Virus record (IMG/VR): IMGVR_UViG_3300024348_003972
Span: 1-30,660 of that record
Strand: one strand, 5' to 3'
Origin: a virus
DNA: 30,660 nt
Shown here: in pieces, positions 1 to 30,660 of the stretch
How the letters are laid out: the number at the start of each line of letters is the position of its first letter
How positions within the stretch are numbered: the stretch's first letter is position 1
Made by a program: the position numbers and the translations under genes
Notes under the pieces: generated by a model
Told to the model about the DNA's origin: nothing
The model's database searches: none
The model's input: only the letters and a program-made list of their open reading frames with translations

Positions 1-1
1 C

Positions 2-616
2 GAAGACTTAAACCGTCGTCTTAATGACGAAATGCAGCAATTAGCAGAAGCTATTATTGAAAAAAGGTTTACGGAAAGAGATAGAAATAGGCTCGTTCGC
101 ATCATGGAACCAAAACTTAAATACTTTATTTGGAAATTCTTTAATGATAAAGATGAAACCGAAGAGGTTCTTCACAATACTTTCTTTAAAATCTTTAAAT
201 CTGTCGATAGTTATAATCCAAAGTATCGATTTACAACTTGGATTTACACAATCGCAAGAAATGAATCTCTTTTGCATTTGCATAAACTTAAGCAGCAAAT
301 GACTACTGATATTGATAAAATTGGAAATTCCCTATTTCTAGTCGATGACAGTCGTGATAACTATGAAAAGGAGACTTCTCTTGAAACTTTATACACTGCG
401 ACTATTTTAGCAATTGAAGAAATGCCAGAATCGTTGGAAAAATCTATACTCATAGATAAAGAGTTAAACAAGATGAAGGGTGCTGATATTGCAGACAAAT
501 ATGATATGAATCTCAATACAGTTAAAACTAAAATCAGAAAAGCACGTAAAATATTAAAAGATTCAGTTTTGGAAAGTAATCCAGAGCTGGTTGAAAAAAT
601 AAAGGACCTTTTCTAA
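2..616 (+). CDS. Phage-encoded sigma-70 family (ECF-like) RNA polymerase sigma factor, 5' end possibly outside window
   Basis: A small sigma factor that would redirect host RNA polymerase. Counting from the ATG at 32, residues ~20-85 form sigma region 2, with acidic DETEEVLHNTFFKI and then RFTTWIYTIARNE, the usual core-binding and -10 recognition helices. Residues ~130-180 form region 4, with a helix-turn-helix around ADKYDMNLNTVKTKIRKAR. Both regions in about 195 residues is the ECF plan. The frame stays open upstream of ATG 32 to the window edge (EDLNRRLNDE), so the true start may lie outside. The stop overlaps the next ATG (TAATG). T4 uses a small sigma (gp55) for its TATAAATA late promoters, and the ATAAATAA boxes in this window make this protein the obvious candidate reader. 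That link is inference. The sigma assignment itself is firm. Confidence 0.88.
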   Translation, partial: EDLNRRLNDEMQQLAEAIIEKRFTERDRNRLVRIMEPKLKYFIWKFFNDKDETEEVLHNTFFKIFKSVDSYNPKYRFTTWIYTIARNESLLHLHKLKQQMTTDIDKIGNSLFLVDDSRDNYEKETSLETLYTATILAIEEMPESLEKSILIDKELNKMKGADIADKYDMNLNTVKTKIRKARKILKDSVLESNPELVEKIKDLF

Positions 617-1113
617 TGAAATATTTTAATCCAATCGTATTTGTTACTAAGTTAATTGACTTAATCAAGGAGCTCCTATTATTTAGGAAATACTTATCAA
701 TCCTTACTGAGCTTGAACAGAGCGGCGACCTAGACAAAATCGGACTAAGACGTACTCGCCTTGGCAGATTATACTATGTTAAAAATCTACAACCTGAGGT
801 ATTACTAAATACTGATGACCTAAAAGGTTTTGAAATAATGCAAGTTAAAGAATCCCTTGCTGACTATAACGATCCAATGACACGACTTGGAATAATCGAT
901 TTTCTTAAAACTGGATTTCGTAGAATTAAAACTCCAGAAGTATATGGTTATCTTGTATGGATGGACTTTGATTTTAAGCAAATTACACTTGAACGAGTTT
1001 TATATGTAATTCTATATCCAGCCTTAATATCGTTGGCTATTGCATTTATTGCAATTCCTGCCATGGGACACATTGAATGGACTCAGATTTGGCAAAGTCT
1101 AAATTCCAAATAA
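616..1113 (+). CDS. Hypothetical protein with C-terminal membrane segment
   Basis: 165 residues, family not recognised. Its ATG overlaps the sigma stop by one base (TAATG), so the two are probably translationally coupled. The N-terminus is amphipathic and hydrophobic (residues ~5-28), the middle is soluble and mixed-charge, and one clear membrane segment lies near residues 127-150 (LYVILYPALISLAIAFIAIP). A late box overlaps the stop codon and begins the next unit. The pairing with the sigma gene might mean membrane attachment or control of it, but nothing in the sequence proves this. Confidence 0.7.
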   Translation: MKYFNPIVFVTKLIDLIKELLLFRKYLSILTELEQSGDLDKIGLRRTRLGRLYYVKNLQPEVLLNTDDLKGFEIMQVKESLADYNDPMTRLGIIDFLKTGFRRIKTPEVYGYLVWMDFDFKQITLERVLYVILYPALISLAIAFIAIPAMGHIEWTQIWQSLNSK

Positions 1114-1118
1114 ATAAT
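1108..1118 (+). promoter_or_regulatory. Late-promoter-like box (AAATAAATAAT)
   Basis: Located 22 bases before ATG 1140 and overlapping the upstream stop codon. It shares the core ATAAATAA with the boxes at 4532, 8101, 11860, 27054 and, on the minus strand, 25653. It resembles the T4 late promoter TATAAATA. Confidence 0.6.
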
Positions 1119-1139
1119 AGTATCAAATAATCTTAAATT

Positions 1140-1415
1140 ATGAACAAAGTAGAACAATTTTTACAAAAACACGGCTTAAAAGTTATTATTTTATTATTAC
1201 TTTTAACTTATATGAAATCATGTAGTGTAAACTCTGAAGTAACTAAAGTTAAAAAACAATTAGTTAAGCTAGATTCTCTTGCAAATAAAAGAGACCTTGA
1301 AATTGAGGGCCTAAAAGCTGAAAAGAGAATGATTCAAGCAACTGACCGAAAAATGCTTGATGTTCAACGTCAATCTGAAATTGATGCTGAATTGAAAAAA
1401 CTTGGATCTAAATAA
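1140..1415 (+). CDS. Small signal-anchored coiled-coil protein
   Basis: 91 residues. A hydrophobic stretch at ~14-25 (LKVIILLLLLTYM) is followed by Cys29. The rest is a charged heptad-like coiled coil (residues ~33-88) with no globular domain. The Cys sits behind MKS, a poor lipobox, so a transmembrane anchor is likelier than a lipoprotein. An N-terminal anchor plus a long coiled coil resembles an inner-membrane spanin or a virion membrane protein, but a better spanin-like pair lies at 24385-25195. It is preceded by a late box at 1108-1118 and overlaps the next gene by one base (TAATG). Function unknown. Confidence 0.65.
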   Translation: MNKVEQFLQKHGLKVIILLLLLTYMKSCSVNSEVTKVKKQLVKLDSLANKRDLEIEGLKAEKRMIQATDRKMLDVQRQSEIDAELKKLGSK

Positions 1416-2125
1416 TGAAAACTAGAGCAACCCATTACTTTATAATAGGTTCCTTTGTTACTTTATATCTTTTAGTATCAATTATTTCAACTATCCACGT
1501 AGTAGACTTTTTTAGTCTATCTAATCCCAAGTGGCTAGCTGTATCTCTTGCAATAGGATTTGAAGTTGGAGCGGCAGCTTCACTTGCATCTCTTATTGTT
1601 TTAGATAAAATGAATAAAGGTATTGTATGGGGACTATTCATCCTATTAACTGCAATGCAGGCAATGGGAAATACTTATTATGCGTTTTCACATCTACAAA
1701 ATTTTACAGGTTGGATTGAATTATTTGGACTTCAAGAAGAAGATTTAATCTATCAAAAGCGAATGCTTGCAATTATTTCCGGTGCAGTTTTACCAGTTGT
1801 TGCATTAGGATTTATTAAGTCTCTTGTTGATTATATTAAACCTACGCCAGACGCTATTCAAACTGAACCTATTGCAGAAGAACCAATATTGGAACCAGTT
1901 AAAAATCCTGTCCAAGAAAGTGTCCAAGCCGAGACTCCTAATAAAGCTCCAAAAGTTAAAAAAAAGCCTCAGGAGAAGCCAGTAAAATCTACTGGACCAA
2001 TTGAAGTTGACCTAACTCAGCCAGCTGAAGACAAACCAAAACACATAGAACTATTTGACATGCCAGATCGTGCTACCCGAAGGCTTTCTGAAGATGAAAA
2101 GATCTCTAGAGGAATTATCTCGTAA
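1415..2125 (+). CDS. Polytopic membrane protein with Pro/Glu/Lys-rich cytoplasmic tail
   Basis: 236 residues. About four hydrophobic segments lie near residues 8-30, 42-66, 71-90 and 115-137, followed by a low-complexity tail (150-236) rich in Pro, Glu, Lys and Val. No enzyme motif is visible. It is coupled to the gene before it by a TAATG overlap and shares that gene's late box, so the two are probably made together and may form a membrane complex. I do not recognise the family. Late host-envelope remodelling or a virion-entry role are both possible. Confidence 0.65.
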   Translation: MKTRATHYFIIGSFVTLYLLVSIISTIHVVDFFSLSNPKWLAVSLAIGFEVGAAASLASLIVLDKMNKGIVWGLFILLTAMQAMGNTYYAFSHLQNFTGWIELFGLQEEDLIYQKRMLAIISGAVLPVVALGFIKSLVDYIKPTPDAIQTEPIAEEPILEPVKNPVQESVQAETPNKAPKVKKKPQEKPVKSTGPIEVDLTQPAEDKPKHIELFDMPDRATRRLSEDEKISRGIIS

Positions 2126-2132
2126 AACGGAG

Positions 2133-2142
2133 GTAAATAATA
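2133..2142 (+). promoter_or_regulatory. Late-promoter-like box (GTAAATAATA)
   Basis: Located 17 bases before ATG 2159. It is the weakest match to the ATAAATAA core (TAAATAAT), but has the same position relative to the start and the same A-rich follow-on as the others. Confidence 0.5.
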
Positions 2143-2158
2143 AAAAGAACTTCGACTA

Positions 2159-2947
2159 ATGTCTTACATTAAATTTAAAGGCGACCCGGGCTATAAAAGA
2201 GTAAATTCTGGAATGGCTAAACTCTGCGACCCAGTACCTGTCAAAAAGTCACTTCGACTTATTGACAATTGTTTTTCAATAGTAGACAAAAATGTTAGTC
2301 AAGTAGATCTATGCGAATTTAGTAAGCTTTCATACCCAGCTGATTCTTATGTTAAACAGGAATTGGAAATCTGTCAAGGCGAAACCGTAACAATATTTAC
2401 AAATGGACTATTTGGTGGAACCACTTCGACTGCTGCTACTACAATCAATAGTGCATCAGTAACCCTAGCTTCAGCTAATCCACTTATTAAAGTTGGAACT
2501 AAAGTTTCAGGAAATGGTATTGTATCTGGAACAACTGTTTCGGCAATTACCGGAACCGCTTTAACCTTATCTAGTGGTGCTACCGCAACTGCTGCAGCTT
2601 CAGTATTAACTTTCACTGAAGTATTAAATCCAAATAAAGCTTACGTAAAGGGTATTATCCTATATGTAAAATATCCAATGGCCGATGAAGATGGAGGAGA
2701 AATTTCTCCAGATCAATATCTTCTATCTTGCGGAATATCTGCCGTTCTAGCAAATGGCGGAACTAGCGCATCTAACTTTAGCGTTGGACAAGCCTATATG
2801 TACCTTGCGCCAGAAGATACTGCCGATCCTACTAAGATTTTAAATAGTTTATCTTTATTAAACCCAAGTTCAACATTTAGTGTTAATGTTAGTGTTTTAT
2901 TAATTAAAACCAAAACTGATGCTGATCCAAATAATTGTGATTGCTAA
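2159..2947 (+). CDS. Putative virion structural protein with inserted Ig-like beta module
   Basis: 262 residues. Residues ~82-155 form a Thr/Ser/Ala/Gly-rich beta module with the pattern VGTKVSGNGI, SGTTVSAI, LTLSSGATAT and VLTF. This is a short all-beta domain that recurs in phage tail and decoration proteins. The flanking segments (1-80 and 155-262) look like one fold interrupted by the module; residues ~160-180 and ~235-255 are beta-rich. Six cysteines are present, with CDC at the C-terminus. The gene is first in a late unit and overlaps the next gene by one base. A role as a tail or baseplate surface protein is inferred. The specific component is unknown. Confidence 0.65.
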   Translation: MSYIKFKGDPGYKRVNSGMAKLCDPVPVKKSLRLIDNCFSIVDKNVSQVDLCEFSKLSYPADSYVKQELEICQGETVTIFTNGLFGGTTSTAATTINSASVTLASANPLIKVGTKVSGNGIVSGTTVSAITGTALTLSSGATATAAASVLTFTEVLNPNKAYVKGIILYVKYPMADEDGGEISPDQYLLSCGISAVLANGGTSASNFSVGQAYMYLAPEDTADPTKILNSLSLLNPSSTFSVNVSVLLIKTKTDADPNNCDC

Positions 2948-3396
2948 TGAGACCCGTAATGTCATATGGACAAAAGAATAGCTTCATGAGTTCTATTCCA
3001 TTTCAAGGTCGAGGAGACTTTGGATTTGTTGCATCCCAATCAACGTTTACTCCAGGTATTACAATTAAGTTATTACCGTTAGCTGATCTATCTCGTCCAC
3101 AAGAAATTGAAACTTCTGAGTTTGATCAATTAGTTGCTGATTTAAATGATCAATTTAGACCAGGTAAAAGATTAAGCGGTGTTGAAGTAAATACTCAACA
3201 TCAAAAAGGAGGATCCAATAAAGTATTTGGCAGATTCTTAGGTTTTGAATTAGACCGAAAACACCAAGTAATTCGAGCATTTATCAGAGATTCTGAATTA
3301 AATAAAAAGGTTGAAGTCTATCCGGCTTCGCTAATGAATGTTAATGAATCTACTGGACACACAAAAACCTTTATGCAATTTTTAATACAAGACTAG
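2947..3396 (+). CDS. Conserved-looking hypothetical protein, probably tail/baseplate
   Basis: 149 residues from ATG 2947. A TTG six bases earlier is in frame, but the TAATG overlap with the preceding stop is the junction type used repeatedly here. It is soluble and mixed alpha/beta, with an Arg/Lys-rich middle (FRPGKRLSGVEV, GRFLGFELDRKHQVIRAFIRD) and no signal peptide or membrane segment. It sits between a structural gene and the gp26-like gene in a late unit, so a tail or baseplate assembly role is likely. Family not recognised. Confidence 0.7.
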   Translation: MRPVMSYGQKNSFMSSIPFQGRGDFGFVASQSTFTPGITIKLLPLADLSRPQEIETSEFDQLVADLNDQFRPGKRLSGVEVNTQHQKGGSNKVFGRFLGFELDRKHQVIRAFIRDSELNKKVEVYPASLMNVNESTGHTKTFMQFLIQD

Positions 3397-3417
3397 AAAA
3401 GGTTAAGTATTAATACA

Positions 3418-4335
3418 ATGCAAGAGATCGAAATCCAATCTGAGAATTCTGTACCCAGCCCAAAGTCTAAAAAGACCATAACTAAACCAGAAATCTCTAC
3501 CCCAAATCAATTGGGACTAAAGAATATTCCACTATCAGTTTTACCTAGCGAAGGAAAATACTATCTTCCCGGCTTTGAATTATCAATTAGATCAGCAACC
3601 GTTGCTGAGATTAGACATTGGTCAACTATTGATGAAAACGATTTATTATCAGTAGATGATCAGCTAAACTATATACTAGAACGTTGTACCACAATTACAA
3701 TAGATGGACAGCTAGCTAGCTGGAAAGAAATTCTAGAAATTGACAGATTCTATATTGTATTTAGAATACAAGAACTAACTTTTCCAAATGGAGAAAACTA
3801 TATTCCTCATAAATTTGAATGTGCATGCGATGTAGAATCACCATATAGCGAAAAGAAGCCAATTTCGAGCTCTATGTTAAGTTCATTTGATTTTCCAGAA
3901 GAACTTGCAGCATTTTATTCAGAGGACCTTAGAGCGTATCGAGTAGAATCAGAAAAACTTAATACTAACTTTAATCTTTTTTTACCAACTCTGGGTACAA
4001 TGCAGAAACTTAGAGAAATCGTGCTAGACATTAATCGTGCTGGTAAAAAGATAGACAAAGCATTTTTGAAAATTGTTCCTTACTTAGTTGGCGATTGGGA
4101 TAGTCTCAATTCCCAAACCTTCTCTGTATTGAATGAAGAATCTTTAACTTGGCACATTAATAAATTTACGTTTATTACTAAATTTGCAGATGCTATCCAA
4201 AAATCAAAGAGGCAAGTATTAAAGGACGATTGTCCTAAGTGTGGAGCCAAAATAGACTCAAGAATTTTTTTGGACTCCAGCTTCACTGTCAAAGATCTTT
4301 TCCTTATTTCAGCTGGATTTAGTGAACTTGTTTGA
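3418..4335 (+). CDS. T4 gp26-like baseplate hub/assembly protein
   Basis: 305 residues. Residues ~35-130 follow the pattern of the T4 gp26 baseplate family: LPSEGKYYLPG, then a beta segment and a helix-rich stretch with DDQLNYILERCTTI. A probable metal site is formed by C135, C137, C272 and C275 (CAC and CPKC). It is longer than T4 gp26 (about 208 residues), with an acidic, proline-rich N-terminal 25-residue extension. Position 21 bases after the previous gene and inside the tail block agrees with the call. The C-terminus overlaps the next, +1-frame gene by 14 bases. The family call rests on pattern memory, not an alignment. Confidence 0.6.
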   Translation: MQEIEIQSENSVPSPKSKKTITKPEISTPNQLGLKNIPLSVLPSEGKYYLPGFELSIRSATVAEIRHWSTIDENDLLSVDDQLNYILERCTTITIDGQLASWKEILEIDRFYIVFRIQELTFPNGENYIPHKFECACDVESPYSEKKPISSSMLSSFDFPEELAAFYSEDLRAYRVESEKLNTNFNLFLPTLGTMQKLREIVLDINRAGKKIDKAFLKIVPYLVGDWDSLNSQTFSVLNEESLTWHINKFTFITKFADAIQKSKRQVLKDDCPKCGAKIDSRIFLDSSFTVKDLFLISAGFSELV

Positions 4336-4510
4336 AACTAACAAGTTCTTGACAGTGAAGCTGAATCAACCGTTAGACCAATTGTATTCACTTCCGTTTT
4401 ATGAATATTCAATATATTTGACAATTATTAATAAACAAATAGAAGAATCTAATTCTAGAATTCTAGCGGAACAGGATGAATTGCCTAATCTACCGGGAAG
4501 ACTTTCTTAA
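4322..4510 (+). CDS. Small overlapping protein (62 aa), possible tail-assembly partner or +1 frameshift extension
   Basis: GTG start at 4322, inside the 3' end of the gp26-like gene and in its +1 frame, with a 14-base overlap. The protein is soluble and helical (YSLPFYEYSIYLTIINK), with no known domain. It may be translated by reinitiation. Alternatively, ribosomes may slip +1 at GTT TGA, the stop of the upstream gene, and fuse it to that protein. Small overlapping frames of this kind are common for tail-assembly chaperones. No start better than GTG exists in the frame. Confidence 0.6.
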   Translation: MNLFETNKFLTVKLNQPLDQLYSLPFYEYSIYLTIINKQIEESNSRILAEQDELPNLPGRLS

Positions 4511-4531
4511 TTTGGTTTTGCCGGATATTTC

Positions 4532-4541
4532 GATAAATAAC
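4532..4541 (+). promoter_or_regulatory. Late-promoter-like box (GATAAATAAC)
   Basis: Lies in the 44-base gap after the small overlapping gene, 13 bases before ATG 4555. It matches the GATAAATAA core found at 8101, 11860 and 27054. Confidence 0.6.
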
Positions 4542-4554
4542 AAAAAGCAGTTTA

Positions 4555-5718
4555 ATGAAAGGTCTATACTTAGAACTTGGTGCACTGAATCAGACTCAAT
4601 CTAAAACTGAGCCTAATTCTCCAAATTTAATTGATTTACTACAGCCTGAGGGATTTATTCCAGAATTAAATCTATCGGAAAGCATATCGACAGCAGGGTC
4701 TCCATTGAATCCAGCTAAAGAGGCTCTTGCGCAAACCGGGCCTAGCACCATGACTGAGGCAGCTATTAGATCAGCCGAGCTATTATCTGGAATATCTGAT
4801 ACTTTGACTAAGCTGACTATTAACGGAAGCGTTTCTACTGTAAATACTTCATCAATAGACACTGTAAACAATTCTCTATCAATTAAAGGAGATTTGGAGA
4901 AAATGCTTCCACTATTAAAGATTGAACCCAAAAAGATTGAGTTGGTTTTTAAAGATGGATCTATGTTAGAGGAGTTGATTAAGAAAGTATCTGTACCTAC
5001 TAATAATGAGACTAAAACTACTCCAGAAAAGGTTGCAACTGGAACTCTATCGAATACAACCGAATTACAGCCAGATCCTACTAAACCAAAGTTAGACATA
5101 TCTGTATTTAGAAATGCCCTATTTGCTCAAGAAGCCACTCTAGCTGATAGAGTTAATGCAACTTTGGCTGAAGGCGGTGATATATCAACTATGTTTGAAG
5201 AAAACGTAGTTGGCGATAAAATTGCAAAGTCAGGAAAGTTAGCCGAGACTTACACTCAAGGAATTAGGGAAGCAGTTATGCTAGCTGAAATAAAGCAAGA
5301 AACTGATAGAACCACCGCTCTAGCAAATGAACAACAGTTATTGGATCAAGGCGACCCAATGGCAATTCTGAAATCTCTTACTAATCCGCTTACTCAAACT
5401 AAAGAAGTCCAGCCGCCATCGTTTAATAAAGCAATTGCTCAAGGACTTACTGATGTTGCTGAATCTAACTCAAAAATAGTTTCACAAACTAGTATTGTTA
5501 ACCAGGCAGTTTCTGCGCTACCCCAAAGTCAACCAAATTCTAATAATACAGTTGAGAATATTCCAACCAAACTTCAACCAAATACCCAATTACCTAACGA
5601 GGCAGATCAACAACCGACCGTTGCGATACAAGGAGGCGATCCAGTATTGGCTGCATATATGTTACAAATGTTGAACCTTATGAAATCTGGTCAACTAAAA
5701 GTTAAACTTACACACTAA
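4555..5718 (+). CDS. Hypothetical structural or assembly protein, Ser/Thr/Asn/Gln-rich
   Basis: 387 residues with no recognised domain. Low-complexity Thr/Asn/Ser/Pro/Gln stretches (~35-110, ~150-185, ~285-365) alternate with short helical parts (~185-270). The C-terminal 25 residues are hydrophobic and helical (VLAAYMLQMLNLMKSGQLKVKL), possibly an interaction helix. The gene opens a late unit behind the box at 4532 and is coupled by TAATG to a small coiled-coil gene. A tail-length, scaffold or baseplate-linker role would fit, but nothing in the sequence decides it. Confidence 0.65.
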   Translation: MKGLYLELGALNQTQSKTEPNSPNLIDLLQPEGFIPELNLSESISTAGSPLNPAKEALAQTGPSTMTEAAIRSAELLSGISDTLTKLTINGSVSTVNTSSIDTVNNSLSIKGDLEKMLPLLKIEPKKIELVFKDGSMLEELIKKVSVPTNNETKTTPEKVATGTLSNTTELQPDPTKPKLDISVFRNALFAQEATLADRVNATLAEGGDISTMFEENVVGDKIAKSGKLAETYTQGIREAVMLAEIKQETDRTTALANEQQLLDQGDPMAILKSLTNPLTQTKEVQPPSFNKAIAQGLTDVAESNSKIVSQTSIVNQAVSALPQSQPNSNNTVENIPTKLQPNTQLPNEADQQPTVAIQGGDPVLAAYMLQMLNLMKSGQLKVKLTH

Positions 5719-5942
5719 TGGAAATATCTAATAATATTAAAACTGAAGCAAAGAGCATAGTCTCAGAATATTCTCAAATATTTAATGAACTAGAAAAGCT
5801 TGAAATGTTAGCATCTAGCCTAGAATTACAAAAGGATCTTTTATTAAGCAGACTAGAAACACTAAGAGAGCGCGAACATGTGTTAATAGATAATATAGGA
5901 GAAACCAATGAAAAAATTACATTGGAAGCTCTCCTATCGTAA
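5718..5942 (+). CDS. Small coiled-coil protein
   Basis: 74 residues, nearly all predicted helix with heptad spacing of Leu/Ile (FNELEKLEMLASSLELQKD, LLSRLETLRER). No signal peptide or membrane segment. It is coupled to the upstream gene by a one-base TAATG overlap, which suggests a stoichiometric partner or chaperone of that protein. Family not recognised. Confidence 0.65.
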   Translation: MEISNNIKTEAKSIVSEYSQIFNELEKLEMLASSLELQKDLLLSRLETLREREHVLIDNIGETNEKITLEALLS

Positions 5943-5967
5943 TTATAAAAATTAAATTGAATCACGG

Positions 5968-8061
5968 ATGCAGTCTAGATTTATAAAATTAACAGATTAT
6001 TGCTTACTGGAATATCAGTATGAATCACTATCTCCGGCAAGTCCGATTTTAATTACTTCTCCATTTTATGCATTAACGCTAGGTGAGGGAGAAATTTACC
6101 TATACAATCCAGACTCGGCTCTATATGAAACTGGAAATATTAAAGATTTTACAGCAGTTCCATTAGCGTCAAATAGTGGTAGATTTGTATATTTAGATTC
6201 AGAAGACTCTCCGAATTATACTGAATATGCAATTAGCACAGTTCCTGGGGCAGCTGAAACATTAATTCCAGCTGGGTCAATTATTGCGGATAGAGTACGG
6301 TTCCACTTTGCAGCAGGATTTCAATTTGATGATTTCTCAAGTTTAGTATTATCCATTAAACAGGATATGAATAATGGTAATGCTTTAATTTTAGCAAATA
6401 TACTAGTTAATTCTACAACATTAGGCGATATCTTACTATTTGCAACTCGGCCAATGATTATTGGTAATGCAATGTACGATCGATACATTGATATAATTGT
6501 TCCATCTATTAAAAACATGGATGAACAGTTTTATACATCGCCAAATCCATCGACGACCTTTGAATATGCTGTAACCTCCGTAACAACTAATAATTCAACT
6601 ATCGGTGTAGGCTTAGTTAAAAACAATCCTATTACTGTTAACTTATTTGAATGTAAAGACGGTCCAAGTATTTCTACTGCAAACGAGGTTTATACAACAT
6701 ATGATATTAATCAAGCATATTCTGCTCAAATTAGTCAAGCGAATGACTATGATTTAGTTGGTGCTAAAATTAGAGAAGCAGTTGACGGAGATTATATTGA
6801 GTTCTTTGCTACTTGGAATGGAGGGTTTCCTGAAGAATTTATTGGAATTTTGGAAAAACGTACAGGACAATCCTGGATAATTTTCCATCAGCTTACTATA
6901 TTTGAACAAATTGGATCTTCTTTTATTAAAAGCGGAGATGCAACATTTTTCCAAGAATCAAATTTCGATGAGCCTTTAATCTATAGACCAATTCTTAAAA
7001 ATGCAAACGAAGCCGTTAGTATGGCAATCGACTATTCAGTTAGATTGGTAAACCGAACAACTAATGAACAAATTATTAGAACTGGCTCACTAATTGTAAT
7101 TAATCCAAACAAATATGGAAAATCTCTAGTTAAAATTGACCTGGCAGATAAACCAAATTCTAATCGAATTAATAATTTAATTATTACAAAGGTTACTGAT
7201 TCGCTTGCTGCTTTTAATGATATTGAATCAAATAAATCAGCAACCTCAACTAATCAAGCTGCGCTTGCGGTTCAAACAAACGTGGCTGAACCTACTATTG
7301 AAATTCGAACTATTACTGAGTATGTACCAGTTTTATTTTCAAATAATAGCATTTTACTAGCAGAAAGCAGTAAACTAACTGGAACTAACCAAAATACTGA
7401 GGTTGCGTATGGACAAGGGCTGCTTTCGATTGTAGTAAGTCCATTTGATAATGTTTTCAAGTTTAAAGTAAAACAGCAAAAACTAAATACTTCAGGTAAT
7501 CCAATTATTAATACATTCGATCTTACTCAATTTAGTGGATTTGAATTAGTGTTTGGAACTGACAATGCTAGAGTTACAATTAAAAATAGTACAAGTCAAG
7601 CTGAAACTAACTCAGATTTAGGTGAAATCCTATTTAAGTTTGATTCAACAATAACTTCTAAAATTCTTTTATTAGATGATCCTAAATTTTATATTGTATC
7701 AGTAGGAAATGATGGCACACGAAATGCTCTATATACTGGAAAATGGTACAAGCCAGATGGAGTAGTTGAGGCTAATACTCAAAATACAGCAGAAGAAAAT
7801 AGAATTAAGGCAGAGGAAAATTTAAGAAAACGATTAGATGAACTTTCATCACTGGTTGATCAACTAAGAGATGAAAATTCTAATCTTAGAAAAAATTCAA
7901 TTAAACACGTGATCTCTCAACCGGCTAATTCGCCAACTGATATTGCACCAGTTTCTAATCCAATTAGACAAGTTAAACCAATCTCAGGATATGGAAGATC
8001 CCTGGGTAGACCAGGATCTGGCGGAATGTTTATTGAAGATGCTACACAGACTCAATTCTAA
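5968..8061 (+). CDS. Large putative virion/baseplate protein with C-terminal coiled coil and Gly-rich tail
   Basis: 697 residues. Residues 1-~590 are beta-rich and soluble with many aromatic and Asn/Thr residues, as in tail or baseplate proteins. Residues ~605-650 form a coiled coil (RIKAEENLRKRLDELSSLVD and on). The last 45 residues are Pro/Gly-rich (YGRSLGRPGSGGMF), probably disordered. The coiled coil suggests a trimeric fibre or wedge-type assembly. ATG 5968 was chosen because translation is continuous from it and the 25-base gap is usual here. No specific T4 homologue is recognised. Confidence 0.65.
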   Translation: MQSRFIKLTDYCLLEYQYESLSPASPILITSPFYALTLGEGEIYLYNPDSALYETGNIKDFTAVPLASNSGRFVYLDSEDSPNYTEYAISTVPGAAETLIPAGSIIADRVRFHFAAGFQFDDFSSLVLSIKQDMNNGNALILANILVNSTTLGDILLFATRPMIIGNAMYDRYIDIIVPSIKNMDEQFYTSPNPSTTFEYAVTSVTTNNSTIGVGLVKNNPITVNLFECKDGPSISTANEVYTTYDINQAYSAQISQANDYDLVGAKIREAVDGDYIEFFATWNGGFPEEFIGILEKRTGQSWIIFHQLTIFEQIGSSFIKSGDATFFQESNFDEPLIYRPILKNANEAVSMAIDYSVRLVNRTTNEQIIRTGSLIVINPNKYGKSLVKIDLADKPNSNRINNLIITKVTDSLAAFNDIESNKSATSTNQAALAVQTNVAEPTIEIRTITEYVPVLFSNNSILLAESSKLTGTNQNTEVAYGQGLLSIVVSPFDNVFKFKVKQQKLNTSGNPIINTFDLTQFSGFELVFGTDNARVTIKNSTSQAETNSDLGEILFKFDSTITSKILLLDDPKFYIVSVGNDGTRNALYTGKWYKPDGVVEANTQNTAEENRIKAEENLRKRLDELSSLVDQLRDENSNLRKNSIKHVISQPANSPTDIAPVSNPIRQVKPISGYGRSLGRPGSGGMFIEDATQTQF

Positions 8062-8100
8062 TCAATTATCATAATTTATTGAATCGCTATACAAGGCACA

Positions 8101-8110
8101 GATAAATAAT
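8101..8110 (+). promoter_or_regulatory. Late-promoter-like box (GATAAATAAT)
   Basis: In the 68-base gap after 8061 and 19 bases before ATG 8130. It is one of the best copies of the recurring box and is followed by an A-run. Confidence 0.65.
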
Positions 8111-8129
8111 AAAAAATAGATCGTCTATA

Positions 8130-9794
8130 ATGAACGACTTAACAAAAAACTTAATCAAAGAATTAAAAACAGCTCAAGCTGTATCTGAAAGCAGAATGCT
8201 ACAGATGTTCGTCGCTGGCCTTGAAGCCAACGTTAATGCTTCTGGTAATATCGAGCAAGCTCTAGCCGATCTAGCAGAAGTTAGTGAAAAGCTACAAAAT
8301 ACTGAACTTGATACTATCGTTAAGAAATTTAACGAACTGTCAAATACTCCAGCTAAAAAGCTAAAAATGCTTGAAAACGGAGCAGCCGTATTACCTAAAC
8401 TTGCTCAAATTAAAGAATCTGCAGCGTATGCAGATCCTATTTTTAGAACAGTTGTTTTAGGTCTTGAAAAATCAGTTAGCGTAAATCCAGAGCCATTGGT
8501 AATTGAATCTGTTATTGCAAAGCTTTCTCCTTTTTCTTTTGACTCTACTGTTAAATCTGTAGTTGCAGACTTAACTAAATACGTTTCAGAAAACAGAGCA
8601 ATTCTTGCAATATTCAATACAATTGCAGATTTAAAGAAAGCACCAAACTCGTATTATGCACAAGTTAGTGAAAAATTGGAAAATGCAATTCTTGAAGGTA
8701 GAACTTCAGTTGATGCCCTAACTATGATTTTAGCTGAAGCTACTGCGCAGCCGGTTATTAAAAACTTATTAAATAGACTTTCTCAATTTGAATCTTCTAG
8801 AAACGGCGGATTTAATTTAGGTTCAGGTAATAGTTCAACTAAAATTAACCCAGTAATTGGAGTTTATACTAAAACTGCAAACGGAGTTAGAGTTTTAATT
8901 GAAAATCATATTATTGATATGAATGATGAAGAAGAAGCAGAAATGGTTCCTTTCTCATCTCTTCCACAAGAAGACGAGTTTACTCAAACGGCAAAAGCTT
9001 ACACAGATTTAGGTTTTAAACCTACTGAACATGGAGTTGAAGCTAAAGGCAAAGGAAATACTATTGCATTTAAAGTTTCTCCAGACGGAGAAGTTTCATT
9101 TGAAATCAATGGTAAAATTGCAGAAGATTTAAACAGCTCAGAAATTTATAAAACTCTAGTAGTTGAAACAATTTCATTTAAACAAAATGTTGCAAAGATT
9201 TTAGAAAATGCAAACATGATTGCTCAGTTTGAGTTTGTTCAAAGATTTGTTACTGAAGGTCTACAAAGCTATGCTATTAATACTGAAAAATCTGGTATTT
9301 TTGTTTTAGATAGACAAGGTCTTAAGAAATATGATACTTTAGGTTTCCATAAATATGTTGCTGAAACTTTTAAATATGATGTAAGCGATCTTTTTGCAAT
9401 TCAACTTTCTGAAAGACAAGAGTTTATTAAGAGCGTTAATGAAAGAAAAGCAGTAATCCAATCTGATATTGCTAAATTAGAAGAGTCAATCGCTCAATTA
9501 GATTCAGTAATTGAAGATGCTGATGAAGAAACTCAAGATCAACTTGAAACTCTTAAGCATACTATTAATTCAAGTATAGTAGGTCTTAAAGATGAGTATC
9601 TTTCACTAGATGATAGCTTAGAAACAGATCCAATTCTTGGAGCAAATGGTTCTAAGTATACAGTTGGTCAATCTGTAATGCATAACGGAGAACCTGTTGA
9701 AATTACAGGAGTTACAGCTGATGGATTATATCAATTAAATAATGGCGAAACCGTTAAAGAAGACGAGATTATGCCAGAAGTTGAAACTATGTAA
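8130..9794 (+). CDS. Putative abundant virion protein, alpha-helical with C-terminal small beta-barrel
   Basis: 554 residues. Residues 1-~225 are helix-rich with Ala/Leu/Val/Lys repeats and no Cys. Residues ~235-380 are mixed (TKINPVIGVYTKTANGVRVL and following). Residues ~430-500 form an acidic coiled coil. The last ~50 residues (YTVGQSVMHNGEPVEITGV, then GLYQLNNGETV) look like a small SH3-type beta barrel. It stands alone in its own transcription unit, with a strong late box before it and a strong terminator straight after. That layout suits a protein needed in large amounts, such as a sheath, tube or head protein. I cannot match it to a specific family. Confidence 0.65.
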   Translation: MNDLTKNLIKELKTAQAVSESRMLQMFVAGLEANVNASGNIEQALADLAEVSEKLQNTELDTIVKKFNELSNTPAKKLKMLENGAAVLPKLAQIKESAAYADPIFRTVVLGLEKSVSVNPEPLVIESVIAKLSPFSFDSTVKSVVADLTKYVSENRAILAIFNTIADLKKAPNSYYAQVSEKLENAILEGRTSVDALTMILAEATAQPVIKNLLNRLSQFESSRNGGFNLGSGNSSTKINPVIGVYTKTANGVRVLIENHIIDMNDEEEAEMVPFSSLPQEDEFTQTAKAYTDLGFKPTEHGVEAKGKGNTIAFKVSPDGEVSFEINGKIAEDLNSSEIYKTLVVETISFKQNVAKILENANMIAQFEFVQRFVTEGLQSYAINTEKSGIFVLDRQGLKKYDTLGFHKYVAETFKYDVSDLFAIQLSERQEFIKSVNERKAVIQSDIAKLEESIAQLDSVIEDADEETQDQLETLKHTINSSIVGLKDEYLSLDDSLETDPILGANGSKYTVGQSVMHNGEPVEITGVTADGLYQLNNGETVKEDEIMPEVETM

Positions 9795-9819
9795 TTTTTT
9801 AATATTTTAAATATTTTTA

Positions 9820-9846
9820 GAGCCCGAGGTAACTCGGGCTTTTTTA
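9820..9846 (+). terminator. Rho-independent terminator
   Basis: Perfect 8-bp stem AGCCCGAG/CTCGGGCT (9821-9828 and 9833-9840), a GTAA tetraloop of GNRA type, then a T-run. It ends the 8130-9794 unit and isolates it from the methyltransferase promoter at 9851. Confidence 0.92.
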
Positions 9847-9849
9847 TTA

Positions 9850-9856
9850 GTATAAT
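9850..9856 (+). promoter_or_regulatory. Early/middle-type -10 box (GTATAAT)
   Basis: Immediately downstream of the terminator and 27 bases before ATG 9884. It belongs to the GTATAAT set seen before DNA-metabolism genes. No convincing -35 is visible. Confidence 0.55.
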
Positions 9857-9883
9857 AATCTAAACATACTTAAAGTAGCAAAA

Positions 9884-10702
9884 ATGGCAAAACAGAAAAC
9901 AGCAGACGTATTGATTAGTCTAGAAGAAGCTAGAGAACGCGGACTCCTAATCCATACTAAAAAAGACACACCGTATTTTAATTACAGTTTATTTGTACGT
10001 TCAGAAGATGAAGTTAAATACAATATTAATCAAAACATCAGTAAAACTGCTACAGGCGGGGAATACTTTAGTCCATTATTTAGAACCGATTGGAATACTA
10101 ATGGTCATCAATTTCAACTAGAAAATTTAGACCAAGAGGATGTTTGGCTAGATGCAGGTGGTCATATTGGAGTGTTTGCGACACGTCTCTTAACTCAATT
10201 TCCAAGAATTAAGAAAGTTTTGTCATACGAACCTTTCCGTAACAATATTGAGTTTGCTGAACTTAATCTTGGAGAAAATGGCGTAGCTGATAGATGCAAA
10301 ATGATTGAGGCAGCCCTTGTACCAAATGATGATACAAAAAATGTAGATTTCTTTTTGGCATGGGATTCGGGTAAGCACTCATTACTTCCAGTTAGAGGTC
10401 GTACCCAAGTAACAGTTCCAGCCAAAAACTTTAGCGAAGCTCTTAAAGAGGCAACTTGCTTAAAGATGGATGTTGAAGGTGCAGAATATGACCTAATTAA
10501 ATCTGTAGAAGATTGGTCAAATATCAGAATTGCAATTGTTGAATACCACTTCCACTATCGTAACTTATCAAAAGGCCGTGTTGAAAAATTCAATGAAATC
10601 TTAGATATCTTTAAAGCAAATTTTGACGATATCTATGTCTGCCCTAATGTTGAAAATACTAAAACTTGGATTACCCACTTTGCCGCAGTAAAGCGAGGCT
10701 AA
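9884..10702 (+). CDS. FkbM-family SAM-dependent methyltransferase
   Basis: 272 residues. A Rossmann-type methyltransferase core begins with VWLDAGGHIGVFAT (D90, glycine-rich SAM motif I), followed by SYEP with the acidic ribose-binding residue. The FkbM hallmark KMDVEGAEYDLI lies at residues ~194-205. The N-terminal ~75 residues are an extension that I do not recognise. FkbM enzymes O-methylate sugars or small molecules. With the glycosyltransferase next door, the substrate is plausibly a phage-added sugar on virion protein, DNA or host surface glycan; the target cannot be told from sequence. It has its own TATAAT promoter and a terminator on each side, so it is transcribed separately from the surrounding late genes. 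Confidence 0.82.
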   Translation: MAKQKTADVLISLEEARERGLLIHTKKDTPYFNYSLFVRSEDEVKYNINQNISKTATGGEYFSPLFRTDWNTNGHQFQLENLDQEDVWLDAGGHIGVFATRLLTQFPRIKKVLSYEPFRNNIEFAELNLGENGVADRCKMIEAALVPNDDTKNVDFFLAWDSGKHSLLPVRGRTQVTVPAKNFSEALKEATCLKMDVEGAEYDLIKSVEDWSNIRIAIVEYHFHYRNLSKGRVEKFNEILDIFKANFDDIYVCPNVENTKTWITHFAAVKRG

Positions 10703-10725
10703 TCTAAGTTTGATCTAGACCCAAT

Positions 10726-10749
10726 GGCCGAGGAAACTCGGCCTTTTTT
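10726..10749 (+). terminator. Rho-independent terminator
   Basis: Perfect 7-bp stem GGCCGAG/CTCGGCC (10726-10732 and 10737-10743) with a GAAA tetraloop and six Ts. It ends the methyltransferase transcript just before the glycosyltransferase promoter. Confidence 0.92.
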
Positions 10750-10771
10750 GTAATCCTATGATGAAACTATT

Positions 10772-10778
10772 GTATAAT
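10772..10778 (+). promoter_or_regulatory. -10 box (GTATAAT) six bases before ATG, predicted leaderless
   Basis: The context TTGTATAATAA followed by TATGAATAC is nearly identical at 19100-19121 before the ligase. With a start point 6-7 bases past the -10, the mRNA would begin at or next to ATG 10785. Confidence 0.6.
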
Positions 10779-10784
10779 AAAGAT

Positions 10785-11864
10785 ATGAATACCCCAGCTG
10801 CACTATATGCATACTTTGGATATCTTGGTGATTTTTCAACTGATATTCCAGGTCATACTTTCTACCAAATCGGTTTAATCGATCAATTATGTAATACTCA
10901 CAATATTGATAAAGTAGATTTTTATTCTTACTTATCACATGATTCAATTGGTGAACCTCAAAAATCTCCAACTTGGCCAGCTAGTCCAATTACCCCAGTA
11001 TTTGAAAAGTTTACTAAAGAGCGGATCAGATCCTATAATTTAGGATTTGCCAAAGTTACTGAAAACATTGAACGCGGCAGATACGAAAAAATTTTCCTAA
11101 AGGCTAGATTCCGAAATCTTTCAACATTAACTAAACAGTTAACTGATGCAAAACAGTTTGAGCTTCTTATTATGGCAGCGATCCAAACTGGCCAAGCAAA
11201 TAAAGTTGTAATATTAGATACAGACCTTTCGCTTGATCCAGAATTTGTTGAATTTTGTAAATCTCAAGGGGTAACATTTGAAATTCCATCAATTGACTAT
11301 CCAAATGTATCAAAGAGCTTTATTAAAGCTTGCGAAAAAGTATGGTTAGAAGAAACTGACAGGTTTGAAAGAAATAATAAAGTATTTTATTATGGAAATA
11401 TCTCATTTGGTAACTATAAAGTAGGTCATGCTAAAAATCCGATTGTAGTCGATGCAATAAAGAACTCTGCCGATTTTAAATCGTTTACTGGAAAAAAATA
11501 TGAAGTGGCAGTCGCCGGAAAACTTGATCCAGCCCTAGCAACAGATTTTAGCGAAAAACACATTAATCTTATCAAAAGATCAGATAGATCTACTATTTGG
11601 AATGAATATGCCAGTTCTACAATAAGTCTAAATATTTCAAAGGATCTCTATGTAGAACGTGGATTCTTTCCAGCAAGAGTATACGAAAGTTTAATATTTG
11701 GAGCAATTCCAGTTTCATATAAAGATTATCGAATTCACGAAGCTCTTGGATTTACAGATTTACACAAACTTGAAGAAATTTTGGCATTTTTTAAAGATTC
11801 TAGTCCTTCTGACCGAGCTTCCATCTATTCTAAGTGTATTTCAAATCTGTTTCCATTTAGATAA
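10785..11864 (+). CDS. Putative GT-B-type glycosyltransferase
   Basis: 359 residues from ATG 10785. An in-frame ATG at 10758 lies upstream of the -10 box, so it would not be in the mRNA. The C-terminal half has the look of a GT-B nucleotide-sugar-binding lobe: VFYYGNISFG, a VAVAGKL strand, and ARVYESLIFGAIPVSY, the usual E-x(3)-G-x-hydrophobic-P-V region near the end. The N-terminal half contains LLIMAAIQTG and VVILDTDLSLD strands. Paired with the FkbM methyltransferase, it likely adds a sugar that is then methylated, or modifies phage DNA as T4 glucosyltransferases do. The exact family is uncertain. No terminator follows; a late box overlaps its stop region. Confidence 0.6.
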   Translation: MNTPAALYAYFGYLGDFSTDIPGHTFYQIGLIDQLCNTHNIDKVDFYSYLSHDSIGEPQKSPTWPASPITPVFEKFTKERIRSYNLGFAKVTENIERGRYEKIFLKARFRNLSTLTKQLTDAKQFELLIMAAIQTGQANKVVILDTDLSLDPEFVEFCKSQGVTFEIPSIDYPNVSKSFIKACEKVWLEETDRFERNNKVFYYGNISFGNYKVGHAKNPIVVDAIKNSADFKSFTGKKYEVAVAGKLDPALATDFSEKHINLIKRSDRSTIWNEYASSTISLNISKDLYVERGFFPARVYESLIFGAIPVSYKDYRIHEALGFTDLHKLEEILAFFKDSSPSDRASIYSKCISNLFPFR

Positions 11865-11869
11865 ATAAA
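11860..11869 (+). promoter_or_regulatory. Late-promoter-like box (GATAAATAAA)
   Basis: Overlaps the end of the glycosyltransferase gene and lies 21 bases before ATG 11891. It opens the large late unit running to about 18491. Confidence 0.6.
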
Positions 11870-11890
11870 GAAAAATGGCCTTACTATTAA

Positions 11891-14425
11891 ATGGCATCAA
11901 AATATATTCAATCTAGGGAATCTGTATTATCACTAAACCCTGGGGACGCGGAGAGATTATCATCATTTATTAATGAATTTGGAGAGTCTCTTATTAACAT
12001 TATTGAAAACTGCACAATCCGAATCCAGGATGTACAGACTGCAGCGGATACTGCAGATTTTAGAAAGTATGAGCTTTCACTAGAAGGTGCTGGATTTAAC
12101 CAATCTGAAATTACCCAAATCGAGCATACTCTATTTGCTAAGGGTCTTATTGGAGAAAATCTTTTCGTTGAATCAAATTATCAAATAACCAAAATTATTG
12201 AAGAATATACAACTATCAATGAGGGCGTTGTTGATTTTCTAGTAGGTTTATGGAATGCTTTAACTGAAGATAGTTCACCAATTGGAATTCTTCAATTTGT
12301 ATTAGACTTAATTGGCTTTATTCCAGCTTCGTATTTTGGATTTCCAATTGATATTGTAGCAGATGGATTAAACGCAATAATCTATATGTTTAGAGGACGT
12401 TGGCTTGACGCTGGAATTAGTGCAATCGCTGCATTTTTGCCAGGAATTGGTGACGTTGCAAAAGCTGTTAAATATGGCAAAAATGCAGCAAAACTAGAAA
12501 AAGCATTTGAATCTATTATTAAAACTGGTAAAGCCGAAGAAAAACTTATCGCTGAACTTGCTGCAGATTCTGGAGCAAAGGTTGTATTAGATGGAATGTC
12601 ATCAGTTGGTACAACTATGGTTAAAGTTTTTCATGGCATTGTTTCAGGTATCGGTCATATATTAAGCATTCCGCCTATTAGCTGGCTTACGTTTGGCGGA
12701 AGCAAATGGTTAGGCAAAAAACTTATCAGTTGGGTTGATGAAGTAATTACCCCAATTGCTAGAAATTTAGAAAAATTTGGTGGAGCTTCGCTAAAGGGTG
12801 GAGATGATATTGCAGCTTTAGTTAAGTCAGGAGATATTTCAAAGATTACTAAGAATATTGATGAACTTATTGCTTCTGGAAAATTTGGAGATGTTGCTCA
12901 ACATGTTCCATTTAGAAAAATGTTGCAGAATTCTGAAATTGCATTTACTGATGCAATGAAAGCTGATCCAGATTTATTTAAAAAGGCGGTTGATGGAAAT
13001 TTTGATAAATTTAAAAATGCCCTTATCGATTTTAGATCTCAATTAAAGAAACCTCTCGAAAAGGCTGAACTTGATATGCTAGATAATGAAATGCGAGCTG
13101 TTTATTATGAAATGGAAACAAATAAATTATTTGCAAAGGGTTTACTTAAATTAGACGAAGCTGGTGGAGAAGTTATTGCTAAATATTGGTCAGCCGCCGC
13201 AGTTGGAGGAAAAGGCACAAGTTTATCTGGAGATATTTTTAAAACGTTAAAAGACGACCCTGAACAAATTCAAAGATTCTTCGGCTGGCTAGTAAGCCAT
13301 CCAGAAACAGTTAAAGCATTAAATACAGCTGGACCAGAAGTAACTCAATTATTTAGAGTATTTGCAAAAAACCCAGAAATTGCAATTAAACTATCTGAAT
13401 CTGGTGCTGAGGCTGCTGCAAAATTTGCAAAGCTAGAAAGTGAACTAGGAGATCTTGGTATTGCATTAGTAAGAAGACGCTTTAACAGAAACCGACTTAT
13501 CATAGCAAAATATTTAATTGGAGCACCATTGCGTTGTCCAGTTAATTTTATGGCCAAAGGAGCTTCAGTTATTTCTGGAAACTTTGGTAAAATGTTTAAA
13601 GATGAAAAACCGGCTGCTGATAAAAAAGGATTTGGTCAATTTAATGAAGGTTTAAAATACATTAAATACAAATATGAATTTTTAGCAGAGGCTGTTAAAA
13701 CTGAAGAAGAATTCAAAAAAAGTAGTGAATTTAGTAATTGGGGTGATGCTGAACAAAATACAAACGTTTCAGTTCAAACTGAAGAACTAAAGAAAGAAGT
13801 TGCAGTTGAAACTAAAAAGGTTGCAGATAACCAGCTCACAGCGGTTATTGGACCAAAAAGCTTTAATGACATTTGTTTAAGTGTTCAAGCACAGTTTATT
13901 GATACCGCAGCTGCTAGCCAAACTCTAACCGACACCACTGGCCACTCTGGAGATAACCAGCCAAAAATTCAAGAAATTAGTGGAGCTACTCCATTGAGTG
14001 CGACTGCAAACGATCAAGCAATTAACCAAACGCTTCGTCAAGTCGGAGTGCCTGAATCAAATAACTCTTCTGAAGGAATTTTTACTGAATTTAATGACGG
14101 AACTGATCCAAACTTAATTGCAGAAGCTAGATTAGATTCAGATCTTTCAGTTAAAGGTTTATGGTATCATTTAGCGCTAATTCAAAATAACGAACTATCA
14201 TATGAAGGCGATGTTGTTAGCAAAGTTAATCAATTAGTGTCTTTATATTCAGATTTCTATATTAAGGTTGCAAAAAATGCAAGTCGTCTCGGTAAGCCTA
14301 CTCTATATCCAAATCCAGTTGAAGTAGATCATATTAAGTCAGAATTATCTAGATTAAAATCTGATCCATCGTATAGACCTAATTTCTTTGGTACAAACGT
14401 AGACCCAAATGTATTATTTAAATAA
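11891..14425 (+). CDS. Large virion-type protein with central hydrophobic region
   Basis: 844 residues. The N-terminal ~110 residues are soluble and helical. Residues ~112-205 hold several hydrophobic helices (VVDFLVGLWNAL, GILQFVLDLIGFIP, ISAIAAFLPGIGDVAKAV), a pattern also seen in membrane-inserting and pre-toxin regions. Another hydrophobic stretch lies at ~240-280. Residues ~290-590 are helical and charged; the C-terminal ~200 residues are mixed and Asn/Ser-rich. The size, helical make-up and membrane-like patches would suit an internal or ejected virion protein or an unusual tape-measure protein. ATG 11875 is out of frame and stops quickly, so 11891 is the start. Function not recognised. 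Confidence 0.6.
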   Translation: MASKYIQSRESVLSLNPGDAERLSSFINEFGESLINIIENCTIRIQDVQTAADTADFRKYELSLEGAGFNQSEITQIEHTLFAKGLIGENLFVESNYQITKIIEEYTTINEGVVDFLVGLWNALTEDSSPIGILQFVLDLIGFIPASYFGFPIDIVADGLNAIIYMFRGRWLDAGISAIAAFLPGIGDVAKAVKYGKNAAKLEKAFESIIKTGKAEEKLIAELAADSGAKVVLDGMSSVGTTMVKVFHGIVSGIGHILSIPPISWLTFGGSKWLGKKLISWVDEVITPIARNLEKFGGASLKGGDDIAALVKSGDISKITKNIDELIASGKFGDVAQHVPFRKMLQNSEIAFTDAMKADPDLFKKAVDGNFDKFKNALIDFRSQLKKPLEKAELDMLDNEMRAVYYEMETNKLFAKGLLKLDEAGGEVIAKYWSAAAVGGKGTSLSGDIFKTLKDDPEQIQRFFGWLVSHPETVKALNTAGPEVTQLFRVFAKNPEIAIKLSESGAEAAAKFAKLESELGDLGIALVRRRFNRNRLIIAKYLIGAPLRCPVNFMAKGASVISGNFGKMFKDEKPAADKKGFGQFNEGLKYIKYKYEFLAEAVKTEEEFKKSSEFSNWGDAEQNTNVSVQTEELKKEVAVETKKVADNQLTAVIGPKSFNDICLSVQAQFIDTAAASQTLTDTTGHSGDNQPKIQEISGATPLSATANDQAINQTLRQVGVPESNNSSEGIFTEFNDGTDPNLIAEARLDSDLSVKGLWYHLALIQNNELSYEGDVVSKVNQLVSLYSDFYIKVAKNASRLGKPTLYPNPVEVDHIKSELSRLKSDPSYRPNFFGTNVDPNVLFK

Positions 14426-14427
14426 TT

Positions 14428-16341
14428 ATGAAAAAATATACTAACTTATCTCAGTTAATTACTGAACAAACGAATGACGCTACATTTAAAATAGAAGGTC
14501 GTCCAGAAGATAATTTATTAAATGGCGCAGTTCTTAAACGATTTGCATATTCATATACTTATCCCAAAGACTCTGTTGAAATTGTTACTCCGACTTCTAT
14601 CTTGGATTATATTTCAGCGTCAACTGAAGGCGATGCTAACCAAATCAAAAGAGTAATTGATAGTTTATCCAATCCAGCGGCAGTTGGAATTTCGGCAGAT
14701 CCTTCAAACAAAGCCGGTCTATTTGGTGGAAAAAACCGAGTAGAAGGGCATGTATATCTTTTCAAGAACGTACCAGAGTCTTCCGTAACTTCAGTAAATC
14801 CAGATCAATTAATTGGAAAAACTGGAAAAAATAATATTACTTCATTTCAGGTTCTTTCTACACCTAGAACAGGCGGCGAAAGTATTCAGCAGAATTTAGC
14901 TAAAATTATGAATGCTGTGGGAAAGTCAAGCGGGTCGGCTAATGCAAATAAGGCCGGCTCTAAGTCAACTACTAACAGTGGCAATCTTACTATGATGGAG
15001 TTAAATGTTATAATGGCACAAAAGGGCCCAGGCGGAAGGGAAGTTGGCTCTGCTATCTATTTTAAAGATATAATCAATGGAATATTTAAAAATAGTTCGT
15101 CTTCACAAGCTTTACTAAAGGATCCAGTTAAAACTGAGAGTACAGCTATGAAATTTACAAAGGGTGTTGCAAGTATTTTTATTCCAGAAAGTGATGCTAA
15201 GAAAATTGAACCCGGCTTTACCGTTAAGGGCCCAGGTATTTCTCCGCTTACTACAATTACCAAAAAGGGCGAACCTTTAAAGGGGTTAGTTGAATTTTCA
15301 TTATCTAACCAAACCTATTCAAATCAGGATCCAGGACCAACTCTTAATTTTTATAATAATTATATTTTCTTGGAATCAGAGTCCCCTATCATGCTAGTAA
15401 TTAGTAAATTGTTTAGTATGCAACGTCCACTTAATAGTATAGTTAAAAATCAAACTAATACATATACTCCAGAAATTAAGGAGGCATTTACTCAAATTTT
15501 AAATATGTCAGGTGACGCTGATTATAAAGTTGATTCATCCTATAATTTAGATGAACTGACTAAAACTCAACTGATTTCAATTATGACAGTGTGGTTAGTC
15601 TATGCTGTAAACAATGGAGTTATTCCAAGAAGTGAAGTTGAAACTGATACTTATCCAACAATTCAACAATATATTGACATCATAAAAACTGGAGCTTCTG
15701 GTATAGCAGCAATAAATCCACAGGCTTCCCAAGTAAATGCTTCGACTATGTCACAGGCAACCGATGCTGCAACAAAACAGAAACATACTTTAAGATTAGC
15801 AGGGAGACCTACTATTGAAAATGTAGAAGAACTATTTGAAGTTCTGTATGGAGCAGGCTGGGTTGCAAGCGGTACTCCAGGCCTAGTTGTCGGTACTCCG
15901 AGCACGCCTACCGCATTGACTGAAACTCAATTAATTTCAGCAGCAGGGGATAGTTATAGAGGTACTTCTTCATGGAAACAACTTAATAAATCTAATTTTG
16001 ATGTTATACTTGAATTTGATACATCTGAGATTGGCGCATTTAATTCAGACGGTACTGCTAAACTTTATACTCCAGATTATACAGGAATTCACTCTGCTCT
16101 TGGTTTGCTTAGATCTTTTCTTATCTATGCACAAAAAAAGGTTCCTCAACCAGGTCAACCTACAATAAATCCAGTGCCTACTCAAGCTGAATTAACTACC
16201 GCTGGAAACCGAATGGATGCAAATAACAAAAAGATTGGACCGACTGATGCAGAAGTTGCTGCGGTTAAAGCGGGTTTTGGTTGGGGCGCAGATTTAGAAC
16301 AGGCAGTTCAGTTCTATCGAAGAAAATATTACAACTTATAA
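14428..16341 (+). CDS. Large virion-type protein with capsid-targeting-like leader and Ig-like module
   Basis: 637 residues, starting two bases after the previous stop. The N-terminus KKYTNLSQLITEQ resembles the T4 internal-protein leader (MKTYQEFIAEA) ending in a hydrophobic-x-E cleavage pattern. Residues ~240-310 (KKIEPGFTVKGPGISPLTTI and on to PTLNF) look like a diverged copy of the beta module in the 2159-2947 protein. Residues ~315-415 are helical, and the C-terminal half contains Thr/Ala/Pro-rich linkers. Its place in the late unit marks it as structural or packaged. Family not recognised. Confidence 0.6.
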   Translation: MKKYTNLSQLITEQTNDATFKIEGRPEDNLLNGAVLKRFAYSYTYPKDSVEIVTPTSILDYISASTEGDANQIKRVIDSLSNPAAVGISADPSNKAGLFGGKNRVEGHVYLFKNVPESSVTSVNPDQLIGKTGKNNITSFQVLSTPRTGGESIQQNLAKIMNAVGKSSGSANANKAGSKSTTNSGNLTMMELNVIMAQKGPGGREVGSAIYFKDIINGIFKNSSSSQALLKDPVKTESTAMKFTKGVASIFIPESDAKKIEPGFTVKGPGISPLTTITKKGEPLKGLVEFSLSNQTYSNQDPGPTLNFYNNYIFLESESPIMLVISKLFSMQRPLNSIVKNQTNTYTPEIKEAFTQILNMSGDADYKVDSSYNLDELTKTQLISIMTVWLVYAVNNGVIPRSEVETDTYPTIQQYIDIIKTGASGIAAINPQASQVNASTMSQATDAATKQKHTLRLAGRPTIENVEELFEVLYGAGWVASGTPGLVVGTPSTPTALTETQLISAAGDSYRGTSSWKQLNKSNFDVILEFDTSEIGAFNSDGTAKLYTPDYTGIHSALGLLRSFLIYAQKKVPQPGQPTINPVPTQAELTTAGNRMDANNKKIGPTDAEVAAVKAGFGWGADLEQAVQFYRRKYYNL

Positions 16342-16355
16342 AGTACTTTAATACT

Positions 16356-17807
16356 ATGAAACAAATTAAATTTTTATCTAGCTTACTTGAACAGGATGAT
16401 ACTCCAAATTTTACTGGTGGAACGGGTACGACTGACAAACCTAAAGAGAAACCTACTTCGAAAGACAAGAGTTCTAATAAGGGTTCTAACAATACAGATA
16501 CAAAGATTGAGCCAAGCGAAGATGCAAAGGCCGACTTAGCTGAACCTAGAGCATCTCTTTTAAAATTAAAAGGTGCAGTCGGACATGGAAAAACTGGTGT
16601 TACTATGCATGCCAGCGATGGTAGCAAATCTGAAGTTTGGCCATGGGCAGTGTCTTGGACATCCAGTGGAGGAGAAGTCTATAATCCAGCAAGTAAAGGC
16701 ACGGTTAATGCAGATAAAACCTATTATTTTAAGACTGATGGTGAAATGCGAGTTGACATACAATGGAAAAAAGCACAAGACCAAATTGCGTACCTGTATA
16801 GCGGGACGTACACAATAGGTGCTGGTAAAATTTCGATTACTGGAACAGAAGGCCAAGCCGAAGTAATTGACATGGCAACTGGGAACATTACTACTTCCAA
16901 TGTAGCACTTGTTCCAGCCAGTGAAATGGAATTAAATACGCTAAAGGGTAGATTTTCAAGAATCGCTCCAAATTTCAGTTGGTATTTTTACATGAGAATG
17001 TTTAACTTACAATCAGAAAACCCTGGATTACGAAAAGCAATCTTAGACGCACTAATCGCTGCTAATTATAACCCGTTTTCTTATGCAGGAAAACCTGGAA
17101 ATGTTATAGATACGCAAATGATGGCAGTAAATACAGCATTCTTTAAAAGTACAGAATTTGGATATTGGCCGGTTACTCGAAAATTCTATTCTCAATTTGC
17201 AGCAGGCCAAAGTGAAGTTACCTTTGGGTCAATTACTGATATCGATTCACCAGTTAAAGTTCCAGTAAAATCTGGAAAAACCGATTTTACTAGCGGATAT
17301 GAATATTTAGCATATAAACTAGAAGGTGCTGCAAGAGATAGCTCAGCGGTTGGTTCATCAGAACATGGTAAAAACTCAGATTCAGATGGAGTAAATACTG
17401 TATTTAGCGACGACGAGGCTCTTGCTTTTTATACAATATTAGCAGGTCTAAGTCAGCCGGTCGTTAATAAATTAAATACTATGGCAAAAGACGGAGCATA
17501 CGCTGGCTTACTTAATGGCAGTTGGTCACAAACTGTGCTAGATGAGGTTGGAGTTGACATGGGTAAAAATGCAGGATATAAAGATGTTTACGATAAGTAT
17601 ATTTCTAAGCTTGCAATAAATAGTGGAAAATCGTTTACTCAGGAATCAATGCTTTCAATCTATGCTAATATCGAAAATACTAATGATGCAAAGTGGTTTA
17701 AATCTGCGTCTGAATTATATGCACTAGGAGGAACCTATTTACAAGATGCATTAAAGGCTGTTCCAAAATATGTTGCCCCTAAAGCCGAGCCACACGTAAT
17801 AAAATAG
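16356..17807 (+). CDS. Putative virion protein with capsid-targeting-like leader
   Basis: 483 residues from ATG 16356. The frame is open further upstream, but that would overlap the previous gene by 61 bases, and this ATG lies 14 bases after its stop. The leader KQIKFLSSLLEQD resembles the one in the preceding gene. Residues ~18-60 are Lys/Thr/Asp-rich and disordered. Residues ~70-190 are beta-rich with many aromatics (WPWAVSWTSSGG, TYYFKTDGEMRV), and the rest is helical. No catalytic motif is recognised. It is co-transcribed with the two large genes before it, so structural or packaged protein is the best reading. Confidence 0.6.
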   Translation: MKQIKFLSSLLEQDDTPNFTGGTGTTDKPKEKPTSKDKSSNKGSNNTDTKIEPSEDAKADLAEPRASLLKLKGAVGHGKTGVTMHASDGSKSEVWPWAVSWTSSGGEVYNPASKGTVNADKTYYFKTDGEMRVDIQWKKAQDQIAYLYSGTYTIGAGKISITGTEGQAEVIDMATGNITTSNVALVPASEMELNTLKGRFSRIAPNFSWYFYMRMFNLQSENPGLRKAILDALIAANYNPFSYAGKPGNVIDTQMMAVNTAFFKSTEFGYWPVTRKFYSQFAAGQSEVTFGSITDIDSPVKVPVKSGKTDFTSGYEYLAYKLEGAARDSSAVGSSEHGKNSDSDGVNTVFSDDEALAFYTILAGLSQPVVNKLNTMAKDGAYAGLLNGSWSQTVLDEVGVDMGKNAGYKDVYDKYISKLAINSGKSFTQESMLSIYANIENTNDAKWFKSASELYALGGTYLQDALKAVPKYVAPKAEPHVIK

Positions 17808-17817
17808 TATACGATTA

Positions 17818-18012
17818 ATGCTAATAATAGATATAAGAAATTCAGAGTCTTTGGAAAGAGCTCTTAAGCAATTAAAAAGAAAGGTTGTCGATACTAAGCA
17901 ATTACAAAACTTGCGTAATCGTAAGGAATTTGAAAAGCCTAGTGTAAAACGCCGCTCTGAAATTAATAAAGCAAAGTACATTCAAAAAAAGAACGATGCA
18001 CTTAATAAATGA
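17818..18012 (+). CDS. rpsU: Phage-encoded ribosomal protein bS21
   Basis: 64 residues, the usual length for Bacteroidota bS21. The order of features matches the family: MLIIDIRNSESLERALKQLK, the basic KRK segment, then RNRKEFEKPSVKRRSEI and a basic C-terminal helix with Lys/Gln (KAKYIQKKN). bS21 sits on the 30S platform next to the anti-Shine-Dalgarno. In Flavobacterium johnsoniae it helps mask that sequence. A phage copy could replace the host protein and bias initiation toward phage mRNAs. It lies 10 bases after a virion gene and overlaps the NUDIX gene by four bases (ATGA), so it is probably expressed late, though a weak TATACG box at 17808 is possible. No Shine-Dalgarno precedes it. Confidence 0.9.
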   Translation: MLIIDIRNSESLERALKQLKRKVVDTKQLQNLRNRKEFEKPSVKRRSEINKAKYIQKKNDALNK

Positions 18013-18491
18013 TTTTTACCTTCACAGATTACTTAGCAGAAAGTGAAAAGCAGCTTGAAATCCGAGCAGCCGGTCTTGCTATTATCTGGGAAGGCAAACT
18101 TTTATTAATACATCCATCAAATGCAAGTTGGAAAAATCAGCCGTTTGGAATTCCCAAAGGAGGAATTGAACCGGGTGAAGATCTTTTAACTTGCGCAATT
18201 CGTGAAACTAGAGAAGAGACCGGGGTTACGGTAGATCCAGAACTAATTGATAAAAATGAGAAATATTTTGTATTTTACCGTCGCGGTATTCCTCACAGTC
18301 GCTGCGCTTATTTTGAGGTACACATCGATAGCCTTGAACAAATTGGCCTTGATTCGCCGAAAATACCTAAAGAACAACTACAGGCCGAGGAGGTAGATTG
18401 GGCTGGATTTATCCCAGTACAAGAGGCAGTTAATAAATTATCACGCTCTCAACAGATAATTGCGCAGCGTTTAATTGAAACTATCGAATAG
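18009..18491 (+). CDS. NUDIX hydrolase with capsid-targeting-like N-terminus
   Basis: 160 residues. A complete Nudix box lies at G51-V73 (GGIEPGEDLL, then RETREETGV), with all metal-binding glutamates present. NUDIX enzymes hydrolyse nucleoside diphosphate-linked compounds: oxidised dNTPs, Ap4A, or RNA caps. The fold proper starts near residue 17, so residues 1-16 (IFTFTDYLAESEK) are an extra leader. It closely resembles the T4 internal-protein leader YQEFIAEA in spacing. The gene starts inside the bS21 stop codon (ATGA overlap), so it belongs to the late unit. It is thus a candidate packaged enzyme. Substrate unknown. Confidence 0.87.
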   Translation: MIFTFTDYLAESEKQLEIRAAGLAIIWEGKLLLIHPSNASWKNQPFGIPKGGIEPGEDLLTCAIRETREETGVTVDPELIDKNEKYFVFYRRGIPHSRCAYFEVHIDSLEQIGLDSPKIPKEQLQAEEVDWAGFIPVQEAVNKLSRSQQIIAQRLIETIE

Positions 18492-18497
18492 AGTTTG

Positions 18498-18504
18498 GTA
18501 TAAT
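18498..18504 (+). promoter_or_regulatory. Early/middle-type promoter (TTGAAA - 18 bases - TATAAT)
   Basis: The GGTATAAT box lies 23 bases before ATG 18528. TTGAAA at 18475-18480 gives a sigma-70-like -35 with an 18-base spacer, so this is the best-formed member of the set. Confidence 0.6.
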
Positions 18505-18527
18505 ATCTTAACAAAACAAAGATATTT

Positions 18528-19049
18528 ATGTCAAACGAAACTGTAACTCAAGACGAGCAAATTTTAGAACCAGTTGATCAAATCACTGATGCATCTCCAG
18601 AGGTGGAAGAGCCTCAACAAGAATTATCCGAAATCGAAACACTTAAAAACCAAAGACGCGGTCATTTTGATGTTCCATCAATGACGCAAGACGATCTTAA
18701 GTGGTTGAGAAATTTCTTAAAAAACAATGTTGAATTTACTGGACCTAACGAAGCTTTCGTTATTCTACAGAATCACAACATGTTATTGGGAGAAATTGAA
18801 AACCATAAAGGCGAAGGTAAAAACTCTGAGACTCGTCCAGTTAGATTGCCTGCTGCATGTATTGAATCTTGCCTGTATTTCTTAAATCGTGCAAAATTCA
18901 CAGGTTTGCACAATGCACAAGCACTATTCAAAGTTTCTTTTCAATTAAACAGTGCCTACTCTAAAGTTCACGAGATTGACAAAGCAATTAAAACTTTGGA
19001 AACTCCAGCGGAGAATGCTGTACCACAAACTGAAGAAACTCCCGCCTAA
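18528..19049 (+). CDS. Hypothetical acidic-tailed protein
   Basis: 173 residues. The N-terminal ~38 residues are acidic and disordered (Glu/Asp/Gln/Pro). Residues ~45-155 form a compact helical domain (MTQDDLKWLRNFLKN and LPAACIESCLYFLNRAKF). The C-terminus is again acidic. No DNA-binding or catalytic motif is recognised. It has its own GTATAAT promoter and a strong terminator straight after, so it is a single-gene early or middle unit. Stand-alone control and acidic tails are compatible with a protein that binds host factors, but that is only a guess. Confidence 0.7.
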   Translation: MSNETVTQDEQILEPVDQITDASPEVEEPQQELSEIETLKNQRRGHFDVPSMTQDDLKWLRNFLKNNVEFTGPNEAFVILQNHNMLLGEIENHKGEGKNSETRPVRLPAACIESCLYFLNRAKFTGLHNAQALFKVSFQLNSAYSKVHEIDKAIKTLETPAENAVPQTEETPA

Positions 19050-19073
19050 TTAATTGGCGTCTTTTATATAGCT

Positions 19074-19101
19074 AAAGGAGACCTTTTTGGTCTCCTTTTT
19101 T
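19074..19101 (+). terminator. Rho-independent terminator
   Basis: 10-bp stem AAAGGAGACC/GGTCTCCTTT (19074-19083 and 19089-19098) with a T5 loop, then a T-run that runs directly into the ligase -10 box at 19103. Terminator and promoter are fused back to back. Confidence 0.9.
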
Positions 19102-19108
19102 GTATAAT
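19102..19108 (+). promoter_or_regulatory. -10 box (GTATAAT) six bases before ATG, predicted leaderless
   Basis: The sequence at 19100-19121 nearly copies that at 10770-10791. Any -35 would lie inside the terminator stem, so recognition probably rests on the extended -10 (TGTATAAT). Confidence 0.6.
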
Positions 19109-19114
19109 AAGTAT

Positions 19115-20410
19115 ATGAATACATTGAAACATATCCAAGACTTTATAGAAGCGATGAATGTAACCTCATCGACTAATGATAAAAAAGCGGTTCTTCAACA
19201 ATTTAATAGCCCATATCTCAGAAAGATCCTAGAGTATACGTATTCGCCATTTAAGCAATACTATGTTACACCAGCAAATTTAAAAAAGAGACAGGAACTT
19301 TCTTTTGATAATTATGATGATCTATTTAGTCTGCTAGATGATCTGAATGACAGGTGTGTCACTGGCAACTCTGCAATTGCTTGTGTTAATGGATTTATAG
19401 CTAAGAATTTGGAGTTCTCAGAAGTGATCTATAGTATCTTAGATCGCAACTTAAAAACCCGTGCTACAACTACTCTAATTAATTCAGTTTTACCTGGAAC
19501 TATTCCAACATTTGACGTTGCCCTAGCCTTACCATATGATGATAAGTCTAAAAAGAAGGTCAAATTGGAAGATGGTTGGTATATGAGCCGTAAACTAGAT
19601 GGAGTCCGTTGTATTGCCATAATTGATGCAGATGGAGAAGTTAAATTCTTTTCTAGAGGCGGCAATGAGTTCTTAACTCTAGATACACTAAAAGCCGATA
19701 TTAAAAAACTAAAATTAATTGATACTGTTCTTGATGGCGAAGTTTGCATGATGAATGAATCTGGCCAAGAAGATTTTCAAGGAATTATTAAAGAAATTGG
19801 CCGAAAGAATCATACAATTAAAAATCCAAAATATTTAGTATTTGACTGCTTAACTCTAGATGAATTTAACAGTCAAACTTCATCAACTGATAGAAAATTT
19901 AGGGATCGTATTACAATAGCTGCACTACTATTTAGTGGAATTGACTTAAAAAATACTACTCTACTAAAGCAAACCCTAATTGAATCCGAAGATCAATTAC
20001 AAACTGAAATTACTAATTCAACTGCTCAAGGTTGGGAAGGTTTAATGCTAAGAAAAGATACTCCATATATTGGAAAACGTAGCGATGAAATTCTTAAAGT
20101 TAAAAAATTCTGGGATGCTGAATATATTGTAGAAGGAGTTGAAAATTCAACGCACCGAGTTATAGAAGATGGTCGTGAAGTTGAAGAAGAAATGTTAGGC
20201 AATATTTTTATTACACATAAAGGAAATCAAGTTAGAGTAGGTTCAGGTTTTTCAATTGAACAGCGTCGACAATTTTACAAAAACCCTGATCAAATTATAG
20301 GTAAAACAATCACTGTTCAATACTTCGAAGAAACTACTGATCAATATGGTCAAAACTCTTTAAGATTTCCAGTTATTAAAGCAATTTACGAAAAAACAAG
20401 AACCATATAA
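19115..20410 (+). CDS. ATP-dependent DNA ligase, T4 gp30-like
   Basis: 431 residues from ATG 19115; an in-frame TTG at 19100 lies within the promoter and is rejected. It seals nicks using ATP. Motif I is KLDGVR with adenylated Lys160, almost the same position as T4 ligase Lys159. Motif III surrounds LDGEV and FDCL, motif IV is EGLMLR, and motif V is LKVKKFW. The N-terminal ~130 residues (HIQDFIEAMN, STNDKKAVLQQF, YTYSPFKQYYV) match the helical DNA-binding domain of T4 ligase in layout. A C-terminal OB fold follows (~330-431). It is slightly shorter than T4 ligase (487). It abuts the guanylate kinase gene, with which it is co-transcribed. Confidence 0.93.
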   Translation: MNTLKHIQDFIEAMNVTSSTNDKKAVLQQFNSPYLRKILEYTYSPFKQYYVTPANLKKRQELSFDNYDDLFSLLDDLNDRCVTGNSAIACVNGFIAKNLEFSEVIYSILDRNLKTRATTTLINSVLPGTIPTFDVALALPYDDKSKKKVKLEDGWYMSRKLDGVRCIAIIDADGEVKFFSRGGNEFLTLDTLKADIKKLKLIDTVLDGEVCMMNESGQEDFQGIIKEIGRKNHTIKNPKYLVFDCLTLDEFNSQTSSTDRKFRDRITIAALLFSGIDLKNTTLLKQTLIESEDQLQTEITNSTAQGWEGLMLRKDTPYIGKRSDEILKVKKFWDAEYIVEGVENSTHRVIEDGREVEEEMLGNIFITHKGNQVRVGSGFSIEQRRQFYKNPDQIIGKTITVQYFEETTDQYGQNSLRFPVIKAIYEKTRTI

Positions 20411-20887
20411 ATGCCAAGAATTATTTTAGCAGGACCTGGTGCATCAGGTAAAGATTTCATGAGAAAACGTTTAGAAGAACGTGGAATGAAATATGCAGTG
20501 AGTTATACAACTCGACCTCCAAGGCCAGGAGAAGTGGATGGCCAAGACTATTTCTTTTTAAGCAAAGAAGAGTGTCAAACAATGATTAATGAAGGTAAAT
20601 TCTATGAAGTTATTGATTTTAATGGATGGACCTATGGAACTTCTATTGAACAATTTGATAATGATGATGTTTTTATTATGACTCCAAGCGGATTAGCTCA
20701 TCTTGCAGAAAAAGATAGAGCCAAATCATTTGTAATATTTTTTGATATTCCAGAAGAAATTAGAAAACGCCGACTCGAAGAACGAGTTATGCCTGGCCAT
20801 ACAGTCGAAGCCAGATTACAGGCCGATAGAGAATTATTTGATGGCTTTAACAATTACGATTTAAAAATAACAAACCCAAACTTTTAA
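20411..20887 (+). CDS. gmk: Guanylate kinase family protein
   Basis: 158 residues. It would phosphorylate (d)GMP to (d)GDP for DNA synthesis. The P-loop is GPGASGKD at residues 8-15; the usual Ser/Thr after Lys is replaced by Asp15. The GMP-binding signature SYTTRPPRPGEVDGQDYFF is intact. The lid and Arg-rich part lie near residues 115-135 (RKRRLEERVMPGH). It is shorter than bacterial enzymes (about 200). It begins on the base after the ligase stop, and the SSB-like gene follows by one base, forming a tight replication unit. The Asp in the P-loop could reduce or alter ATP use. Confidence 0.85.
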   Translation: MPRIILAGPGASGKDFMRKRLEERGMKYAVSYTTRPPRPGEVDGQDYFFLSKEECQTMINEGKFYEVIDFNGWTYGTSIEQFDNDDVFIMTPSGLAHLAEKDRAKSFVIFFDIPEEIRKRRLEERVMPGHTVEARLQADRELFDGFNNYDLKITNPNF

Positions 20888-20888
20888 T

Positions 20889-21299
20889 ATGTCAACCTTT
20901 AACGGAACCTTAATTAATGTAGATGATACTCAATTTGTATCAGCAAAATTCAAAAAAAGAGAATTTGTAGTCGGGACTAACGATAAGTACCCTCAGTATG
21001 TAACATTTGTTGCAATCCAAGAAAAATGTGAAATGTTAGATTTTGCAAATCCTGGAGATCAAATTCAAGTTGGCTATAAATTAGCCGGTCGTAAATGGGA
21101 AAGTCCTAGCGGTCAAATCAAATACTTCAATACAATTGAAGCAACTCAAATTCATGTTACAAAGTCTAATCAAATTTTAGATGAGCAAGACATGACTGAT
21201 GATGAAATTATGAATGATTTATTTGGAGATGCTCCAAGTACACCAAAGAAATCAGCACCAATTGACGATACTGATTTGCCATGGGATATCTTAGATTAG
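20889..21299 (+). CDS. DUF3127 OB-fold, SSB-like protein
   Basis: 136 residues. Residues ~1-95 match DUF3127, a Bacteroidota family: NGTLINVDDTQFVSAKFKKR, then KYPQYVTFVAIQEKCEML and GRKWESPSGQIKYFNTIEA. It is beta-rich and OB-fold-like. The linker is acidic and the C-terminus ends in DDTDLPWDILD, which resembles the acidic DDLPF tip by which SSB recruits partners. Neighbours are ligase, guanylate kinase and an exonuclease, so a phage single-strand-binding role is a good inference. DNA binding is not shown by the sequence alone. Confidence 0.8.
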   Translation: MSTFNGTLINVDDTQFVSAKFKKREFVVGTNDKYPQYVTFVAIQEKCEMLDFANPGDQIQVGYKLAGRKWESPSGQIKYFNTIEATQIHVTKSNQILDEQDMTDDEIMNDLFGDAPSTPKKSAPIDDTDLPWDILD

Positions 21300-21305
21300 T
21301 ATAAT
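21299..21305 (+). promoter_or_regulatory. Early/middle-type promoter (TTGCCA - 18 bases - TATAAT)
   Basis: AGTATAAT overlaps the stop of the DUF3127 gene and lies 17 bases before ATG 21323. TTGCCA at 21276-21281 gives an 18-base spacer, as at 18475-18504. Confidence 0.55.
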
Positions 21306-21322
21306 ATTATAAAATATAAGAA

Positions 21323-21946
21323 ATGAAATACATATCAATTGATTTAGAAACAACTGGGTTAGATCCACAAACGTGTCAGATCTTACAGATTGGTGCAATA
21401 ATTGAAGACACAAATGATGTTAAGCCAATCTCAGAGTTGCCTACATTTAATTGTGTAATCGAACACCCTCACTATACAGGTTCAGCGTATGCTATTAATA
21501 TGAACATGAACCTTATTGAGATTATAGCTGGAATGGAAAAGATTCCAAGAGAAGACCGTGGAGAATATCGTAAGAAACACAATATCTTAACTCCCCAAAT
21601 GGTTGCTACGGCATTTGCAAATTGGGCAGCATTTCACGGATGTGAAGTAGACGGTGACCGAGTAATTATTAATGCAGCTGGAAAAAACTTTGCAGCATTT
21701 GATAAAGTTTGGTTAGAAACCCTAATTCCAACTTGGAATACCAAAATTAAAATTAGAAATCGCATTATTGATCCAGCTGTATTAGTTACAGATTGGAAAA
21801 ATGATCAATCTCTTCCAGGTCTTGGAAAATGTAAAGAGCGAATTGGTCTTGAAAATCATGTTACTCATGATGGACTAGACGATGCAATCGATGTTGTTGA
21901 GGTAATTCGTAAAGCTACAAACAATTACCAGAATGCGAATTATTGA
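21323..21946 (+). CDS. DnaQ-like DEDDh 3'-5' exonuclease
   Basis: 207 residues. Exo I is IDLETTGLD (D7 and E9), Exo II is around GKNFAAFDKVWLE, and Exo III is H182-x4-D187 (HDGLDDAID). The four acidic residues and the histidine are all present. It would remove nucleotides from DNA or short RNA 3' ends. An insertion at ~65-105 (NMNMNLIEIIAGMEKIP) separates Exo I and Exo II. It has its own promoter at 21299 and overlaps the next small gene by 14 bases. It may act as proofreader, repair exonuclease or nucleotide scavenger; the DNA polymerase is not in this window. Confidence 0.88.
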   Translation: MKYISIDLETTGLDPQTCQILQIGAIIEDTNDVKPISELPTFNCVIEHPHYTGSAYAINMNMNLIEIIAGMEKIPREDRGEYRKKHNILTPQMVATAFANWAAFHGCEVDGDRVIINAAGKNFAAFDKVWLETLIPTWNTKIKIRNRIIDPAVLVTDWKNDQSLPGLGKCKERIGLENHVTHDGLDDAIDVVEVIRKATNNYQNANY

Positions 21947-22151
21947 TTATAAAGCAGCTCTAGAAAGCATGTATCTAGATATGATGGAAGAAATGTATAA
22001 ACACCTTTCATCAAATAAATTTGAGTGGCCTGATGATATTCCATTCGATGATGCAGAAAAGACAGACCTTTTATCTGAAATGATTGAATATTTTGAAGAA
22101 AAGGAAGAATTTGAAAAGTGTGAAGAGCTCACAAAAATGAAGAATCTTTAG
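21933..22151 (+). CDS. Small acidic helical protein
   Basis: 72 residues, strongly acidic (Glu/Asp-rich, SEMIEYFEEKEEFEKCEELT), all helix by composition. It overlaps the exonuclease gene by 14 bases and is therefore probably coupled to it. Its net charge could fit a DNA-mimic inhibitor or an exonuclease partner, but neither is supported beyond charge and position. Confidence 0.65.
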   Translation: MRIIDYKAALESMYLDMMEEMYKHLSSNKFEWPDDIPFDDAEKTDLLSEMIEYFEEKEEFEKCEELTKMKNL

Positions 22152-22157
22152 TATATT
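22151..22157 (+). promoter_or_regulatory. -10 box (GTATATT) six bases before ATG, predicted leaderless
   Basis: AGTATATT overlaps the preceding stop; six bases separate it from ATG 22164, the same spacing as at 10772 and 19102. Confidence 0.5.
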
Positions 22158-22163
22158 AGTTAT

Positions 22164-23123
22164 ATGATAAATGAAACAACTCGTCTTGGATATTGTTGTA
22201 TTAATCTTTCCTTAGATAGAAAGGTTACTGCAAATCGTGGAATGATTAAGAAAACCTTTCAACAAAAAGGTATTCAATATTGTGGCGAGTTGGCTCATCA
22301 AAATATCAAAGATATTCTAACTATTTTGCAATGGAATCTAGCCAATGACATTTATGTTTATCGTATGTCTAGCGATGTTTTTCCATGGATGTCAGAATAT
22401 GAAATTCAAGAACTTCCAAATTTTCAAGAAATTTTACCCGATATGCAGGCAATTGGCGCATTTGTGCTTGCCAATAACATCAGGCTGTCGATGCATCCAG
22501 GTCAATTTGATGTTTTGCCTTCGCCGACTCCAATTGTTGTTACTAAAACAATTAAGGATCTAAACCAGCATGCAGAAATTATGGATCTTATGGGGTTACC
22601 GACCGATCATAGATTTCCAGTTAATATCCATGTAGGTGGAACATATGGCGATAAAGAATCAGCAGCAGACAGATTTTGTCAAAATTTTAGGTTACTTAGT
22701 AAAGCTGCACAAAGTCGACTTGTTGTTGAAAATGATGATAAGGCTACTCAATACTCAGTACAAGACTTATTCGACTTAATTACTGCAAGAATTGGAACTC
22801 CAATTACTTTTGACTTTCACCACCACCGTTTTAATACAAGTGGGCTAACCGAAGAGGCTGCTCTAAAACTTGCAGCTTCAACTTGGCCATGCACTCCGCT
22901 AACACACTATTCAAGCTCAAAGAAAACATTTGAAGATTCTACAGTTATTGCTAGATCCCACGCAGATTATATCTACGAACAAATTAATCCGTACGGGTTA
23001 ACTTTAGATATCGAAGTAGAGGCTAAAGCCAAAGACCTGGCTGTTCTAAAGTATCGCGAGCAGTATAATACTCTATTAGAAAAATATATTCCATTAGAAC
23101 ATGAGCGATTGCAAGAACTGTAA
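22164..23123 (+). CDS. uvsE: UV damage endonuclease (UvsE/UvdE, TIM barrel)
   Basis: 319 residues, full family length. It nicks DNA 5' to UV photoproducts and other lesions using metal ions. Diagnostic blocks appear in order: RLGYCCIN (start), VYRMSSDVFPW, LSMHPGQFDVL, NIHVGGTYGDKE, LVVENDDK, FDFHHHRFN and DIEVEAKAKDLAV. The metal-binding His, Glu and Asp residues of these blocks are all present. The start at ATG 22164 puts the first block at residue 7, as usual. The last 23 bases overlap the downstream Cys-rich gene. With the Nei-like glycosylase at 25697, the phage carries at least two DNA-damage incision enzymes. Confidence 0.93.
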   Translation: MINETTRLGYCCINLSLDRKVTANRGMIKKTFQQKGIQYCGELAHQNIKDILTILQWNLANDIYVYRMSSDVFPWMSEYEIQELPNFQEILPDMQAIGAFVLANNIRLSMHPGQFDVLPSPTPIVVTKTIKDLNQHAEIMDLMGLPTDHRFPVNIHVGGTYGDKESAADRFCQNFRLLSKAAQSRLVVENDDKATQYSVQDLFDLITARIGTPITFDFHHHRFNTSGLTEEAALKLAASTWPCTPLTHYSSSKKTFEDSTVIARSHADYIYEQINPYGLTLDIEVEAKAKDLAVLKYREQYNTLLEKYIPLEHERLQEL

Positions 23124-23328
23124 ATCAAAGGAGATTCGAACTCAAATTAAAGGCATCTTTGATGAATTCTTTGTTGGGGATGATATTAGAAATGAAAGAC
23201 TTTCTATTTGCTATGACTGCGATAAGTTTTTAGCAGAAAGCGGTCAATGCGGAGAATGTGGCTGCTATATTTTTGCAAAGACTGCAACTAAAGGGGAGGT
23301 CTGTCCGCTAGATGAGCCCAAGTGGTAA
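23101..23328 (+). CDS. Small Cys-rich zinc-binding protein (DUF6171-like)
   Basis: 75 residues with CKNC near the N-terminus, CYDC in the middle, CGECGC and a final C before PLDEPKW. The eight or more cysteines suit two zinc sites. The pattern resembles a small phage family with ICxxC and QCxxCGC (DUF6171-like). It overlaps uvsE by 23 bases, so translation is coupled. The role is unknown. Confidence 0.75.
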   Translation: MSDCKNCKSKEIRTQIKGIFDEFFVGDDIRNERLSICYDCDKFLAESGQCGECGCYIFAKTATKGEVCPLDEPKW

Positions 23329-23336
23329 TAAATAAC
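23328..23336 (+). promoter_or_regulatory. Possible late-promoter-like box (ATAAATAAC)
   Basis: It matches the core of the other late boxes and overlaps the preceding stop codon. However, it is 74 bases from the next start, so the spacing rule seen elsewhere fails. Confidence 0.35.
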
Positions 23337-23409
23337 TAAGATTTTACAAATCCTCAGTTTATTCAATTAATCATTTTTTCTACTGAGAAAATACCTAACA
23401 CCATGGAAA

Positions 23410-23634
23410 GTGACAGTATTCGCCAAATTAAAACACAATCGGAAGAGACTGATGGGGACTTGGATCCTGATCCTAGCTACGTTCTTCAACCCTCTTGGTT
23501 TCGATGCCCTATTTGCTCTGGTAATGAAATGGACCGGCTCCTATTGGATTACGGACGCTATTTTCTATTGCCTATCGGCGTTCTTTTTTGGACTTTATTT
23601 TTTATTTTTTAGAGAAAAACCAAAGAAATCTTAG
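23410..23634 (+). CDS. Small two-helix membrane protein
   Basis: 74 residues from GTG 23410. A basic N-terminus (KLKHNRKR) is followed by two hydrophobic segments (~15-40, TWILILATFFNPLGFDALF; ~45-68, AIFYCLSAFFFGLYFLFF) and a Lys-rich end, a sensible positive-inside membrane protein. An alternative ATG frame at 23403-23612 covers the same DNA with 69 residues. I prefer this frame for its cleaner composition, but its start codon is weak. It could be a holin-like or superinfection protein; there is no direct evidence. Confidence 0.5.
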   Translation: MTVFAKLKHNRKRLMGTWILILATFFNPLGFDALFALVMKWTGSYWITDAIFYCLSAFFFGLYFLFFREKPKKS

Positions 23635-23640
23635 TATATT
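23634..23640 (+). promoter_or_regulatory. Early/middle-type -10 box (GTATATT)
   Basis: AGTATATT starts within the stop of the membrane protein gene and lies 20 bases before ATG 23661. Confidence 0.5.
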
Positions 23641-23660
23641 ATCTCTATAAACTTATTAAT

Positions 23661-23876
23661 ATGAATGTAGAACTAACCCCTGTAACTTCATCAACTATTG
23701 ATGCATTCGGCTACGACCCGGCCATAAATGAATTGTATGTTCAATTTAAAAGCGGTGCAACCTATACTTATGCTGGAGTTTCTGAATCAGTTTACGCTGA
23801 TCTGTGTGAAGCTGAATCATTTGGTAAATTCCTAAATGCCAATATTAAAGGCACATACGATTACCTTAAATCATAA
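23661..23876 (+). CDS. KTSC domain protein
   Basis: 71 residues, essentially one KTSC domain: SSTIDAFGYDPAINELYVQF, then GATYTYAGVSESVYADL and ESFGKFLNANIKG. The aromatic YTY and the SFGKFLN block are typical. The domain is small and often found alone in phage and bacteria or fused to tRNA synthetase-type proteins; its biochemical role is unclear. It heads a row of three small + strand genes behind a GTATATT box. Confidence 0.82.
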   Translation: MNVELTPVTSSTIDAFGYDPAINELYVQFKSGATYTYAGVSESVYADLCEAESFGKFLNANIKGTYDYLKS

Positions 23877-23878
23877 GC

Positions 23879-24094
23879 ATGGGATTTAACAAATATTTTA
23901 TTCCAGATCCAGAAGATTTTATTGAGCGCCTTGAAAAATTTACAGGACCTCGTGAATTTGTAGCAATTAAAAAAATTGATGCAGTAATGGGTGACAGCCT
24001 TTCAGTAGATATGCTTGATAAAATGTATGAGATGGTCAGAGCTGGTCATACAAACGAAGAAGTTTTGGTAGAACTTAAATCAATGTTAAAGTAG
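23879..24094 (+). CDS. Hypothetical small protein
   Basis: 71 residues, soluble and helical (FIERLEKFTG and VDMLDKMYEMVRAGHTNEEV). No motif is recognised. It starts two bases after the KTSC stop, so the two share a transcript. Confidence 0.7.
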   Translation: MGFNKYFIPDPEDFIERLEKFTGPREFVAIKKIDAVMGDSLSVDMLDKMYEMVRAGHTNEEVLVELKSMLK

Positions 24095-24116
24095 AATAAC
24101 CTATAAATTAAAAGCT

Positions 24117-24314
24117 ATGTATTATTTAGTAAGAATCAAATTTGAGACCGAAACCGAAAGCGGTAAACGTAAATTCATTAAAGAATTGTATGTTGTAAGT
24201 GCTAACTCTGTATCTGATGCAGAAGCAAAAATCCGAGCTAGATTTGGAGATGGAATTTCAGCAATGACTGTTGAATCAGTTCAAGAATCTAAGATCCTTG
24301 GAATCATCGAATAA
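24117..24314 (+). CDS. DUF4494-like small protein
   Basis: 65 residues. YYLVRIKFET, then KRKFIKELYVVSANSVSDAEAKI, resembles DUF4494, a short Bacteroidota family with a beta hairpin and a helix that contains AEA. Function unknown. It is last in the rightward run before a bidirectional terminator. TATAAAT at 24102 might be a weak promoter nine bases before the ATG, but read-through from 23634 is simpler. Confidence 0.65.
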   Translation: MYYLVRIKFETETESGKRKFIKELYVVSANSVSDAEAKIRARFGDGISAMTVESVQESKILGIIE

Positions 24315-24336
24315 TCTTGCACTCTACGCAAAAAAG

Positions 24337-24366
24337 AAAGGGACAACTGAAAAGCTGTCCCTTTTT
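24337..24366. terminator. Bidirectional terminator between convergent genes
   Basis: 9-bp stem AAAGGGACA/TGTCCCTTT (24337-24345 and 24356-24364), extended past one mismatch to a GAAA loop. A T-run follows on the + strand. On the minus strand the A-rich left flank reads as a T-run. It ends both the 23661-24314 unit and the leftward 25631-24385 unit. Confidence 0.9.
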
Positions 24367-24384
24367 AATTTAGTAAAGTTTGAA

Positions 24385-24786
24385 CTATTTCATAATATAA
24401 AGATATCCTAAACTACCAACTAGAATTCCACCAATAACTTTGGTAAATGTTAGTTTGGTTTTAAGTTTCTTATTTTCCTTTTGAAGATCTTTAACCCATA
24501 AACCCTGAGTTTCAAATTTCAATTGCTCGTTTTTAATACGATCTTCGTACATAACGCCTTTTTGAACGTGACCTGAAATGATACTATCTTTTAATACTAT
24601 TTTTTGATTAAGTAAAACGAGTTGTTCAGTTGCAAGTTTAAGTTCAGCCTTTGCGCTATCACCACCAATTAAATCTTTAACAATCTGTTTTGCAACAGGC
24701 GCTGGAATTTTAACAGTATCTTGTGGTGCAGTTTGTGCAAATGCAAAAACTGGAAATAACGCAATTATAAAAAGTAACTTTTTCAT
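24385..24786 (-). CDS. Secreted coiled-coil protein with C-terminal membrane anchor (spanin-like)
   Basis: 133 residues from the ATG at 24786. The frame is open further upstream, but starting here gives a clean signal peptide, KKLLFIIALFPVFAFAQ, with the A/Q junction common in Bacteroidota. The middle (~45-110) is a coiled coil, and the end (TKVIGGILVGSLGYLYIM) is a membrane segment. An exported coiled coil tethered at the C-terminus suits a spanin or other lysis protein. It starts one base after the stop of the TM-plus-coiled-coil gene next to it. There is no lipobox, so it is not a standard outer spanin. Confidence 0.65.
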   Translation of the reverse strand: MKKLLFIIALFPVFAFAQTAPQDTVKIPAPVAKQIVKDLIGGDSAKAELKLATEQLVLLNQKIVLKDSIISGHVQKGVMYEDRIKNEQLKFETQGLWVKDLQKENKKLKTKLTFTKVIGGILVGSLGYLYIMK

Positions 24787-24787
24787 A

Positions 24788-25195
24788 TTAATAATTGTAT
24801 CTAGCTTTAAAGAAGGAATCGATTTGGGTTGGAGTATAACCAGAAGCAGCTGCGCTTTGTTCATGATAAAATTCACGAATAATTGTAGTCTTTTCTTTAA
24901 TATTGTCAACTTGAAAATCGATTGCCTTTACTTCAGTTTCATAAACCTGAATAGAACTATCAATTTTTAGTTGCTTTGCCTCTAACTCTTTATTTGCAAC
25001 AGTTAATGAATCAATTATTGCTTTATACTCTACTGGCATTTGTGGCTTTGGAGTAAAAACATAAACTAATCCATAAAAAACAAGTAGTCCGCCGATTACA
25101 TATAGAATATAACGCCACTTGCTTTTATTTGCTTTTGCAAATTCAACAATTTTGATACCCTCTTCTTTAAGCTTTGCTTTTTGTTGAGATTTCAT
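24788..25195 (-). CDS. Inner-membrane coiled-coil protein, Rz-like spanin candidate
   Basis: 135 residues. A basic cytoplasmic start (KSQQKAKLKEEG), one membrane segment at ~28-50 (YILYVIGGLLVFYGLVYVF), then a periplasmic coiled coil of repeated Ile/Leu/Lys/Asp, ending YTPTQIDSFFKARYN. This N-in, C-out coiled-coil plan with a short aromatic end is that of an i-spanin. It is the middle gene of a leftward late unit, which is when lysis genes are expressed. Sequence identity to known spanins cannot be judged here. No endolysin or holin was recognised nearby. Confidence 0.65.
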   Translation of the reverse strand: MKSQQKAKLKEEGIKIVEFAKANKSKWRYILYVIGGLLVFYGLVYVFTPKPQMPVEYKAIIDSLTVANKELEAKQLKIDSSIQVYETEVKAIDFQVDNIKEKTTIIREFYHEQSAAASGYTPTQIDSFFKARYNY

Positions 25196-25208
25196 AGGAA
25201 AAATTTAA

Positions 25209-25631
25209 TTATGCTTCTGGAGTTTCCTCAGCAGCAGGTTCTTCAGCAGGCTCTTCACCTTCTTCAGCTGGAGCTTCTTCGGTTTCTTCTTCACCTAATT
25301 TGAACATATCCTTAATTTTAGTAAGGATTTCTTCTTTTTTAGCTTCTTTGTCTTCACCATCTTCCATGTCTTTCCACTCTTTAAATTCGCTAGAATAGAA
25401 TGAATCGAAATCATCAGATGAAAGTTCATTGAACATTACATCAAGGTGTTCTTTTTTGAAAGCTTCTAAATCAGCGCCTTCTTCTGGAGCTTCTTCAACT
25501 GGAGCTTCTTCAACTGGAGCATCCGCTGCAGCTGCATCTTCTTCCTCAGTTAAACCAAAATTGTTTAAAAATTCTGCTGAGTTTACGTTTTCGTCAACCT
25601 TAGTTACGAAATCTTTGAAATTGTAAATCAT
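25209..25631 (-). CDS. Highly acidic repeat-containing protein with capsid-targeting-like leader
   Basis: 140 residues from the ATG at 25631. The frame is open to 25685, but a late box at 25653-25663 lies between, so the shorter form is chosen. Leader: IYNFKDFVTKVDE, like those of the NUDIX and T4 internal proteins. The rest is Glu/Ala/Pro-rich (APVEEAPVEEAPEE, with an 18-base direct DNA repeat) around a helical core with EAFKKEHLDVMFNELS. Extreme acidity and late expression resemble T4 prohead core or internal proteins. It could be a scaffold or a DNA-mimic protein packaged in the head. First gene of the leftward late unit. Confidence 0.7.
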   Translation of the reverse strand: MIYNFKDFVTKVDENVNSAEFLNNFGLTEEEDAAAADAPVEEAPVEEAPEEGADLEAFKKEHLDVMFNELSSDDFDSFYSSEFKEWKDMEDGEDKEAKKEEILTKIKDMFKLGEEETEEAPAEEGEEPAEEPAAEETPEA

Positions 25632-25652
25632 TTTAAATAGATCTATTTTACA

Positions 25653-25663
25653 GTTATTTATTT
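25653..25663 (-). promoter_or_regulatory. Late-promoter-like box on minus strand (AAATAAATAAC)
   Basis: Read leftward, it lies 21 bases before the ATG at 25631. Core and spacing match the + strand late boxes. It drives the acidic protein and spanin-like pair. Confidence 0.62.
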
Positions 25664-25673
25664 GTGAAAGTTG

Positions 25674-25680
25674 GTATAAT
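25674..25680 (+). promoter_or_regulatory. Early/middle-type -10 box (GTATAAT)
   Basis: GGTATAAT lies 16 bases before ATG 25697 and ten bases from the opposite-facing late box. The two promoters share one 65-base divergent control region. Confidence 0.58.
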
Positions 25681-25696
25681 ATCAAAAAAGAAAAAT

Positions 25697-26497
25697 ATGC
25701 CTGAAGGACCAGAGTGCAGACGAGTATATGAAGGGTTAAGAACCCACTGCATCAATAAGAAACTAATTAAAGTAGAAATACTTGGAGGACGCTTCCTAAA
25801 GACTCCTCCAAGTGGTCTGGAGACCCTGGGGCTGCCCCTGGAGGTAGTTGGAGGCGGAGTTAAAGGCAAATTTATCTGGCTGGAATTAGAAGCAGGGATG
25901 TCTATCTGGATCACTCTAGGCATGAGTGGATTTTGGTCAATCTATGAAAAGCCGCATTCTCATATTAAATTAGTGTTTGATGATGGGCTAGAGTTATTTT
26001 TTGTTGATCAGCGTCGGTTTGGAACACTTAAGTTTGCAACTAAAGTTGAATTGGATGCAAAATTAAAAACTTTAGGAGTGGATGCACTAAATGATACAAC
26101 TGCATCTGTTTATAATACGATTAGATCATTTGAGAGGGTTCCTAATAAAACTATTGTAGAGGCTCTAATGAATCAACAATTATTTGCTGGTATTGGAAAC
26201 TACATTAAATGTGAAATGTTGTATAGAAGTGGAATATCTCCGCATAGATTGGTTAAGGATCTTACTGATAATGAGATTCAATTACTTTGGGATTATTCTA
26301 AATTAATAAGTAGAGCTTCATATGCACAAGGTGGAGCAAGTATTAGAAATTATCAACAAGTTACCGGCGAAACTGGCGACTTTGTTTTTGAATTTGAAGT
26401 CTATGGAAAGAGGGAAGATCCTCATGGAAATACAGTAATTAGAGAAAAAACAGCGGACGGCAGAACTACACATTGGGTTCCAGGTCTACAACAATAA
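25697..26497 (+). CDS. Nei/Fpg-family DNA glycosylase-lyase with zincless finger
   Basis: 266 residues. The start is fixed by chemistry: ATG 25697 gives PEGPE directly after Met, with catalytic Pro2 and Glu3; the open frame to 25664 would bury them. Lys58 (VKGKF) matches the beta-hairpin lysine. Further blocks are TLGMSGFW, FVDQRRFGTLKF and the H2TH helix region NQQLFAGIGNYIKCEM. The C-terminal finger keeps VYGKREDPHGN and DGRTTHWVPG, but all four zinc cysteines are gone, as in NEIL1-like zincless fingers. It excises oxidised bases and nicks the strand. Bases ~25780-25870 are unusually GC-rich for this genome. Confidence 0.92.
   Translation: MPEGPECRRVYEGLRTHCINKKLIKVEILGGRFLKTPPSGLETLGLPLEVVGGGVKGKFIWLELEAGMSIWITLGMSGFWSIYEKPHSHIKLVFDDGLELFFVDQRRFGTLKFATKVELDAKLKTLGVDALNDTTASVYNTIRSFERVPNKTIVEALMNQQLFAGIGNYIKCEMLYRSGISPHRLVKDLTDNEIQLLWDYSKLISRASYAQGGASIRNYQQVTGETGDFVFEFEVYGKREDPHGNTVIREKTADGRTTHWVPGLQQ
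25780..25813 (+). repeat. Perfect 10-bp inverted repeat inside the glycosylase gene
   Basis: ACTTGGAGGA at 25780-25789 and TCCTCCAAGT at 25804-25813, with a 14-base loop. It sits at the left edge of the GC-rich patch and could form an RNA hairpin early in the coding region. There is no T-run, so it is not a terminator. Confidence 0.6.
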
Positions 26498-26504
26498 ATA
26501 TAAT

Positions 26505-27062
26505 ATGCAATACATTAAACCATACACACAATTTAATGAGAGTGTTCAACCAATGCGAATCTTTTGCGATATGGATGGAGTACTTTCAGATTGGGATTCC
26601 CAGTTTGAAAAAGAGGCTGGAATGACTATTGAAGAGTTTCAAAAGGAATACTCAAAAAACGCAAGTTGGAAACTTGTTGGAAAAGCCGGCGAGGCATTTT
26701 GGGCTGGCATGGAATGGATGACTGATGGTATTGATCTTTGGACATTTATTCGAAAGTTTAACCCAACTATCTTATCTTCACCATCGCTTGATCCTAATTC
26801 AATTATAGGTAAAGCAAAATGGCTTAAGAAAAACCTGAACTGGGACTTTCCGTATATTACAAAAAAGGAAGACTGGACAGGTCAAGAGAAAACCATTTTT
26901 TATGGTAACAAATTTGAATTTGCAACCGGCCCTAGTGATATTTTAATTGATGATACTCCAAAGAAATTAGATGCATGGATTGCAGCTGGTGGTACTGGTA
27001 TTTTGCATACTAGCGCCAAGGAAACTATTGCAGAGCTAAAGAAATTAGGTTTCGATAAATAA
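26505..27062 (+). CDS. HAD-family phosphatase, 5'-nucleotidase-like, with capsid-targeting-like leader
   Basis: 185 residues. The catalytic HAD motif FCDMDGVL has D22 and D24; motif II is near LSSPS, and the motif IV acidic pair is in DILIDDTPKK. The layout with a small helical cap resembles phage and bacterial 5'(3')-deoxynucleotidases, which remove phosphate from nucleotides. The fold begins at residue 17 (MRIFCDMDG), so the first 16 residues (QYIKPYTQFNESVQP) are an extra leader like those of the NUDIX and virion-type genes. The internal ATG at 26553 could give a leaderless form. It follows the glycosylase gene by seven bases. Confidence 0.82.
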   Translation: MQYIKPYTQFNESVQPMRIFCDMDGVLSDWDSQFEKEAGMTIEEFQKEYSKNASWKLVGKAGEAFWAGMEWMTDGIDLWTFIRKFNPTILSSPSLDPNSIIGKAKWLKKNLNWDFPYITKKEDWTGQEKTIFYGNKFEFATGPSDILIDDTPKKLDAWIAAGGTGILHTSAKETIAELKKLGFDK

Positions 27063-27063
27063 C
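27054..27063 (+). promoter_or_regulatory. Late-promoter-like box (GATAAATAAC)
   Basis: Overlaps the stop codon of the HAD gene and lies 18 bases before GTG 27082. It is identical over ten bases to the box at 4532, placing the next three enzyme genes under late control. Confidence 0.6.
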
Positions 27064-27081
27064 TAAAATTACTAAATTACA

Positions 27082-28158
27082 GTGAGAATCATTGAATCTT
27101 TTACAGGATTTTTAAAAATACAGGAAATGGGAGGTTGGGCAACCACAAAAACTCAGGGGACTAAAATTACACCAGCTGTTCTGCAAGAGTCAGTTAAAGT
27201 ATTAGAATTTATTTTTGGTAAATTTAATACGCATATAAAACAGTTGGACATGGCTCCATTGAAAGTACTTGGCCCAGGAGGGTCAGGTGTTTATTTTAAA
27301 CAAGACTTGGAAGAGAACCCAGACAAAGCCTATGGTGATGTTGATATTTTAGTTGAATATCCATTAACTGAACCTCAATCAAGACGAGTTGAAATTGATA
27401 CAATGAAAGAGTACAATCAGCTTATGCTAAAATGGATTCAAGAAAATCCTCAACCAGAAATTGATGCAGAGGAGAGCGATGCAATTTCAGATGGTAGTCT
27501 AAAACTTGTAATTAACCTAAGTGCAGGTCCAGTTCAAGTTGATATTATTCCAACCTTCACCTATTCAGCTGAATGGGCAAAGGCTCGATATACTCCAATT
27601 AGAGGACTTAAAGGATTTGTTGTAGGATTTTTATATCAATCCTTTGGTAATGCTCTAGATGTATCAGTAACCGATCGTGGAGTTGTTGCTAAAATTAAAA
27701 ATGGAGAATTAGTTGGTCCCAATATGCGTAAAGACGTTGAGGAAAAGATTATCACTAGAGATTTCTCTAAATTTATTTTACACCTTGCAGAATTTGTTGA
27801 TGAATTCTCTGGAACCAAACGCGAAATTGTAATTGATGATTATTTAAATGAACATCCTGGAATTGATGTAACACAACTTTCACTTGAACAAATTTGTAAT
27901 GGAATCCTAGGATTTGCCAGAACTCTTGAAAAAACTGGTACATACGATTTACCAAATTTTAAGTATAATAGTTCAAAGGAACTTTTAGAAGAAGTTGTTA
28001 AGATTTATGCACAAAAACTACATAAACACAGAACTTCCTCTAAATACGATAAAGCCTTAACTGATTTAGCTAACCAACAGAAAGATAAAGTAATGCATGA
28101 CGCTGAAACTGCATTCGAGTATGTTAGTAATAAACTATTAGATGGAACAACTATTTAG
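27082..28158 (+). CDS. Nucleotidyltransferase-fold protein with capsid-targeting-like leader
   Basis: 358 residues with a GTG start. A pol-beta-type nucleotidyltransferase core is visible: GPGGSGVYF, then YGDVDILVEY with D86 and D88, and VQVDIIPTF with the third acid D154. The C-terminal ~150 residues are helical and basic. Such enzymes add nucleotides to RNA, protein or small molecules; the substrate is not evident, and the length and context do not fit a CCA-adding enzyme. The N-terminus RIIESFTGFLKIQEM resembles the leader set. No start upstream is possible without crossing the late box. It overlaps the phosphoesterase gene by 17 bases. Confidence 0.78.
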   Translation: MRIIESFTGFLKIQEMGGWATTKTQGTKITPAVLQESVKVLEFIFGKFNTHIKQLDMAPLKVLGPGGSGVYFKQDLEENPDKAYGDVDILVEYPLTEPQSRRVEIDTMKEYNQLMLKWIQENPQPEIDAEESDAISDGSLKLVINLSAGPVQVDIIPTFTYSAEWAKARYTPIRGLKGFVVGFLYQSFGNALDVSVTDRGVVAKIKNGELVGPNMRKDVEEKIITRDFSKFILHLAEFVDEFSGTKREIVIDDYLNEHPGIDVTQLSLEQICNGILGFARTLEKTGTYDLPNFKYNSSKELLEEVVKIYAQKLHKHRTSSKYDKALTDLANQQKDKVMHDAETAFEYVSNKLLDGTTI

Positions 28159-28771
28159 TGCAGTAAACACATTTGACAGAGCCACAACGTGGTTCATTAG
28201 CGATTTACACATAGGACATGGAAATGTCTTACGATTTGAAGAAGGCTTACACAATTTTACAGATATTAAGGAGCACGACCATGCAATTGCCAAAAACTGG
28301 CATGAAACAGTTGGACCCAACGATCATGTTTTTTTCCTAGGAGATCTTGCAATGGAGCGAACTAAATTCAAACACATTCGTGAAAACCTAGGAAAATTTG
28401 GAAAACTTCCTGGAAAAGTCCACTGGATTATTGGTAACCACGATCTTCACATAGATCAAGCCTGGCTCTATAATTTAAGAGAAGTAATGGATATTGTAGA
28501 ATTTACAAACTACAAAGAAATTATGGTTAAGGATGATAGCGAATGGGGTCTTAAAAGATTTGTACTATTCCACTATCCTCTCTATGAATGGAATGGCAAA
28601 TATCGTGGAGCATATCACCTATATGGACATTCACACGCTCACGTTCATCCATTAGCGGGAACTATGTCAGCTTGTGCGTGTATAACAGGTTATAAACCAG
28701 TCAACGCCGATTGGATGATTGACAAGATAGAAGAATTAAAATGCAAACTAGAGACACAATCAAGCGAGTAA
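28142..28771 (+). CDS. Calcineurin-like metallophosphoesterase
   Basis: 209 residues. All metal motifs are present: SDLHIGH (D21, H23), FFLGDLAM, IIGNHDLHI, LFHYPLYEW and YGHSHAHVH. The family hydrolyses phosphomonoesters or diesters of nucleotides, nucleic acids or proteins; this short single-domain form gives no substrate clue. The tight overlaps with the nucleotidyltransferase (17 bases) and the nuclease (31 bases) suggest the three work on the same nucleic-acid ends or nucleotides. ATG 28142 is the only start that keeps DLHIGH near residue 20. Confidence 0.88.
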   Translation: MEQLFSAVNTFDRATTWFISDLHIGHGNVLRFEEGLHNFTDIKEHDHAIAKNWHETVGPNDHVFFLGDLAMERTKFKHIRENLGKFGKLPGKVHWIIGNHDLHIDQAWLYNLREVMDIVEFTNYKEIMVKDDSEWGLKRFVLFHYPLYEWNGKYRGAYHLYGHSHAHVHPLAGTMSACACITGYKPVNADWMIDKIEELKCKLETQSSE

Positions 28772-29496
28772 CGCTTAATAATAAAAGATATTACCAAGTA
28801 AATTCTGAAGAACACGGTCAGTTAGGACCATTTCCAAGTGTAACAACTGTTTTAGGATCAACTGCTGATACTACAGGAATTGATAAATGGAAAGAAAGAG
28901 TCGGTGAAGCTGAGGCTACTCGAGTAAGTCAAAATGCTCTAGACCGAGGTAATATTATGCACAGACTGTGTGAAATTTATCTTAATCTTCCTGGATCAAT
29001 GACTATGCCTAAAAGGTTAGAAGAAACCTTGGCTCTTACTAGATTAGACGAGGAAATTGATAAACAGGATAATCGTGCTAAAATTGTTGGAGGCATGATG
29101 TTCTATAATTATATCAGATCAGGTTCATTTGACCGAATTAAGCGAACTGTAATGCAAGAAGAATTTTTGTGGACTCACAGAAATGGCGGTTATGCAGGAA
29201 CGGTAGATAATGTTTCAGAATTAGTTGATGGTACCTATGCCGTAATTGATTTTAAAACTGCTCGCAAACCTAAAAAGGAAGAGTGGATTGAAGATTATAA
29301 ACTTCAAGTTGCAGCATATGCAGTTGCAGTTTGGGATCGACATAAAATTAAGATTTCTCAAGCACAAATTTGGATCTCTAACGAGCAAACAATGGATCCT
29401 CAATATTTCGAAATGAATACTGAGGATCTTAAATTGTATTATAATAAATTCTTAGAGAGACTTGATAAATTTTACGAAATGTTTCCTGTTAATTAA
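28741..29496 (+). CDS. PD-(D/E)XK nuclease (RecB/Cas4-like fold)
   Basis: 251 residues. The core motif is TVDNV (D156), then AVIDFKTA with D170 and K172, and a QVAAYAVAVW helix. This spacing fits RecB-, Cas4- and phage-exonuclease-type PD-(D/E)XK enzymes. An N-terminal His in DRGNIMHRLCE (~residue 78) is the usual extra metal ligand, and there is no Fe-S cysteine cluster, which argues against Cas4 proper. It degrades or trims DNA, possibly host DNA or recombination ends. It overlaps the phosphoesterase gene by 31 bases and ends tail to tail with the leftward gene, with no room for a terminator. Confidence 0.85.
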   Translation: MQTRDTIKRVTLNNKRYYQVNSEEHGQLGPFPSVTTVLGSTADTTGIDKWKERVGEAEATRVSQNALDRGNIMHRLCEIYLNLPGSMTMPKRLEETLALTRLDEEIDKQDNRAKIVGGMMFYNYIRSGSFDRIKRTVMQEEFLWTHRNGGYAGTVDNVSELVDGTYAVIDFKTARKPKKEEWIEDYKLQVAAYAVAVWDRHKIKISQAQIWISNEQTMDPQYFEMNTEDLKLYYNKFLERLDKFYEMFPVN

Positions 29497-30660
29497 TAAG
29501 CAACGAGCTTTCTTAGTGCAGCTACTCTAATTGCAATTTTTCTTGCTCGACCGCTAGTATTATCAAAAACTCTTAGGTAAATGTATTCTTCATTTCTTGA
29601 TTGATTGAATACAAAATAGTCAACCGGCGCGACTAATCCATAGTAAGTATTATGAGATGCAATATAAAGCATTTCATTTGGAGTGGTTGCTCTCTTACTA
29701 TCAAATCTTTCTAAACGGAATCTTGTAAGACCTAATCCATCGATTGGTTCATCAATTTTAAATCCATTAATTGAATTCCAATATGCATCCCTTGCTGGTA
29801 AAAATACTGGTGTAGATTTTCTTCTATTAAATCTATCCATTTGATCTGGAGAAAGTGCGATATCTGTAATTTGACCTCTCTTAAATATCTTAGTAACATA
29901 CGTTCCACCAGGAAGACGTCCTTCTAGTGCAGTTTTGTATTGATCATCTAAGAAAGTTTCTACACTTGGACCAAACCTCTCTTCATTTTGTGCTCGTTGA
30001 ACTTGGCGCTCTGCTTCTAATCTTTCGCGTTCTTCTCTTTCGGTACGTTCTCTTTCCTCGCGCTCAGCTCTCATTCTCGCTGCAACGTCTGGATCAATTA
30101 GACCTATAATAAAATCTTTAACTATTCGCCAATCAGTTGAACTATATCTACTTCGAATTACAGTTGAATCGTCCTCGATTCCTGGGATTTGTACAGGATC
30201 CACTTTAACAAATTGAGCTTTAATTGCCTCAGGAGTATTATTACAATTTCTGGTGTCAAATGAAGTAAGTTGATTTATGTCGCTGCCTCTTTCCACCCAA
30301 TCAATATAGTTTGGAACAGAAATTGCAATCGCGTGATCACGATAAACTCCGGCTAATACTCTAACTGGAATTGAAGTATCTCTAGTGTTTGCGTATTGTC
30401 TAACATAAACAAGATCCCCAATTTCTGGTTGATCATCCCAAACAATTCCTCTTTCAACACCATATGCTCTTGCTCGTTCAGCAGCTTCTCGGTTTTCTCT
30501 TTCTCTACGTTCTCTTTCCAATCTTTCTCTTTCAGCTGGATCAAATCTAGCCATTACATCGGCTGGTAAAATAGCTTTAAGTTCATCATCGATTCCAAAA
30601 TTTCTTGGAGTTACGCTGCTATAACTAATATTATTGTCTAGAAAATTTGTTGCAAATCTA
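29493..30660 (-). CDS. Arg/Glu-rich coiled-coil protein, 5' end beyond the window
   Basis: At least 389 residues. The frame has an ATG at 30554 but stays open upstream to the window edge (DELKAILPADV precedes that Met), so the ATG is probably internal. Two Arg/Glu-rich helices (FDPAERERLERERRER and MRAEREERERTEREER) flank a beta-rich domain with DLVYVRQYANTRD. The C-terminal ~160 residues are basic and beta-rich. Charged single helices as spacers are known in structural and scaffold-type proteins. Its strand opposes the enzyme operon with a four-base overlap of the stop codons. Function not recognised. Confidence 0.65.
   Translation of the reverse strand, partial: RFATNFLDNNISYSSVTPRNFGIDDELKAILPADVMARFDPAERERLERERRERENREAAERARAYGVERGIVWDDQPEIGDLVYVRQYANTRDTSIPVRVLAGVYRDHAIAISVPNYIDWVERGSDINQLTSFDTRNCNNTPEAIKAQFVKVDPVQIPGIEDDSTVIRSRYSSTDWRIVKDFIIGLIDPDVAARMRAEREERERTEREERERLEAERQVQRAQNEERFGPSVETFLDDQYKTALEGRLPGGTYVTKIFKRGQITDIALSPDQMDRFNRRKSTPVFLPARDAYWNSINGFKIDEPIDGLGLTRFRLERFDSKRATTPNEMLYIASHNTYYGLVAPVDYFVFNQSRNEEYIYLRVFDNTSGRARKIAIRVAALRKLVAY

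What the first reader, a model, noticed from the sequence alone, without database searches (positions are those of the whole stretch)
26505..29496. HAD, nucleotidyltransferase, phosphoesterase and PD-(D/E)XK nuclease form a tight, late-controlled cluster
Four enzymes acting on phosphate groups or nucleic-acid ends are consecutive. The last three overlap by 17 and 31 bases and are preceded by a late box, while two of the four carry packaging-like leaders. DNA-metabolism genes elsewhere here use GTATAAT boxes, so late timing is odd. One reading is an injected end-processing or counter-defence set: trim ends, remove phosphates, add nucleotides, and perhaps degrade defence signals. I know of no described system with this make-up.
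Basis: inference. Interest (0 to 1): 0.7.

Follow-up and report, generated by a model that had tools for sequence, protein, structure and literature searches.

The report
Two packaged phage enzymes, two neighbours
In a large T4-like phage, four neighbouring enzyme genes are not one conserved machine: two of them (a nucleotidase and an unfamiliar nucleotidyltransferase) carry a conserved tag that probably loads them into the virus head for delivery with the DNA, and the other two are untagged neighbours.

Summary
HAD (26505-27062), nucleotidyltransferase NT (27082-28158), phosphoesterase PE (28142-28771) and PD-(D/E)XK exonuclease EXO (28741-29496) are consecutive, overlap by 17 and 31 bases, and a late box lies 28 bases before NT. 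The 'four-enzyme injected set' is only partly right. The four genes stay together only in close relatives (89-100% identity). In more distant relatives NT-PE stays adjacent, EXO lies 2-6 kb away, and HAD lies over 100 kb away or occurs without NT. PE and EXO never carry a leader. The leaders of HAD and NT are convincing: kept in 12/12 divergent HAD orthologues and 14/14 NT genes, like the T4 capsid-targeting sequence, and the same motif repeats nine times in this phage group's prohead protease-scaffold protein. Leader genes are enriched for late boxes in two genomes, so late timing is expected, not odd. NT has the fold of polymerase-beta-type nucleotidyltransferases (GLD-2, OAS) but no sequence relative was found outside this phage group. 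It starts with GTG or TTG and always has an in-frame ATG at the predicted cut. Packaging, cleavage, injection and substrates are inferred, not shown.

The parts
26493..26500 (+). AATAAATA, possible late box of HAD, only 12 bases before its ATG; doubtful
   Evidence: absent in L006
26505..27062 (+). HAD: 5'(3')-deoxyribonucleotidase-like phosphatase, 185 aa
   Evidence: phrog_2643 E 3.6e-27; DMDGV and IDDTP motifs in the translation
26505..26540 (+). HAD leader MQYIKPYTQFNE, predicted capsid-targeting sequence, cut after E12
   Evidence: leader kept in 12 of 12 divergent orthologues
27054..27061 (+). GATAAATA, late box of the NT-PE(-EXO) unit, overlapping the HAD stop codon
   Evidence: 28 bases before GTG 27082; kept at this spacing in five outgroup loci; enrichment in G001
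27082..28158 (+). NT: polymerase-beta-type nucleotidyltransferase, 358 aa, GTG start
   Evidence: core model aligns to GLD-2, OAS, TUT, cGAS; G66 G67 S68, D86, D88 and D154 invariant
27082..27126 (+). NT leader MRIIESFTGFLKIQE, predicted capsid-targeting sequence, cut after E15
   Evidence: outgroups MKNIKSFTDFLQINE and MKNIKSFTDFTDINE
27127..27129 (+). in-frame ATG (Met16) at the predicted cut, possible second start
   Evidence: present in 14 of 14 NT genes, whose first start is GTG or TTG
28142..28771 (+). PE: calcineurin-like phosphoesterase, 209 aa, no leader, adjacent to NT in all relatives that have NT and whose contig reaches PE
   Evidence: phrog_547 E 7e-37; adjacency
28741..29496 (+). 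EXO: MGME1-like PD-(D/E)XK exonuclease, 251 aa, no leader; adjacent to PE only in close relatives
   Evidence: phrog_298 E 5e-45, PDDEXK_1, MGME1 chains E 2e-4, order in relatives
18009..18491 (+). NUDIX hydrolase with leader MIFTFTDYLAE: another probable cargo protein of the same kind, outside the cluster
   Evidence: PF00293; leader p 0.001; leader kept in G014 and G021, lost or degenerate in G008 and G017

Best explanation
The four genes are a local juxtaposition in one clade of large T4-like phages, not one machine. HAD and NT are internal head proteins of the T4 kind: made late, bound to the prohead core through a short N-terminal leader, cut after a hydrophobic-x-Glu site by a gp21-type protease, kept in the head and ejected into the next host with the DNA. 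NT-PE is the conserved unit: one late promoter drives a template-independent polymerase-beta-type nucleotidyltransferase and an untagged phosphoesterase. I think NT most likely adds nucleotides to RNA 3' ends early in infection (about 40% for this substrate class), with PE acting in the producing cell on such ends or on the products. EXO is a common MGME1-like DNA exonuclease that became joined downstream. Shown by computation: gene structure, late box, leader conservation, nucleotidyltransferase fold, scattered gene order. Inferred: packaging, cleavage, injection, substrates.
For: Strict leader motif at the N-terminus of 15 of 252 G001 proteins, shuffled mean 0.48; T4 IPII and IPIII leaders fit it; S77 prohead protease encoded, its protein holds nine 14-residue repeats with the same motif, eight or nine in relatives; head protein keeps a hydrophobic-N-E site followed by A, S or G. 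HAD leader in 12/12 orthologues at 38-46% identity; NT leader in both clades, with mostly synonymous change. Leader genes carry late boxes in G001 (9/15, p 1e-4) and G017 (8/15, p 1e-3). NT fold and catalytic residues. NT-PE adjacency in all five outgroup loci, with HAD and EXO elsewhere.
Against: No virion proteomics exists for this group. Leader-like starts also occur on two endolysin-like proteins (G001 13306 and 215496), which need not be head cargo, so a leader may not always mean packaging. HAD in the window has F-N-E rather than L/I-x-E. The NT fold match is modest (best Z 8.9) and the C-terminal half is unmodelled. The RNA substrate rests on fold similarity alone.
Confidence: 0.68

Rival explanations
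1. One functional late operon: all four enzymes act together on nucleic-acid ends or defence signals, with PE and EXO carried along by binding NT or HAD.
For: Tight, overlapping, co-directional genes behind one late box in all close relatives; NT-PE linkage is old.
Against: HAD and EXO lie elsewhere in relatives, HAD and EXO occur without NT, PE and EXO have no leader. Similar overlaps are common in the genome.
Confidence: 0.1
2. The leader is not a packaging tag but a common N-terminal motif with another role (for example membrane or compartment targeting, or folding), and HAD and NT are ordinary late enzymes of nucleotide metabolism.
For: No proteomics; leader-like starts on endolysin-like and many unknown proteins.
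Against: Match to the T4 leader, to the scaffold repeats and to the protease site, and enrichment for late boxes.
Confidence: 0.17
3. NT is an OAS/cGAS-like synthase that makes a signal or decoy oligonucleotide on injection, and PE is the phosphodiesterase that removes it in the producing cell.
For: OAS2, OASL, OAS1 and cGAS are among the best structural neighbours; the third-Asp segment VQVDIIPTF is of the hDhhP kind.
Against: Terminal RNA nucleotidyltransferases score as well or better; no PADLOC hit for NT or PE; PE's relatives are generic phosphoesterases.
Confidence: 0.1

Closest known systems
T4 internal proteins (IPI, IPII, IPIII, Alt), capsid-targeting sequence and gp21 protease
   Same: Short N-terminal leader of the same pattern (MKTYQEFIAE), S77 protease in the genome, hydrophobic-x-E cut, late expression
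   Different: Cargo here are enzymes (HAD, NT, NUDIX) rather than restriction inhibitors; the protease protein carries a scaffold-like repeat array with the leader motif; packaging is not demonstrated
GLD-2/TUT terminal nucleotidyltransferases and OAS/cGAS (polymerase-beta superfamily)
   Same: Core fold and the GG-S, D-x-D and third Asp pattern
   Different: No detectable sequence similarity; C-terminal half unassigned; viral leader
RNA-repair sets of jumbo phages (RlaP or CCA nucleotidyltransferase, calcineurin-like or HAD phosphatase, RNA ligase; PMC7824862)
   Same: A polymerase-beta-type nucleotidyltransferase next to a calcineurin-like phosphoesterase in a genome group with RNA ligases
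   Different: NT is not RlaP by Pfam, the RNA ligases are not adjacent, and NT carries a leader
Packaged Nudix, Macro and ART enzymes of myoviruses (PMC9503650)
   Same: Same principle: enzymes proposed to be head-packaged and injected; a leader-bearing NUDIX is in this window
   Different: There inferred mostly from fusions and gene neighbourhood, here from a conserved leader; no nucleotidyltransferase of this kind listed in the passages read

Membership tests
T4-type capsid-targeted internal protein (HAD, NT) | Short N-terminal leader of the capsid-targeting pattern | tested here: met
   Orthologues of both fit; the window's own leaders are weaker
T4-type capsid-targeted internal protein (HAD, NT) | gp21-family (S77) prohead protease in the genome and a hydrophobic-x-E site at the leader end | tested here: met
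   PF03420 E 2.9e-12 in G001; site I-Q-E or I-N-E in NT; I/V/L-x-E in most HADs, F-N-E in the window HAD
T4-type capsid-targeted internal protein (HAD, NT) | Late transcription | tested here: met
   Late box for NT conserved; for HAD the box is doubtful
T4-type capsid-targeted internal protein (HAD, NT) | Presence in the head, cleavage and ejection | not testable with these tools
   Needs virion proteomics and infection assays
Polymerase-beta nucleotidyltransferase superfamily (NT) | Core fold with hG[GS], D-x-D and a third Asp | tested here: met
   VIA-align Z 8.9 to GLD-2, the first 34 rows all of nucleotidyltransferase or alarmone-synthase fold; residues invariant
RlaP RNA-repair nucleotidyltransferase | Match to PF10127 | tested here: not met
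   No match in G001, G017 or G014 while controls rang
CD-NTase / OAS-like synthase (NT) | Specific family sequence similarity or CBASS-type partners | tested here: inconclusive
   Structural neighbours include OAS and cGAS; no PADLOC hit
5'(3')-deoxyribonucleotidase (HAD) | Family profile match and HAD motifs | tested here: met
   phrog_2643 E 3.6e-27; activity not tested
Calcineurin-like phosphoesterase (PE) | Family profile match and metal-site motifs | tested here: met
   phrog_547 E 7e-37; Pfam Metallophos 20.5 bits, just under its cut-off 21.5; D-x-H, GD, GNHD, GHxH in the translation
MGME1-like PD-(D/E)XK exonuclease (EXO) | Profile match and D...D-x-K motif | tested here: met
   PDDEXK_1 38.5 bits over cut-off 22; MGME1 chains E 2e-4
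Conserved four-gene module HAD-NT-PE-EXO | Adjacency kept in diverged relatives | tested here: not met
   Only NT-PE stays adjacent

The most novel reading that the evidence does not exclude
NT is a new family of injected nucleotidyltransferase effector with built-in dual targeting: a weak GTG/TTG start makes the tagged form that goes into heads, and a conserved in-frame ATG exactly at the protease cut makes an untagged form that stays in the producing cell beside its phosphoesterase partner.
Probability: 0.2. Interest if true: 0.8.

Novelty: new variant of a known kind. Interest (0 to 1): 0.52.

Why it matters
T4 showed that a ten-residue tag can load a protein into a phage head for delivery. 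Here sequence conservation alone yields a candidate list of head-delivered enzymes in uncultured large phages, including a nucleotidyltransferase family that none of the databases searched names. If confirmed, it makes testable what such phages inject at the start of infection, and it offers a simple rule (leader plus late box plus the scaffold repeat) for finding cargo in related genomes.

Tried and rejected
NT: searches of Pfam, PHROGs, NCBIfam, PADLOC, PDB sequences, 50,697 phage records and one pattern-based scan of 84,980 genomes gave no relative; the genome scan used only two conserved peptides and finds close relatives only. The full-length NT model was poor (mean pLDDT 47) and its Foldseek search uninformative; the core model's Foldseek search gave no hit below 0.001 either, only the VIA-align second look was coherent. 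NT2 (G001 65243-66049), a second leader-bearing protein with GS...GDxD and QxD motifs, does not align to NT and has no family hit. RlaP membership rejected. A GTATAAT at 27963 inside NT was considered as a separate promoter for PE-EXO; it lies 179 bases before PE, outside the usual spacing, so it was not counted. The idea that overlaps mark a special operon was dropped because similar overlaps are common. The idea that the only real NT start is the ATG at 27127 was rejected: late-box spacing fits the GTG, and the 15 codons before the ATG change mostly at synonymous positions. The nine-fold scaffold repeat was not seen near the head-protein gene of Lak-B1; LR756500 has three copies. EXO relatives at 31-37% identity in other viral contigs have no NT, and only one has a PE-like gene nearby.

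Full report
WHAT WAS CHECKED. The window is a whole 30,660-base IMG/VR virus record. HAD, PE and EXO match phage families for 5'-3' deoxyribonucleotidase, phosphoesterase and exonuclease; EXO also matches solved MGME1 structures. NT matches no family.

THE PHAGE. The best long relative is a 216,815-base contig (G001, NT 97% identical). It encodes a T4-type major head protein, an S77 prohead protease and a tail sheath, so the group is T4-like. By head protein the nearest annotated records are the 462-kb phage LR756500 (40%) and the Prevotella Lak phages (33%).

LATE BOX. In G001 the core ATAAATA is enriched upstream of genes (46 against 3.6 expected), peaks 25-33 bases before starts and is nearly absent on the other strand. 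NT has GATAAATA 28 bases before its GTG. In five outgroup loci the same box precedes NT at the same spacing, although the gene upstream there is Fpg or other sequence, not HAD. HAD's own box is 12 bases from its start and absent in one close relative, so I treat it as doubtful. GTATAAT boxes precede DNA-metabolism genes in the window, as claimed.

LEADERS. T4 internal proteins II and III start MKTYQEFIAE. In T4 ten residues suffice for packaging and gp21 cuts after L/I-x-E (PMC9026906); internal proteins 1-3 are injected and block restriction enzymes (PMC12373910). In G001 the pattern [FY]xx[FYWH][LIV]xE lies in the first 20 residues of 15 of 252 proteins, against 0.48 after shuffling and 0.93 for internal stretches. 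It also occurs nine times, every 14 residues, in the prohead protease protein, and eight or nine times in relatives. That suggests, but does not show, that a leader is one copy of the core-scaffold repeat. The head protein keeps a hydrophobic-N-E site followed by A, S or G at about residue 53 in all distinct sequences read, as expected for the same protease. In the window alone the HAD and NT leaders are marginal (p about 0.025 each). The case rests on orthologues: 12 of 12 HADs at 38-46% identity start with such a leader (MLKNFSQFITE, MLKKFKQFVNE, MSNLKSFTQFVNE and so on), and NT in outgroups starts MKNIKSFTDFLQINE or MKNIKSFTDFTDINE. Differences within each clade's NT leader are mostly synonymous, so it is translated. 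PE and EXO show no leader in either clade. Leader genes are enriched for late boxes in G001 (9 of 15, odds ratio about 9, p 1e-4) and in G017 (8 of 15, p 1e-3). Late timing is therefore what head cargo should show.

GENE ORDER. All nine close relatives keep Fpg-HAD-NT-PE-EXO as far as their contigs reach. Among 22 contigs found by head protein (57-80% identity), NT is in two (G008, G017), and three more outgroup loci were found with the NT profile. NT-PE is adjacent in all five, behind Fpg in four. EXO lies about 2.1-6.2 kb beyond PE in the four where it was located. HAD is 166 kb from NT in G008 and 109 kb in G017, beside a groES-like gene in G017 and G026. HAD is in 14 of 22 contigs, mostly without NT, and G014-G016 have HAD and EXO but no NT. 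Many contigs are fragments, so absences are soft, but the separate positions are direct observations. The four-gene cluster is thus a clade-level juxtaposition, and NT-PE is the only pair with evidence of lasting linkage.

WHAT NT IS. The core domain model (residues 16-216; confident over about residues 26-160) aligns best to GLD-2 (Z 8.9, 103 residues, 2.7 A), OAS2 (8.1), OASL, OAS1, TUT1, TUT7, cGAS and poly(A) polymerase. These Z values are modest one by one, but the first 34 rows are all of nucleotidyltransferase or alarmone-synthase fold. The G-G-S, D-x-D and third-Asp residues are invariant. I infer an active, template-independent nucleotidyltransferase. RNA 3' ends are the likeliest substrate on fold grounds; an OAS-like product or protein modification is not excluded. 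It is not RlaP by Pfam, although jumbo phages use such enzymes with phosphatases and ligases in RNA repair (PMC7824862), and this phage group encodes RNA ligases elsewhere.

A POSSIBLE SECOND START. All 14 NT genes start with GTG (9) or TTG (5), and all have ATG as the first codon after the predicted cut. The strict-leader genes called in two genomes all start with ATG (30 of 30), and only one of 30 has a Met within three residues after the glutamate. The gene caller prefers ATG, but a scan allowing other starts gave the same picture in G001 (17 ATG, 1 TTG); in G017 it added eight GTG/TTG candidates, most of them inside other frames or upstream of an ATG. This would let the phage make both a tagged and an untagged NT. 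It is a hypothesis from sequence only.

VERDICT. The sequence observation stands. The reading as one injected four-enzyme system does not. Two of the enzymes, and also a NUDIX hydrolase elsewhere in the window, are good candidates for head-delivered cargo of the T4 kind. A survey has already argued that Nudix and similar enzymes are often packaged in myoviruses (PMC9503650), so the principle is known. What appears new is the cargo, above all the unnamed NT family, and the motif shared between leaders and protease-scaffold repeats, which I did not find described in the papers I could search.

Noticed in passing
L111:16284-18272 (G001 156284-158272): The prohead protease protein carries nine 14-residue repeats (YSEYVAE-type) with the same motif as the N-terminal leaders; eight or nine copies in three relatives, three in LR756500.
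   Followed up: partly
L107:5243-6049 (G001 65243-66049): A second leader-bearing protein with nucleotidyltransferase-like motifs (GSWKQKPISGDIDCLV, VQIDIFV), not alignable to NT; its leader is kept at 48% identity in G017.
   Followed up: partly
window 32-616 (+): Reads like a small sigma factor (ECF/sigma-70-like by eye); it could be the late-promoter sigma of this phage.
   Followed up: no
window 25209-25631 (-): Acidic protein starting MIYNFKDFVTKVDENV with a late box 31 bases upstream; leader-like, possibly another core or cargo protein.
   Followed up: no
L104:13306-13941 and L114:15496-16437 (G001): Two endolysin-like proteins (amidase; phrog_181 endolysin) with leader-like N-termini and late boxes; either virion lysins or a warning that the leader is not only for head cargo.
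   Followed up: partly
window 22164-23123 (+) and 25697-26497 (+): UvdE endonuclease and an Fpg/Nei-type DNA glycosylase: a phage-borne DNA-damage repair pair near the cluster.
   Followed up: no
L103:3659-6720 (LR756500, 462 kb): A PE-like gene and an EXO-like gene lie about 1.8 kb apart with no NT, a distant echo of the PE-EXO neighbourhood.
   Followed up: partly
L102:3210-6534 (Flavobacterium phage immuto): A HAD nucleotidase homologue sits directly after a 907-aa NadR-like gene and has a leader-like N-terminus (MKKVMGNLADLLLEES).
   Followed up: no
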